Positions 1 through 52,473 of a stretch of DNA of 52,473 nucleotides are shown here, piece after piece. Source of the stretch: an uncultured Lachnospiraceae bacterium. Lineage in GTDB: Bacteria; Bacillota; Clostridia; Lachnospirales; Lachnospiraceae. Below the pieces are notes generated by a model. The model saw only the letters and a list, made by a program, of their open reading frames with translations, searched no databases and was not told the DNA's origin. How positions within the stretch are numbered: the first letter of the stretch is position 1; each line of letters opens with the position of its first letter. The position numbers and the translations under genes were made by a program. The stretch covers positions 1 to 52,473 of the forward strand of contig CALWLA010000014.1 in the NCBI GenBank assembly GCA_944381405.1, written 5' to 3'.

Positions 1-160
1 TATCTTAGGATACTTTTTCGTTCGTTAATCTTTCTCTCTGATCTCCTTCGCCTTCCGCTTCGCGAGCTTCCGGCGCTGGAATTTTCAGGGTCTGTGCATT
101 AACTGTTTCTATCTTCTCTTTTCAAGGTGCTCTGTCCTTTTCCTTTCGGACAGCCCGCTT

Positions 161-190
161 ATCTTAGCACTTCGCTGTCCCTTTTGTCAA
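161..190 (-). promoter_or_regulatory. rRNA-type promoter P2, reading left
   Basis: On the minus strand a perfect TTGACA (190-185) is followed after 18 bases by TAAGAT (166-161). This is the promoter-proximal member of a tandem pair. No protein gene follows before the window edge, and positions 1-150 read as an untranslated leader. The best reading is the promoter of a ribosomal RNA operon lying just left of the window; the rRNA itself is not visible. Confidence 0.75.
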
Positions 191-237
191 GGACTTTTTT
201 TGATTTTTTTGTTCCCGTGTTTGACACGGTGATGCGT

Positions 238-266
238 ATTTTAGCAGTGTTTTTTCCTTTCGTCAA
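238..266 (-). promoter_or_regulatory. rRNA-type promoter P1, reading left
   Basis: On the minus strand TTGACG (266-261) lies 17 bases before TAAAAT (243-238). It sits about 75 bases upstream of a second consensus promoter in the same direction. Tandem strong promoters of this kind are typical of rRNA operons in Firmicutes. The short runs around both -35 boxes (AAAAAGT then CTTGAC) are near-identical, as expected for duplicated rRNA promoters. Confidence 0.7.
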
Positions 267-281
267 GCACTTTTTTCAAAA

Positions 282-344
282 AAAACGGGCATATTTTTCT
301 GTGGTTTTTTCTTTGGGATTCAAACCACTAAATATGCCCGTTTT
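282..344 (-). terminator. terminator of the cvpA-end operon
   Basis: A 15-base inverted repeat (282-296 with 330-344, core ACGGGCATATTT) encloses a second short stem (GTGGTTT with AAACCAC). On the minus strand it is followed by a run of eight T. It lies 22 bases past the cvpA stop and insulates the leftward rRNA promoters from the upstream operon. Confidence 0.85.
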
Positions 345-365
345 CTTCCTATATTTTGTGTTTTC

Positions 366-1007
366 TTACAGTCCGCCGAAAACTCCGGCCAGAAGCTGCA
401 GTAAAAAATTATTCCGATACAGCCATAAAAGAAAGCTGCTTTCATTGATCTGCTGCAGCACCGCCTGGGAAAAATCCGAGGTCAGGGTAAAGGAAATGGC
501 GATCAGAATGATCCACAGATAAAAAACCGCCTCCAGAAATCCCACCGCCGCACCGCAGAGCTGATTGGTTCCGTGGAGCACCGGCAGCTGCATCAGGGCG
601 TTCAGAAAATGTGCCGCCACCTTGAACAGCAGGTTGATGACCACAAACAGGACCAGAAAGCAGATCACGTTCAGCAGGATCCCCGCCAGATACTCTCCGG
701 TGGCCTGGGCCGCCTGGGCGATCCCCAGCTGCTCATACAGCGCCGAATAATCCGCAGCCCCGGTCCCCTGCAGCAGGCCCTCCGTCAGCCGCTCTGTCTG
801 CTGCTGAAAAAACCGGCTCTCCCTGGCGGTGCTGGTAAAATATGGAAGGATCCACCGCACCAGGAACAGGGAGATGATGGCGGAGGAAAAAGAAACCGCC
901 ATGCGCACAAAGCCCCGGTAATGTCCATAAAGCGTCATGGTTATCAGAAAGATCACCACTGCGATCAGCACGCAGTTTTCGTTTGTCCGTATAAATTCCG
1001 TGATCAT
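366..1007 (-). CDS. CvpA family membrane protein
   Basis: 213 residues with about four hydrophobic membrane segments (near residues 13-32, 36-54, 108-130 and 150-172), as in the CvpA/colicin V production family (PF02674). In other bacteria this family is linked to envelope homeostasis; the biochemical activity is not settled. The N-terminal half carries the typical GHYRGF motif after the first segment. It is the last gene of the pfkA-dnaX-ybaB-recR-TPR cluster, starts 6 bases after the TPR gene stop, and is followed by a strong terminator. No separate promoter is evident, so co-transcription with the TPR gene is likely. Family assignment is fairly secure, function is not. Confidence 0.8.
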   Translation of the reverse strand: MITEFIRTNENCVLIAVVIFLITMTLYGHYRGFVRMAVSFSSAIISLFLVRWILPYFTSTARESRFFQQQTERLTEGLLQGTGAADYSALYEQLGIAQAAQATGEYLAGILLNVICFLVLFVVINLLFKVAAHFLNALMQLPVLHGTNQLCGAAVGFLEAVFYLWIILIAISFTLTSDFSQAVLQQINESSFLLWLYRNNFLLQLLAGVFGGL

Positions 1008-1013
1008 GCAGTT

Positions 1014-3338
1014 TTAATGTATAAAATCTTCCTCCCGCAGTATCAGCAGTCCGTTTTTATCATATTTGGAATTGAACATGCCCTTGATGCGCTTTCCGAT
1101 GGGGGGCTTTTCCGCAAGGTCTGCCGCCTCCTCGATCAGATCCTCCGCCGTCTTTTTGGTAAGGGGGATGTTGTCCTCCTCCATCAGCTCGATGCGCTCA
1201 TAAAGCGCCAGCATGCTCTTTCCGGTGATGCTGCAGTCGATGGATGCCGCGTACTGACAGCAGTACTGAGCGAACTCGTCGATCTCCATCTCCTTATTGT
1301 CCGGCACGGAGGCCTTTCCGCCCTTTGCTTCCCTTTCTGCAGGCTGTCTTTCCTGGATGCGTTCCTCTGCTTTTTTATTTCCTTTTCCGGAAGCGCTCTT
1401 CTTTGGCGCAGGCGCTTCCTCTATATCCGCTTCATAGGAGGAATCCTCGTAAGATTCCTCGTATTCGTCCTCATAGGGCTCCTCGTCGTACTGAAGGTCC
1501 TCTTCTTCCTCCTCGACGGCTTCAGCTTCCTCCGGGTAGTCCTCCTCCTCGTCATATTCGTCAGAAACCAGATCGCAGAGGTCAAAGGCCTCCGGACAGA
1601 TCTCCTCCAGACGGTCCAGGCCCTCCGGCGTATCCACCAGCACCACGATCATACCGGATCTGTCGTTTTCCATCAGGTCGCAGATGGCGTCGCAGATCTC
1701 CTCGTTCAGAGAGCCTGCATGCTCCACGATGAAGTCCTTGCCCCGCAGCTTTTCGATGGCCGCTTTGGAAAGGCCCTTCTGATTCAGCTTTTCCGCAGTG
1801 GATTTTGCCGCTGCGTTGGTGATGCCGTATTCGTTGTGGATATACTTCAGCTCATCGATGGCGATCTCCAGCCCCTCCTCCGGGGTCTCCGCCTCGATGA
1901 TCATATGGAAGGGTCCATGGGCAGCCACGATCTCTGCATTTTCCTTCTGCTCAGCAGGATTCGGCTTTGCTTCCTTTTTGATGGGAACCGGCGGTCTTTC
2001 CGGCGCCTTTGCTGCAGGCGTCTCCGGCTGCTTCGCCTCTGCCGCTTCCTGTTCCTCCTTTTTCGCAGGCTCCGTATGGGTAAACTCCACCCTGGCCTGA
2101 GGTCTCGGCGGCTCCGCCTTCTTTACCTCCGGGGTAGCATGGGCTGCCGCCCGCTCCGCGTGGCCTGCTGCGGAGACCGCTGCTCCCGCCAGAACTGCCG
2201 CCTGACGGACTGCCGCCGCCTTGGCCGCCTCCGGATCCGGGTTGATGGCAACCGGCGTTTCCTTGGGATGGCCGGTGCGGATCACGACCTTCCGGAGCTT
2301 TTCCTTCACATCGTCGTCCAGCACCCGGGTCTTTTCCAGCTCTGCATCGGCGTCCTCCTCCGGCTCCTCTTCCTCCTGAAGACGGCTCACCTCTTCGGAG
2401 AGCTGGTCGGAGTAATCCTCCGGCTCCTGGTCTGCTTCATACTCCACCTCGGCTTCCGGCATGATCTCCCGGCTTGCCTCGTCAGCCTCCTCCGGCTCCT
2501 CTTCTTCCTCATCGGAGACTTCCATTTCCATCTCCATGGCATGAGCCTTGAGATAAGCCTCAAATTCCGCGTCTTCGTCCGCATAGCGGCTTTCCGCGAT
2601 CTCCTCCGGATCCATGCCTGCGTCCGCCCGCTCTCCGACGGCTTCCCGCAGAGCCTCATAGCCCCGCTCATACATGGCTTCCTTCTGGGCGGACTGCTGC
2701 TCCACCTGCTTCAGCTTGTTTTCATATTTTTCCGGGTTTCCCACCAGATCTCTCTGATAATCAGAAAGCTCCGTGAACTGCTGCTTCAGCTGCATGGCCC
2801 GCTCGCTGTATTTTCCGAGGCCGAACAAAAGGGTGATCTTGTCGCAGGCCCTGACGCATTCCTCGCCCATTCCGGCTCTGGCATACAGCATCGCCAGCTC
2901 GTAAAGCCAGCGCTCGTCCAGCTCCTGGGAGGTATACTGCTCCAGGGAATGGATCAGCTGAGCCGGCGGCGCTCCCTTGGCCTTTAAGATCATATACTCC
3001 AAAAGGAAAGCCCTGCTGTCCTCCGGCGCAAGGTCCACGAACTCCCGATAGAAATCCTCCGCCTCTTCAATATCTCCGGATTTCACAGACACCTCTGCAA
3101 GCTTGTACAAAAGCCTCTTTCCCACCGGCGCCCGTTCAAAGGCCATCAGTAGGATGTCCTTTGCCTCCTGATATTCATTGTTTTTCTCGTAAACGCCGGC
3201 CACCATGCTCAGCAGGTTCGCGTTGCGCACCCTGCTCCAGTCGATGCTGTCAGCGATCTTCATCGCCGTCACATAGTCCCTTTCGCTTGCCATTTTTTTG
3301 ATCTGCTCAACCTTGATGTTGAACTCGTACTTATCCAT
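1014..3338 (-). CDS. large acidic TPR-repeat protein
   Basis: 774 residues. Residues 1-200 form tandem helix pairs of tetratricopeptide type (for example VAGVYEKNNEYQEAKDIL), a protein-protein interaction scaffold. The middle third is very acidic, with many E/D runs, then Ala/Pro/Lys-rich, so probably disordered. Residues about 450-560 (HGPFHMIIEAETPEEG onward) look like a degenerate AAA+ small-domain fold, including IVEHAGSL and GMIVVLVDTPEGL, but no Walker A is present. A second acidic stretch precedes a conserved-looking C-terminal block (EIDEFAQYC to the end). SD GGGGAG lies upstream of the ATG. It sits between recR and cvpA. I recognise the architecture as recurrent in Lachnospiraceae but know no assigned function. 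Confidence 0.7.
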   Translation of the reverse strand: MDKYEFNIKVEQIKKMASERDYVTAMKIADSIDWSRVRNANLLSMVAGVYEKNNEYQEAKDILLMAFERAPVGKRLLYKLAEVSVKSGDIEEAEDFYREFVDLAPEDSRAFLLEYMILKAKGAPPAQLIHSLEQYTSQELDERWLYELAMLYARAGMGEECVRACDKITLLFGLGKYSERAMQLKQQFTELSDYQRDLVGNPEKYENKLKQVEQQSAQKEAMYERGYEALREAVGERADAGMDPEEIAESRYADEDAEFEAYLKAHAMEMEMEVSDEEEEEPEEADEASREIMPEAEVEYEADQEPEDYSDQLSEEVSRLQEEEEPEEDADAELEKTRVLDDDVKEKLRKVVIRTGHPKETPVAINPDPEAAKAAAVRQAAVLAGAAVSAAGHAERAAAHATPEVKKAEPPRPQARVEFTHTEPAKKEEQEAAEAKQPETPAAKAPERPPVPIKKEAKPNPAEQKENAEIVAAHGPFHMIIEAETPEEGLEIAIDELKYIHNEYGITNAAAKSTAEKLNQKGLSKAAIEKLRGKDFIVEHAGSLNEEICDAICDLMENDRSGMIVVLVDTPEGLDRLEEICPEAFDLCDLVSDEYDEEEDYPEEAEAVEEEEEDLQYDEEPYEDEYEESYEDSSYEADIEEAPAPKKSASGKGNKKAEERIQERQPAEREAKGGKASVPDNKEMEIDEFAQYCCQYAASIDCSITGKSMLALYERIELMEEDNIPLTKKTAEDLIEEAADLAEKPPIGKRIKGMFNSKYDKNGLLILREEDFIH

Positions 3339-3385
3339 AATCTTTCTCCCCGCGGATATTTCTATTGCTTATTTCTGATATCTGC

Positions 3386-3982
3386 TCAGAGCTCGACTCT
3401 GCCCGAGAGGGCGCGCTCCAGCGTCACCTCGTCAATGTTCTCTATGTCGCCACCTACCGGCACGCCGGAGGCGATACGGGTCACCTTGATGCCTGTGGGC
3501 TTTACCAGCCTGGCGATGTACATGGCCGTGGTCTCTCCCTCCAGAGAGGAATTGGTGGCAATGATGACCTCCTCCACGTCCCCCTGCAGCCGCTGCATCA
3601 GCTCCTTCAGCCGGATATCGGAGGGTCCAATGCCCAGCATGGGAGAAATGGCTCCCTGCAACACATGGTAAACGCCTTCGTACCGGCCGGTTTTTTCATA
3701 GGCCGCCAGGTCCCGGGAATTTTCCACCACCATGATCTGCCTGTGATTTCGTTTCTGGCTCCGGCAGATGGGACAAAGGTCGTCGTCTGTCAGTGTGCAG
3801 CATTCCCGGCAGTAATGCACGTTTTCCCGGGCGCTGGTCATGGCCTCCGCCAAGGCCTGCACCTGTTCCTTCGGCATGTTGATGATATGAAAGGCGAGCC
3901 TCTGGGCGCTTTTCGCCCCGACTCCCGGAAGTCCCGTAAGGGCCTCGATCAGCCGGCTGATATGGCTGCCGTAATATTCCAT
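3386..3982 (-). CDS. recR: recombination protein RecR
   Basis: 198 residues, the usual length. RecR acts with RecO and RecF to load RecA at single-strand gaps. Visible features are the N-terminal helix-hairpin-helix (LTGLPGVGAKSAQRLAFHI), a C4 zinc finger (CRECC then CPIC, residues about 57-72) and the Toprim domain (IMVVENSRDL to LEGETTAMYIARL). The start overlaps the ybaB stop as TAATG, so translation is coupled to ybaB. The dnaX-ybaB-recR order is a classic conserved Firmicutes cluster. Nothing is unusual in the sequence. Confidence 0.97.
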   Translation of the reverse strand: MEYYGSHISRLIEALTGLPGVGAKSAQRLAFHIINMPKEQVQALAEAMTSARENVHYCRECCTLTDDDLCPICRSQKRNHRQIMVVENSRDLAAYEKTGRYEGVYHVLQGAISPMLGIGPSDIRLKELMQRLQGDVEEVIIATNSSLEGETTAMYIARLVKPTGIKVTRIASGVPVGGDIENIDEVTLERALSGRVEL

Positions 3983-4326
3983 TAGATGCCCAGACCTCCA
4001 AGACCTCCGGCCAGCTTGCCCATTACGGAGGAATTCGCCTCATCGATCTGATGCAGGGTGTCGTTGACCGCCGCCATCACCATATCCTCCAGGGTCTCCA
4101 CATCCTCCGGATCGCAGGCGTCCGGATCAATGGTCACCTTGGTCACCTCCCGCTTTCCGCTCATGGTAACGGCAACTGCGCCGCCGCCTGCGGTGGCGGT
4201 AAAGGTCTTTTCCTCCAGCTCCTTCTGCTGCTCCTCCATCTGGCGCTGCATGCGCTGCGCCTGCTTCATCAGATTGTTCATGTTTCCCGGCATCATGCCG
4301 CCCGGGAAGCCTCCTCTTTTCGCCAT
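3982..4326 (-). CDS. YbaB/EbfC nucleoid-associated protein
   Basis: 114 residues. A small dimeric DNA-binding protein of the YbaB/EbfC family. The Met/Gln-rich helix near residues 13-42 (LMKQAQRMQRQMEEQQ) and the following KTFTATAGGGAV strand pattern are diagnostic. It lies between dnaX and recR, with its TAA overlapping the recR ATG. The N-terminus is Gly/Met-rich (KRGGFPGGMMPGN), a common extension in Clostridia. It is expected to be co-transcribed with dnaX. Confidence 0.95.
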   Translation of the reverse strand: MAKRGGFPGGMMPGNMNNLMKQAQRMQRQMEEQQKELEEKTFTATAGGGAVAVTMSGKREVTKVTIDPDACDPEDVETLEDMVMAAVNDTLHQIDEANSSVMGKLAGGLGGLGI

Positions 4327-4362
4327 ATATCATCCTCCTGAAAAGTCCATCTTATTATTATA

Positions 4363-6006
4363 TCATTCTATGTCAACAGGGAAATGTATTTTCAGCAGAT
4401 CTTCGTCTGTCACCCTGCGGATCGTCTCGTCAAATTCTCCCGGCTTTGCCGTCCGGGCAAAAAAGGATACGCTGTATCCGAACCGCTCCATGACCAGCTC
4501 CGAAAGCCGCCGAAGGCCGTTTTCGTCCCGGTTCGTGGCCGCGATCTTATAATTGATGCTTTTCTGGAACACCACCGTAACGGCGCCGGGCTTTTCCGAC
4601 CGCAGGGCCGTGCCCAGAAATACCGCCCGGTTTTCCGGGGACAGTCCCTGGCAAAGGGCGTTCCAGTTCTCCCGGATCAGGGGAAGCAGATCTCCCTCCG
4701 GGGCCGCCGCCGCTGCCGCAGCTTCCGGTGCCGGGGGCTCTGCTGCCGGCACTTCCGCTATCGGGGGCTCCGCCGCTGCCGGTTTTCCAGCTGCAGGCCT
4801 TTCCGCCGCCGCTACCGGCGTTTTCTCTCCGAACTGTCCCAGATCCAACTGGACCCTTCCGTCCTCCCCTGCAGGGACGCTCCGGGGCTCCGCCGGACGT
4901 CCGGCTCCCGCGGTCCCCCTGGTGCAGAGCCGGATCAGCTCCACCTCCAACAGGATGCGCTTCTGGGCTGTGGACCGCAGCCGGTTGGACAGCTCCGACA
5001 GGGAGGACATGAGATACAAAAGGGTGGTCTTGTCCGCAAGCTTCGCATCCTCCAAAAGCAGCTCCTCGTTTTCCCTGGAAACATCCAGCAGGTCTTCGCT
5101 GCCGATGCTTCCCGCCAGCAGCACATTCCGCATATACCAGATAAAATCGTTGAGGAACTGGCCGATCTCCCGCCCTGTGTTCACCGCCTCGCTGACGATG
5201 CGCAGGGCCTCCTCGGTCCTGTGGCCGCATACCGCCCGGTACAGCCTGGAAAACACGCCGGTATCCACCGCCCCCAGCACATCCAGCACATTTTCATAGG
5301 TGAGGCACTGGCCGTAATGAAAGGCCAGGCACTGGTCCAACAGGCTCAGGGAATCCCGCATGGAGCCGTCCGCCGCCCTGGCGATGTACCGGGCCGCCCG
5401 CTCCTCGATCTCAAAATGCTCCGCCTGCGCCAGCTCATGAATGCGGCTGACGATCACATCCGTTCCGATGCGTCGGAAATCATACCGCTGGCAGCGGCTC
5501 AGGATCGTCTGGGGGATCTTCTGGGGATCCGTGGTAGCCAGGATAAAGATCACATAGGCGGGAGGTTCCTCCAGGGTCTTCAGCAGCGCGTTGAAGGCCC
5601 CGGTGGACAACATATGCACCTCGTCGATGATGTATACCTTGTAATTGCCCTCCGTGGGGGGATACTCCACCTGCTCCCGGATATCCCGGATATTGTCGAC
5701 GCCGTTGTTGGAGGCCGCGTCGATCTCCAGCACGTTCATGGAGCTTCCGGAAAGGATGCTCCGGCATACCTGGCATTCGTTGCAGGGGCTGCCGTCGTGC
5801 TCCGCCGCATGGGCGCAGTTCACCGCCCTGGCAAAGATCTTTGCCACAGAGGTCTTGCCGGTGCCTCTGGTGCCGCAGAACAGATAGGCGTGCCCAATCC
5901 TGCCGGTCTTGATCTGATTTTTCAGCGTTGTCACGATCGCATCCTGGCCCTGAACGTCGTCAAATTCCAGGGGCCTCCATTTGCGATACAGGGCCTGATA
6001 TGCCAT
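4363..6006 (-). CDS. dnaX: DNA polymerase III gamma/tau subunit
   Basis: 547 residues. The clamp-loader motor that opens the beta sliding clamp. The N-terminal AAA+ module has Walker A GTRGTGKT (near 45-52), the four-Cys zinc module (CAHAAEHDGSPCNECQVC, about 64-81), Walker B with IIDEVHML and the sensor SRC motif (ILSRCQRYDF). Domain III follows, then an Ala/Pro/Glu-rich linker at about 395-435 and a short C-terminal domain. SD GAGAGGAAGG precedes the ATG. Only 30 bases separate it from the upstream pfkA-like gene, so the two probably share a transcript. No A-run slippery site for gamma production was seen. Unlike in Bacillus, the SRP RNA is not directly upstream. Confidence 0.96.
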   Translation of the reverse strand: MAYQALYRKWRPLEFDDVQGQDAIVTTLKNQIKTGRIGHAYLFCGTRGTGKTSVAKIFARAVNCAHAAEHDGSPCNECQVCRSILSGSSMNVLEIDAASNNGVDNIRDIREQVEYPPTEGNYKVYIIDEVHMLSTGAFNALLKTLEEPPAYVIFILATTDPQKIPQTILSRCQRYDFRRIGTDVIVSRIHELAQAEHFEIEERAARYIARAADGSMRDSLSLLDQCLAFHYGQCLTYENVLDVLGAVDTGVFSRLYRAVCGHRTEEALRIVSEAVNTGREIGQFLNDFIWYMRNVLLAGSIGSEDLLDVSRENEELLLEDAKLADKTTLLYLMSSLSELSNRLRSTAQKRILLEVELIRLCTRGTAGAGRPAEPRSVPAGEDGRVQLDLGQFGEKTPVAAAERPAAGKPAAAEPPIAEVPAAEPPAPEAAAAAAAPEGDLLPLIRENWNALCQGLSPENRAVFLGTALRSEKPGAVTVVFQKSINYKIAATNRDENGLRRLSELVMERFGYSVSFFARTAKPGEFDETIRRVTDEDLLKIHFPVDIE

Positions 6007-6035
6007 AGCCTTCCTCTCGTTTCGCTCCCTTTTCC

Positions 6036-7127
6036 TTAATCGCCGAAGCTGATACCCACAAGCTTTGCTTCCCGGATGATATCCGCCTTCGGATTTACAT
6101 ATTTCAGCTTGCCAGCCACCTCGGAAAGCGGGATGTTGGAGATCTCATAATTCTTTACGGAAACCAGCACGCCGAACTTTCCTTTTTCGATGAGTCTGGC
6201 CGCCTCTGCGCCCAGCCTGGTGGACAGCACACGGTCATAGGGACAGGGGGCGCCGCCTCTCTGGGTATGGCCGGGCACCGTCACCCGCACCTCTGCTCCA
6301 AGCCGCTCTCCGATCTTTGCCGCCAGCTTGTAGGCAACAGAGGGATACACCATCCCCTTCTTTTCCTTTTCCTGTTTCTTTTTCAGTTCCTTTTTGCTGA
6401 GGGCCGCGTCCTCCTTGGAAATGGCACCCTCCGCCACCACGATGATGGAAAACCGCTTGCCTGCCCGGTTCCGCTCCTCGATGGCGGAAATGACCTTTTC
6501 CATGTCATAGGGGATCTCCGGAATCAGGATGATGTCCGCGCCGCCTGCGATGCCGGAGTAAAGGGTCAGCCAGCCGACTTTATGGCCCATGACCTCCACG
6601 ATGAACACCCGGCCATGGGAAGCCGCGGTGGTATGGATGTCGTCGATGGCCTTGGTGGCGATCTCCATGGCGGAATGGAAGCCAAAGGTCATATCCGTTC
6701 CCCAGGTATCGTTGTCGATGGTCTTGGGCAGTCCGATCACGTTGAGGCCCTCCTCCGACAGGCGGTTGGCTGTCTTCAGGGAACCGTTGCCTCCCAGGAC
6801 GCACAGGGCGTCCAGCTTCAGCTTCCGGTAGGTATGCACCATGGAAGCCACCTTGTCCAGGCCGTTCTCATCCGGCTGGTCCAGATACTTGAAGGGCGTC
6901 CGGCTGGTTCCCAGCATGGTTCCGCCCACCGTCAGGATCCCGGAAAAATCCGAGGGCTTCATGATCCTGTAATCATCGTAGATCATGCCTCTGTATCCGT
7001 CCTCAAAGCCGATGATCTCCACGTTGTCCTTTCCGTAGATCGTGTACAGCCCCTTTGCAATGCCCCGCATGGTGGCATTCAAAGCCTGGCAGTCGCCGCC
7101 GCTGGTGAGCATACCGATTCTTTTCAT
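6036..7127 (-). CDS. phosphofructokinase-family protein, variant active site
   Basis: 363 residues of the PfkA superfamily (fructose 6-phosphate phosphorylation in glycolysis). The N-terminus MLTSGGDCQALNA and the PKTIDND motif are clear. Two phosphoryl-donor positions differ from E. coli PfkA. The canonical GGDGS is GGNGS, replacing the Mg-binding Asp103 by Asn, and PGTIDND is PKTIDND, placing Lys at the position-124 equivalent that is associated with PPi-dependent or group III enzymes. The donor, ATP or PPi, therefore cannot be assigned. A Lys/Glu-rich insertion (KKELKKKQEKEKK, about 250-262) is also present. SD GGAAGGGGG precedes the ATG, and an extended -10 promoter lies upstream. dnaX follows by 30 bases. 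Confidence 0.9.
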   Translation of the reverse strand: MKRIGMLTSGGDCQALNATMRGIAKGLYTIYGKDNVEIIGFEDGYRGMIYDDYRIMKPSDFSGILTVGGTMLGTSRTPFKYLDQPDENGLDKVASMVHTYRKLKLDALCVLGGNGSLKTANRLSEEGLNVIGLPKTIDNDTWGTDMTFGFHSAMEIATKAIDDIHTTAASHGRVFIVEVMGHKVGWLTLYSGIAGGADIILIPEIPYDMEKVISAIEERNRAGKRFSIIVVAEGAISKEDAALSKKELKKKQEKEKKGMVYPSVAYKLAAKIGERLGAEVRVTVPGHTQRGGAPCPYDRVLSTRLGAEAARLIEKGKFGVLVSVKNYEISNIPLSEVAGKLKYVNPKADIIREAKLVGISFGD

Positions 7128-7212
7128 AGTTTCCCCCTTCCGTTTTCAAACATACGAGCAACGGAAAACAGCCTCTGCTGCTCTCCGTTTGCAATTGTTC
7201 CGAATCATTTTG

Positions 7213-7222
7213 ATTATAGCAT
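7213..7222 (-). promoter_or_regulatory. extended -10 promoter of pfkA-dnaX cluster
   Basis: Minus-strand TGCTATAAT (TATAAT at 7218-7213 with TG one base upstream) is a good extended -10. No convincing -35 lies 17 bases upstream. The leader between it and the ATG at 7127 contains a possible stem (GCAACGGA with TCCGTTTGC, one bulge). Confidence 0.6.
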
Positions 7223-7292
7223 TTTCCCTGGGACTTTTCCACACCGGAAATTGCCTGAAAGCCCCGGTTTCGCAAAAGCGCCGCAGCCGGTC

Positions 7293-7997
7293 CTAGTAGT
7301 CCACGCCCCGCAGGGATACCTGGCCCACATAAGGCTTTACCAGCTGGCAGAAATCCAGAAGCTCTTCCTTGCTGAAAGCGGAAAAGCCCGCCTCTTTGTC
7401 CAGGATGTTCCCGCTGTCCTTATAGGACTGGAGAAAATAGGAGCGGCAGCCTGCGATCATGGGACCCAGCTCCTGAAAATCCTCCCTGGTGTGCAGCCCC
7501 TTCACCACCGTGGTGCGGAATTCATAGGGCACTGGATCCGTCAACAGAAAAGCGATGCTCTCCAGCACCGGCTCCAGCCGGAGCCCCGGCACGCCGCTGA
7601 CCCGTCCGTAGCCCGAGGGCCCCGCCTTGATGTCCATGGCCACATAGTCCAGAAGTCCCTCCTGCACCAAGGCCTTCAGCACCTCCGGCCGGTAGCCGTT
7701 GGTGTCCAGCTTGATCTGAAGGCCGAAGCGCTCCCTGATCTGCCGGATAAAATCCGGAAGGTCCGGCTGCAGGGTGGGCTCCCCGCCGGTAATGGCCACG
7801 CCCTCCAGGGTGTGATGCCGTTTTTCCAGAAAAGCAAAGATCTCCTCTTCGCTGTACTCCGAGGGCATGTTGATGTCCAGAAGCTCTGCGTTATGGCAGA
7901 AGGGACAGCGGAAATTGCATCCGCCGGTAAAGATCGTGCACGCCACATGGCCCGGAAAATCCAGCAGCGTCGTTTTCATCAGTCCGCATATTTTCAT
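7293..7997 (-). CDS. nrdG: anaerobic ribonucleotide reductase activating protein (radical SAM)
   Basis: 234 residues. A radical-SAM activase of the NrdG2 type (TIGR02495 family), which installs the glycyl radical on class III ribonucleotide reductase. The cluster motif CNFRCPFC (about 27-34) gives the CxxxCxxC 4Fe-4S site. The N-terminal KTTLLDFPGHVACTIF and the GGEPTLQ motif are typical. It diverges from tadA across a 160-base gap with extended -10 elements on both strands. No nrdD is in the window, so the partner is elsewhere. It implies an anaerobic lifestyle. Confidence 0.9.
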   Translation of the reverse strand: MKICGLMKTTLLDFPGHVACTIFTGGCNFRCPFCHNAELLDINMPSEYSEEEIFAFLEKRHHTLEGVAITGGEPTLQPDLPDFIRQIRERFGLQIKLDTNGYRPEVLKALVQEGLLDYVAMDIKAGPSGYGRVSGVPGLRLEPVLESIAFLLTDPVPYEFRTTVVKGLHTREDFQELGPMIAGCRSYFLQSYKDSGNILDKEAGFSAFSKEELLDFCQLVKPYVGQVSLRGVDY

Positions 7998-8025
7998 AGT
8001 GATACTTTATTGCCTGCCTTTTTTA

Positions 8026-8049
8026 TGTTATGATTTGTTCATTATAACA
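8026..8049. promoter_or_regulatory. divergent extended -10 promoters, nrdG and tadA
   Basis: Plus strand TGTTATGAT (TATGAT at 8029-8034) faces tadA. Minus strand TGTTATAAT (TATAAT at 8046-8041) faces nrdG. Both are of the TGN-extended -10 type, and -35 matches are weak. The two start regions are almost back to back, so the promoters may interfere with each other. Confidence 0.5.
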
Positions 8050-8160
8050 GCAAACCGGCCTTCCGCATACCTCTTTTCAGCAGGGAAGCCCTTTCCTGTG
8101 CTGAAAGGATGTTCTTTTTTCTGCGGAAGGCCCTTGAAAAGGAAGTTTCAGAGAAAGCCT

Positions 8161-8736
8161 ATGACCTGTTCCGATTCGGATGAAAAATACATGAAGGCAG
8201 CCCTTTTGCAGGCGGAAAAGGCCCTCGTAAAAAACGAGGTGCCCATCGGCTGCGTGATCCTGCGGGAAGGAAAGATCATCGCCAGAGGCTACAACCGCCG
8301 GACAGAGGCGGGGAACGTGCTGGCCCACGCGGAGATCATCGCCATCCAGAAGGCCTGCCGGAAGCTCCAGGACTGGCGGCTGGAGGACTGCACCCTGTAC
8401 GTCACCCTGGAGCCCTGCCCCATGTGCGCAGGGGCCATCGTCCAGGCCCGCATCCCCCGGGTGGTCATCGGCTGCATGAATCCCAAGGCAGGCTGCGCCG
8501 GTTCCATCCTGGACCTGTTCCATGAGGAACGGTTCAATCACCAGGTGGAAACCCGCACCGGAGTGCTGGAAGCGGACTGCAGTGCCCTCATGAAACGGTT
8601 TTTCGCCGTGCTGCGGAAGGGCTGGAAGGAAAAAAAGGCCCTGCGGCGGGCGGAACGGCTACAGCAAGAGGCTGCTGACGGCGCCATCACCGAACCCGCT
8701 GCCCGGAAACTTCCTGCAAAAATGAAGGAGGCGTAA
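8161..8736 (+). CDS. tadA: tRNA-specific adenosine deaminase
   Basis: 191 residues. Deaminates A34 to inosine in tRNA-Arg(ACG). The zinc deaminase signature is complete: HAE (near residue 55) with the catalytic Glu, and PCPMCAGA (about 85-92) with the two zinc Cys. ATG 8161 is chosen because it gives a complete N-terminal helix; a downstream ATG at 8191 is possible and neither has a strong SD. A basic C-terminal tail of about 30 residues extends beyond the usual TadA length. It is followed by lysA 6 bases later, suggesting an operon. Confidence 0.93.
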   Translation: MTCSDSDEKYMKAALLQAEKALVKNEVPIGCVILREGKIIARGYNRRTEAGNVLAHAEIIAIQKACRKLQDWRLEDCTLYVTLEPCPMCAGAIVQARIPRVVIGCMNPKAGCAGSILDLFHEERFNHQVETRTGVLEADCSALMKRFFAVLRKGWKEKKALRRAERLQQEAADGAITEPAARKLPAKMKEA

Positions 8737-8742
8737 CCTGCG

Positions 8743-10056
8743 ATGACAGAACAGATCACACTTACAGACAGCATGGCCCAGGAGCTCATCGACACCTACG
8801 GCTCCCCCCTTTACGTTTACGACGAGGCCATCCTGCGGCGGCGCTGCCGGGAGCTTAAGTCCCTGCTGCCCCTCCCCAATTACCGGCCTCTTTACAGCGT
8901 CAAGGCCAACTCCAATCCGGTGCTTCTGCGCATCATCCGGGAGGAGGGATTTTTTGTGGACGCCATGTCTCCGGGAGAGATCTTCCTGGAGGAACAGGCG
9001 GGCTTTACCCCCTCTGAGATCTTCATGGTGACCAACAACATCTCCGATGAGGAGATCCGCTTTGCCGCAGACCGGGGGATCCTCATGAGCGCGGACTCCC
9101 TGTCCCAGCTCGCCCGGTTCGGCATGCTGTATCCCGGCGGCGAGGTCGCCGTCCGCTTAAATCCCGGCATCGGCGCCGGTCACAGCCAAAAGGTGGTCAC
9201 CGGCGGCAGCTGCAAATTCGGCATCGAATTTGAAAAGATCCCGGAGATCCTCCGGATCGCCGAAAACTACCGGCTCCGCATCGTGGGCATCAACCAGCAT
9301 GTAGGCTCCCTTTTCCTGGAATCCGAATCCTTCCTTACGGCCTGCAGGCTGCTGCTCTCCGTTGCCGTAGGATTTCCCGATCTGCGGATCATCGACTTTG
9401 GCGGCGGCTACGGCGTGCCCTATCAGGGAGAGCCGCGGCTGGATCTTGCGGAGCTCTCCCGGAAGCTTACCGCCCTGGTGACGGACTATCTCAAAACCTG
9501 CCCAAATCCGGACATGATGTTTTATACGGAGTCCGGACGCTATATCTCCGCGGAATGCTGCGAACTCCTGGGGACGGTCCAGAGCAAAAAGGATGTGGCT
9601 GGCGTCACCTATGTGGGCACGGACCTGGGCTTTAACGTGCTGATCCGTCCAGTGCTCTATGATTCCTGGCACGAGGTGGAGGTGTTCCGCCGGAAAACTG
9701 CCGGGCAGGCTTCCGGGGCCCCGGAAGCTGCGGCTGATGCCAGCAAAGCCTCTTTGGCTGCGGCGGGCACGGAGGAAGCCCCAGGCAGCGGCTGCAGCCC
9801 GGAATACGAGACCGTACAGATCGCCGGAAACATCTGCGAAAGCGGCGACATCCTGGCCAAGGACCGGCGGCTGCCCGTCACCCGGCACGGAGACATCATC
9901 GGGGTAAAAAACGCCGGCGCCTACGGCTACTCCATGGCCTCCAACTACAATTCCCGGCTCCGTCCGGCAGAGGTGCTGCTTCTGGAAAACGGCGAACAGA
10001 AACTGATCCGCAGGCGGGACAGCCTGGAGGATCTGATGAGAGGAGTCCTTTTATGA
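8743..10056 (+). CDS. lysA: diaminopimelate decarboxylase
   Basis: 437 residues. PLP-dependent last step of lysine biosynthesis. The PLP lysine is in YSVKANSN (about K52). HVGS, the glycine-rich GGGYG, ESGR and the CESGD catalytic Cys motif from the partner subunit are all present. About 35 Ala/Ser/Gly-rich residues (roughly 310-345, between VEVFRRK and EYETVQIAG) are inserted just before the CESGD strand where the family normally has a short loop. The gene is 6 bases after tadA and its TGA overlaps the tatD ATG (ATGA), so it is translationally coupled. Confidence 0.93.
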   Translation: MTEQITLTDSMAQELIDTYGSPLYVYDEAILRRRCRELKSLLPLPNYRPLYSVKANSNPVLLRIIREEGFFVDAMSPGEIFLEEQAGFTPSEIFMVTNNISDEEIRFAADRGILMSADSLSQLARFGMLYPGGEVAVRLNPGIGAGHSQKVVTGGSCKFGIEFEKIPEILRIAENYRLRIVGINQHVGSLFLESESFLTACRLLLSVAVGFPDLRIIDFGGGYGVPYQGEPRLDLAELSRKLTALVTDYLKTCPNPDMMFYTESGRYISAECCELLGTVQSKKDVAGVTYVGTDLGFNVLIRPVLYDSWHEVEVFRRKTAGQASGAPEAAADASKASLAAAGTEEAPGSGCSPEYETVQIAGNICESGDILAKDRRLPVTRHGDIIGVKNAGAYGYSMASNYNSRLRPAEVLLLENGEQKLIRRRDSLEDLMRGVLL

Positions 10057-10841
10057 TCTTTGATACCCATGCCCACTATGACGATCATGCCTTTGACAAA
10101 GACCGGGAGGAGCTGATCGCAAGCCTCGGAAAAAACGGCATCGCCAAGGTCTGCAACATCGGCGCAAGGCTCAAGGGCTCCCGCCAGAGCATCGCCCTTG
10201 CGGAAAAATACGATTTCTTTTACGCAGCCTGCGGCATCCATCCCGACGACTGCGGCGACATGGAGGAAGGCTGGATCCGGGAGCTGCGGGACATGGCCTC
10301 CCACGAAAAGGTGGTGGCCATCGGGGAGATCGGCCTCGACTACCACGGCTTTGACAAATACGAAAACAAAGTGGACAAGGAGACCCAGAAAAAATGGTTC
10401 CACAGGCAGCTGGAGCTGGCTATGGAGCTCCGGCTTCCGGTGGTGATCCACTCCCGGAACGCGGCGGAGGACACCCTCACCATGATGCAATGGGCCCACC
10501 AGGAGGGCCTTAAGGGCGGCATCATCCACTGCTTTTCCTATAGCCAGGAAACTGCCAAGGCCTATCTCGCCATGGGGTTCTACCTGGGCTTTGGCGGCGT
10601 GGTGACCTACGAGGGCCAGCGGAAGCTCACCAAGGTGCTGCAGATCACGCCCCTGTCCCAGATCGTTCTGGAAACGGACTGCCCCTACCTGGCTCCTGCG
10701 CCCCACCGCTACGAGCGGAACTCCTCCCTGTACCTGCCCATCGTCCGGGACAAGATCGCCCAGATCAAAGGCGTCTCCCCAGAGGAGGTGGAGGCGGCCG
10801 CCTGGGAAAACGGTCACAGGGTGTACGGGCTTTTGTCTTAA
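10053..10841 (+). CDS. tatD: TatD family metal-dependent hydrolase
   Basis: 262 residues. A TIM-barrel DNase/hydrolase of the amidohydrolase superfamily. The metal ligands are visible as THAHYDD at the N-terminus, GEIGLDYH (about 92-99), VIHSRNA, HCFS and ETDCPYLAP. In some bacteria TatD has 3'-5' DNase activity in repair. Its ATG overlaps the lysA stop by four bases. In Firmicutes tatD often sits near rsmA, as here, but a Fic gene and the SRP RNA intervene. Confidence 0.93.
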   Translation: MIFDTHAHYDDHAFDKDREELIASLGKNGIAKVCNIGARLKGSRQSIALAEKYDFFYAACGIHPDDCGDMEEGWIRELRDMASHEKVVAIGEIGLDYHGFDKYENKVDKETQKKWFHRQLELAMELRLPVVIHSRNAAEDTLTMMQWAHQEGLKGGIIHCFSYSQETAKAYLAMGFYLGFGGVVTYEGQRKLTKVLQITPLSQIVLETDCPYLAPAPHRYERNSSLYLPIVRDKIAQIKGVSPEEVEAAAWENGHRVYGLLS

Positions 10842-10878
10842 CTTCATTTTCTCAATCGTAAAAAACGGAGGTATCTGT

Positions 10879-11487
10879 ATGGCACTTGAAAGCAGGCTGG
10901 GAATCACAGATTCTGCTGAGTTGGCCCGGAAGGAAGAGGAGCTCAGCAAGCGGAAAGCCCGAGAGCTTTTTGAAAGCGGGTTTCTCGACACCCTCACGCC
11001 GGGAACCTTTGAAGCCCTTGCCCAGATTCACGCTTATCTTTTCAGCGAGATCTACGAGTTCGCGGGGAAGCTGCGGACAGTCAACCTGGCAAAGGGCCAG
11101 TTCCGTTTTGCCCCTGTCATGTATCTTTCGGAGGTGCTCAGGCACATCGACGAAATGCCCCAAAGAACCTTTGATGAAATCGTGGAAAAGTATGTGGAAA
11201 TGAATATCGCCCACCCCTTCCGGGAAGGAAACGGCCGCAGCGCCAGAATCTGGCTCGACCTGATGCTGAAAAAGGAGCTACAGCTGGTGGTTGACTGGAG
11301 CCTTGTGGACAAGGAAGATTATCTCCTGGCTATGGAGCGCAGCCCCATCCGGGATATCGAGATCAAGCATATCCTGAAGAAAGCCCTCACGGATCAGATC
11401 GATGACCGGGACGTTTATATGAAAGGGATCGACCACAGTTACTATTACGAAGGCTATAACACCTATAAAACCGAAGATTTAACCTGA
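10879..11487 (+). CDS. class III Fic protein (AMP-transferase type)
   Basis: 202 residues. The Fic core motif HPFREGNGR (112-120) is intact, predicting transfer of AMP or another NMP to a target hydroxyl. A self-inhibitory motif of the [S/T]xxxE[G/N] type is present at the C-terminus as SYYYEG (S187, E191), the hallmark of class III Fic proteins such as that of Neisseria, in which the C-terminal helix blocks ATP and is relieved by self-modification. There is therefore no need for a separate antitoxin, and none is encoded. SD CGGAGG lies 8 bases before the ATG. It follows tatD by 37 bases and precedes the SRP RNA promoter. The target is unknown. Confidence 0.9.
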   Translation: MALESRLGITDSAELARKEEELSKRKARELFESGFLDTLTPGTFEALAQIHAYLFSEIYEFAGKLRTVNLAKGQFRFAPVMYLSEVLRHIDEMPQRTFDEIVEKYVEMNIAHPFREGNGRSARIWLDLMLKKELQLVVDWSLVDKEDYLLAMERSPIRDIEIKHILKKALTDQIDDRDVYMKGIDHSYYYEGYNTYKTEDLT

Positions 11488-11505
11488 TCTGCCGCAGATT
11501 ATCCC

Positions 11506-11534
11506 TTGAATTTTGACTCCACTTATTATATACT
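11506..11534 (+). promoter_or_regulatory. SRP RNA promoter
   Basis: TTGAAT (11506-11511), a 17-base spacer and TATACT (11529-11534). Initiation about 7 bases later coincides with the predicted SRP RNA 5' end. Confidence 0.75.
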
Positions 11535-11540
11535 TAAATC

Positions 11541-11802
11541 TCACGCAGCCGGGGAGATAGCGGTGCCCTGTATCTGCAATCCGCTTTAGCAGAGGTGATA
11601 TCCTGCCGAGGGTACTTCATCGCATAGCCGCCCTTTTTGTCCGGTGTTGAAGCCGGGGTCCCGCGCAATAGGAATCTGTGAACCGTGTCAGGGTAGGAAT
11701 ACAGCAGCACTAAGCAGACACCCCTATGTGCCGTGGGGTTGCCTTAGCAGAGCCGGGCAGAAAGGTAGCGTATGTCTTGAATATTCGAAGCAGGATGCGT
11801 GA
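11541..11802 (+). ncRNA. ffs: signal recognition particle RNA, large (Bacillus) type
   Basis: About 262 nt, with an Alu domain as in Bacillus scRNA. The 5' part carries the conserved GGGGAGATAGCGGTGCCCTG and CTGCAATCCGC blocks. Domain IV, the Ffh-binding hairpin, has GTCAGG opposite AGCAGCA with a GGAA tetraloop. The apical stem is GUA/UAC where Bacillus has UCC/GGA: all three pairs change together, which supports the fold. The ends pair as TCACGCA (11541-11547) with TGCGTGA (11796-11802), setting the approximate termini. It guides ribosomes making membrane and secreted proteins to FtsY/SecYEG. It is placed after fic and before rsmA rather than next to dnaX. Confidence 0.93.
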
Positions 11803-11849
11803 ATTTGAATGAATGTCAAAAGGCTGTTGCCTTTTCCATAATGATTTCA

Positions 11850-11889
11850 GGACCGGCCGCCGAGACTCTCCCGCAGGCCGGTCCTTTTT
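11850..11889 (+). terminator. terminator after SRP RNA
   Basis: Perfect 9-base stem GGACCGGCC (11850-11858) with GGCCGGTCC (11876-11884) followed by TTTTT. A weaker hairpin, AAAGGC-TGTT-GCCTTTT, at about 11818-11836 precedes it and may trim or assist. It separates SRP RNA from rsmA. Confidence 0.85.
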
Positions 11890-11913
11890 AAACGCTCAGG
11901 CAGAAAGGTTTTT

Positions 11914-12774
11914 ATGAAAGATACGGAAAAGCTCATCAATCCCCAGAACACCATCGCCCTCATCAAGGAATACGAGTTCAGCTTCAAAAAACGCTTCGGC
12001 CAGAACTTTCTGATCGACAGCCATGTGCTGGACAAGATCATCCAGGGAGCCGGAATCACCAAGGAGGATACGGTGCTGGAGATCGGTCCCGGCATCGGCA
12101 CCCTCACCCAGGCCCTCTGCGAGGCAGCCGGGGAGGTGATCGCCGTGGAGATCGACCAGGATCTGATTCCGATCCTGGAAAAGACCCTCGGGTCCTATCA
12201 GAACGTCCGCATCATCAACCAGGACATCCTGAAGCTTAATCTCGGACAGCTTTCCGAAAAGCCCCTGAAGGTGGTAGCCAATCTGCCCTATTACATCACC
12301 ACCCCCATCATCATGGGACTCTTTGAAAGCGGCGCGCCCCTTGTGAGCATCACGGTGATGGTGCAGAAGGAGGTGGCGGAGCGGATGCAGGCGGCTCCCG
12401 GCGGCAAGGACTACGGGGCCCTGTCCCTGGCAGTGCAGTATTACGCCGAAGCCCAGGTCATCGCCAACGTGCCGCCCAACTGCTTTATCCCAAGGCCCAA
12501 TGTAGGATCTGCGGTGATCCGCCTCACAAAACACCTGGAGCCTCCGGTAAAACCCCGGGACGAGGCCTTCATGTTCCGGGTGATTCGGGCGGCCTTCGGC
12601 CAGCGGCGGAAGACCCTGGTAAACGCCCTGCGGAACGACCAAAACCTGTCCCTCGGCCGGGAACAGCTGGAGGCTGTGCTTTCCGAAATGGGCCTTCCTG
12701 CCACGGTGCGGGGAGAGCGGCTGTCCCTGCAGGAGTTTGCGGAGCTTTCGGACCGGCTGTTGGGCCAGGTTTAA
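11914..12774 (+). CDS. rsmA: 16S rRNA dimethyladenosine transferase
   Basis: 286 residues. RsmA/KsgA dimethylates A1518 and A1519 in helix 45 of 16S rRNA. The SAM motif I EIGPGIGTLT (about 53-62), KRFGQNFL near the N-terminus and the catalytic motif NLPYYITTP are canonical. SD AGAAAGG precedes the ATG. It is transcribed in the same direction as fic and SRP RNA, but a strong terminator at 11850-11889 precedes it, so expression depends on read-through or an unseen promoter. The next gene converges. Confidence 0.96.
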   Translation: MKDTEKLINPQNTIALIKEYEFSFKKRFGQNFLIDSHVLDKIIQGAGITKEDTVLEIGPGIGTLTQALCEAAGEVIAVEIDQDLIPILEKTLGSYQNVRIINQDILKLNLGQLSEKPLKVVANLPYYITTPIIMGLFESGAPLVSITVMVQKEVAERMQAAPGGKDYGALSLAVQYYAEAQVIANVPPNCFIPRPNVGSAVIRLTKHLEPPVKPRDEAFMFRVIRAAFGQRRKTLVNALRNDQNLSLGREQLEAVLSEMGLPATVRGERLSLQEFAELSDRLLGQV

Positions 12775-12785
12775 CCACCGCACGA

Positions 12786-13685
12786 CTATCTTTGCAGAAT
12801 CCTCGCTTTTAAAATAATACTCCCTAACACCAACAGGCTGCCCAGCGCTAACAGCGGCCACAACAAGTCCGTCAGGTTGACCGCCTCTATCCCGATTCCT
12901 CCGCTGCCAAGCCAGAAAGCATTGGCAGCCCTGGCCACGTCCTCATAGTAAAATACCGGCATCACATCCGCATATTTTTCCGGCGCCGCCTCGTAGGAAA
13001 ACCGCACTGGCTCTGCTTCCCCAAAGACGGGCCAGGAACCGCTGAAGGCATGCAGCGTGGCCGCCTCCGCCGGAATCACATAGACCGGCGTCCTCTGGCT
13101 GTCAAAGACGATGGCTGCGGGGTACCGGATCTTTGGGATACCGGAAACGATCTCATAAAAATAATCCTCCGAATCAAGTCCCTCGGCCTCCAACGCCCTG
13201 TCAACCGTTTCCCTGTAAAACAGCCTCTGGCCTTCATAGACTGAAAAACCGCCCCTTTCCCACTGATCCGAATCCCCTGACAAAGACCCGCCTGCAGCCT
13301 CCGAAAGGGCATCCCCGGCAGGATCTTTCTTTATGATGTTCATAAACACGGTCCGGTTGCCTGCGTAAAAGGAAAACTGCCATTGATACTGGCTCGCTTC
13401 CAAAGCGGCTCTGAGGTCATCTGCCCTCAGCAGATCGGCATCCGCCCCATAGACCCTGTAAGCCGGTTCTGTTTCCCCCGGATTTGCTGCTCCGTTTTCC
13501 TGAGGCTCTGGAAGGCGGTACCCAGAGGAAAGGAGGATCTCCTCCCGCAGCCTGAGTATCTCGTCATATTCTTCCTGCGCCGGAGTAATCAGATGCTCCG
13601 CCGCCTGCGCATCGTGACAGAGCCAGAGGTTTCCGGTATAAAAGAAACTTATGGCAAATAGTAAAACACGAAGGATCTGTTTCAT
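12786..13685 (-). CDS. unrecognised exported, C-terminally anchored protein
   Basis: 299 residues that I do not recognise. The N-terminus is a signal peptide (hydrophobic core LLFAISFFYTGNLWL, likely cleavage near AQA-AEH). The C-terminus is one membrane segment (LLWPLLALGSLLVLGSI) followed by basic KARILQR, a type I topology with the bulk outside the cell. The ectodomain is rich in aromatic and acidic residues and lacks any motif I know. It is a monocistronic unit convergent with rsmA, with its own promoter whose -35 box sits between the arms of a perfect 7-base palindrome (13734-13760), suggesting a dedicated repressor or activator. Confidence 0.55.
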   Translation of the reverse strand: MKQILRVLLFAISFFYTGNLWLCHDAQAAEHLITPAQEEYDEILRLREEILLSSGYRLPEPQENGAANPGETEPAYRVYGADADLLRADDLRAALEASQYQWQFSFYAGNRTVFMNIIKKDPAGDALSEAAGGSLSGDSDQWERGGFSVYEGQRLFYRETVDRALEAEGLDSEDYFYEIVSGIPKIRYPAAIVFDSQRTPVYVIPAEAATLHAFSGSWPVFGEAEPVRFSYEAAPEKYADVMPVFYYEDVARAANAFWLGSGGIGIEAVNLTDLLWPLLALGSLLVLGSIILKARILQR

Positions 13686-13720
13686 AGCTCATCTTCCACA
13701 TAAACAATTTTATTGTTTCC

Positions 13721-13760
13721 AGATTATGTATTTTCGCGCGCTTTGTCAAGTATCGCGCGA
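13721..13760 (-). promoter_or_regulatory. promoter with palindromic operator around -35
   Basis: Minus-strand TTGACA (13749-13744), 17 bases, TAATCT (13726-13721). The -35 is bracketed by a perfect inverted repeat, TCGCGCG (13734-13740) and CGCGCGA (13754-13760), with a 13-base centre. The CG-alternating arms stand out from the surrounding AT-rich promoter. This is a candidate transcription factor site; the factor is unknown. Confidence 0.6.
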
Positions 13761-13798
13761 GAGTACCTTTCCCAAACCTCCCAGCTGCATAAAGCAAC

Positions 13799-13872
13799 AA
13801 AAAAGAAGCCCCGGATTCCTCCGAAGCCTCTTTCTTTGGGGGACTGGCCTGTGGGCCAGCCCCTGTTTTTTT
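13799..13872. terminator. tandem hairpins, bidirectional terminator
   Basis: Two adjacent stems. GAGGCTTCGGA pairs imperfectly with TCCGGGGCTTC (13805-13830), followed on the minus strand by six T, and ends the small zinc-protein transcript. GGGGACTGGCC with GGCCAGCCCC (13838-13863) has a T-run on the plus strand. Confidence 0.7.
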
Positions 13873-13874
13873 TA

Positions 13875-14156
13875 CTATCTTTCAGATGTTTCCGCAAGCT
13901 GCCCTTTCAGGGCTGCAAACAGGTTCTCTTCGATCTCCCTGGCCTGCAGCATCCTTTTTTCCTGCACACTCTTTGGCTTCCGCCAATACTGCCGCGCGCA
14001 GTGGCCACTACAAAACACCTTCCGCTTGTCCCTGGCCGCTCCGACTACTACGATCTTTCCACAATTCCTGCAGACAAAAATCTTTTTATCCTCCGCGGTC
14101 CGGGAATCTTCCCCCGTTTTCCGGGTTCTCGTCTCCTCCATGGTTACTGTACCCAT
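13875..14156 (-). CDS. small zinc-finger-like protein, function unknown
   Basis: Up to 93 residues. A CxxC (CRNCGK, about 29-34) and a CxxHC (FCSGHCARQYW, about 48-58) form a probable treble-clef/zinc-ribbon site of the kind seen in many small Firmicutes nucleic-acid or RNA-polymerase accessory proteins. The ends are charged and helical. The ATG at 14156 overlaps the upstream surface-gene stop by 13 bases; an ATG at 14141 would give 88 residues, and neither has a clear SD. Because the upstream gene is a fragment, this gene may have lost its original promoter. Function not assigned. Confidence 0.6.
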   Translation of the reverse strand: MGTVTMEETRTRKTGEDSRTAEDKKIFVCRNCGKIVVVGAARDKRKVFCSGHCARQYWRKPKSVQEKRMLQAREIEENLFAALKGQLAETSER

Positions 14157-15477
14157 GCGCCGTTCTCGTCTACCTGGTAGCCGTCCGGCGTCACCTCGTT
14201 CTGATACATGGAACCGTAAGGACGGGAGGTGCTGCCGTTAAAGGTCCAGCCTCCGGTCGCCTCGTTGTAGTCCCAGGTCTGTACAGGAGCCGTGGGGTTG
14301 AAATAATACCATTTGCCGCCGATCTCTCTCCAGCCAAGGAGCATCTCGCCCGTAGCCGGATCGAAATAATACCACTTGCCGTCCTGATCGTCCAGGTGCC
14401 AGCCATAGATCAGGGTTCCAAGCATACCGTCGGATTCACGGTGTGCATAGTACCACTTGCCCGTCGCCTGATCCATGTACCAGCCATACTGCATGATTCC
14501 ATCGTTGTTGAAATAGAACCATCCTTCCTTGGGCTGATCGCCTACGGCATAAGGATTGCGGATGTATGCCCATCTGTTGAACAGCATGGTGTTGTTGGTG
14601 AGCATGAACTTCCACTGATGCCACTCCGGATTGGTCACCGGGGTCGCGCCCTCAGGTACCGGCTGGGAAATGGGTTCATAGATGTTGTTGGGATCCATGT
14701 GTACCCAGTTGCCGTGTACGCGCACTACATAAGGATCGTCCACGGTGCCTGCCGGGGTGTGGTCGTCGCCGCTGCTGCTGTGGCCGCCATCGCCGCTTCC
14801 GCCAGGATTGGTGCTGCCGCTGTCGGTCTTCCAGATCAGCATAAAGGGGCTGAAGGCATCCGTTCCTGTTTTGGTGGAGAACTTCACATAATTGTCATCT
14901 ACGGTAATGCTTACAGTTTCCACCGGAGCGGTTGCGATCGCTTCTGCTACATCTGCATAGTAGTTTTCTCTGTGAAGCTCTCTGAAATGCAGAAGCGTAA
15001 ACTCCGTATTCTTGTCCGTTCCTTCCGGAAGCGGCATATAAACGGTTGTGGGCTGATCGCTGGTGATCCATGCGTTACCATTGTTATAGTCTACAAGATC
15101 AAAGTATCTGGTAGCACCCTCATAACCTGCTTCAGCTGCCGCCTCACCGCTCATTCCAAGCGCTTCCTGGAAGCCTTTGTCAACCAGAAGCTGCTGTCTG
15201 TTATCCGCCAGATCCAGGATCTCATCGGAAAGCAGTCTGATATCTGCACTCTCCCTGTCAACAGGACGCTCATCGTCGCCATTTACATGAAGCGCTGCTC
15301 CTGCCGGAACAACTGCCGCCGCTTTTCCTTCCTCTGCCTGGAGCTCAGCCTCGCTGGAAGCTACCGGTCTGAGCACATCGTCTGCATTGACATAACGCAC
15401 GATCAGGGTCGAGGGGTTGATGGTGATGTTGTAAATCGCATTTGTACCGTTCTCATAGGATGCTTCAATAACAAATG
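14144..15477 (-). pseudogene. 3' fragment of a wall-binding surface protein gene
   Basis: The frame continues upstream of any plausible start to about 15477-15490 (..FVIEASYENGTNAIYNITINP.., split here from LIVRYVNADDV), where it meets truncated abiEii sequence and then an in-frame TGA (15511-15509). There is no ATG, SD or signal peptide, so this is the C-terminal remainder of a longer gene. The remaining part has an extracellular domain, a Gly/Ser/Asp linker (about residue 200), and four or more choline-binding-type repeats (GWFYFN, GKWYYA, GKWYYFDP, GKWYYFNP) that attach to wall polymers. It ends in the same TPDGY-V--NG-WVQ tail as the intact CAP protein at 45611-48064. A GTG at 15400 could initiate only a cytoplasmic product. 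Confidence 0.75.
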
Positions 15478-16182
15478 TCGTGAATATCTCCGAGGCATGG
15501 AAAGGTGTTCAGGCCGATTGGCTTCATGATGAAGGATCGTGGCCTTTTCCCAGAAAGTCCTCTCCGGCGCTACTGTCAAAACAGAAACCTCTTTTTGCTT
15601 AAATAACCGTGGATACGCTTCCGCCGCATATGGCACAATATCCACCTTCTCTGCAGGCGTCCAAGCTGCCAGTGCACCGATTTCTAACCGAATAACCTGT
15701 AAGGTAGAGGCATCGGTAAATATATTTGGATATGCAAAGATTACTGTTTGTTTATCATCCTCATCTATATAAAGGTCGGCCGGAAGCCCCAGTTCTTTAG
15801 AAAGCCCTTCCTTGACTTGTGGGCAAAAGATTTCTGACAAAAAAATCTCGGCCTTACGGTTCGCCTCTTTATTGAAAGCATCCTGCTTGGTATTCGAGCG
15901 TTTTTCCCAGAGTTCGTTGATTCCATATCCCAAGACACGCCAATCCAAAATCAAATCAATATCTTCAGAAAACCGACGGATAAGATGATATCCTTTGGAT
16001 AAACTGGTTCCACCTTTAAACGTGACCATCTTTTTCCACGGAGAACGATGGAATAGATAATCCAGTGTCAGACATACCCAGAAATCCTTTTCCACAATGG
16101 CATCATGAAGACCCATTTTTGCTGCGGTATTATGAAACAATTCCTGCCTGTCTCGCGCCGGAAGCTTTGCAATCTCAATCAT
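15403..16182 (-). pseudogene. AbiEii-type toxin, C-terminally truncated
   Basis: The open frame is 259 codons, of which about 1-236 are native. This is the nucleotidyltransferase toxin family AbiEii/AbiGii. FKGGTSLSKGY (near 55-65) and RFSEDIDL (about 71-78) are the GS-like and DxD catalytic motifs, and both survive. After PRRYSRH the frame runs 23 residues into surface-gene sequence read in another frame and stops at 15403. Relatives continue for roughly 80-110 residues of helical domain that is missing here. The start overlaps the antitoxin stop by 8 bases, with SD AAAGGAG. The toxin is probably inactive, so the antitoxin would be an orphan; residual activity cannot be excluded. Confidence 0.8.
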
Positions 16183-16795
16183 TTTTTCTTTCTCCTTTGC
16201 AGATTTCTTTAATTACAGAATAAATCCAATCCGTCGCTTCAGTACTTTCCACAAGGAGCGCCGCTTTTTCATTTTCATTCAATCTGCCAGAAATCACCCG
16301 TATGGTTTTATCATCTATATTTTCTTTTCCCAGGGTCTTTAACCCCTGGATCACCAGGATCGTCATCGGCGACAATCCTGTAATCTCCTTGTTGGTCCGA
16401 TGCTTAAATTCAATCTTCGTTTTATCCCATTGAAAGGTTTTATAAGGTCCATCACTGATATAGGACCATACTGCCGTCACCTGGGTGGACAGCCCCAGCA
16501 TATTTAAAGCGGTATCTCCGCATGGAGCAAGCGTCCAATGGTAGCATCTCGCCAATGCTCTGGCAACTGCGTCTGGATTCACCGCCACATATCCTCCAAG
16601 GAGTCTACTATATTGGGGCTTGTCAAAAACTCCTCGAATTACGCGGCGCAAAACCCCTTCCTGAACTAATCGGTTAATACTTTGTTTAACCGTATTGTTA
16701 TCTGCAATATCCGCAAAATCAGAATTGACAAATACGCTGCCATCTGGAGCATTTATGATCCTGTTTCGGATTTTTTCTGTATAACCGTTATTCAT
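16175..16795 (-). CDS. AbiEi-like antitoxin (DUF6088 type)
   Basis: 206 residues. Matches the DUF6088/AbiEi group that pairs with AbiEii-type nucleotidyltransferase toxins in abortive-infection systems. A winged-helix N-terminus (TVKQSINRLVQEGVLRRVIRGVF, about 35-57) binds DNA, and a mixed C-terminal domain follows. The gene is complete with SD AAAGGAGG. It overlaps the toxin by 8 bases. A palindrome over its own -10 (ACCAA and TTGGT, 16822-16844) fits the negative autoregulation known for AbiEi. Because the toxin is truncated, this antitoxin may persist only as a self-regulating relic. Confidence 0.8.
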   Translation of the reverse strand: MNNGYTEKIRNRIINAPDGSVFVNSDFADIADNNTVKQSINRLVQEGVLRRVIRGVFDKPQYSRLLGGYVAVNPDAVARALARCYHWTLAPCGDTALNMLGLSTQVTAVWSYISDGPYKTFQWDKTKIEFKHRTNKEITGLSPMTILVIQGLKTLGKENIDDKTIRVISGRLNENEKAALLVESTEATDWIYSVIKEICKGERKND

Positions 16796-16821
16796 GCTGC
16801 CTCCTTTCCTTTTTCCTATAT

Positions 16822-16857
16822 ACCAAATATTATATATAATTGGTTACATATATACAA
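16822..16857 (-). promoter_or_regulatory. abiEi promoter and probable autoregulatory operator
   Basis: TTGTAT (16857-16852), 17 bases, TATAAT (16834-16829) on the minus strand. The arms ACCAA (16822-16826) and TTGGT (16840-16844) form an inverted repeat straddling the -10, as expected for repression by the AbiEi winged helix. Confidence 0.6.
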
Positions 16858-16870
16858 TAACATCTCCATC

Positions 16871-16914
16871 AAAAACCGCCCTGCCAAGCTTCCAAAGCCC
16901 GGCAGAGCGGTTTT
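16871..16914 (-). terminator. terminator of metG-traX transcript
   Basis: AAAACCGCCCTGCC pairs with GGCAGAGCGGTTTT (one mismatch), with T-runs on both sides; it lies directly after the TraX-like stop. It can also act toward abiEi as an insulator. Confidence 0.85.
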
Positions 16915-16915
16915 C

Positions 16916-17689
16916 TTATCGGTTCCCGAAGTACACCAGCAGGTAGAACACCAGCAGGTGCAGGGGATAAAAGGCATAAAAGAAATATTTCAGGGGCAGG
17001 TTGCCCCGTTTCCCGTTGTAAAAATACAGGAAGGGAAAGGCCAGGGCCCCCAGGAAGTGATAGCCGGTGCTCACCAGGCCGGAGATCACCGCCCCGCACC
17101 ACATCTGGGCGCTGTGGTCCCTACGGCACAGCCACAGCACGATGATGAGCCCCACTCCTGCGGCGCCGTAGTCGAAACGAAGGAGCTGCGCCAGGGCGCA
17201 GACCACCGCTCCCAGCAGCAGCGCGCAGAGCATGTTCAGCTTTTTCCCCCATCGCATCAGCTGGATGGCCCCCACGCCAAAGAGCAGGGTAAAGCACACG
17301 TTCTGATAATAGGGGAAAAACACCTGATGATAGCAGGCCAGATCAAAGGGCACCTCCGACACCAGGGCGCAGACCAACAGGTTCCGTATGTATTTCCGCA
17401 CGTTGCCGGTATGCAGCACTCCTTCCACGATCATATAGGCGAACATGGGAAAGGCCAGGGTGCCGATGTGCCGGAGCACAAGGGCCAGGAGATACCACCG
17501 CTGCCCCTCCGGCGTGGCCAGGGCCTGGGCCCAGTTGGCCGCATCCCTGCCGTAGAGCACCCCGTTTTCGATCAGCACATAGCCGATATGGTCGCAGAGC
17601 ATACAGAAGCAGGCAATGAGCTTCAGCTCATCGCCTGTCAGTCCTCTAAGCCTGCGCTTTTTGAATTCCAGTTTTGCAGCTCTTGCCAT
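16916..17689 (-). CDS. TraX-family membrane protein
   Basis: 257 residues with seven to eight membrane segments. It matches the TraX family (PF05857), first known as the F-pilin acetylase, which is widespread in Firmicutes chromosomes where its role is unclear. Family signals are ELKLIACFCMLCDHIGY, FPMFAYMIVEG, EVPFDL and the C-terminal FYAFYPLHLLVFY. It starts 6 bases after the metG stop and shares its terminator, so it is co-transcribed with metG. Acetyltransferase activity is only an inference from the family. Confidence 0.85.
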   Translation of the reverse strand: MARAAKLEFKKRRLRGLTGDELKLIACFCMLCDHIGYVLIENGVLYGRDAANWAQALATPEGQRWYLLALVLRHIGTLAFPMFAYMIVEGVLHTGNVRKYIRNLLVCALVSEVPFDLACYHQVFFPYYQNVCFTLLFGVGAIQLMRWGKKLNMLCALLLGAVVCALAQLLRFDYGAAGVGLIIVLWLCRRDHSAQMWCGAVISGLVSTGYHFLGALAFPFLYFYNGKRGNLPLKYFFYAFYPLHLLVFYLLVYFGNR

Positions 17690-17695
17690 AGGCCT

Positions 17696-19681
17696 TTAGC
17701 ATACCTCTGAACCGGAGGGCATCTGCTTGTCCGGATCCGGGGTCATGAGGGCCAGCAGCTCCCCGTCGGGAGATTCCGCAGCCAGCACCATTCCCTGGGA
17801 TTCGATGCCCGCGATCTTTCTGGGGGCCAGGTTGCAGACAACCATGACCTTTTTTCCAACCATGTCTTCCGGCTTGTACCAGTGCTTGATGCCGCTTAAC
17901 ACCGTGCGGGTCTCGTTTCCGATCCTGATGGTTTCCTTCAGCAGCTTCTTGGACTTGGGCACTTCCTCGCAGGCGATGATCTCGCCGATGCGAAGCTCCA
18001 GCTTTGCAAAATCGTCGTAGCTGATCTCCGGCTTGTGCTCCATGGGGGCCGCTTCTTCCGCTTCCTCTGCCTTGGGCGCCTCCTGCTTGGGCTTCGGCTG
18101 GAGCTCCTCCGCCTTTTTCAGCACTTCCTCCGGATCCATTCTGGCAAACAGGATCTCCGGTTTGTCCGTCACCTTGTTGCCGTTGGGATAGAGGCCAAAG
18201 GTATCCATATCCCAGAGGTTCCGTTTTTCCGTGGAAAGCTCCGCGAGGATCTTCTGGGAGGTGCCGGGCATGAAGCTTGCCAGCAGGGATGCGCCGATGG
18301 TGATGCCTTCCGTCAGGTTGTACAGCACCGTCTTGAGCCGCTCCTGTTTCTCCGGGTCCTTGGCCAGAGCCCAGGGCATGGTCTCGTCGATGTATTTGTT
18401 GCAGCGGCGGAAGATGTTGAAGATCTCCGTGATGGCGTCAGCCACCCGAAGCTCGTTCATCTTCGCGTCAGCCCGCTGTACACTGTCCAGGATGGTGTCG
18501 ATCAGATCGTCGTCCACCTCCTCGGCTGCGCCGTTGTTTTCCACCACGCCGCCGAAGTATTTATTGGTCATGGAAATGGTCCTGGATACCAGGTTTCCAA
18601 GGATATTTGCCAGGTCTGAATTGTAGCGCTCCGCCATCAGCTCCCAGCTGATGCTGCCGTCGTTTTCAAAGGGCATCTCATGCAGCACGAAGTACCGCAC
18701 CGCGTCCACTCCGAACACGTCCACCAGGGTGTCCGCATAGAGCACGTTGCCCTTGGACTTGGACATCTTGCCGTCCGCCATCAGCAGCCAGGGATGTCCG
18801 AATACCTGCTTCGGCAGGGGCAGATCCAGAGACATCAGGAAAATGGGCCAGTAGATGGTATGGAAGCGGATGATATCCTTTCCGATGAGGTGCAGGTCCG
18901 CGGGCCAGTATTTTTTGTAAAGCTCGTCGGAGTTACCCTCCACGTCGTAGCCCAGACCGGTGATATAGTTGGTCAGGGCGTCCAGCCATACATAGACCAC
19001 ATGCTTGTCGTCGAAATCCACCGGGATACCCCAGGTAAAGGAGGTCCTGGAGACGCAGAGATCCTGCAGGCCCGGCAGAAGGAAGTTGTTCATCATCTCG
19101 TTCTTCCGGGATACCGGCTGGATGAACTCCGGATGCTCGTTGATGTAGTCGATGAGCTTCGGAGCGTATTTGCTCATTTTGAAGAAATAGGCCTCTTCCT
19201 TGGCCTTCTGCACCGGCCGTCCGCAGTCCGGGCAGCAACCGTCCTTAAGCTGGGTATCCGTCCAGAAGGATTCGCAGGGGGTGCAGTACCAGCCCTCGTA
19301 GGCCCCTTTGTAGATGTCCCCCTTGTCGTACATCTTCTTGAACATCTTCTGGACCTGTTTTACATGGTACTCGTCGGTGGTGCGGATGAACTTGTCGTAG
19401 GAGGTGTCCATCAGATCCCAGATCCGCTTGATCTCTCCTGCCACGTTGTCCACAAACTGCTGAGGCGTTACCCCTGCCGCCTCCGCCTTCTGCTCAATCT
19501 TGAGGCCATGCTCGTCGGTTCCTGTCTGGAAGCGCACGTCATAGCCCTGTTCCCGTTTGAACCGGGCGATGGCGTCCGCCAGCACGATCTCATAGGTGTT
19601 TCCGATATGCGGCTTGCCGGAAGTATAGGCAATGGCCGTGGTGATATAATAGGGAACTCCCTTGTTTTTGTTCTCTCCCAT
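17696..19681 (-). CDS. metG: methionyl-tRNA synthetase
   Basis: 661 residues from ATG 19681, chosen because AGGAGG lies 9 bases upstream; a longer frame to 19741 has no SD. The class I signature is HIGN, with YYITTAIAYTSGKPHIGNT at the N-terminus and KMSKSKGN near residue 300. The connective domain has Cys pairs (CTPC, CPDC). A C-terminal tRNA-binding OB-fold (Trbp111-like, about 555-661, from YDDFAKLELRIG) is fused, as in many Firmicutes enzymes. It charges tRNA-Met, including the initiator encoded at 52311-52384. Two GC-rich stems lie just upstream (19727-19776). Confidence 0.96.
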   Translation of the reverse strand: MGENKNKGVPYYITTAIAYTSGKPHIGNTYEIVLADAIARFKREQGYDVRFQTGTDEHGLKIEQKAEAAGVTPQQFVDNVAGEIKRIWDLMDTSYDKFIRTTDEYHVKQVQKMFKKMYDKGDIYKGAYEGWYCTPCESFWTDTQLKDGCCPDCGRPVQKAKEEAYFFKMSKYAPKLIDYINEHPEFIQPVSRKNEMMNNFLLPGLQDLCVSRTSFTWGIPVDFDDKHVVYVWLDALTNYITGLGYDVEGNSDELYKKYWPADLHLIGKDIIRFHTIYWPIFLMSLDLPLPKQVFGHPWLLMADGKMSKSKGNVLYADTLVDVFGVDAVRYFVLHEMPFENDGSISWELMAERYNSDLANILGNLVSRTISMTNKYFGGVVENNGAAEEVDDDLIDTILDSVQRADAKMNELRVADAITEIFNIFRRCNKYIDETMPWALAKDPEKQERLKTVLYNLTEGITIGASLLASFMPGTSQKILAELSTEKRNLWDMDTFGLYPNGNKVTDKPEILFARMDPEEVLKKAEELQPKPKQEAPKAEEAEEAAPMEHKPEISYDDFAKLELRIGEIIACEEVPKSKKLLKETIRIGNETRTVLSGIKHWYKPEDMVGKKVMVVCNLAPRKIAGIESQGMVLAAESPDGELLALMTPDPDKQMPSGSEVC

Positions 19682-19726
19682 CAGACTTTTCCTCCTCGTC
19701 TTCGATTGATCCCCCTGTTTTTCTGC

Positions 19727-19776
19727 CCCGGGCCTTTGCAAGAGCCCGGGCCACCTGCCCTGTTTTTATCAGGTGG
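19727..19776. repeat. two adjacent hairpins between lipoprotein gene and metG
   Basis: CCCGGGC (19727-19733) with GCCCGGG (19744-19750), then CCACCTG (19751-19757) with CAGGTGG (19770-19776). On the minus strand neither is followed by a T-run, so they are not an obvious terminator for the lipoprotein gene. They could be an RNA processing or partial-termination element setting metG level. Confidence 0.45.
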
Positions 19777-20401
19777 CGTTGTATTCGTCCGTATAGCTCT
19801 GCTGGCCGTAGTCCTTGTCCCCGGCCTTTACGCTGATGCTCTCAAGGCCCAGGTTTTCCGTCATGGTGTTCACCACGCAGGCCAGGATCTGTTCCTCAGA
19901 GGCATCCTGATAAACCGCCTCCAGCTGGTTCAGCGCAAGCTCGGCAGTATTTCCCTCCTGAGAGAAGGAAGATACCTCGGTGCCCGCTGCCAGGATTCCT
20001 TCCTCCACCATGGCTGCGATCAGGCTGTCAGCGTCCATGCCTGCTGCCTCCGCCATGGTCTGCACCACGCCGGTATCGTTTACGCCGTAAAGGCATACCA
20101 CCGCTTCCTCTCCCTCAGCCTCCGCTGTGGTCTGGGGGCTCTGCTTGTCGTCCGGGTAGAAGGAGTTGTCCACCGCCGTGGTCTCCATGACGCCTGGACC
20201 GCCGTCCACGCCGGTAGGCGCGTCCTCGGGAATCACATATTCCACCGTGGGCCGGTCCTTCAGGCTGATGGTCTCTCCCTCCGTAGCCATAACGCCCTCC
20301 GGCACCGAGGTGCTTTCCTCCGCCGTGATATTGGAAGGGGTGCAGGCTGCCAGAGAAAGGGCTGCCGCCGCCAGTAACATGCTGATGCGTAATTTTTTCA
20401 A
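19769..20401 (-). CDS. lipoprotein with GerMN-like domain
   Basis: 210 residues. Lipobox LAAC (about 17-20) after a short signal peptide predicts anchoring to the outer face of the membrane. Residues about 95-200 (VCLYGVNDTGVVQTM, DADSLIAAMVEEGIL, SSFSQEGNTAELALNQLE) resemble the GerMN domain found in the germination/sporulation lipoprotein GerM and relatives, though the match is by eye. The segment between is Thr/Glu/Pro-rich. It lies between the MarR-like regulator and metG, 24 bases after the regulator. The short spacings suggest one transcript. Confidence 0.65.
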   Translation of the reverse strand: MKKLRISMLLAAAALSLAACTPSNITAEESTSVPEGVMATEGETISLKDRPTVEYVIPEDAPTGVDGGPGVMETTAVDNSFYPDDKQSPQTTAEAEGEEAVVCLYGVNDTGVVQTMAEAAGMDADSLIAAMVEEGILAAGTEVSSFSQEGNTAELALNQLEAVYQDASEEQILACVVNTMTENLGLESISVKAGDKDYGQQSYTDEYNAT

Positions 20402-20425
20402 GGTAAAAAGCCTCCTGCTGAAATC

Positions 20426-20869
20426 TTAGTTTTGCTTAAAGCTCATGAAAAAGCTGGTCAGCTTTGAAAGGGAATTTCCCAGAGCCTCCAGCTCCTCGGG
20501 GCTCAGATCGCTGATGGCGGATTCCACCATCCGTTTCCGGAAATCCTCGTGGGCCTGGTAGGCCGTCCGTCCCTTTTCCGTCAGGGAAACGTTCACCACC
20601 CGCCGGTCCGTTTCGCCCCGGCTGCGTTCCGCATAGCCCTTGCCGCACAGGCCGTTCATGGCAATGGTAAGGGAGCCCTGGGAAACCGACAGCTTCCCGG
20701 CGATCCGGGACATGTTCTTTTTTCCCTCCGGTCCGATCACGTCTATAATGTGCCAGTCGTTGATGCTGAGATCCCCGAAGGCGGTGTCTGCCATCGCCTT
20801 TTCCTCCAGGTCCAGAACGTCCCGGAAGAGATTGACAAGAACGTCGTTGATGCGTTCGTAGCTGTCCAT
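20426..20869 (-). CDS. MarR-family regulator, probable FabT
   Basis: 147 residues. A winged-helix MarR repressor: the recognition helix region is SVSQGSLTIAMNGLCGKGYAE and the wing has RGETDRRVVNVSLTEKG with the conserved Asp-Arg. Linkage to the complete fab operon and a perfect TTTTGA-type palindrome at the fabH promoter point to the FabT role (repression of fatty-acid synthesis, with acyl-ACP as corepressor). Unusually it is at the distal end, 82 bases after accDA, with its own promoter, rather than in front of fabH as in streptococci. An alternative is an unrelated MarR protein. Confidence 0.75.
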   Translation of the reverse strand: MDSYERINDVLVNLFRDVLDLEEKAMADTAFGDLSINDWHIIDVIGPEGKKNMSRIAGKLSVSQGSLTIAMNGLCGKGYAERSRGETDRRVVNVSLTEKGRTAYQAHEDFRKRMVESAISDLSPEELEALGNSLSKLTSFFMSFKQN

Positions 20870-20900
20870 AAATGCCTTTCCAAGCCAAAGCTTCTTACTG

Positions 20901-20929
20901 ATTATAGTCAGAAAAACTGGTTTTATCTA
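20901..20929 (-). promoter_or_regulatory. promoter of marR/fabT-like gene
   Basis: TAGATA (20929-20924), 17 bases, TATAAT (20906-20901) on the minus strand. A small palindrome, CTGA-CTATAA-TCAG, covers the -10. No full TTTTGA operator is seen, so autoregulation is uncertain. Confidence 0.55.
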
Positions 20930-20950
20930 TAAAAAATATTTAATCTATGC

Positions 20951-22846
20951 TTACAACTTTCTGAATTTGGCGTAGCGCTCTGCGTTGATCTCCTCCGGCG
21001 TCATGGCCGTTTCCCTTGCAAGGAATGCGCCGATTCTCTGCCGGATCTCATCGCACAGGGCGTCGATGGTTTCCATGGAGGCCGCCTCCGGCTCCTGGAT
21101 GATTCCCTCGATGACCTTAAGGCCGTAAAGCTCCTCTGCCGTCAGCTTCATCACCTCTGAGGCCTCCTTTGCCTTTTTCGCATCCTTATACAGGATGCTG
21201 GCAAAGCCCTCGGGAGACAGGATGCTGTAGACCGCGTTTTCCAGCATCCACACCTCGTTTGCCACTGCCAGCGCCAGGGCTCCGCCGCTGCCGCCCTCGG
21301 AGATCACGATGCTCATCACCGGCACATGCATGCCGGAAAGCTCGTAAAGGCACCGGGCGATAGCCTCTCCCTGTCCCCGCTCCTCGGATTCCATGCCGGG
21401 ATAGGCCCCCGGCGTATCCACAAAGCAGATCACCGGCCTGCCGAAGTCCTCCGCCTGCTTCATGAGGCGCAGGGCCTTCCGATAGCCCTCCGGAGAGGGC
21501 ATGCCGAAGTTCCGCTGCAGGTTTTCCTTGGTGTTGCGGCCCTTCTGCTCCGCGATCACCGTCACCGGCACGCCGCCAAATTCCGCAAGACCGCCCACGA
21601 TGGCCCCGTCGTCCCCGAAGCACCGGTCTCCGTGGAGCTCCAGGAAATTGTCAAAGAGCCTCTCCACATAGTCCAGGGCCTTGGGCCGCTCCGCGCTGCG
21701 GGACAGCTGCACCCGGTCCCAGGGACCGAGCTTCCGTTCCGGGACGCCGGCTCTTTTTGCAGCCCCGGCTCCTGCTGCCTCCAAGCCGGTTTCCGGACCT
21801 CCGGCCAGCTCTCCGGAAAGGACCTCCTCTCCGAAAAGCTTCGCTCCCTGCTGCCGCAGAATCCCGGCTGCCTTCTCGAGACGCTTTCTGTCATGGGCCC
21901 GGATCAGCTGGGCCAGAACCCCTTTCTGCTCCTCCCGGCCTACGATCTTATCCACAAAGCCGTGCTCCAGCAGAAATTCCGAACGCTGGAAGCCCTCCGG
22001 CAGCTTTTGCCGGATGGTCTGTTCGATGACTCTGGGGCCAGCAAAGCCGATAAGGGCCTTGGGCTCCGCCAGGATCACGTCACCCAGCATGGCAAAGCTT
22101 GCGGTAACGCCGCCGGTGGTTGGATGGGTCAGGACGCTGATATACAGTAGCCCTGCGTCGTGGTGGCGCTTGATGGCTCCTGAGGTCTTGGCCATCTGCA
22201 TCAGGCTGATGATTCCCTCCTGCATCCTGGCGCCGCCGGAGCAGCAATAAATGATCAGGGGCAGCTTTTCCTCTGTGGCAAGCTCCACCGCCTGGGTGAT
22301 CTTTTCTCCTACGTTGTGGCCCATGGAGCTCATGATGAAACGGGCATCGCAGACGCAGAGCATGGCCCGCTCCCCTTCGATCCGGCAGCGGCCTGTGACC
22401 ACCGCCTCGTCCAGGGCGTATTTTTCCTGCATCACCTGGACCTTGTTCTCGTAGCCGGGGAAATCCAGGGGATTGACGAAGGGCATCTTTTTGTTCAGCT
22501 CCTCAAAGCTACCTGCATCCGCGATCATCTCCACCCTGCGGTAGGCGTGCACCCGGAAATATCCGCCGCATTTGGGGCAGCGGTACAGGTTTTTCCGCAC
22601 GTCCATGTTCAGGATGGCCTTGCCGCAGTAGTTGCATTTGCGGTAGCAGTCGTCCGGCACCTCCGGCGCAGGGTTGGCTGCCGGAAGGGTGGTATAGCTC
22701 TTTCCGCCGATGCGCACCTTTTCGATTCCATTTTCCTGTTCCTGGGGGATGCCCGCCGCCTCGTTGACGCCGGTCTTGATCCGGCTCAGATCCGGCTTCC
22801 GGGCGCTGAGCTCGGTTCGTTTCTGTCTGATGAAATCTCTTAACAT
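20951..22846 (-). CDS. accDA: acetyl-CoA carboxylase carboxyltransferase, fused beta-alpha
   Basis: 631 residues that combine AccD (about 1-310) and AccA (about 370-631) in one chain. The AccD part has the N-terminal zinc ribbon (CNYCGK, CPKCGGYF) and the oxyanion motif YCCSGGARMQEG. The AccA part has FGMPSPEGYRKALRLMKQA, DTPGAYPG and EGGSGGALA. A low-complexity Gly/Ala linker of about 50 residues joins them. It transfers CO2 from biotin on AccB to acetyl-CoA to make malonyl-CoA. Separate subunits are the bacterial norm; fusion enforces one-to-one stoichiometry. It starts 68 bases after accC. Confidence 0.93.
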   Translation of the reverse strand: MLRDFIRQKRTELSARKPDLSRIKTGVNEAAGIPQEQENGIEKVRIGGKSYTTLPAANPAPEVPDDCYRKCNYCGKAILNMDVRKNLYRCPKCGGYFRVHAYRRVEMIADAGSFEELNKKMPFVNPLDFPGYENKVQVMQEKYALDEAVVTGRCRIEGERAMLCVCDARFIMSSMGHNVGEKITQAVELATEEKLPLIIYCCSGGARMQEGIISLMQMAKTSGAIKRHHDAGLLYISVLTHPTTGGVTASFAMLGDVILAEPKALIGFAGPRVIEQTIRQKLPEGFQRSEFLLEHGFVDKIVGREEQKGVLAQLIRAHDRKRLEKAAGILRQQGAKLFGEEVLSGELAGGPETGLEAAGAGAAKRAGVPERKLGPWDRVQLSRSAERPKALDYVERLFDNFLELHGDRCFGDDGAIVGGLAEFGGVPVTVIAEQKGRNTKENLQRNFGMPSPEGYRKALRLMKQAEDFGRPVICFVDTPGAYPGMESEERGQGEAIARCLYELSGMHVPVMSIVISEGGSGGALALAVANEVWMLENAVYSILSPEGFASILYKDAKKAKEASEVMKLTAEELYGLKVIEGIIQEPEAASMETIDALCDEIRQRIGAFLARETAMTPEEINAERYAKFRKL

Positions 22847-22914
22847 ATCTGCCTCCCGCAGCTTTTATCAATCCAATTCCGGCCTGCAGCGCTGTGCAGG
22901 CCGGAGTTTCGCGT

Positions 22915-24270
22915 TTATTTTTTTACATATTCCGGGAAATAGGTCTCGATGAAATCGGTGCTGATCTTTCCCGTTTCAAAGGCTTTGTTATTGACGATAT
23001 CGTACTGGAAGTCGATATTCGTGTCGATGCCTTCGATCACCAGCTCTCCCAGGGCAGAGCGCATCTTGGCGATGGCCTCGCTCCGGTCCTTGCCCCGCAC
23101 GATCAGCTTCAGCAGCATGGAATCGTAGTTGGGGGGCACCCGATAATCCGTGTATACATGGGTGTCGATCCGGACCCCGTTGCCGCCGGGCATGTGGATG
23201 TCCGTGATCAGTCCCGGAGAGGGCATGAAGTTTTTCTCCGGATTTTCCGCGTTGATGCGGCACTCGATGGCGTGTCCGGTAATCTTCACATCCTTCTGGG
23301 TAAAGCTCAAGCGCTCTCCCGCAGCGATGCGGATCTGCTCCTTGATCATGTCGGTATCCGTCACCATCTCCGTTACGGGGTGCTCCACCTGGATCCGGGT
23401 GTTCATCTCCATGAAATAGAACTTCCGGCCGTTGTCCAGCAGGAACTCGATGGTTCCGGCGTTTTCATAGCCCACCGCCTTGGCTGCCTTGATGGCCGTC
23501 CGGCCCATCTTCTGACGCAGGGCGTCGCCGATGGCCTCGCAGGGGGATTCCTCCAACACCTTCTGATGGCGTCTCTGGATGGAGCAGTCGCGCTCTCCCA
23601 GATGCACCACGTTTCCAAAGGAGTCCGCCAGGATCTGGAATTCGATGTGGCGGGGATTCTGGATATATTTTTCGATGTACATGCTGTCATCGGAAAAGCC
23701 CTTGATGGATTCCAGCTGGGCCGCGTTGAACAGCTCTTCGAAATGGTCTGCGGATTCCGCAACCCGCATGCCCTTTCCGCCGCCGCCGGAGGACGCCTTG
23801 ATGATCACCGGAAAACCGATCTTCTTGGCTGCCCGAAGGGCGGTCTTTGCGTCGAACACCGGCTCCTTGGTGCCCGGGATCACCGGCACACCGGCCTTTG
23901 CCATGGTGTTTCTGGCCTCGGACTTGTTGCCCATCTTTTCGATGATCTCTGCAGAGGGACCGATAAATTTGATATTGCACATCTGGCAGAGATTGGCGAA
24001 CTTCGCGTTCTCTGACAGGAAGCCGAAGCCGGGATGGATCGCCTCCGCTCCCAGGGCCACTGCCGCGGAGATGATGGCCTCCATGTTCAGATAGCTCTCC
24101 GTAGAGGGAGCCGGTCCGATACAGATGGCCTCGTCCGCCAGCATCACATGCAGCGCGTCCTTGTCCGCCTCGGAGTAAACGGCAACGGATTTGATGCCCA
24201 TTTCCCGAAGCGCCCGTATAATGCGCACCGCGATCTCGCCGCGGTTTGCAACCAGTACCTTATGAAACAT
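22915..24270 (-). CDS. accC: biotin carboxylase
   Basis: 451 residues from ATG 24270, preferred because AAGGAGG lies 7 bases upstream. It carboxylates biotin on AccB using ATP and bicarbonate. ATP-grasp features include SSGGGGKGMRV (about 160-170) and EMNTRIQVEHPVTE near 288. The N-terminal VLVANRGEIAVRI motif is canonical. It lies between fabZ and the fused accDA in a single-direction operon. Confidence 0.96.
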   Translation of the reverse strand: MFHKVLVANRGEIAVRIIRALREMGIKSVAVYSEADKDALHVMLADEAICIGPAPSTESYLNMEAIISAAVALGAEAIHPGFGFLSENAKFANLCQMCNIKFIGPSAEIIEKMGNKSEARNTMAKAGVPVIPGTKEPVFDAKTALRAAKKIGFPVIIKASSGGGGKGMRVAESADHFEELFNAAQLESIKGFSDDSMYIEKYIQNPRHIEFQILADSFGNVVHLGERDCSIQRRHQKVLEESPCEAIGDALRQKMGRTAIKAAKAVGYENAGTIEFLLDNGRKFYFMEMNTRIQVEHPVTEMVTDTDMIKEQIRIAAGERLSFTQKDVKITGHAIECRINAENPEKNFMPSPGLITDIHMPGGNGVRIDTHVYTDYRVPPNYDSMLLKLIVRGKDRSEAIAKMRSALGELVIEGIDTNIDFQYDIVNNKAFETGKISTDFIETYFPEYVKK

Positions 24271-24294
24271 CGCTTTGCCTCCTTGGGTCACTCA

Positions 24295-24717
24295 TCAGCC
24301 GCACATAAAGGTCAGCTCAGCCTGGACTGCGACCTTGCCGTCCACATAGGCCGTAGCCTTGCCCACGCCCATGGGTCCTTTACGTTTGATGATCTCGCAT
24401 TCCAGGCGAAGCTTGTCTCCCGGAACGACTTTTTTTCTGAAACGGGCGGAATTCACCGCGCCGAAATATGCGATCTTTCCCTTCATGCTTTCCTCAGACA
24501 GGATCGCCACCGCGCCGGTCTGGGCCAGGGCCTCCACGATCAGGACGCCGGGCATCACCGGCTCCTGGGGAAAATGTCCTGCAAACCAGGGCTCGTTGAA
24601 GGTCACGCATTTGTATCCTACCGCCCGCTCTCCCGGCACCAGCTCTTCGATGCAGTCTACCAGCAGAAAGGGGTGTCTGTGAGGCAGGATCGCCTCGATC
24701 TCTTTTACTCCCAGCAT
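24295..24717 (-). CDS. fabZ: 3-hydroxyacyl-ACP dehydratase FabZ
   Basis: 140 residues, hot-dog fold. The active-site His and Glu lie in AGHFPQEPVMPGVLIVEALAQ-type motifs (the motif is split here: GHFP and MPGVLIVEAL). ILPHRHPFLLVD is the usual N-terminus. It dehydrates 3-hydroxyacyl-ACP in elongation. No FabA/FabM is in the window, so the route to unsaturated acids is elsewhere or by an alternative enzyme. Spacing is 24 bases to accC and 18 from accB. Confidence 0.95.
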   Translation of the reverse strand: MLGVKEIEAILPHRHPFLLVDCIEELVPGERAVGYKCVTFNEPWFAGHFPQEPVMPGVLIVEALAQTGAVAILSEESMKGKIAYFGAVNSARFRKKVVPGDKLRLECEIIKRKGPMGVGKATAYVDGKVAVQAELTFMCG

Positions 24718-24735
24718 GTCGTTGCCTTTCCTTCC

Positions 24736-25209
24736 TTAACGGATGCGGAACAGGGGCTGTCCGTACTCAACCACTTCCTCGTTGTTCACAAGGATGGCCT
24801 CTACCACGCCGTCATATTCCGATTCGATCTCGTTCATCAGCTTCATGGCCTCGATGATGCCCAGCACCTGCCCCTTCTTTACGGTGTCTCCTACCTTGAC
24901 ATAGGGATCCTTGTCCGGGCCGCTGGCTGCATAGAAGGTGCCCACCAGGGGAGATGTCACAAGGTTTCCGCCAGCTTCTGCCGCCGGTGCTGCTGCAGGT
25001 GCAGGTGCTTCCTTCGGCTCAGCGAGCGCCTCGGCTGCCGGTGCTGCCGGAAGGGCTGCGGGAGCCTGGGGCGCTGCAGGCGCCTGTACCACGACCTCCT
25101 GGGGGCCCCGTCTTAAAGAAAGATGTACCTCTCCCTCGTTATATTCAAAGCTTGCGATGTCGTTTTCCTCCATCGCCTTCATCAGTTCCTTGATCTCTTC
25201 GAGTTTCAT
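24736..25209 (-). CDS. accB: biotin carboxyl carrier protein
   Basis: 157 residues from ATG 25209, chosen for the SD GGAGG 7 bases upstream; the longer frame to 25233 overlaps fabF. The biotinyl domain carries EAMKLMNEIES with the biotin-accepting Lys about 35 residues from the C-terminus. An Ala/Pro-rich flexible linker occupies about 48-80. It shuttles carboxybiotin between AccC and AccDA, and starts just after the fabF stop. Confidence 0.95.
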   Translation of the reverse strand: MKLEEIKELMKAMEENDIASFEYNEGEVHLSLRRGPQEVVVQAPAAPQAPAALPAAPAAEALAEPKEAPAPAAAPAAEAGGNLVTSPLVGTFYAASGPDKDPYVKVGDTVKKGQVLGIIEAMKLMNEIESEYDGVVEAILVNNEEVVEYGQPLFRIR

Positions 25210-25210
25210 C

Positions 25211-26452
25211 TTATTCCTCCGTATACTTTCCAAACAACAGGCTGGCGTTGTGTCCGCCGAAGCCCAGGGAATTGCTGATGGCCGTGCGGACCGGCATGGA
25301 AACGCCGCTGCCCTTGCAGTAATCCAGGTCCATCTCCGGCTCGGATTCCTGCAGGCCTGCCGTCACATGCACATATCCTTCTTCGATGGACTTGACGCAG
25401 GCGATGGCCTCTACGCCGCCTGCCGCGCCCAGCAGATGTCCGATCATGGATTTTGTGGAGTTGACCTTTACCTTTTTCGCATGCTCTCCCAGGGCCAGCT
25501 TGATGGCCTTGGTCTCAAACAGGTCGTTGTGATGGGTGCTGGTGCCGTGGGCGTTGACATAGTCGATGTCCTCGGGTCCAAGCCCCGCATCCTTCATGGC
25601 GTACTCCATGGCCTTTGCCGCGCCGGAGCCATCCTCCGCCGGGGAGGTGATGTGGTAGGCGTCGCAGGTCGCGCCGTAACCCAGCAGCTCCGCATAGATC
25701 TTCGCGCCTCGCTTTTTGGCGTGCTCCAGCTCCTCCAGCACGATGATTCCGGAGCCCTCGCCCATGACAAAGCCGTCCCGGTCCTTGTCAAAGGGTCTGG
25801 AGGCCGTCTTGGGATCCTCGTTGGTGGAGAGGGCCGTCAGGGCGGAGAAACCGGCTACCCCAAGGGGCGTGATGGAGGCCTCCGTGCCTCCTGCCAGCAT
25901 CATGTCCGCGTCTCCGTACTGGATGCTGCGGAAGGCCTCGCCGATGCAGTGGGTGCCTGTGGCGCAGGCGGTCACCACGTTGATGTTCTTGCCCTTCAGG
26001 CCGAACTGGATCGCGATGTTTCCTGCCGCCATATTGGAGATCATCTTGGGGACCAGCAGCGGGTCCACCCGGCCCGGTCCTTTTTCCAGAAGCTTCTGCT
26101 CGCCGGATTCCACTGCCTGCAGGGAACCGATGCCGGAGCCTACGCTGACGCCGATGCGGAAGGGATCCTCCTTGGACAGATCCACGCCGCAGTCCTCCAG
26201 CGCCATCTTTGCCGCCGCAACTGCAAACCTGGAAAAAGGCTCCATTCTGCGGGCATTTTTGCTGTCCATATAATCTCCGGGATTAAAATCCTTTACCTCT
26301 GCCGCCAGCTTCACCTTGAAGTCTGCCGTATCAAAGCAGGTGATGGGGCCGATGCCCACCTTGCCTTCCTTAAGGCCCTGCCAGAAGGCTTCCGCGCTGT
26401 TTCCGATGGGGGTCACTGCGCCGAGGCCCGTTACCACAACTCTTCTTGACAT
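25211..26452 (-). CDS. fabF: 3-oxoacyl-ACP synthase II
   Basis: 413 residues. Condensing enzyme for elongation. The Cys-His-His triad is visible: VTACATGTHC, NAHGTSTHHND and STKSMIGHLLGAAG. The N-terminal VVTGLGAVTPIG is canonical. It belongs to the fab operon between fabG (61 bases upstream) and accB. No duplication of fabF is seen in the window. Confidence 0.96.
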   Translation of the reverse strand: MSRRVVVTGLGAVTPIGNSAEAFWQGLKEGKVGIGPITCFDTADFKVKLAAEVKDFNPGDYMDSKNARRMEPFSRFAVAAAKMALEDCGVDLSKEDPFRIGVSVGSGIGSLQAVESGEQKLLEKGPGRVDPLLVPKMISNMAAGNIAIQFGLKGKNINVVTACATGTHCIGEAFRSIQYGDADMMLAGGTEASITPLGVAGFSALTALSTNEDPKTASRPFDKDRDGFVMGEGSGIIVLEELEHAKKRGAKIYAELLGYGATCDAYHITSPAEDGSGAAKAMEYAMKDAGLGPEDIDYVNAHGTSTHHNDLFETKAIKLALGEHAKKVKVNSTKSMIGHLLGAAGGVEAIACVKSIEEGYVHVTAGLQESEPEMDLDYCKGSGVSMPVRTAISNSLGFGGHNASLLFGKYTEE

Positions 26453-26513
26453 GTTTTCCTTACCCTCGTTTCTGCTCCCGTCCCCTGGGCGGGCGTTCTT
26501 TCCTCTGCCTTTT

Positions 26514-27254
26514 TTACATGGACATGCCGCCGTCCACCGCGATCACCTGGCCGGTGATATAGGAGGCGTTGTCGTCCGCCAGAAAGGCTGCCGTCTCCGC
26601 GATGTCCTCCGGTTTTCCGAAGCGCTTCATCGGGATGTTTTCCGTTACTTTTTCTTTTATGTTATCGCCTAATACAGCTGTCATATCCGTATCGATAAAA
26701 CCGGGGGCGATGGCGTTTGCGGTGATGTTCCTGCCTGCCAGCTCCCTGGCCACTGATTTTGTCAGGCCGATGATGCCGGCCTTGGAGGCAGAATAGTTCG
26801 CCTGCCCCGCGTTTCCCATCACGCCGGAGACGGAGGAGATGTTGATGATCCGTCCATAGCGTTTTTTCATCATGTATTTGGACGCAAACTTCGTACAGTT
26901 GAAGGCGCCCTTCAGATTGGTAGAAAGAACGAGGTCGAAATCCTCCTCGCTCATGCGCATCAACAGCGTATCCCGGGTGATACCCGCGTTGTTCACCAGG
27001 ATGTCGATGCCGCCATGCTGTTCCACGATGGCATTGATCATGGCTTCCGCTGCCTCATAGGAGGCTACGTTGCACTGGAAGGCCTCAGCCTCGCCGCCCT
27101 CTGCGCGGATCTCCTCCACTGCCTGCTCCGCGGCTTCTCTGGAGCCGTTATAATTCACGATCACATAGCAGCCCGCCGCTGCAAGCCTTTTTGCGATCGC
27201 CTTTCCAATTCCTCTGCCCGCCCCGGTTACCAGGGCGATCCTTCCCTTCTGCAT
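26514..27254 (-). CDS. fabG: 3-oxoacyl-ACP reductase
   Basis: 246 residues, short-chain dehydrogenase. TGAGRGIGKAIA binds NADPH, NNAG is present, and the catalytic Ser-Tyr-Lys appears as SSVSG and YSASKAG. The C-terminal YITGQVIAVDGG is typical of FabG. It lies 24 bases after fabD in the same operon. Confidence 0.95.
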   Translation of the reverse strand: MQKGRIALVTGAGRGIGKAIAKRLAAAGCYVIVNYNGSREAAEQAVEEIRAEGGEAEAFQCNVASYEAAEAMINAIVEQHGGIDILVNNAGITRDTLLMRMSEEDFDLVLSTNLKGAFNCTKFASKYMMKKRYGRIINISSVSGVMGNAGQANYSASKAGIIGLTKSVARELAGRNITANAIAPGFIDTDMTAVLGDNIKEKVTENIPMKRFGKPEDIAETAAFLADDNASYITGQVIAVDGGMSM

Positions 27255-27278
27255 GTGCCGTATACCTCCGATCTTTTA

Positions 27279-28223
27279 TCAGGAAAGCTTTTCCAGGTCC
27301 TCCGGCGTTTCCACATTGAACGTCCGGACGCCTGATACGTCCATTCCCGTTTTTCCGCTGTATTCCTTGAGGATCTTTTTCATAAATCCGGAAAGGGTCT
27401 TTCCGGGTCCGATCTCCACAAAGGTATCCACGCCGTCTGCCAGCATGGCTTCCACCGACTGCTGCCACCGCACGGAGGAGGATACCTGCTGCCGCAGAAG
27501 CTCCGTCACCGAAGCACTCTCCGTCACTGGCTGTGCCGTTACGTTTGCGATGTAAGGATGCCGCAACTCTCCCAGAGAGATCTCCGAAAGCACCTCGTAA
27601 AGCCGGTCTCCTGCTCCGGAAAGGAGGGGAGAATGGAAGGGCCCGGACACGTTCAGCATGACGCATTTCCGCGCGCCCGCCTCCTGCAGCACCGCTGCCG
27701 CCTGCTCCACCGCGGCCTTCCGGCCCGTGATGACGATCTGTCCCGGACAGTTATAGTTGGCGATATACACGCCCTCCCTGCCGGAAAGGATCTCCTCGAT
27801 CAGCTCCTCTTTTGCCCCCAGGACTGCCGCCATGGCCCCTTCCCCTGCGGGGACCGCCTCTGCCATGAGCCTGCCCCGGACCGCCACGGTCTTTACGGCG
27901 TCTCCAAAGGAGAACACGCCGGCTTCAGACACCGCCGCATATTCCCCAAGGGAAAGGCCGGCGCTGACCGCTGCCCTGAGCCCTGTTTCCCGCTCCAGCA
28001 CCTCTGTCAGCGCCAGCTCCATAAGCACCATGGCAGGCTGGGTATACTGGGTCTGATCCAGCCTGTCGTTTTCCGTAAAGCAAAGCTCCGCAAGATCGTA
28101 TCCCAGAAGCTCGGAGCATTCGGAAAAGCGCGCCCGCACGCTTTCATAGGAATCGAAGAACTCTTTTCCCATGCCTGCATGCTGTGCGCCCTGTCCCGGA
28201 TAAATAAATGCTGTTTTTGCCAT
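27279..28223 (-). CDS. fabD: malonyl-CoA:ACP transacylase
   Basis: 314 residues from ATG 28223 (MAKTAFIYPGQG); the upstream in-frame start at 28250 would overlap fabK. The active-site Ser lies in AGLSLGEY (near 90), with the His in VSGPFHSPLL. It loads malonyl groups onto ACP. An SD-like AGGAAG lies about 13 bases upstream. It is immediately downstream of fabK. Confidence 0.94.
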   Translation of the reverse strand: MAKTAFIYPGQGAQHAGMGKEFFDSYESVRARFSECSELLGYDLAELCFTENDRLDQTQYTQPAMVLMELALTEVLERETGLRAAVSAGLSLGEYAAVSEAGVFSFGDAVKTVAVRGRLMAEAVPAGEGAMAAVLGAKEELIEEILSGREGVYIANYNCPGQIVITGRKAAVEQAAAVLQEAGARKCVMLNVSGPFHSPLLSGAGDRLYEVLSEISLGELRHPYIANVTAQPVTESASVTELLRQQVSSSVRWQQSVEAMLADGVDTFVEIGPGKTLSGFMKKILKEYSGKTGMDVSGVRTFNVETPEDLEKLS

Positions 28224-28243
28224 AATAAAACCTGTCTTCCTGT

Positions 28244-29173
28244 TTACCACTGCTTATGCAGAAGCGCCTCGCAGTCCCTGTTGAGCTCCGTGATGATCTC
28301 CTGGCAGCTCTTGATATCGTGGATCATGCCAGCGATCTGGCCCGCCATGACGGTGCCCTTCTGGACGTCGCCCTCCTGGACAGCCTTCCGCAGAGAACCA
28401 AGGGTCAGATACTCCAGCTCCTCCATGGTCTTGCCTTCCGCCTCCAGCTTTACATACTCCCGGGTCATCTGATTTCTCAGACATCTTACCGGATGGCCGT
28501 GGCTTCTGCCGGTAACGGCGGAGTCGATGTCCTTTGAGGCCACGATCCGCTCCTTGTAGGCGTCGTGGACCTGCGCCTCGGTAGAGGCCACGAAACGGGT
28601 CCCGATCTGCACGCCCTCTGCTCCAAGCATAAAGGCGGCTGCCATGCCTCTGCCGTCGGCGATGCCGCCGGCTGCGATAACAGGAATATCCACCGCATCA
28701 ACGACCTGTGGTACCAGCGTCATGGTAGTTGCCTCTCCGATATGTCCGCCGGACTCCGTGCCTTCCGCCACGATCGCGTCTGCACCGGCCTTCTGCATCA
28801 GCTTTGCATGGGCCACTGACGCCACCACCGGGATCACCTTGATCCCTGCCGCCTTCCAGGCATCCATGTATTTCGCCGGATTGCCTGCGCCGGTGGTTAC
28901 GACCTTAATGCCTTCCTCGATCACGACCTTTGCCACGTCGTCTGCATAGGGGCTCATGAGCATCACGTTCACGCCAAAGGGCTTCTGGGTCATTTCCCGG
29001 CACTTGCGGATCATGTCCCTCACCACTTCTCCCGGTGCGTTTGCTCCGCCAAGCAGTCCGAGACCGCCTGCGTTTGCAACGGCTGCTGCCAGATGCTGCT
29101 CTGCCACCCAGGCCATGCCGCCCTGTATGATCGGATATTCGATTCCAAGTAATTCTGTGACTCTGGTTTTCAT
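28244..29173 (-). CDS. fabK: enoyl-ACP reductase II (FMN type)
   Basis: 309 residues from ATG 29173, with SD GTGGAG just upstream. A nitronate-monooxygenase-like TIM barrel that binds FMN: YPIIQGGMAWV, GVNVMLM, GTESGGHIG, AAGGIADGRG and GTRFVAS. It performs the last reduction of the elongation cycle. FabK rather than FabI implies intrinsic triclosan tolerance, an inference from the family. It sits between acpP and fabD as in streptococcal and clostridial operons. Confidence 0.94.
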   Translation of the reverse strand: MKTRVTELLGIEYPIIQGGMAWVAEQHLAAAVANAGGLGLLGGANAPGEVVRDMIRKCREMTQKPFGVNVMLMSPYADDVAKVVIEEGIKVVTTGAGNPAKYMDAWKAAGIKVIPVVASVAHAKLMQKAGADAIVAEGTESGGHIGEATTMTLVPQVVDAVDIPVIAAGGIADGRGMAAAFMLGAEGVQIGTRFVASTEAQVHDAYKERIVASKDIDSAVTGRSHGHPVRCLRNQMTREYVKLEAEGKTMEELEYLTLGSLRKAVQEGDVQKGTVMAGQIAGMIHDIKSCQEIITELNRDCEALLHKQW

Positions 29174-29209
29174 TCTGTTCTCCACTCTCCGTTCATGCGG
29201 CCGCGACGC

Positions 29210-29443
29210 TTAGTCGTCTACGCCGTGCTCCTTCAGGTAATCCATAACGTCTCCAACGGTGTTCAGCTTCTCGAGATCATCGGTGGGGATCTCAACGCCG
29301 TACTCGTCCTCAAGGCTGGAAACAAGCTCGAAAAGGTCCAGGGAATCTGCGTCCAGGTCATCCTTGAAGCTTGCGGTCTCCGTTACTTCCTCAGGGGATA
29401 CGCCCAGCTGGTCTGCGATCATTTCCTTCATCTTCTCTAACAT
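29210..29443 (-). CDS. acpP: acyl carrier protein
   Basis: 77 residues, strongly acidic. The phosphopantetheine Ser is in DLDADSLDLFEL (about residue 37). SD AAGGAG lies 9 bases before the ATG. It sits between fabH and fabK. The 121-base gap upstream holds a possible internal promoter (minus-strand TATAAT near 29521-29526 with a weak -35), which would fit the high ACP demand. Confidence 0.95.
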   Translation of the reverse strand: MLEKMKEMIADQLGVSPEEVTETASFKDDLDADSLDLFELVSSLEDEYGVEIPTDDLEKLNTVGDVMDYLKEHGVDD

Positions 29444-29564
29444 AGTTCTGTTCTCCTTTTTATATGTTTTTTTATTTTACGGCTCGGACGCAAAGAGCCC
29501 GCCCTGCCTTATACAGCTTATTATATATAGGGAAAAGCCTGTTTGTATACACCTTTTCCCAAAT

Positions 29565-30581
29565 TTACCACCAAAGCAGCGCCGCCGCGTAGCTTAAGCC
29601 CCCTCCGAAGCCTGCCAGGCACAGCAGATCGCCGGCCTCGAGCCTTCCGCTGCGGTTCAGCTCGTCCAGAAGGATCGGGATGCTGCCCGCCGTGGTGTTT
29701 CCATAGCTTTCGATGTTGTGAGGGAATTTCTCCATGGGCTCGGAAAGCCGTTTTGCCACGGATTCCAGGATCCGGTAATTTGCCTGGTGCAGCACATAAA
29801 GGGAAATGTCCGAGGGCTCCTTTTCATTTCTGGCCAGCACCTCCCGGATCACCTCCGGCACTTTTTTCACCGCAAACTCGAAGACCCGGCGTCCATCCAT
29901 GTATTCCCTAGCGGGCTCCGCCTCGTTGAAATACATGGCCCGGCACTTAAGGGCCTCGGTGCCGCTTCCATCAGCGTGCATCACCAGGTCCAGAAAACCG
30001 CTGCCCTCCCGGGAAAACCTAGGATCTCCGCTCAGGATGGCGGCTCCGGCCCCGTCTCCGAAGAGCACGGCGGAATTCCTGTCGCTCCAGTCGATCATCC
30101 GGGACATGACATCCGCCCCTACGATCAGCACCGTCCGGTAACGGCCGCACTGGATAAAGGCCGCAGCGGTGTTCAGGGCCGCCACAAAGCCCGTGCAGGC
30201 GAGGCTCAGATCAAAGGCTGCCGCAGGTCCGAGCTGAAGAGCGTCCTGCAGGCGGCACGCCGTGGCAGGAAAGGCCATATCCGGCGTACAGGTGGCAACG
30301 ATCACAAGCTCGATGTCCTCCCGGGAAAAACCCTGCTGGCCTGTCCGGGCGGAAAACTCCGCTCCGAATTCCTCCTGGGCCATGGCGATGGCCCGCTCCG
30401 CCGCCTCCCTGGACAGGGAGAAAAGCTTCTGCTCCGGGGCCTCCTCCGAGATCCGGCGTTCCCTGATGCCGGTCCTGGTCCGGATCCACTCGTCGCTGGT
30501 GTCCATGTGTCTGGAAAGGTCATCATTGGTTACGATTTTTTCCGGCACAGCGGAACCGGTGGCGATTATTCTGGGAATCAT
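29565..30581 (-). CDS. fabH: 3-oxoacyl-ACP synthase III
   Basis: 338 residues from ATG 30581 (MIPRIIATG); a TTG seven codons upstream is less likely. It starts fatty-acid synthesis by condensing acyl-CoA with malonyl-ACP. The Cys-His-Asn triad is in SLACTGF, LHQANYRI and YGNTTAGS. First gene of the fab operon, expressed from a promoter with FabT-like palindromes (30605-30668). Its position makes it the control point of the pathway. Confidence 0.95.
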   Translation of the reverse strand: MIPRIIATGSAVPEKIVTNDDLSRHMDTSDEWIRTRTGIRERRISEEAPEQKLFSLSREAAERAIAMAQEEFGAEFSARTGQQGFSREDIELVIVATCTPDMAFPATACRLQDALQLGPAAAFDLSLACTGFVAALNTAAAFIQCGRYRTVLIVGADVMSRMIDWSDRNSAVLFGDGAGAAILSGDPRFSREGSGFLDLVMHADGSGTEALKCRAMYFNEAEPAREYMDGRRVFEFAVKKVPEVIREVLARNEKEPSDISLYVLHQANYRILESVAKRLSEPMEKFPHNIESYGNTTAGSIPILLDELNRSGRLEAGDLLCLAGFGGGLSYAAALLWW

Positions 30582-30604
30582 GCTAAATACCTTTACCCTC
30601 AAAT

Positions 30605-30637
30605 ATTTTGAATATCAAAATTTTGTAAAATTCAAAA
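30605..30637 (-). promoter_or_regulatory. FabT-like operators in fabH leader
   Basis: A perfect 17-base palindrome, ATTTTGA-ATA-TCAAAAT (30605-30621), is followed by a second looser repeat TTTTG with CAAAA (30621-30637). They lie at about the transcription start and just downstream of the -10, where a bound repressor would block initiation. The first matches the TTTGA/TCAAA symmetry of known FabT sites. Confidence 0.7.
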
Positions 30638-30640
30638 GCA

Positions 30641-30668
30641 ATTATAACTTCTATTCAAGGAAAGTCAA
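30641..30668 (-). promoter_or_regulatory. fab operon promoter
   Basis: TTGACT (30668-30663), 16 bases, TATAAT (30646-30641) on the minus strand. It lies directly upstream of the FabT-like operators and about 60 bases before the fabH ATG. Confidence 0.8.
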
Positions 30669-30675
30669 CAAATTT

Positions 30676-31146
30676 TTAAAAATCCGTCATCTCTCCGATA
30701 CGGCGGGCCACCTGAGAAAGGCCCTTTTCATCCGCCTCCGTAAAGCGGTCCGGCCAGGGGCTGTCGATGTCCAGCACCCCTGCGAGCCTGCCGTTTCCGT
30801 ATACCGGCAGGACGATCTCAGACCGGGATGCGGCGTCGCAGGCGATGTGTCCCGGAAAGGCGTGGACGTCCGGTACCCGCAGTACCCGCTCCTCCTGTAC
30901 GGCCCTTCCGCAGACCCCTTTCCCTACCGGGATCCGGGTGCAGGCGGGCTTTCCCTGGAAGGGGCCCAAAAGGAGCGTTTCCCCCTGCAGCAGGTAAAAT
31001 CCCGCCCAGTTGATATCCGGCAGCGTCTCCCACAAAAGGGCCGCCGCGTTGGCCAGATTCGTCACAAAATACCGCTGAGAGGCCAGAAGGCCCTCCATCC
31101 GTTTTTCCAAAAGGACGTAATCCACCGGTTTTCTTTCCCTTTCCAT
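30676..31146 (-). CDS. msrC: free methionine-(R)-sulfoxide reductase, GAF type
   Basis: 156 residues from ATG 31146, selected because AAGGAGG lies 5 bases upstream; the longer frame to 31299 is out-of-frame asparaginase sequence. A single GAF domain with the fRMsr pattern: NWAGFYLL, LLGPFQGKPACTRIPVGKGVCG split around the two Cys (PACTRI, GKGVCG), and HIACDAASRSEIV. The three conserved Cys match the catalytic and resolving positions of this family. It reduces free Met-R-sulfoxide, an oxidative repair role. It ends 8 bases before the fab promoter. Confidence 0.9.
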   Translation of the reverse strand: MERERKPVDYVLLEKRMEGLLASQRYFVTNLANAAALLWETLPDINWAGFYLLQGETLLLGPFQGKPACTRIPVGKGVCGRAVQEERVLRVPDVHAFPGHIACDAASRSEIVLPVYGNGRLAGVLDIDSPWPDRFTEADEKGLSQVARRIGEMTDF

Positions 31147-31156
31147 AGCCGCCTCC

Positions 31157-32245
31157 TTACGCATCCTGAGGTCCCGGGGCTTTCTGGTCTGCCGCCGTCT
31201 GGGGCGCGCCCTCCCTCCCGGAGGCCTCCGGGTCCTGCGCCGCCGTATACAGGATGTCGAAGTTGATGGTCCGGTAAAATTCCTCCCGGATCTTCTCATA
31301 ATCGTTTTTCCAGAGCTTCTGCAGCAGCATGATCTTGGTCACCGTGGCCTCCAGGGTCATGTCGTAGGCCTCGATGAGGTTGAATTCCTTTTTCACCTTC
31401 TGGCCTACCTCGTAGACCTCCATGTTGCTGCCTTCGTTCACCACCTGGGTGGCCATCACCACCAGCTTGCCCTTGGAAAGCCAGCGCTTCATTTCTCCGT
31501 AAAATTCCGCCAGCAGTTTTTCCGGGATGCCCCCTACGCCAAAGCTTTCGATGATGATGCAGTCGTAGTTGTTGAAGAGATACCCCAGGATGTCCGGGCG
31601 GCTGCCGGGAATCAACTTCAGCACCACCACGTTGTCGTTTAATTCCTTGTAAAAGGTCACGGGACCCTGGAAGGGCTGCTGGGGAATGTAGCGGATGATC
31701 CTTCCGTCCCGCATCACCGCCAGCTCCGGAAAATTCACGCTGTAAAAGGCGTTGTAGCTTTTCGCCCGCATTTTTTTCGCCCGGGTACCTGCGATGACGT
31801 TGCCGTCAAAGACGATGACCACGTCCCTGGAGGCGTCGTCCGCCGCATAGATGATGCTGTCCAGCAGATTGTTCCGGGCGTCGGTAATGTCCATGTCGAT
31901 GGGCTTTTGCGCGCCGGTGATGACGATGGGCTTTTCCGAATTCTGTATCATATAGGAAAGAGCCGCGGAGGTGTAGGCCATGGTATCCGTGCCATGACAG
32001 ATCACAAAGCCGTCGTAGGCCTCATAGTTTTTTTCCACGGTCTCCACCAGGAGTTGCCAGTGGGCAGGGGTCATGTTGGTGGAATCGATGTTGCAGACCT
32101 GCACCGCATCGATATCAGCATAGTTCCGGGCCCCCGGCACATAGGACAGGATATCCTCCGCAGAGATCTGGGGCGCCAGGCCGTCCTGGGTCTTTCTGGA
32201 AGCGATGGTGCCGCCTGTGCAGATCAGCAGGATCTTTTTTTTCAT
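31157..32245 (-). CDS. ansA: L-asparaginase, type I
   Basis: 362 residues, no signal peptide, so cytoplasmic. It hydrolyses Asn to Asp and ammonia. The two Thr motifs are ICTGGTIASR at the N-terminus and CHGTDTMAYTSAAL (about 83-96). The last 25 residues are a low-complexity Glu/Ala/Gln/Pro tail beyond the family end. It starts 2 bases after the YbaK-like gene stop, so it is in an operon with it and msrC. Confidence 0.93.
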   Translation of the reverse strand: MKKKILLICTGGTIASRKTQDGLAPQISAEDILSYVPGARNYADIDAVQVCNIDSTNMTPAHWQLLVETVEKNYEAYDGFVICHGTDTMAYTSAALSYMIQNSEKPIVITGAQKPIDMDITDARNNLLDSIIYAADDASRDVVIVFDGNVIAGTRAKKMRAKSYNAFYSVNFPELAVMRDGRIIRYIPQQPFQGPVTFYKELNDNVVVLKLIPGSRPDILGYLFNNYDCIIIESFGVGGIPEKLLAEFYGEMKRWLSKGKLVVMATQVVNEGSNMEVYEVGQKVKKEFNLIEAYDMTLEATVTKIMLLQKLWKNDYEKIREEFYRTINFDILYTAAQDPEASGREGAPQTAADQKAPGPQDA

Positions 32246-32247
32246 AA

Positions 32248-32721
32248 TCAGCCCTCCATGGGTTTGGAAATGTCCACCCAGCCCTTTGCGCCGGACACCT
32301 GCTCCAGCTCCGGGATGCTGAGCTCGATGGCGCTGTTGCTGCTGCCCGCCGCAGGGAACACGGTTTCAAAGCGCCGCAGGGAGACGTCCAGATAAACCGT
32401 TACTCCCGGCTTGATGCCAAAGGGGCATACGCCGCCCATGGCGTGTCCGATGACCTCCGGCAGCTCATCCGGCGGCAGCATCTTCGCCTTGGTATGGAAC
32501 TGCTCCTTGTATTTGTGGTTGTCCACCTTCACGTCCCCGGCCAGAAGCACCAGGACCGGTTCCTCTCCCACATAAAAGGACATGGTTTTTGCGATGCGGC
32601 CCGGTTCCGTACCTGCGGCCTTTGCCGCCTCTGCCACCGTGGCGCTGGACTGGGAAAATTCCAGCACCCGGCCTTCCATGCCATACTGCTTCAGATATTC
32701 CTTTGCTGTTTCCAAAGACAT
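32248..32721 (-). CDS. YbaK/EbsC-type aminoacyl-tRNA deacylase
   Basis: 157 residues of the YbaK/ProX editing family, which removes mischarged amino acids from tRNA in trans. The central lysine-containing motif DVKVDNHKYKEQF, IGHAMGGVCPFG and VYLDVSLRRFETVFPAAG are characteristic of the YeaK/ProXp-like subgroup. SD AGGAGG precedes the ATG. It lies 80 bases downstream of glpK. Substrate specificity is not clear from sequence. Confidence 0.85.
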   Translation of the reverse strand: MSLETAKEYLKQYGMEGRVLEFSQSSATVAEAAKAAGTEPGRIAKTMSFYVGEEPVLVLLAGDVKVDNHKYKEQFHTKAKMLPPDELPEVIGHAMGGVCPFGIKPGVTVYLDVSLRRFETVFPAAGSSNSAIELSIPELEQVSGAKGWVDISKPMEG

Positions 32722-32802
32722 GTTTTCTGTTCCTCCTGTCGCCTGTTTTCTAAGCTCTGTTTCCGTTCTCTGTTTTCCAGGCTTTTTCGGTCCTTTTTCC
32801 CT

Positions 32803-34314
32803 TTAGCCTTCCATTTCTCTCTGGTCCGCCCAGTACACCGCAGTCTTTAAGGCCCGGCTCCAGCCCCTTAAGCAGGCCTCTCTGTCCAGGGCGCTCATCC
32901 GGGGCTCGAATTCCTCAGAAAGCCGCCAGTTTCTGCGGATATCCTCCCGGTCCTTCCAGTAGCCCACCGCAAGGCCTGCCAGATAGGCGGCCCCCAGGGC
33001 AGTGGTCTCGATGCAGGCGGGCCGCAGCACATTGGCCCCCAGCATATCCGCCTGGAACTGCAGCAGGAACCGGTTGGCGCTGGCGCCTCCGTCCACCTTC
33101 AGGCTCTTTAAACGAATCCCCGCATCCTGTTCCATGGCCCGGATGAGGTCCGTCACCTGATAGGCCATGGATTCGATGGCCGCCCGCACCAGATGATCTC
33201 TTCCCGCGCCTCTGGTAAGGCCCGTGAACAGGCCCCTGGCATAGGGATTCCAAAGGGGCGCTCCAAGGCCCGTAAAGGCGGGCACCAGGTAGACCCCCTG
33301 GGTGTCCGGCACCCTGCGGCAGCATTCCTCTGTCTCCGCCGCAGTCTGTATCATATGCAGCTCGTCCCGCAGCCACTGCACCGCCGCTCCCGCCACGAAA
33401 ACGCTGCCCTCCAGGGCATATTCCGGGGCGTCGCCGGTAAAGGCCGCCAGGGTGGTCAAAAGGCCGTGGTCGGAGCAGATGCTTTTCTTTCCCGTGTTCA
33501 TCAGCAGGAAGCAGCCGGTGCCATAGGTATTTTTCACCTCTCCCGGCTCAAAGCAGCACTGGCCGAAAAGGGCCGCCTGCTGATCTCCCGCCGCTCCTGC
33601 AATGGGGATCTCCCGCCCCAGAAGCTCCGGCGCGGTATAGCCGTAAAGCTGGCTGCTGCCCTTTACCTCCGGCAGCATGGAGGCAGGAATGCCGAAATAT
33701 CCGAGCAGCTCCTGATCCCAGCAAAGCCGGTGGATGTCAAAGAGCATGGTGCGGGAGGCGTTGGTATAATCCGTCACATGGACTTTTCCACCGGTGAGCT
33801 TCCAGATCAGCCAGCTGTCCACAGTGCCGAACAGCAGCTTCCCCTGCTCCGCCCGCTGCCGGGCCCCCTCCACATGCTCCAGGATCCAGCGGATCTTTGT
33901 GGCGGAAAAATAGGCGTCTGGGATGAGTCCCGTCCGTTCCCGGAACAAGGGCCCCATGCCATCCTCCTGCAGCCGGTCGATCATGCCGGCGGTACGGCGG
34001 CACTGCCAGACGATGGCGTTATACACCGGCATCCCGGTTTCCCGGTCCCAGACGATGGTGGTTTCCCGCTGATTGGTAATGCCGATGGCGGCGATGTCCT
34101 CTGCAGAAGCGCCGGTCTTTGCCATGGCCTCCGTCATGACGGAATACTGGGAGGCCCAGATCTCCATGGGGTCGTGCTCCACATAGCCAGGCTTTGGATA
34201 GATCTGGGCAAATTCCTTCTGGGCGGTGCTGACTGCCCGTCCGCTTTTGTCAAACAGGATGCAGCGGGAGCTGGTGGTTCCCTGATCCAGTGCGATCACA
34301 TACGTTTCCTTCAT
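32803..34314 (-). CDS. glpK: glycerol kinase
   Basis: 503 residues, FGGY kinase family. It converts glycerol to glycerol 3-phosphate. [44 protein letters not shown] and [18 protein letters not shown] are all canonical. The ATG overlaps the rsmI stop (ATGA), so it is translationally coupled to a ribosome methylase, an unusual partner. No glpF or glpD is nearby. Confidence 0.95.
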
Positions 34315-35213
34315 TTTCCTTCTCCTGTTCTGCTGCCGGTCCCTTTTCCCTCCAGGGCCTGATAGATGTCCCGCCTGGAGACCCCCCGGTCCCTGGCTGC
34401 AGCCTTCATTGCCTCCTTTTTCTCCATCCCCTGATCCAGATACTGCTGCACATGCTCCTCAACGCTCATGGAAAGGAAGCTGTCCCGTTTTTCCTGCTGC
34501 AGCTCCTCCGGGCTGCGGCCTTCGATCACCAGCACATATTCCCCCTTCGGTTCCAGGGAAAGGGCTTCCTTCAGGGTGGTCCGCAGCACCTCCTCGTAGC
34601 GCTTTGTAAGCTCCCGGCAGAGGCTTATCCTGCGGGTTTCTCCCAACACGCCGCAAAGCTCCTCCAGCGTTCCCTTCAGATGATGGGGCGCTTCATAGAG
34701 CACGATGGTCCTGGTCTCCTCCTGCAGGCGCAAAAGCGCCTCCTGCCGTTCCTTTTTGTTTTTCACCGGAGGCAGAAACCCTTCAAACACAAACCGCCGC
34801 GTGGAAAGGCCGCTTAAGGTCAGGGCGGTGATGACTGCCGACGCCCCCGGCAGGGAGGTCACCGGGATGCCTGCTTCGCTGCATTTCTGTACCAGCACCT
34901 CTCCCGGGTCCGAGATACAGGGGGTTCCCGCATCGGTGATGATGGCGATGTTTTTTCCGGCCCGGAGCTTTTCCAAAAGGACCTCCGCCTTTTCATATTT
35001 GTTATATTCGTGATAGCTGGTCATGGGCGTCCGGATCTCAAAATGATTCAGCAGCCGGATGGAATTGCGGGTGTCCTCCGCCGCGATCAGATCCACGCTG
35101 CGCAAGGTCTCGATGACTCTGGGGGTCATGTCCCCCAGGTTTCCGATGGGGGTTGCGCAGATATAAAGCCTGCCGGGCCCGGATTCCTCTTCCTTTTTCC
35201 TGATTTCTTCCAT
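34311..35213 (-). CDS. rsmI: 16S rRNA 2'-O-ribose C1402 methyltransferase
   Basis: 300 residues. Methylates C1402 in the decoding centre. The tetrapyrrole-methylase-like fold has [32 protein letters not shown] and [12 protein letters not shown]-terminal helical segment ([22 protein letters not shown], split here as [11 protein letters not shown] and KKEAMKAAA) is typical of the RsmI HTH domain. Its TGA overlaps the glpK ATG. In relatives rsmI often follows holB-ricT-trmN6; here proC and galM intervene. Confidence 0.95.
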
Positions 35214-35241
35214 GGTCTTCTGCCCTTTTTCCTTTTCCGTC

Positions 35242-35283
35242 TTACATCTTCAGGGATTTTTCCTATTTTACATCTTCAGGGAT
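35242..35283. repeat. short direct repeat duplicating the proC 3' end
   Basis: TTACATCTTCAGGGAT occurs at 35242-35257 and again at 35268-35283. The second copy is the last codons and stop of proC. The first lies 26 bases further downstream in the intergenic space. It appears to be a small tandem duplication. Confidence 0.8.
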
Positions 35284-36080
35284 CTTTCATAGGCGCCGAT
35301 CACCGCGTCCATGAACGCGCCTCTGACCCCGTGTTCCTCCAGGATCCGCACCCCCTGGATGGTGGTGCCTGCCGGAGAGGTGACCATATCCTTCAGGATG
35401 CCCGGGTGCTTTCCGCTTTCTGCCGCCAGTTTTCCCGCGCCTGCCACGCCCTGGGCTGCAAAACGATAGGCCATGTCCCTGGGCATGCCGCAGGCTACGG
35501 CGCCGTCCGCCAGGGCCTCGATCACCATGAAGATCCAGGCGGGAGAAGCGCCTGCCACCTGGCCCGCCACGTCCACAAGCCGCTCCGGCACCACCTCTGC
35601 GCCGCCAAAGCTGCGGCAGATCGCCAGGATGTCCTGGAAGATTCCCTCATTTTCCGGCTTCAGCATCTCTTCATTTCCGCAGACTGCGCTCATGCCCGCG
35701 CCGCAGAGCGCCGGGGTGTTGGGCATCACCCTTGTGATACGGGTCTTGCTGCCAAGGCGTTCCTCAAAATAGGCCAGGGTCTTTCCGGCTGCCACGGACA
35801 CCACCGTCTGCTCCTTGCTCAGCACCGGCAGGAGCTCCTGCAGCACGCCATCCATCATCTGGGGCTTGACGCACAGAAACAAAAGCTCCGCTCCCTCTGC
35901 CGCCCGGCGGTTGTCCTGCTCCGTCCGGATGCCGAAGGTCTCCCGCAGATGCCGGAGCTTTTCCTCCGTGGGGTTTGCCGCACAGATATTTTCCGGCGGC
36001 GTAAGGCCGCTCTGCAGAATGCCGCCGATAATGGCGGAGGCCATATTTCCCGCGCCGATAAAGGCGATTCTCCGATTCAT
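35268..36080 (-). CDS. proC: pyrroline-5-carboxylate reductase
   Basis: 270 residues. Last step of proline synthesis using NAD(P)H. FIGAGNMASAIIGG is the Rossmann motif, VMPNTPALCG is typical, and the C-terminal MVTSPAGTTIQGVRILEEHGVRG signature is clear in parts (SPAGTTIQG). It lies about 55 bases upstream of rsmI and after a terminator that ends the galM transcript. Confidence 0.95.
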   Translation of the reverse strand: MNRRIAFIGAGNMASAIIGGILQSGLTPPENICAANPTEEKLRHLRETFGIRTEQDNRRAAEGAELLFLCVKPQMMDGVLQELLPVLSKEQTVVSVAAGKTLAYFEERLGSKTRITRVMPNTPALCGAGMSAVCGNEEMLKPENEGIFQDILAICRSFGGAEVVPERLVDVAGQVAGASPAWIFMVIEALADGAVACGMPRDMAYRFAAQGVAGAGKLAAESGKHPGILKDMVTSPAGTTIQGVRILEEHGVRGAFMDAVIGAYERSLKM

Positions 36081-36161
36081 GTTTACTCCTTTCCTGCGCT
36101 GTTCTTCAGCGCATACAGGGATGCCGCTTCGCGGCGTACTCCTTTCATTGATCCTGCCGTG

Positions 36162-36196
36162 AAAAAGGACCGGTCCGGCTCCCGCCGGCCGGCCCC
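36162..36196 (-). terminator. terminator after galM
   Basis: A GC-rich stem (GGCCGG with CCGGACC in several registers) followed on the minus strand by TTTTT (36166-36162). It separates galM from proC. Confidence 0.65.
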
Positions 36197-36216
36197 TTCC
36201 TTTACTGCCGATGATT

Positions 36217-37278
36217 TTATTTTACGCTGAATTTGTAGGTGGTCAGGCAATAGGTGGTCCTGCCTGCCTCCAGGATCGGCTGATCCCACTCCGGCACATT
36301 GATGGCGTTGGGGAACAGCTGGGTCTCCAGGGCGTAGCCGTCTCCCGGATGGTAATGAGCGCCCTCCTTGGCCTCCACCCCGGGATCCAGGAAATTGCCT
36401 GTATAAAGCTGGATACCGGGTCTTCCGGTATATACTTCCATAAATCTGCCGCTTTCCGGATCATAGGCGCTGGCCGACAGGGCCATGCGTCCCATGGGAT
36501 GATTCAGGCAGAAATTGTGGTCGTAGCCGTTGGTATACTGCAGCTGCGGCTGCTTCAGATCCAGATCCCTGTTCATGGCTTTGGGGCTTCGGAAATCAAA
36601 GGGGGTATTCTCTACCCGAAGCAGCCTTCCCGTGGGCGTCACATCCTTGTCCGCCTCGCAGAAATAGTCCGCGTCGATCCAGAGCTCCTGGGACAGGGCG
36701 TTTCCGCTCTTGTGTCCCGCCAGGTTGAAATAGGGATGGCAGGTAAAGTTCGCTACCGTATCCTCCTTGCCCGCCGTCAGCTTGTATTCGATGATCAAAG
36801 CATTGTCCACCGTCAGAAAATAGGTGATGCAGATATCCATGGAACCGGGATAGCCCTGGTCCCCCTCCGGGCTGTGCAGGGAGAACCGCACCCAGTCCGC
36901 CTGCTCCACGGAGCCCTCTTCTGCGGAAAAGAGCCTTTTTCCCAACACCGCAGGGCCGCTGTGAAGATTGTTTTCCCCGCTGTTCTTTTCCAGCTGCCAC
37001 TGCTTCCCGTTCAGGCTGAACTCTGCATTTTTGATCCGGTTGGCGTTCCTGCCGATGATGGCCCCAAGGCTGCCCTTGTTTTCATAAAGGGCATCCGGCG
37101 TATCATAGCCCAGCAGCACGTCTTCAAAACGGCCCTCCCGATCCGGCGCCCTAAGGCCGGTCCAGACCGCTCCCAGATCCGTCACGGAGGCTTCAACGCC
37201 ATTTTTGTTCCGCATGGTGTAAAGCGTTACGGTTTCTCCGTTTTTTGTGCACCCCAATACCTTTTTTGTAATAGACAT
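36217..37278 (-). CDS. galM: aldose 1-epimerase
   Basis: 353 residues, galactose mutarotase family. The catalytic His is in FTCHPYFNLAG (about 176), the second His in GYDHNF, and the catalytic Glu near the end in GYALETQLFPNAIN. SD GAGGAGG precedes the ATG. It is flanked by its own terminator, and no other galactose genes are in the window, so it is a stand-alone sugar gene. Confidence 0.93.
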   Translation of the reverse strand: MSITKKVLGCTKNGETVTLYTMRNKNGVEASVTDLGAVWTGLRAPDREGRFEDVLLGYDTPDALYENKGSLGAIIGRNANRIKNAEFSLNGKQWQLEKNSGENNLHSGPAVLGKRLFSAEEGSVEQADWVRFSLHSPEGDQGYPGSMDICITYFLTVDNALIIEYKLTAGKEDTVANFTCHPYFNLAGHKSGNALSQELWIDADYFCEADKDVTPTGRLLRVENTPFDFRSPKAMNRDLDLKQPQLQYTNGYDHNFCLNHPMGRMALSASAYDPESGRFMEVYTGRPGIQLYTGNFLDPGVEAKEGAHYHPGDGYALETQLFPNAINVPEWDQPILEAGRTTYCLTTYKFSVK

Positions 37279-37356
37279 TGTTCCAATACCTCCTCTTTTA
37301 TTTGCTCCGGTCTCCCCGCTGCCCCGGCTCCCCCAAAAACCGCCGGGACTTACGGA

Positions 37357-38166
37357 TCAATAACCGTAAATTTCGTAGATTTCCTTTGTGTATCTGCCTG
37401 GTTCCTGATAAACGATCACTGGTTTTTCCACCCGGCACTGGCTTTTTCCGTCCTTGACCGCCTCGATCAGCACCATGTTGGCCTCCCGGTCGGAAAAGGG
37501 ATGGACGAACTGCAGCCGCTTGGGCTCCAGCCTGCACTTCCGCAGGGCCTCCGCGATCTCGATGAGCCGCTGGGGCCTATGGACCATGTAAAGCCTGCCG
37601 CCGGACCGCAGCAGCTTGCCTGCGGCGGCGCATATATCCTCCAGGGTGCACAGCACCTCGTGTCTGGAGACCGCCTTTGCCTCTCCGGGGTTCTGCAGGC
37701 CGTGAGCGCCCTTCATATAGGGCGGATTGGAGGTGACCACATCAAAGGCTCCCGCCAAAAGCTCCGCCTGGGTATCCGGCCCCGCCGCCCCGATTCTGGG
37801 ATAGGAGATCCGGCTCCCCTCCCGGCAGATCCTGCACAGATCCCCCAGGAGAATGTCGATGTCCTCCTCCAGGCCGTTCATATAGACGCTTTTCGCGGCC
37901 ATTCTGGCCATCTGCTCCTGCACCTCCAGGCCGTAAAAATGCTGTCCCTGGGTCTTGGCCTTCAGAAGGATCGGAATGATCCCCGTTCCGGTCCCCAGGT
38001 CCACCGCCTGTTCTCCCTTCTGTACCTGAGCAAAGCCGGACAGCAACACCGCGTCCATGCCAAAGCAGAAGCCCCGGGGCTTCTGCACGATTCCATAGCC
38101 GCTCCGCTCCAGGTCGTCGATCCGCTCATCCGGCTCCAGATGTATTTCTCTGCGCATCCTGATCAT
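37357..38166 (-). CDS. TrmN6-like tRNA adenine N6-methyltransferase
   Basis: 269 residues. A class I SAM methylase with DLGTGTGIIPILL (motif I) and the catalytic NPPYMKG, matching the YfiC/TrmN6 family that methylates A37 of tRNA-Val in E. coli. RGFCFGMDAVLLS near the N-terminus is diagnostic. Its ATG overlaps the ricT TGA by one base (TGATG). The holB-ricT-trmN6 order is conserved in Firmicutes. The exact tRNA target is unproven here. Confidence 0.88.
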   Translation of the reverse strand: MIRMRREIHLEPDERIDDLERSGYGIVQKPRGFCFGMDAVLLSGFAQVQKGEQAVDLGTGTGIIPILLKAKTQGQHFYGLEVQEQMARMAAKSVYMNGLEEDIDILLGDLCRICREGSRISYPRIGAAGPDTQAELLAGAFDVVTSNPPYMKGAHGLQNPGEAKAVSRHEVLCTLEDICAAAGKLLRSGGRLYMVHRPQRLIEIAEALRKCRLEPKRLQFVHPFSDREANMVLIEAVKDGKSQCRVEKPVIVYQEPGRYTKEIYEIYGY

Positions 38167-39143
38167 CAGTCATCCAGCTTTGATTTCTTGCTCCTGCGTT
38201 CTTTTTTCTCCAGCTTCTCCAGTTCCAGAAGCTCCTTCTGTTCTTTTTTATCGGAGTTCTTCTGGGCCTCCTTGGTTTCCTTTGCATCCTTGCCCTGGGG
38301 CGCCGGTCCGGTCTTTCCCTTTTTCTGCCTGGGCTTGAACCGAAGCTCCTCCACCGGATACTCCCGGATCTCCTTTTCGTCGTTGGGCAGATGGACCACC
38401 ACCTTCACCAGCTGCTTCAGGATGCTGACGGACTGGACCTCTCCCTTGAGGCCGTCCGGCACCGTCACCTGATCTCCAGGCTTGGGAAGCTTTTTGTTCA
38501 GCTCCTCATACACCTCTTCCTCGTTCTTCAGGCAGCACATCAGTCTGCCGCAGACCCCGGAGATCTTTACGGGATTCAGGGAGAGGTTCTGTTCCTTTGC
38601 CATCTTGATGGATACGGGAACGAAATCGCTTAAGTAGCTGTGGCAGCACAGGGGTCTTCCGCAGATGCCGATGCCTCCGAGAATCTTCGTTTCGTCCCGG
38701 ACGCCTACCTGCCTTAGCTCGATCCTTGTGCGGAATACCCCGGCGAGATCCTTTACCAGCTCCCGGAAATCGATCCGGCCATCCGCCGTAAAATAAAAAA
38801 GGATCTTGCTGTTGTCAAAGGTGTATTCGCAGTCGATCAGCTTCATCTCCAGCTTGTGCTTCCGGATCTTTTCCTGACAGATGCGGAAGGCCTCCTTCTG
38901 CTTTTCCGCATTTTCCGCTTCGTGGGCCCGGTCCTCCTCCGTCGCCAGACGGATGACCTGCTTCAAGGGCTGAATGACCTTGCCCTCCTCCACCTCGTGG
39001 CTGCCCTGCACCACATAGCCATATTCGATTCCCCGGGCGGTCTCCACGATCACATGGTCCCCCGGAGCTATGGAAAGGCTTCCGGGAGCAAAATAGTACA
39101 TCTTTCCTGCTCTGCGGAATCTTACGCCGATTACATTTGCCAT
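38166..39143 (-). CDS. ricT: PSP1-domain protein RicT (YaaT)
   Basis: 325 residues. In Bacillus, RicT with RicA and RicF forms the Fe-S Y-complex that directs RNase Y mRNA cleavage and affects Spo0A phosphorylation. The Cys cluster is present as CGRPLCCHSYL and CGRLMCCLKNE, with a third site upstream in ICG. RIDFRELVKDLAGVFRTRIELRQ is typical in part (DFRELVKDLA). The C-terminal 60 residues are a Lys/Glu-rich tail longer than usual. It lies 3 bases after holB. Confidence 0.94.
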   Translation of the reverse strand: MANVIGVRFRRAGKMYYFAPGSLSIAPGDHVIVETARGIEYGYVVQGSHEVEEGKVIQPLKQVIRLATEEDRAHEAENAEKQKEAFRICQEKIRKHKLEMKLIDCEYTFDNSKILFYFTADGRIDFRELVKDLAGVFRTRIELRQVGVRDETKILGGIGICGRPLCCHSYLSDFVPVSIKMAKEQNLSLNPVKISGVCGRLMCCLKNEEEVYEELNKKLPKPGDQVTVPDGLKGEVQSVSILKQLVKVVVHLPNDEKEIREYPVEELRFKPRQKKGKTGPAPQGKDAKETKEAQKNSDKKEQKELLELEKLEKKERRSKKSKLDD

Positions 39144-39146
39144 GAA

Positions 39147-40142
39147 TTATTTCTCCTTCATATTCAAAAACAGAAGCTCCAGGGCCAGCTCCGGATTGAC
39201 GTTTGCCTTAAGCCTTACGGAACAGGTCTCAATATCCTCCATAATGGATTCGATTCCTTCATAGGAGGAAACTGAAGCCAGCTCCATCAGCGCCTTCCGT
39301 TCTGCCCCGAACACAAGTCCGTTCATATCCTTTGTCACTTTATACATCATCAGGTCCCGGTACCACAGCTGCAGCAGCGCCAGCATTTCCTGCAGGTCGG
39401 GACACTTTTCCCGGATCTTTGCGGCTTCCGCGGAGATCTCCGCCGAATCCATCTTCCGGATATTCCTGCAGAGCCGCATCACATAGTGATACCATTCTGC
39501 AAATTCCTCGTTGGTCAGAAGATCGATGGCCCTGCCCAGATTGCCCATGGCAAAGGCCACGCAGACATCCATCTGCTCCTTCGGCACATCGTAATGGGCG
39601 GTGAGGTACTCCCGGATCTGGCTGTCCGTCCTGGGCTTGATGGCCACCTTGACCGTCCTGGAAAGGACCGTGGGGAGCAGCGGCCTCGTGTCAGATACCA
39701 AAAGCAGGATGGTGATATACTCCGGAGGCTCCTCCAGGGTCTTCAGCAGGGCGTTCTGGGCCTGCACCGTCAGCTTTTCCGCTTCATCCACGATATACAG
39801 CTTCCGTTTTCCCTCATAGGGCCGGATGCCGACGGTGTCGATGAGCTGGCTGCGGATCTCCTCCACGCTGATGCTGTCGGGTTTTTCATGGGTCACATAG
39901 ATCACATCCGGATGATTTCCGGAAAGCACCTTTTTGCAGGAGGGGCATTCCATGCACGCCTCGCTCTGCTGCCCCCGGCGCTCACAGAAAAGCATCAGGG
40001 AAAGAGCCCTCGCAAAGGTCTTTTTCCCCATTCCCTTTTCTCCCGTCACCAGATAGGCGTGGGACAGCTGCCCGGTCTCCACTGCATGCTGCAGCTGCTC
40101 CTTCATCAGATCGTTTCCCAAAATATCGTTTAATCCTGCCAT
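39147..40142 (-). CDS. holB: DNA polymerase III delta' subunit
   Basis: 331 residues from ATG 40142; the longer frame to 40508 reads through the upstream kinase-like gene out of frame and lacks an SD. AAA+ clamp-loader subunit with a degenerate P-loop, TGEKGMGKKTFA, zinc Cys (CERRG, CMECPSC), YIVDEAEKL and the SRT/SRC-like LSRTVKV. SD GGAAGG precedes the ATG. It sits upstream of ricT as in most Firmicutes. Confidence 0.93.
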   Translation of the reverse strand: MAGLNDILGNDLMKEQLQHAVETGQLSHAYLVTGEKGMGKKTFARALSLMLFCERRGQQSEACMECPSCKKVLSGNHPDVIYVTHEKPDSISVEEIRSQLIDTVGIRPYEGKRKLYIVDEAEKLTVQAQNALLKTLEEPPEYITILLLVSDTRPLLPTVLSRTVKVAIKPRTDSQIREYLTAHYDVPKEQMDVCVAFAMGNLGRAIDLLTNEEFAEWYHYVMRLCRNIRKMDSAEISAEAAKIREKCPDLQEMLALLQLWYRDLMMYKVTKDMNGLVFGAERKALMELASVSSYEGIESIMEDIETCSVRLKANVNPELALELLFLNMKEK

Positions 40143-40164
40143 ACTGCTTTCCTTCCGCTTGTTC

Positions 40165-40752
40165 TTACTGTTCTTCCCTTCGGATCCTTGCAGCCAGTTC
40201 CGAAAGGCATTTTTCCCGGTCGTCGTTTCGGTAACGCTCCCGGATCCCGGCCTCCCTGAGCCGTTCCTCGGAAAAATCCTCCGCATCCGCCAGAAATCTG
40301 CGGCAGACCTCCCGGTAATCCGGATGGGCCTCCTGCTGCTCCCGATGGATCGCCCGCAAAAGGCGCTCTCCGTCCTCCAGCTCGATATAAAGAGGCACCA
40401 GATGTTCGCTGCCAAAATAGGCCTTCCAGCTGCAGTAGGATTCCAGCGTTGCCAGAACCAGATAATCCGCACTGGAAAGGTCGATCTGTCCGTCATCCGC
40501 CGTGGCATAGATCCAGGGCCCTTTGACGGTATGGTAAACTCTTTTTTCGATCAGGCAGCCCCGGGCTTCAAAATCCTGCAGGACCTGCTCCGTTACGAAA
40601 TGATAGGACTTTCCGTCGATCTCCTCCGCCCGGATGGGCCGTGTCGTATACATGACATAGGTGCGCAGCCAGGGGCAGCGCTCCAGCAGCTCCCGATACA
40701 GGGTATCCTTTCCGGCTGCCGATTTTCCCATGATACAGAAAATTTTTCCCAT
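40165..40752 (-). CDS. guanylate-kinase-like P-loop protein
   Basis: 195 residues. The P-loop GKSAAGKDTL (about 9-18) and the YTTRPIRAEEIDGKSYHFVT segment (in part TTRPIRAEEIDG) match guanylate kinases. The GMP-binding region diverges after that, with YHTVKGPWIYAT in place of the usual YGT motif. It occupies the position before holB where Firmicutes usually have thymidylate kinase (tmk). A P-loop nucleotide kinase is likely; whether GMP is the substrate is unclear, and a second, true gmk would be expected elsewhere. Confidence 0.75.
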   Translation of the reverse strand: MGKIFCIMGKSAAGKDTLYRELLERCPWLRTYVMYTTRPIRAEEIDGKSYHFVTEQVLQDFEARGCLIEKRVYHTVKGPWIYATADDGQIDLSSADYLVLATLESYCSWKAYFGSEHLVPLYIELEDGERLLRAIHREQQEAHPDYREVCRRFLADAEDFSEERLREAGIRERYRNDDREKCLSELAARIRREEQ

Positions 40753-40769
40753 GGAGCTTTGTTCCTTTC

Positions 40770-42428
40770 CTATTGGGGCGCTCCGCCTACCACGGCCTGA
40801 TCCGGCCCCATAAGGGCTGCCGTAGGCTCCGGCGCATTGGTTTCCGCCGGGGGCTCTGTGGGAGCCGCAGGCTCCGGGGCCGCCGTCGTTTCCGCCGGGG
40901 CCTTGGTTTCCGGAGCTTCCGTCTCCGGCGCCTTTGTCTCCGTTTCCGTCGGAGCCTCTGTCTCTGACGGCGTTTCGGAGATCACCGCTCCCTCCTCCGG
41001 GATCGGGTCGATGCCAACTGCCAGAGGCGCTGTGTCATACAGCCCAAGCTCCAGGTATTCCGTTTCGCCGCCGCTCTCCCGCATGCAAACGGCCTGTCCG
41101 TTCTGCACTCCGATCAAGGTCAGGGAGCCGGGCTTTGCTGTTTCATCCAACACCTTGTCCACATCGCCGTTTTTGGTGATGCGAAGAATGCCTCCGATTC
41201 CCTTGCCGTCCGTATATTCCGCGATCATGGCTCCAGTGTCATAATCATAGTGGATGTTTCCTACCCGGCCTGCAAACTCCGCGGAGATGATCTCCTGGTT
41301 CCCCTGGGAATCCCGCCGCATCATGCGGCTGAGCTCCGTGCCGAAAGCCGTGTCGCTTTCCGCATAATAGGTATAGCCGCCGGTATTTACCGTTGTTTTT
41401 TCCTTGACGCCCCGGATGGTGCCATCCTCATTCAGATAATAGGTAAAGCCCCTGCCCTTGAGGGTGCCGTCCTCCGCCTCCGTTACCATGGTGCCGCCGC
41501 TGTCCACAAGATAAGCCGCTCCGTCCATGATCTCCACCGTATAGACCTCATCTCCTGAGGAAACGGTCCGTTTCGGATTGGTGGTGTCATCCTCCGAGGC
41601 AGTGGCTGTCTGCTGCAGCCTGCCGCCTGCATAGTACCAGACGGTCCCCTCCAGCACCTTGTAGCCCTCTACGTCTCTGGCCACGATCTGCCGTTTGGTA
41701 TCCCCCGGCTTCATCCGGTAGAGGATGCCATTGATCTTTTCCTCTGCCTCCGTCAGCTCTTCCTCCTGGGAAAGAGGCAGGAAATAGATATAATCCCCGT
41801 CGATCTGCATGCTGTAAGGACCGGTGTACTGCGGATTGTCCGTTCCGCCCAGCTGGTGGGCCGTGGCTTCCGTAGTCTTCTTGTACATCAGGGCGGAAAA
41901 GCTCCCCAGCTTTTCTCCCGGCTGCAGAAATGCCCAGAGCCGTTTTGTGCTGACCAGGCTGGGATAATCCTTTATGATCGTGCTCTCCTCCGGGCTGTAA
42001 TCCGGATTGTACTGAATGCGTTCCAGACTGCCGTCGCTGCCGAAGGTATAGATCATGCCCTCGATGCCCTTGGTTCCAGTCTGCATCAGGCCTGCTTCAT
42101 TAAAATAATAGAGGTCCTTTTCATAGGCGATCCACTGGTCCTGGGCGTCTCCCTCCTCCTGGGAGATCCGCCACCGGCGGTTTCCTTCCGCGTCCTGATA
42201 AAAACCGGGAGCGATCTCCTGGCTTTCGTTTTCGATGGCAAGCTCCGTCTGTGCTTCCGAGGGTCCTGCGGGCGTTTCTCCCAGCGAACCGGTGATGCCT
42301 TTTACCTGACGGACCACAAACAGCACAACAAAAACAGCGACCACTATCATGATGATCGCAAAAATAAACCGGAATATCTCTCCTGAAAAGCTCGTTTTCT
42401 TTTGTCTTCTGCGTCTTCTTTTTGTCAT
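40770..42428 (-). CDS. membrane-anchored repeat protein with P/E/T-rich tail
   Basis: 552 residues from ATG 42428 (MTKRRRRR); a GTG at 42449 is possible. A basic N-terminus and one membrane segment (FIFAIIMIVVAVFVVLFVV) place the rest outside the cell. Residues about 65-135 have wall-binding-like repeats (GFYQDAEGNRRW, DLYYFNEAGLMQTG). The middle consists of beta-propeller-like repeats (YIYFLPLS, TVWYYAGG, YTYYAES) as in DUF5050-type proteins. The tail of about 65 residues is TETKAPET-like low complexity. It has its own good promoter and is upstream of the kinase-like and holB genes. Function unknown, probably an envelope sensor or scaffold. Confidence 0.65.
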   Translation of the reverse strand: MTKRRRRRQKKTSFSGEIFRFIFAIIMIVVAVFVVLFVVRQVKGITGSLGETPAGPSEAQTELAIENESQEIAPGFYQDAEGNRRWRISQEEGDAQDQWIAYEKDLYYFNEAGLMQTGTKGIEGMIYTFGSDGSLERIQYNPDYSPEESTIIKDYPSLVSTKRLWAFLQPGEKLGSFSALMYKKTTEATAHQLGGTDNPQYTGPYSMQIDGDYIYFLPLSQEEELTEAEEKINGILYRMKPGDTKRQIVARDVEGYKVLEGTVWYYAGGRLQQTATASEDDTTNPKRTVSSGDEVYTVEIMDGAAYLVDSGGTMVTEAEDGTLKGRGFTYYLNEDGTIRGVKEKTTVNTGGYTYYAESDTAFGTELSRMMRRDSQGNQEIISAEFAGRVGNIHYDYDTGAMIAEYTDGKGIGGILRITKNGDVDKVLDETAKPGSLTLIGVQNGQAVCMRESGGETEYLELGLYDTAPLAVGIDPIPEEGAVISETPSETEAPTETETKAPETEAPETKAPAETTAAPEPAAPTEPPAETNAPEPTAALMGPDQAVVGGAPQ

Positions 42429-42463
42429 CTCGTTTCTGCCGCTCCGCACAAAAATCCACTGTT

Positions 42464-42492
42464 AGTTTACCATTTTTCAGAGCGTCCTTCAA
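42464..42492 (-). promoter_or_regulatory. promoter of the anchored repeat protein operon
   Basis: TTGAAG (42492-42487), 17 bases, TAAACT (42469-42464), with TGG immediately before the -10 (extended type). It drives leftward transcription through the holB-ricT group. Confidence 0.7.
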
Positions 42493-42520
42493 GACCTGCT
42501 TGCAAGGTGCGCTTTTCCCC

Positions 42521-42550
42521 TTGACAAAAGGCCGCCTTACCCCGTAAGAT
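42521..42550 (+). promoter_or_regulatory. promoter of the MATE gene
   Basis: TTGACA (42521-42526), 18 bases, TAAGAT (42545-42550). Consensus-like and therefore strong, yet followed by a terminator-like hairpin before the gene. Confidence 0.8.
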
Positions 42551-42581
42551 ATCCCTTGAAAATTTCGCGTGGATTTTTCCC

Positions 42582-42651
42582 TGACAGGCCCCAAGACCTG
42601 TCATCTTTTCGCCACCCGGTTATTCCTGGAATAGCCGAGTGGTATTTTTTT
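42582..42651 (+). promoter_or_regulatory. structured leader with terminator ahead of MATE gene
   Basis: The 110-base leader has a first stem TGACAGG (42582-42588) with CCTGTCA (42597-42603). A second, longer stem follows (42612-42623 with 42631-42642, CCACCCGGTTAT with ATAGCCGAGTGG, allowing one mismatch and a G-U pair), and it runs into seven T. The terminator ends 18 bases before the start codon. This layout suggests transcription attenuation. I could not match it to a known riboswitch. Confidence 0.65.
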
Positions 42652-42669
42652 GAATGAAAGGGAGCAGAT

Positions 42670-44004
42670 ATGAACGATCATTTTATGAAAGAAAGACCCA
42701 TCCCAGACCTGCTTTTGTCCATGTCCCTGCCCATGGTGTTTTCCATGCTGGTAAACTCTCTTTATAACATCGTGGACAGCTTTTTTGTGGCCAGGATCAG
42801 CGAGGACGCCATGACCGCCCTGTCCCTGGTCTTCCCTATTCAAAATCTGATCAACGCCGTTGGCATCGGCTTCGGCATCGGGATCAACGCCGTCATCTCC
42901 TTCAATCTGGGGGCCGGAAAAAAACGCCGGGCTGACATGGCCGCTTCCCAGGGGCTGCTTCTTTCCCTGCTGCACGGCCTGGTGCTGACCGCAGCCTGCA
43001 TCGGGGTCATGCCCGCCTTTCTCGGAGCTTTTACCTCCTCTCAGACAGTGATCGATCTGGGGCTCCGGTATTCCTTTGTCGCTTTTTTGTTCACCACCGT
43101 GGTTTCCCTGAGCATGGCCTTTGAAAAGATCTTTCAGGCGGTGGGCCGCATGAAGCTCACCATGCTGAGCCTGCTGGGGGGCTGTGTTGCCAACATCATC
43201 CTGGATCCTTTGCTGATCTTTGGAATCGGCCCCTTCCCGAGGCTCGGCATCGAAGGAGCTGCGCTGGCCACCGGTCTCGGCCAGCTGCTTTCGCTCCTGA
43301 TCTACCTGGCAGTTTATCTGATCGTCCCGCTTCCGGTAAGGCTTAGGAAACGGCTGCTGCTCCCGGACCGCAGGATCGCCGCAAGGCTGTATGCCGTCGG
43401 AATCCCGGCGACCCTCAACATCGCCCTTCCCTCAGTTCTGATCTCTGCGCTGAACGGCATCCTGGCAGGCTTTTCCGAGGTGTACATCCTGATCCTTGGA
43501 ATCTATTACAAGCTCCAGACCTTTCTGTACCTGCCAGCCAACGGGATCGTTCAGGGTATGCGTCCTCTGATCGGCTTCAACTACGGCGCAGGAGAGTCCA
43601 AACGGGTCCGGGAGATCTACCGGCTGGTGCTGCTCATGAGCGGGTTCATCATGCTCCTGGGCACGGTTATCTGTATGACGGTACCGGACCGTCTGATGGC
43701 CCTTTTTACCCAAAACCCGGACACCATTGCAGAGGGCGGAAGGGCCCTCCGCATCATCAGCGCAGGCTTTCTGTTTTCCGCCATTTCCGTCACCTCCTCC
43801 GGCGCGCTGGAGGGGCTTGGCAAGGGCATGCCCTCTCTGATCATTTCCCTGTGCCGGTATATGGTGATCATCCTCCCAGCAGCCTTTCTGCTTTCCCGGC
43901 TCCTGGGCCCCACGGGGGTCTGGCACGCATTCTGGATCACGGAAGCTGTTACCGCTGCGGTATCCCTTCTGGTTTACCGGAAGGCAGTCAACAACAAGAT
44001 TTAA
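42670..44004 (+). CDS. MATE family efflux transporter
   Basis: 444 residues with twelve predicted membrane segments. A MATE (NorM/DinF-like) cation-coupled drug exporter: SLPMVFSMLVNSLYNIVDSFFV near the N-terminus (in part NSLYNIVDSFFVAR), with pseudo-twofold repeat at IPATLNIALPS. SD GGGAG lies 7 bases before the ATG. Monocistronic, with a consensus promoter and a terminator-bearing leader, which fits inducible expression by a substrate. The substrate is unknown. Confidence 0.9.
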   Translation: MNDHFMKERPIPDLLLSMSLPMVFSMLVNSLYNIVDSFFVARISEDAMTALSLVFPIQNLINAVGIGFGIGINAVISFNLGAGKKRRADMAASQGLLLSLLHGLVLTAACIGVMPAFLGAFTSSQTVIDLGLRYSFVAFLFTTVVSLSMAFEKIFQAVGRMKLTMLSLLGGCVANIILDPLLIFGIGPFPRLGIEGAALATGLGQLLSLLIYLAVYLIVPLPVRLRKRLLLPDRRIAARLYAVGIPATLNIALPSVLISALNGILAGFSEVYILILGIYYKLQTFLYLPANGIVQGMRPLIGFNYGAGESKRVREIYRLVLLMSGFIMLLGTVICMTVPDRLMALFTQNPDTIAEGGRALRIISAGFLFSAISVTSSGALEGLGKGMPSLIISLCRYMVIILPAAFLLSRLLGPTGVWHAFWITEAVTAAVSLLVYRKAVNNKI

Positions 44005-44045
44005 GAAGGTGCCTGCCCCACCGGGGCAATTTCCCTGAACACCAA

Positions 44046-44100
44046 AAATCCCTCTGAAAACACTGCGGCCACTATGCCGTGTTCGTTTTTCAGAGGGATT
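44046..44100. terminator. bidirectional terminator after MATE gene
   Basis: AAATCCCTCTGAAAA (44046-44060) pairs with TTTTTCAGAGGGATT (44086-44100) almost perfectly; an inner CAC-TGCGGC / GCCG-TG stem extends it. T-runs occur on the minus side. Confidence 0.85.
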
Positions 44101-44425
44101 CCCTTACTGGTTTCTTATTTCAACATGTGGCTGGCTTGGGATTCTTTGACAGATTTGTTTTCATGCAGGTCTCTTTGGATTTGTAAGTTCAAATTTGTCT
44201 TTTCGATTTGCCTGATAGAGTTGGTATGCTTTGTTGCCTGTCTGATGAAGTGGGTGGATACAGAATATTAGAGATGAACAGGCCCGCGGCTTTTATGCCG
44301 CTGTCCTTATGCCAAAACAAGAAAATGGATAAAGCCGGAAGTATCACGGCCTTATGACCTTATAATACCACCCCTTTTTCAAATAAACAAGGGCTAAAAC
44401 AAAATCTGTACCAATTTATTTTTCC
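44101..44425. other. AT-rich stretch without a convincing gene
   Basis: About 325 bases of lower GC than the core. On the minus strand a frame from about 44267 to 44118 is open for some 50 codons (FIRQATKHTNSIRQIEK, then NLQIQRDLHENKSVKE) and ends just before a terminator, but it has no start codon, so it may be the end of a lost gene. The plus-strand 65-codon frame in the same place has an implausible composition. Further right are two GC-rich stretches and an AAAGCCGGAAG motif (44331-44341). Confidence 0.4.
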
Positions 44426-44508
44426 CTGATTTTACAAGGGTTTCCGGCATAATACATCATGTTTCATCATAGCGAAACATTATACCCCCTTTTCCCTTGT
44501 AAAATCAG
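44426..44508. repeat. 15-bp perfect inverted repeat around a relic promoter
   Basis: CTGATTTTACAAGGG (44426-44440) and CCCTTGTAAAATCAG (44494-44508) are perfect inverted copies 53 bases apart. Between them lie ATGTTTC/GAAACAT (44459-44480) and a minus-strand TATAAT (44484-44479). The right arm corresponds to TGTAAAATCA in the intact promoter at 50774-50783; the left arm is absent there. Confidence 0.75.
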
Positions 44509-44697
44509 ATCAAAATTCCTTATTGCGAAACCCGAACGTGCATCAGGGACAGATCAATGCAAAAACTCCCGCTGGAGCTGGTGATCCTGACCAAGTCTTA
44601 TCATCCCAATACAGCCAGGTTGCTGAATGAGGGGTCGAATCTAACATACATTTCTACATGGAAAAGCCCCGGAGCCATCTGCTCCAGGACTTTTTTG
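44463..44697 (+). pseudogene. decayed copy of the XRE-regulator locus
   Basis: This stretch aligns by eye with 50740-51195. Shared, in the same order: CGAAACATTATA, TGTAAAATCA, ATTCCTTATTGCGAAAC, then GCAAAA-CTCC, GGTGATCCTGA versus TGTCATCCTGA, CAGGTTGCTGA and finally the hairpin CCCGGAGC-ATCTGCTCCAGGAC with a T-run. The middle of the gene, most of the HTH domain, is missing, since about 110 bases stand for more than 300. There is no open frame. It is a relic of a duplication of the regulator and its divergent promoter. Confidence 0.7.
44661..44697 (+). terminator. terminator of the decayed XRE copy
   Basis: A stem of CCGGAGC with GCTCCAGG around CATCT, followed by six T. Nearly identical to the terminator of the intact regulator at 51161-51195. 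Confidence 0.75.
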
Positions 44698-44767
44698 TTT
44701 TCGCCTACGGCCGGTCCCGAAAGGCTCTGAGGCCTCTACGGACTCTGAGGACTCTGGCTGCCTGCCG

Positions 44768-44796
44768 TTGACAAGAAGGAGGCATCATAGTAAACT
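44768..44796 (+). promoter_or_regulatory. promoter of the PH-like membrane protein
   Basis: TTGACA (44768-44773), 17 bases, TAAACT (44791-44796). The leader that follows contains a strong stem, CCCCTCC with GGAGGGG (about 44828-44848), before the SD GGGAGG. Confidence 0.75.
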
Positions 44797-44887
44797 CTTC
44801 CCTGTGAGCCTTGTCTGTAAAGAGCCTGCCCCTCCCATCCGGAGGGGCTCCTGTTGCAGAGAAGGAAACTGTTTGGGAGGAATTATC

Positions 44888-45484
44888 ATGACACTTGCTT
44901 TGGTTCAGGCATTCAGATTTTTTGGCGTTACCATCGCCTTTCTCGGAGCCGTCAGCGGCCTTGCCCGGATGGGCGACGCAAAGGCGCAGACCTCCGGTCT
45001 CATATTATTCCTTTTTGGCGTCAGCCTGCTGGTCCTTTCTCATTTCCTGCAGAAAAGCGCCAACAAAAAGGTCATTACGGACGATAACAACATCGAAAAG
45101 GCGATCCAGGAGATCAAAAGCGGCAGAATCCCTGCTTTAAAGCACTGCTCTATCTCCCTTCGGAGCAGAGAGAAGGCATTTTCCGAGATCACCTCTTACC
45201 TGGTGGAAACGAAGAAGCAGTCTGCCCAGGAAACACGCAGCTCTGACGGTGCGGATCCGGCGGGCTATGTTTCGGAAAAGCACAACGGGCGATTTATCGT
45301 CACCAACCAGAGAGTCGTTTTTTCCAATAAAAAGCACGGCTTCGACATCCCCCTCTCCAGGATCACGAATCTCTATACCTCAGGGGAGTTTCTGATGATC
45401 CAGACCGGTTCCGTGACCTACAAGCTCAATGCGGTAAAGCCCCGGCTCTTTGAGGAGCTTATCCGCCATGCGGGGAGGTTATGA
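44888..45484 (+). CDS. small membrane protein with PH-like domain
   Basis: 198 residues from ATG 44888, with GGGAGG 8 bases upstream; the longer open frame to 44768 covers the promoter. Two membrane segments (about 5-22 and 30-50) form a hairpin, so the remaining 145 residues lie in the cytoplasm. The C-terminal part (IVTNQRVVFSNKKHGFDIPL, then ITNLYTSGEFLMIQTG) has the strand pattern of bacterial PH-like domains. Own promoter and terminator (45526-45572). It is convergent with the CAP protein gene. Function unknown; a link to the nearby two-component system is only positional. Confidence 0.65.
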   Translation: MTLALVQAFRFFGVTIAFLGAVSGLARMGDAKAQTSGLILFLFGVSLLVLSHFLQKSANKKVITDDNNIEKAIQEIKSGRIPALKHCSISLRSREKAFSEITSYLVETKKQSAQETRSSDGADPAGYVSEKHNGRFIVTNQRVVFSNKKHGFDIPLSRITNLYTSGEFLMIQTGSVTYKLNAVKPRLFEELIRHAGRL

Positions 45485-45525
45485 TCTTCCCGCCACTCTG
45501 TTTCCTGATAGCTGAAAGTTAGCAA

Positions 45526-45572
45526 AAGCCGGAGGCATGACAGTTTTAAGAGGCTGTCGTGTGCTCCGGCTT
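45526..45572. terminator. hairpin terminator, repeat family member
   Basis: AAGCCGGAG (45526-45534) pairs with CTCCGGCTT (45564-45572), and an inner GACAG/CTGTC extends it. A closely related hairpin lies at 51665-51712, and a partial copy at 44331-44347. Confidence 0.75.
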
Positions 45573-45610
45573 AAGTTTGCTCAAAAGAAGCTGCAGGTCA
45601 TAAAATCACG

Positions 45611-48064
45611 TTACTGAACCCATACGCCGTCTGCATTCACATAATATCCATCCGGCGTCATCCGGTCGGTATACAAAAGTCCCATCGTACCATCTGCCAT
45701 CGGATTCAGATAATACCAATAATTTCCAATTTGCTTCCAGCCCGTCTGCATTCCAGTATTGATATCTACATAGAACCAGCCGTTTCCATAGTTATAATCC
45801 TGTATCCACCCGGACGCAGCATAGCCGTTCTGATCAAAAGCAAACCAGGCTCCGTTTACCTGTTCCCAAAAATATTTTACGCGTGTGTTTCCGTTTCCAT
45901 CTACTTCTGCAGTTCCCTTTGGCCAGCTTCCATTTGCGTACTGCAGCCACCAACCGGTTGCATCCTGTACCCAGTGGGATAAACCGTCTCCAGAAGTATT
46001 TGCCGCACCGGTGATCACACCGCTCTTGCTTCCGACCCTGCCCTTTACCGCGTCAGTAGAATAGGTCTCAGCCGATACGCCTGAGGGGCCTGATAATCCA
46101 GAGCCTCCACCTGAACCGGAACCGCCGCCTGATGAGCTGCCGCCTCCGCCGGAGGAACTGCCACCGCCAGAGCTGGAACTTCCGCCGGACGAGCCGCCGC
46201 TACTGGACCCCGAGCTGCCTGATGAACTGCTGCCACCGGAGCTGGATCCTCCCGACGTGCTGCCGGAACTGGAACCACCGCCTGTTCCAGAGCCTTCGTC
46301 CGTGTCCGTTCCTCCGGATGAAGTCCCCTCGTCTGAAGGTGTTTGATCAGGAGCTTCTGTCGAATCATCACCCCCAGACGGTGTTTCCGGTTCCGTTGAA
46401 GGATTTTCCGGAATTTCTTCGGAAGGAGTTTCTGTTTCGTCTTCCGACGGCGTCTCCGGGGTTTCTTCTGATGGAGTTTCTGGCTCCTCTACCGGGGTCT
46501 CCGGTTCCTCCTCAGGCGGAATTCCAGGATCTTCCGGCGGGGTCTCCGGATCTTCTTCCGTCGGTGGTTCCTCTGCTTCCGGTTCTGTAAATGTCAATGT
46601 GAAGACTTCGCTCCAGTCGCCGAATTCCACGCAAACCCCTTGTTCTCCAGGCGTATTCGGATCAAATCCAAAACACATTTCATCGATAATAGGAAGCCTT
46701 ACCTCGCCGCAGACAGAGCATTCCGCAGCCAGTTCTAAATCCAGGTCAGAAATTTTACCTCCAACCTCCAGTTCTGTACCCTCGTCAGCTACAACGGAAA
46801 TGCTTTCGACACTTCCTCCGCATCCAGTGAAATTCTGGCACCAGTAGTTTCCATATCCTCTATCACTTTCAACATAACCGATTCCAATATGGTTAAACAA
46901 ACCTCTTAGAATATTGGCTTTATGCCCTTCGCTGTGCATCCAGGAGTCCATCACTGCTTCCGGCGTTCTCTGTCCGGCAGCAATATTTTCACCCCATACT
47001 TCCGTTCGATCCACCAGGCCGATTTCAGCTAAGGTTGTATCCCAGTCGGAACCATCCGGTCTCTCATGTGAAAATGCAAGCGGGAGTTCTCTGGCTCTGA
47101 TATCCGCCACCTTCTGTATATCTCTGTTGGTGGAAAGAGGTTCCAGACCCTGCTTTATCCGTTCCCGGTTGACGATCTTCAAAACCTCCCATTCAGCATC
47201 GTAATCGCCCTTTTCTCCAATTACTTCTATCTGAATCTCATAGGTTTCTCCGCTTTGAGATTCTACCGTGATGGATGCCGTTCCTTCACTTACCGCGATG
47301 ACCGTTCCGTCCGCTTCTACCTCCGCAACAGAAGTGTCATCAACGGAAAAGCTGCAGCCTTCCCCCTCTACCGGCAGTTTTCGTTCTGTTCCAGGCCACA
47401 TGTAGATGATGTCCTGCAGAATATCCGGTTCCGCCGTTTCCCCGCTCTGGCCCTCATCACTGCCGCTTTCTTCGGAATCTTCTGCCTCCTGGTCGTCAAT
47501 AGCCTCTAAAATCGCATCTATAAAGTCGTTCCTATTAAAACTTTCTCCGGTTCCCTTGAGCGCCTCTGCAAATAAAGCCTCGTTGGCATCTCCGAACACC
47601 AGTACAAAGGGCATCGTAAAGCTCGATGAAACGCTGGTATACCTCAGAACCGTACGATTGGCCGAATTGCTGTTTTCACAGAGGACATAGTCATCCTGAA
47701 CACCCAACGCACCGGCTGCTTCATAGATTTCCTCTGCTGTATTTTCGCGAAGATCCAGATAGAAAACTGTGCTGCCTGTTTCAGCCGCTGCATTCCTCAA
47801 ATTTTCCAAAACGAATTTTGTATTTCCGCAGGTTATGATATCTCCGAAAACCAGCACGTTTTTCCCGCTTCCGCTTTGTTCCTCCAAAGAGGTTTTTTCC
47901 GATGATCCTTCGGCATTGACTACATAAATATCCGACTCCTTCATCGCATTCCAGTCGTCCTTTGCTGCCGCAGCATATACTGCCGGAAGATCTCCGCTTA
48001 TAAACGGGACGCTTCCTATTGCCAGGAGCAAACCCATACAAACTTTTGCTTGAATTCTTTTCAT
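45611..48064 (-). CDS. secreted CAP-domain protein with wall-binding repeats
   Basis: 817 residues from ATG 48064, with GGAGG 8 bases upstream. In order: a signal peptide (1-33, cleavage near VYAAA); a thioredoxin-like domain (about 60-185: VLVFGDIITCGNTKFVLENL in part, VFYLDL, FVLVFGDANEALF) with one Cys in place of CxxC; a bacterial Ig-like Big_2 domain (about 220-285); a CAP/SCP-PR1 domain (about 300-410: VNRERIKQGLEPL, SHERPDG, ENIAAG, HSEGHKANIL) with its His/Glu cleft residues; an acidic Pro-rich repeat region (PETPSE units); a long Gly/Ser linker; and choline-binding-type repeats (GWWLQYANG, GWFYVDINTG, GNYWYYLNP). It is probably displayed on the wall, downstream of the split two-component system. 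Confidence 0.88.
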   Translation of the reverse strand: MKRIQAKVCMGLLLAIGSVPFISGDLPAVYAAAAKDDWNAMKESDIYVVNAEGSSEKTSLEEQSGSGKNVLVFGDIITCGNTKFVLENLRNAAAETGSTVFYLDLRENTAEEIYEAAGALGVQDDYVLCENSNSANRTVLRYTSVSSSFTMPFVLVFGDANEALFAEALKGTGESFNRNDFIDAILEAIDDQEAEDSEESGSDEGQSGETAEPDILQDIIYMWPGTERKLPVEGEGCSFSVDDTSVAEVEADGTVIAVSEGTASITVESQSGETYEIQIEVIGEKGDYDAEWEVLKIVNRERIKQGLEPLSTNRDIQKVADIRARELPLAFSHERPDGSDWDTTLAEIGLVDRTEVWGENIAAGQRTPEAVMDSWMHSEGHKANILRGLFNHIGIGYVESDRGYGNYWCQNFTGCGGSVESISVVADEGTELEVGGKISDLDLELAAECSVCGEVRLPIIDEMCFGFDPNTPGEQGVCVEFGDWSEVFTLTFTEPEAEEPPTEEDPETPPEDPGIPPEEEPETPVEEPETPSEETPETPSEDETETPSEEIPENPSTEPETPSGGDDSTEAPDQTPSDEGTSSGGTDTDEGSGTGGGSSSGSTSGGSSSGGSSSSGSSGSSSGGSSGGSSSSGGGSSSGGGGSSSGGGSGSGGGSGLSGPSGVSAETYSTDAVKGRVGSKSGVITGAANTSGDGLSHWVQDATGWWLQYANGSWPKGTAEVDGNGNTRVKYFWEQVNGAWFAFDQNGYAASGWIQDYNYGNGWFYVDINTGMQTGWKQIGNYWYYLNPMADGTMGLLYTDRMTPDGYYVNADGVWVQ

Positions 48065-48117
48065 TCCCATATCCTCCATTTTGATTCCGTAAAAACACTG
48101 CCCAAATCTTTTTGAAT

Positions 48118-48224
48118 GATAGATACGTTCACTATATCACATCCCTGGCCGCAATATTTCCACATAGCAAAAACAGGCGGTGTTTTGACAAAAACAACCT
48201 CCTGTTTTGTTGAAACTATCTATC
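48118..48224. repeat. 14-bp imperfect inverted repeat framing CAP promoter and TCS terminator
   Basis: GATAGATACGTTCA (48118-48131) and, on the other strand, GATAGATAGTTTCA (48224-48211), 12 of 14 identical. The left copy includes TACGTTCAC, which fits the degenerate LytTR half-site consensus, and it abuts a minus-strand extended -10, TGATATAGT (TATAGT at 48136-48131). Confidence 0.5.
48169..48209 (-). terminator. terminator of the two-component operon
   Basis: AAAACAGG-GG pairs with CC-CCTGTTTT across a TTTTGACAAAAA loop, with T-runs on both flanks. It separates the kinase genes from the CAP gene promoter. Confidence 0.8.
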
Positions 48225-48247
48225 GTTTTCTTGTTTTCAGCAAAATT

Positions 48248-49087
48248 CTACAGCACTTTCAACACAATTTCTGCCTGAAACCTGCCTTCCTCAAAACGGC
48301 TGCGCAGCCGGCCGTCGTATTTTTCCGCTATCTCCTTTATGATCTCCATTCCCAGTCCATGCCCCTGTCTGGGTCCTCTGAAAACATGTCCCGGCGTTGC
48401 CGGATTACGCATTAGGATCAAAAGATAACGCTTGTACCTGCTGATTTGCAGTTCTATGCTTCTTCTTTGCTCCGGCAGCTCCCCGCAAGCCTCTATGGCG
48501 TTGTCGAACAAGTTCGTCAGCAGGCTGCACAGGTCCTGATCCGTAAGCGCAAGCTTTTCGGGAAGCGCCGCCTGAATACTCACCGCGATTCCCTTTTCTT
48601 CGCACTGGCTTGATTTCAAGCGGAAAACCGCATTTGCCATCTCGTTCCCGCAATACCGGTGATCCCACGGATCTAACCCCTGATTCTCCTGTTTTCCATC
48701 GTCTCCCGGAAATGCTCCGCAAAGTCCAGAGGCTTTTCTTTCCTCCGCAAGGGCCTCCATAAGCTCGCTTCTCAAGCGCTGTGTATCTCTTTCCAAAAGG
48801 ACTTCTGACTGTTTTTGACTAAGCAGGATCTGGTGCAGGCTCTCGCTTTCCCGTATCCGGTCTTCCAGGATCTGACTGCGTCTTATGTAAAACAAAATCG
48901 CCGCCAGAAAAATGTCAAAAATCAAAATGAAGATCGTTATGGGAAACAAAATGCGCATATATAAGGTATTTCCGCCTGCCCTGATATGCGAAAAAACGGT
49001 ATAAACCAAAAGGAGTTCTGTCAGGAAGCCCCCTGCCAAAGCGATATCTCTTAACGGTGTCCTTACTTTTCTCTTATGACCTCTCAT
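48248..49087 (-). CDS. GHKL ATPase subunit of a split histidine kinase
   Basis: 279 residues from ATG 49087, 14 bases after the stop of the sensor gene; no strong SD, so reinitiation is possible. Two membrane segments (about 13-34 and 49-73) lead into a coiled coil (LEDRIRESESLHQILLSQ, QRLRSELMEALAEER). At the place where GHKL kinases have R-H-D with the phosphorylated His there is QRLRSEL, so no His. The ATPase domain is well preserved: N-box NLFDNAIEAC (192-201) and G-box GHGLGMEIIKEI (242-253). It probably supplies catalysis in trans to the His-bearing neighbour. Alternatives are a degenerate kinase or a phosphatase-like regulator. Confidence 0.75.
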   Translation of the reverse strand: MRGHKRKVRTPLRDIALAGGFLTELLLVYTVFSHIRAGGNTLYMRILFPITIFILIFDIFLAAILFYIRRSQILEDRIRESESLHQILLSQKQSEVLLERDTQRLRSELMEALAEERKASGLCGAFPGDDGKQENQGLDPWDHRYCGNEMANAVFRLKSSQCEEKGIAVSIQAALPEKLALTDQDLCSLLTNLFDNAIEACGELPEQRRSIELQISRYKRYLLILMRNPATPGHVFRGPRQGHGLGMEIIKEIAEKYDGRLRSRFEEGRFQAEIVLKVL

Positions 49088-49100
49088 ATTGTTTTTCTGT

Positions 49101-49970
49101 CTACAGCTTGTCCTCAAGCTGCCTTTCCAACTCCAGAAAAAGGGCTTCCGCCTTATTTCCTTCTCCTGCATCTGCCATCAAACGCGCTGACATGAGTTGA
49201 TTGCGAAAATCATGCCGGATTTTATGCAGCCTGCGGTAGGCATCTTCATTCTGTTTCAGAAGTTCGTATATCCGCCTGTTATTTTTCTCCAATTCCTGCA
49301 GCCGCTTTTCTCTCTGTTCATGACCGGCATCCCGTATCAGATCCACCAACAGATAAATCCCTGCGGCTTCGATCAGAATCTGAAGGGTTAAAGTGGAAAG
49401 AAACAGACCTTTGTGGGAAAACATGCTTGCCAGATAAAACCACAGGATCGAAAAAACTTCGATCCAGAGTAAGAGAACCGGAACGACTTGATCCTTCAGA
49501 AAAATACTTGTTTTCTTCCGCTTATAGACAAAGGTGTGATAAAGAAAAGCCAGAAAAACCTGTGTGGAATTGGAAAGGATAACCGGCAACAAAAAGCTTT
49601 TTTCAGTCCAATGAGGAATCTCCTGCCATCCTAAAACATGTATACAAAGGAAAAGCGAAAAAACATCCCCTAAAACCGACAGCAGGAGAATGACGATCAG
49701 CACCCTCAAAGCTCTGGGAAAGGGCGTGGCAAAAAGCTTCACCGACAGAAACAGCATGATGGAATATAAAAATACCGAATAAAAAATCTGAAAACCCGAG
49801 TCTTGAAAAAAGAACTTGAAGGGAAGCGACAAAGAAAGCAGAAGAATCACCCAGACCATTTCGCGAAAGCTCTTCCGGCGATTCAGAAAAAGGCATATCT
49901 CAAAGAGCAGTCCCAGGCTGTAGAGAACCCCCAGAAAAACGGCTCTGAAAAAATCATTTACAAACGACAT
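49101..49970 (-). CDS. membrane sensor with phosphoacceptor His but no ATPase
   Basis: 289 residues from ATG 49970; starts at 50000 overlap more of the regulator. Six or seven membrane segments over about 1-210 form an AgrC-like sensor. A coiled coil follows (EQREKRLQELEKNNRRIYEL), then the DHp/SPOB_a helix LHKIRHDFRNQL with the acceptor His253. The protein stops 36 residues after that His, exactly where GHKL kinases continue into the ATPase domain. The sequence past the stop does not encode one in any nearby frame, and the next gene has its own membrane segments, so a simple frameshift is unlikely. It overlaps the regulator gene by 17 bases. Confidence 0.78.
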   Translation of the reverse strand: MSFVNDFFRAVFLGVLYSLGLLFEICLFLNRRKSFREMVWVILLLSLSLPFKFFFQDSGFQIFYSVFLYSIMLFLSVKLFATPFPRALRVLIVILLLSVLGDVFSLFLCIHVLGWQEIPHWTEKSFLLPVILSNSTQVFLAFLYHTFVYKRKKTSIFLKDQVVPVLLLWIEVFSILWFYLASMFSHKGLFLSTLTLQILIEAAGIYLLVDLIRDAGHEQREKRLQELEKNNRRIYELLKQNEDAYRRLHKIRHDFRNQLMSARLMADAGEGNKAEALFLELERQLEDKL

Positions 49971-50697
49971 ACTCCAAAAACCGTTCCTTGACCCTTCCAT
50001 ATCGGAGCTTGCTCACCGGCAGCGCAGTCCCATCATCCAGAAGAAGCTGATGCGCTTTATTGATGCTGTCTGTCCGATCCATATTGACGAGAAAGCTTTT
50101 ATGACAACGGATAAACTGTGGGGGAAAGCTTCGTTCCAGCTCATCCAGCTTCCCATAAAGCTCATATTGGCCAGCCGCCGTACAAACAATCACCTTATGC
50201 CCTGTACTTTCCAGATATAAAATGGAGGAATAAGGAAGGATATGCCGTCCTTCTTTGTTTACCAAAACAAATCGTTTTTCATCCCCTTCTGTAAGCAGCC
50301 TCACTACTTTTTCAAAAACAGCCTCCAGAACCTTAAGTCGGATGGGCTTCACCAAAAAACCGGTCATGTTGGAAGGCGTCAAGAATGCCTGTTGGACATA
50401 CTGCTCCGTATATCCGGTCATATAAATGATTTGCGCTTCCGGAAGCATCTGCTGCAGTTCCTGGGCTGCTGAAATCCCTGCTCCTTCTCCGTTCCAGTCA
50501 ATATCCATAAGGACAACGTCAAAAGGATATAGCTTCACGTCATCGATCAGATCCTGTGGCGCTGCGTAGGCAAAAAACTGAAGCTTTTTCTTCATCTTCA
50601 GGCCAATCTCCTGCAAAGCCTCTGTCAAATACCCGGTCACTTCTTCTGCGTCATCGCAGATCGCTATGTTGATTTTATCGATTTTTCCTGTTCTCAT
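49954..50697 (-). CDS. LytTR-family response regulator
   Basis: 247 residues. The receiver domain (about 8-130) has acidic DD at 15-16, phosphoacceptor D65 (VVLMDIDW), T94 and K117 (FLVKPI). The LytTR DNA-binding domain (about 140-245) includes ILYLESTGHKVIV and FIRCHKSFLVNMDR. AgrA/ComE/VirR relatives bind pairs of 9-bp half-sites and often control exported peptides or surface proteins. First gene of the operon with the two kinase subunits. It diverges from the XRE gene and is expressed from TTGATT-17-TATAAT (50784-50756). Confidence 0.92.
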   Translation of the reverse strand: MRTGKIDKINIAICDDAEEVTGYLTEALQEIGLKMKKKLQFFAYAAPQDLIDDVKLYPFDVVLMDIDWNGEGAGISAAQELQQMLPEAQIIYMTGYTEQYVQQAFLTPSNMTGFLVKPIRLKVLEAVFEKVVRLLTEGDEKRFVLVNKEGRHILPYSSILYLESTGHKVIVCTAAGQYELYGKLDELERSFPPQFIRCHKSFLVNMDRTDSINKAHQLLLDDGTALPVSKLRYGRVKERFLEYVVCK

Positions 50698-50739
50698 ACC
50701 TTATGCTCGCGTTGCTGTGCTATTACATCGCCGCTATAT

Positions 50740-50810
50740 TTCGCCATTACGAAACATTATATATTTAATTCACTGTAAAATCAATTTGTAATTCCTTATT
50801 GCGAAACATT
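50740..50810. promoter_or_regulatory. divergent control region with two 19-bp boxes
   Basis: Plus-strand boxes at 50740-50758 and 50792-50810 share TTCnnnATTnCGAAACATT (15 of 19 identical) and start 52 bases apart, close to five helical turns. Between and overlapping them is the minus-strand promoter TTGATT (50784-50779), 17 bases, TATAAT (50761-50756). The left box lies over the response-regulator start site and the right box just ahead of the XRE start codon. The same pair persists at 44463-44481 and 44516-44531. Confidence 0.65.
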
Positions 50811-50831
50811 TACAGACTCAGGAACAGAACC

Positions 50832-51137
50832 ATGCAGAAGATCAGACCGGACATGAATATCGGACAGAATATTCAAAGGCTGCGCAAGAAGGCCGGTTTA
50901 ACCCAGGACCAGGTGATTGCAAAACTCCAGCTCCGCGGCGTCAACATTTCAAAAAGCAGCTATGCGAAAATAGAAACAAACCGCATGAACATCAGAATCT
51001 CCGAACTTGTCATCCTGAAAGAGATCCTGCGCGTTCCCTCTTTTGACTGCTTCTTTGAAAATCTGTCTCCTGATGAAATTCCAGCCGAATATCAGTCCTT
51101 GTCATCACGATACGACCAGGTTGCTGACGAGAATTGA
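50832..51137 (+). CDS. XRE-family HTH regulator
   Basis: 101 residues from ATG 50832 with SD AGGAACAG. The helix-turn-helix spans about 8-65 (GQNIQRLRKKAGLTQDQV, then SKSSYAKIETNRMNI), typical of Cro/C1-type proteins. The C-terminal 35 residues (FENLSPDEIPAEYQSL) may dimerise. It diverges from the LytTR operon across a shared control region, so it may repress that operon or itself. A decayed relative lies at 44463-44697. Confidence 0.85.
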   Translation: MQKIRPDMNIGQNIQRLRKKAGLTQDQVIAKLQLRGVNISKSSYAKIETNRMNIRISELVILKEILRVPSFDCFFENLSPDEIPAEYQSLSSRYDQVADEN

Positions 51138-51160
51138 ATCTGAAATACTCTTCTATATGA

Positions 51161-51195
51161 AAAGGTCCCGGAGCAATCTGCTCCAGGACCTTTTT
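51161..51195 (+). terminator. terminator of the XRE gene
   Basis: GGTCCCGGAGC pairs with GCTCCAGGACC around AATCT, then TTTTT. Confidence 0.88.
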
Positions 51196-51264
51196 AGTTG
51201 AAGCGCCTCTCCAAACGAAGAGCGCCCCAACGTAGTTTTCCTTTATTTCTCATCAGAAAGCCTT

Positions 51265-51561
51265 TTATTTTGTCAGATCGACCCCTCCGGAGAGCCACTC
51301 CTCCACTATCTGGGCGCTGACCCTGGCCGCCTGAGCGATCTTTTCCACGGGAATTCCCATCTCCGCCAGAGAAAAGGCCATCTCTTTGGCTTTCTTCATC
51401 TCGCCCTCCGTACGGCCAGCAGCCATTCCCTTTTCCAATACGCCCTGACTTAAGTTACACATATGTTCCACTCTCCCTTCTGTTTCCCGGCTCATTGCCA
51501 GCCCGTATTCCTGCTCTATGATCTCCTTCTTCTGCTCCACTCCCTTTTCGTCGGAAAACAA
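51265..51561 (-). pseudogene. C-terminal remnant of an Rpn/PD-(D/E)XK transposase-like protein
   Basis: 98 codons from a TTG that follows an in-frame TAA. The pattern EHMCNLSQGVLEKGMAAGRTEG in part (NLSQGVLEKG) and the ending AFSLAEMGIPVEKIAQAARV (in part MGIPVEKIA) are typical of the C-terminus of the Rpn/PDDEXK-family transposase proteins abundant in Lachnospiraceae. The nuclease domain with its catalytic residues is absent. It marks past mobile-element activity in this island. Confidence 0.7.
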
Positions 51562-51664
51562 GATTGGTTTTTGTTACTGAGATCTGCCTCTGATCGTAGA
51601 ATCCGTCAGGAAACAAAGACTGTTTCTGACAGATATAAGAAATGGGCCTGCCCGAAGGAAGGCA

Positions 51665-51712
51665 AAAGCCGGAAGCACGACAGCTTCATAAGCTATCATA
51701 CCATTCGGCTTA
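51665..51712. repeat. AAGCCGGA hairpin, second copy
   Basis: AAGCCGGAAGCACGACAG, then a return arm ATACCATTCGGCTT, forms an imperfect stem closely resembling the terminator at 45526-45572. The two copies are in the same orientation and bracket the CAP/two-component/XRE block. Confidence 0.5.
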
Positions 51713-51749
51713 GGATCGTTCTTTTCTTTTTTTCGTTTATTCTTTAATG

Positions 51750-51783
51750 GTTGCCACCCCTAGACAGGCAAAGGAAGGGGGTG
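51750..51783 (+). promoter_or_regulatory. SD-occluding leader of the small peptide gene
   Basis: CACCCCT (51755-51761) can pair with AGGGGGTG (51776-51783), burying the SD. GTTGCCA (51750-51756) is also complementary to TGGCAAC (51879-51885) past the stop codon, allowing end-to-end folding. Both are hallmarks of type I toxin mRNAs. Confidence 0.55.
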
Positions 51784-51788
51784 AGTTT

Positions 51789-51872
51789 GTGTTTGATTTT
51801 CTTTTTACTTTTATTCTATCTGTTGTGGCGGGTATAGTCGCCTACTATATCTGCAAATGGTTTGACAGATAG
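51789..51872 (+). CDS. 27-residue hydrophobic peptide, type I toxin-like
   Basis: GTG start with SD AGGGGGTGA five bases upstream. The peptide is one membrane helix (FLFTFILSVVAGIVAYYI) ended by a positively charged CKWFDR tail, the usual layout of small membrane toxins and a pattern I associate with short clostridial peptides. The SD is predicted to be masked by the leader, and the transcript ends in a strong terminator (51924-51960). No protein partner is encoded, so an antisense RNA would be the expected control; I found no certain antisense promoter. An overlapping frame from GTG 51781 gives an 18-residue hydrophobic peptide and is less likely. Confidence 0.6.
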   Translation: MFDFLFTFILSVVAGIVAYYICKWFDR

Positions 51873-51923
51873 TCTTAATGGCAACAAGCCTAAGGATTAA
51901 GCCACCTTGCCAAAACGGAATAG

Positions 51924-51960
51924 AAAGCCCCGGAGGTACCAGCTCCGGGGCTTTCGTTTT
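51924..51960. terminator. terminator of the small peptide gene
   Basis: AAAGCCCCGGAG pairs perfectly with CTCCGGGGCTTT around GTACCAG, followed by CGTTTT. It is symmetrical enough to act in both directions. Confidence 0.85.
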
Positions 51961-52095
51961 GAGTTTGTGTTGAAATCTTTTTACTTTTGCCTATTCATAT
52001 TATAGCATATCTTTTTCGATTGTCAAATCGTTCATTTTCTTTAGCTGTTGTCCAACTGTATTTCTGTGAATTTCTCTAAACCCACATATACAAAG

Positions 52096-52124
52096 AAAAT
52101 CCCTGCATCGTCTGCAAGGATTTT
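52096..52124 (-). terminator. terminator of the tRNA cluster
   Basis: AAAATCCCTGCA pairs with TGCAAGGATTTT (one mismatch) around TCGTC; on the minus strand it runs into TTTTCTTT. It lies 7 bases after tRNA-Lys. Confidence 0.8.
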
Positions 52125-52130
52125 CAAGCC

Positions 52131-52203
52131 TGAGCGCGGAGGGAATCGAACCCTCGACAACTTGATTAAAAGTCAAGTGCTCTACCGACTGAGCTACGCA
52201 CCC
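52131..52203 (-). tRNA. tRNA-Lys (anticodon TTT)
   Basis: 73 nt. Acceptor GGGTGCG with CGCGCTC, D-arm GCTCAGTCGGTAGAGC, anticodon loop CTTTTAA in stem CTTGA/TCAAG, T-arm GAGGGTTCGATTCCCTC. CCA is not encoded. Last of the four-gene cluster in the direction of transcription. Confidence 0.97.
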
Positions 52204-52210
52204 ACAAAAA

Positions 52211-52283
52211 TGCCTCAGGCAGGAATCGAACCAGCGACACATGGATTTTCAGTCCATTGCTCTACCAACTGAGCTACCGAGGC
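52211..52283 (-). tRNA. tRNA-Phe (anticodon GAA)
   Basis: 73 nt. Acceptor GCCTCGG with CTGAGGC, anticodon loop CTGAAAA. The T-stem GCTGG/CCTGC has a U-U mismatch at the third pair (51-63), which is odd for a functional tRNA. CCA is not encoded. Confidence 0.95.
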
Positions 52284-52310
52284 ATGATAACAAAATTTGA
52301 ATAAAAAAAA

Positions 52311-52384
52311 TTGCGGGGGCAGGATTTGAACCTGCGACCTCCGGGTTATGAGCCCGACGAGCTTCCGAACTGCTCTACCCCGCG
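52311..52384 (-). tRNA. initiator tRNA-fMet (anticodon CAT)
   Basis: 74 nt. The initiator marks are clear: C1 opposite A72 (no Watson-Crick pair) and three consecutive G-C pairs in the anticodon stem (GGG/CCC) around CTCATAA. CCA is not encoded. Confidence 0.96.
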
Positions 52385-52396
52385 CTAATGATGATA

Positions 52397-52469
52397 TGGG
52401 GCCTATAGGGCTCGAACCTATGACCCTCTGCTTGTAAGGCAGATGCTCTCCCAGCTGAGCTAAGACCCC
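52397..52469 (-). tRNA. tRNA-Val (anticodon TAC)
   Basis: 73 nt. Acceptor GGGGTCT with AGGCCCC, anticodon loop CTTACAA, T-arm ATAGGTTCGAGCCCTAT. CCA is not encoded. First of the cluster inside the window; the cluster may continue to the right. Confidence 0.96.
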
Positions 52470-52473
52470 ATAA

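Follow-up and report, generated by a model that had tools for sequence, protein, structure and literature searches.

A sensor histidine kinase that seems to be made as two neighbouring membrane proteins in a gut-type bacterium

The regulator and the two kinase-like chains

The window (the whole stretch of DNA that was analysed, 52,473 nucleotides from an uncultured Lachnospiraceae bacterium) has, according to its ORF list and translations, genes for a LytTR response regulator and two kinase-like membrane proteins, HK1 and HK2, in this order and all on the minus strand (Table 1). The ORF of HK1 overlaps that of the regulator. Between the HK1 stop codon and the ATG of HK2, for which an alternative upstream ATG lies at 49171, there are 13 bases. 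By eye, Asp65 of the regulator is at the usual acceptor position.

Table 1. Features of the regulator and kinase genes in the window
Feature	Position	Strand	Details
Imperfect 17-bp inverted repeat between HK2 and next gene	48170..48208	.	82 % complementary
HK2, 279 aa	48248..49087	-	GHKL ATPase (CA) domain behind two membrane segments and a long helix, whose H-box is degenerate
GHKL ATPase domain of HK2	48260..48544	-	HATPase_c_5, PF14501, E 7e-16; NLFDNAIEA and GHGLG motifs
Ser107 of HK2	48767..48769	-	MAFFT-aligned to acceptor His position
HK1, 299 aa from first ATG	49101..50000	-	Six membrane segments and DHp helix pair with His; without ATPase domain
Phosphoacceptor His263 codon of HK1	49212..49214	-	His253 if counted from second ATG
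LytTR response regulator, 247 aa	49954..50697	-	Pfam Response_reg and LytTR; receiver Asp65
Promoter-like site TTGATT-17-TATAAT, upstream of LytTR regulator	50756..50784	-	Consensus match only

The inverted repeat is a possible operon end; it was missed by a consensus terminator scan. Consensus promoter-like sites are no commoner in the region than in shuffles, and no LytTR operator sites were identified. An imperfect 22-bp direct repeat (50737-50758 and 50789-50810), which ends in CGAAACATT and is possibly an operator, lies in the interval from the regulator to a divergent HTH-like ORF at 50799. The gene after HK2 (45611-48079, minus strand) encodes an 822-aa protein with a CAP domain, Big_2 and weak cell-wall-binding repeats. 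It is a possible target of the system, with the inverted repeat intervening.

In HK1, a hydrophobicity scan finds six hydrophobic segments, followed by a helix with RHDFRNQL, and the chain ends 36 residues past the His. No ATPase domain was found in it with Pfam or NCBIfam, its best NCBIfam match being AgrC, weak and far under the cut-off. The description given in the earlier note, made from the sequence alone, of a multi-pass sensor with an R-H-D-F-R-N helix, an end 36 residues beyond the His and no ATPase domain, is therefore confirmed; its His253 is the same residue as His263 here, the numbers differing because a different start codon was chosen (49970 is the next ATG). AlphaFold models of both chains were built from two-row alignments. 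That of HK1 is poor as a whole (pLDDT 57), with a helix hairpin in the C-terminal 69 residues (helices 197-277 and 281-298, pLDDT 76-89).

The hydrophobic segments of HK2 (14-32 and 39-57) are barely above the threshold used and lie inside predicted helices. No acceptor His is present in the H-box register of its alignment, and its six His residues are elsewhere (4, 34, 85, 143, 234 and 243). Ungapped pairing with HK1 by eye places Gln103 rather than Ser107 at the His position; neither is a His. The same earlier description of HK2, with two membrane segments and a GHKL ATPase and without an acceptor His, agrees with the hydrophobic segments, the PF14501 match and the H-box register. In the AlphaFold model (pLDDT 70) there is a single long helix (41-120). 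Where the second DHp helix would be expected, residues 119-147 are modelled with low confidence and no ordered helix is present, so that HK2 seems unable to form a DHp bundle alone. The GHKL fold of the model matches AgrC and many other kinase ATPase domains.

By sequence, acceptor and ATPase domains are on separate proteins, as required of a split kinase. An AgrC-type kinase is expected to have a multi-pass membrane sensor and then an RHDxxN-type H-box, which are present in HK1, and a HATPase_c_5-type ATPase domain and an adjoining LytTR regulator, both of which are present at the window locus. It is also expected to have His and ATPase on one chain, which the window pair does not. The HPt (P1) and CheA-type domains expected of a CheA/HPt kinase had no Pfam match up to E 1 in P0001 and P0002.

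A frameshift or sequencing error can be rejected. HK1 and HK2 are in different frames and HK2 opens with its own membrane helices, therefore joining the frames yields no ordinary kinase. In three broken ordinary kinases (L135, L116 and L139), the downstream piece has no membrane segment, unlike HK2. A sequencing error restoring a one-frame kinase had been named beforehand as grounds for refuting a split, and no frameshift does so.

Conservation and recurrence of the division

The LytTR regulator, HK1 and HK2 occur in the same order in G022, a genome of the same genus (contig CALWMV010000084.1, uncultured Lachnospiraceae bacterium BRZ_EQ__bin93). Its HK1 (317 aa) and HK2 (266 aa) are each about 31 % identical to those of the window over the aligned part. 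This contig was the only match in a contig search with a two-row profile, and P0001 alone gave no match. Within the genus, 6 of 25 genomes have an HK2 match of any kind and two, the window's genome and G022, have the pair; of the other loci, L003 and L004 are full kinases, L005 is a fragment and L006, the weakest match, was left unread. The earlier note would also have been refuted by relatives with a full-length first gene or by a pair that was not conserved. Neither is the case, as the nearest relative, G022, has the same truncated first gene and keeps the pair, and the same division recurs in other layouts. After the pair in G022 are CpaE/MinD-like, CpaF-like and TadB/TadC-like genes (L127, 6707-10624; names by eye), and because these Tad-type genes follow it, the pair may govern Tad pili there.

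Of 397 Lachnospiraceae genomes sampled, the HK1 profile searches matched 53 and 273, and the HK2 profile 342. Most of these matches are full-length kinases, therefore loci with short HK1-profile frames were chosen for reading, namely those with a listed HK1-profile match in an ORF under about 345 aa, with 20 further or overlapping regions picked from the tables; many short HK2-profile frames (215-250 aa) are outside the loci read. Complementary His-only and His-less genes were observed side by side in at least 12 of the 397 genomes, two of them doubtful. At least two more complementary loci, outside the family (G475 and G676), came from 381 genomes sampled across the class, of which 185 had a match of some kind. 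These counts are lower bounds, since only five or six candidates were scored per genome, among the matches listed. The comparison genomes are mostly drafts.

The arrangement is a single pair in the window's genome (G000), a small set with two His-only genes in G246, G293, G273 and G135, and a single pair or small set in G206, G266 and the doubtful G173 and G318. There are four His-only proteins with one 443-aa ATPase protein, which has Arg in place of the His, in G269; an ATPase protein with two His-only proteins in G416; and a 148-aa His-only protein with two ATPase proteins, which have Gln in place of the His, in G264. In G318 (L128), the partner is apparently frameshifted near its end. In G173 (L111/L069), it has a flagellin N-terminus: a 430-aa ORF of G173:C24 has a PF00669 flagellin N-terminal domain (7e-42) and a His-less GHKL ATPase in one frame, adjoining a 165-aa His-only protein and a LytTR regulator. 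It cannot be told whether this ORF is a true fusion or an assembly chimera.

A LytTR gene adjoins the pair or fusion in all 14 loci scanned (the window, G022, the fusion described below and 11 others). L134 was left out of this count and G318 was outside the scan; the ORF in G676 held the LytTR part only. A regulator-like ORF is just upstream of the G269 locus, by eye. Some loci count against a two-subunit reading: there is no ATPase partner close by the His-only genes of L112 (G414) and L134 (G642), and one His-only gene, L040 (G361), adjoins a full kinase. In L134 (G642:C81), two His-only sensors lie beside a LytTR regulator made of two overlapping ORFs, with the receiver separate from LytTR, and no ATPase partner is present within the 9.5 kb read.

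The two classes are complementary in their sequences. Among 19 aligned His-only proteins, which include L040 and L112, both without an adjoining His-less partner, the His is the only invariant column. The partner alignment (A6) has 12 of the 16 partners, with L069/L111, L128, L137 and L140 left out; in the His column these have S, L, A, R, Q, Q, Q, Q, S, N, N and Q, and they are invariant at K158, N192, L193, N196, A197, N228, G246 and G259 (HK2 numbering), mostly in the N- and G-boxes. Since the proteins were sorted partly by whether they have the His, His in 19 of 19 versus 0 of 12 is not an independent test. Pfam domain make-up played no part in the sorting and agrees with it: all 12 aligned partners have HATPase_c_5 and none of the 19 HK1 types does; SPOB_a (Spo0B-type DHp) is absent from the 12 partners and present in 10 of the 19 HK1 types, although not in the HK1 of the window. 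The His-only proteins end just after the DHp hairpin, 27-52 residues past the His in the 22 listed. H(D/E)xxN is kept in 16 of the 19 (by eye on the alignment).

The loci read contain 103 unique complete CA proteins, 82 with an aligned His and 21 without. That the His-less proteins are ordinary GHKL kinases with a divergent H-box was checked by profile and by eye and rejected; L003, L088 and L096, which looked His-less, do have the His and were counted with the His group. Setting aside two frameshifted-kinase pieces (L135 and L116) and three fragments (L005, L029 and L085) leaves 16 of the 21, every one of which has a His-only protein in its locus, versus 1 of the 82 with the His. This contrast is only descriptive, as the loci were partly fetched for that neighbourhood.

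A kinase of two subunits and its alternatives

In G135:C3 (L107), a single 589-aa chain adjoining a LytTR regulator consists of a sensor, an RHDFNNQL helix, further membrane segments, a His-less helix and an ATPase domain. It thus has His and ATPase on one chain, as AgrC does. For each of the two pair profiles, HK1 (2e-11) and HK2 (1e-37), it is the best non-self match in the 397 genomes. In Pfam it has SPOB_a at 233-285, just below the cut-off (27.2 bits against 28.1), and HATPase_c_5 at 495-586, about 210 residues away. Because this natural fusion exists, HK1 and HK2 are read as one working unit.

It is highly probable that one sensor histidine kinase of the AgrC type is built from HK1 and HK2 as its two subunits and works as a heteromer; there are no biochemical, complex-model or expression data. 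HK1 would supply the main membrane sensor and the DHp hairpin with the acceptor His. HK2 would be anchored by its two membrane helices, with its long helix pairing with HK1, and a flexible linker would let its ATPase domain reach His263 of HK1 and phosphorylate it in trans. Phosphate would then pass from HK1 to Asp65 of the LytTR regulator. Free HK1 may be a phosphatase because the HDxxN motif is kept; the H(D/E)xxN motif is tied to phosphatase activity in HisKA kinases in the available part of one paper (PMC3591291). The heteromeric split kinase proposed in the earlier note is supported, both by the negative refutation tests and by the natural fusion, while complex formation, trans-phosphorylation, the direction of phosphate flow and the phosphatase role are inferred.

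The window's LytTR gene is the only one found in its own genome, which is 99.4 % complete. The HK1 profile finds HK1 and two weak matches there (E 0.003 and 0.4; unread), and no other convincing AgrC-type sensor was found with it; thus no second AgrC-type kinase is seen for this regulator. There are eight GHKL matches in this genome, HK2 and seven others; by eye, L147 differs in type and the remaining six have a HisKA-like H-box. These data bear on the possibility that HK2 is a regulator, an ATP-sensing or RetS-like inhibitor of HK1, with the phosphate for HK1 coming from another kinase. Heteromers with an inhibitory partner are known, as in GacS/RetS (PMC12675982, PMC12189002; available in part). 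However, neither another convincing AgrC-type sensor nor, in the seven other GHKL proteins, another such kinase is seen, the HK2 ATP site is conserved, and HK1 and HK2 are naturally fused, and so this is very unlikely, although cross-phosphorylation by a HisKA-type kinase is still not excluded.

There is little to recommend the view that the kinase is decayed, with HK1 a truncated relic, HK2 a leftover and a regulator that works without phosphorylation. Broken kinases do exist in these genomes (L116, L135 and L139), but two species have kept the pair, about 31 % identical between them, with the ATP motifs on one chain and the His on the other, the His-only proteins end in the range given above, and the ATP site is kept in the 12 aligned partners. 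The least credible alternative gives HK2 a role elsewhere and makes HK1 a relay protein, a phosphotransferase or phosphatase like Spo0B. About half of the HK1-type proteins, as counted above, match the model of the Spo0B alpha-helical domain, but so does the fused kinase chain, so that a match marks the DHp fold and not a relay. Nor do the ORFs listed around the operon include a receiver-only gene that could be the donor.

Sensor kinases are usually treated as single-chain homodimers; AgrC works with the LytTR regulator AgrA, and FasA is a LytTR/ComE-type regulator. As in FasB/FasC/FasA, the window locus appears to combine a response regulator with two kinase-like membrane proteins, one providing the His and the other the ATPase. 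In the available part of the Fas study, S. pyogenes FasC(1-286), the membrane part and DHp, complements fully and is fully active; FasC H246 and the FasB ATPase are needed, and the FasB membrane part and FasC ATPase are dispensable (PMC12675982). Only heteromers were seen in two-hybrid assays of FasB and FasC, and phosphorylation of FasB at its own H284 was not ruled out by the authors (PMC12675982). As far as that source is available, FasB and FasC in their native form each contain six membrane segments, a DHp and an ATPase domain, and FasB keeps candidate His residues, unlike the window pair, in which HK1 has no ATPase domain and HK2 no His, and whose relatives include arrays of several His-only sensors. 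By analogy, FasB/FasC would be the strongest experimental support for the two-subunit kinase, the engineered Fas state resembling what is putatively the native state of HK1/HK2.

Phosphoacceptor and ATPase are also on separate proteins in CheA3/CheA4 of Rhodobacter sphaeroides, which were phosphorylated only when mixed (PMC3591291), as HK1 and HK2 are predicted to have them. From what is available of that paper, CheA3/CheA4 is a cytoplasmic CheA-type chemotaxis kinase, whereas HK1/HK2 is of the membrane-sensor AgrC type with DHp. Hik36/Hik43 (PilL-N/PilL-C) of Synechocystis is likewise a two-gene kinase with two-hybrid interaction but, according to the accessible text, of CheA/HPt type with genes far apart in the genome, unlike HK1/HK2 (PMC7656254). 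The best solved relative of both profiles, S. aureus AgrC (PDB 6e52, 4bxi), which HK1 matches over the DHp stretch only, has His and ATPase on a single chain, unlike HK1/HK2. T. denticola AtcS was considered as a comparison and was not relevant, judging from the portion available (PMC12070737).

Whether the split form had already been described was left undecided in the earlier note. The principle is known from CheA3/CheA4 and FasB/FasC. A literature search that had most subscription papers and all bioRxiv preprints outside its scope found no description of AgrC-type kinases that are split natively, or of arrays of His-only sensors. New is the native, recurrent split, expanded into sensor arrays; split kinases as such are known, on the available parts of the sources (PMC3591291, PMC7656254).

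Tandem sensors and neighbouring genes

In tandem His-only genes, the DHp is more alike than the sensors in 12 of 12 pairs. Pure constraint by a shared partner is rejected as the sole cause by dS (8 pairs): DHp dS is lower in four of five L037 pairs, in L038 and, near saturation, in L134, and the higher DHp identity is partly from gene conversion or similar homogenisation. L108 alone has similar dS with dN about five-fold lower, a likeness due to selection on the protein. Either homogenisation or selection keeps a common docking surface.

On the CA tree, 11 changes are needed with 16 rows, and 9 with the 14 that are left once two gappy rows are dropped. One clade is not rejected (AU p 0.176), therefore the number of split origins is not fixed by the tree. 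A broader proposal, which could as well prove wrong as right, is that AgrC-type kinases of Lachnospiraceae and their kin have split, perhaps repeatedly, into exchangeable subunits, such that one or more His-only sensors (as many as four in tandem), which feed one LytTR regulator, rely on a His-less membrane ATPase co-receptor. This would make a combinatorial receptor that sums signals and whose kinase and phosphatase states can be separated.

Truncated genes that are His-only or ATPase-only are easily taken for pseudogenes. A native two-subunit AgrC-type kinase would be a clean system in which sensing and phosphate acceptance are apart from catalysis, and the arrays suggest several sensors sharing one catalytic subunit. 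It would also allow the switch-like behaviour predicted for split bifunctional kinases, as given in the available part of the source (PMC3591291), to be tested in a membrane system that regulates genes.

FHA and PP2C phosphatase genes are near the fused kinase (L107, 4197-6654, G135:C3), and FHA and Ser/Thr kinase genes are near the G264 split locus (L131/L043, G264:C72), hinting at a link between two kinds of signalling.
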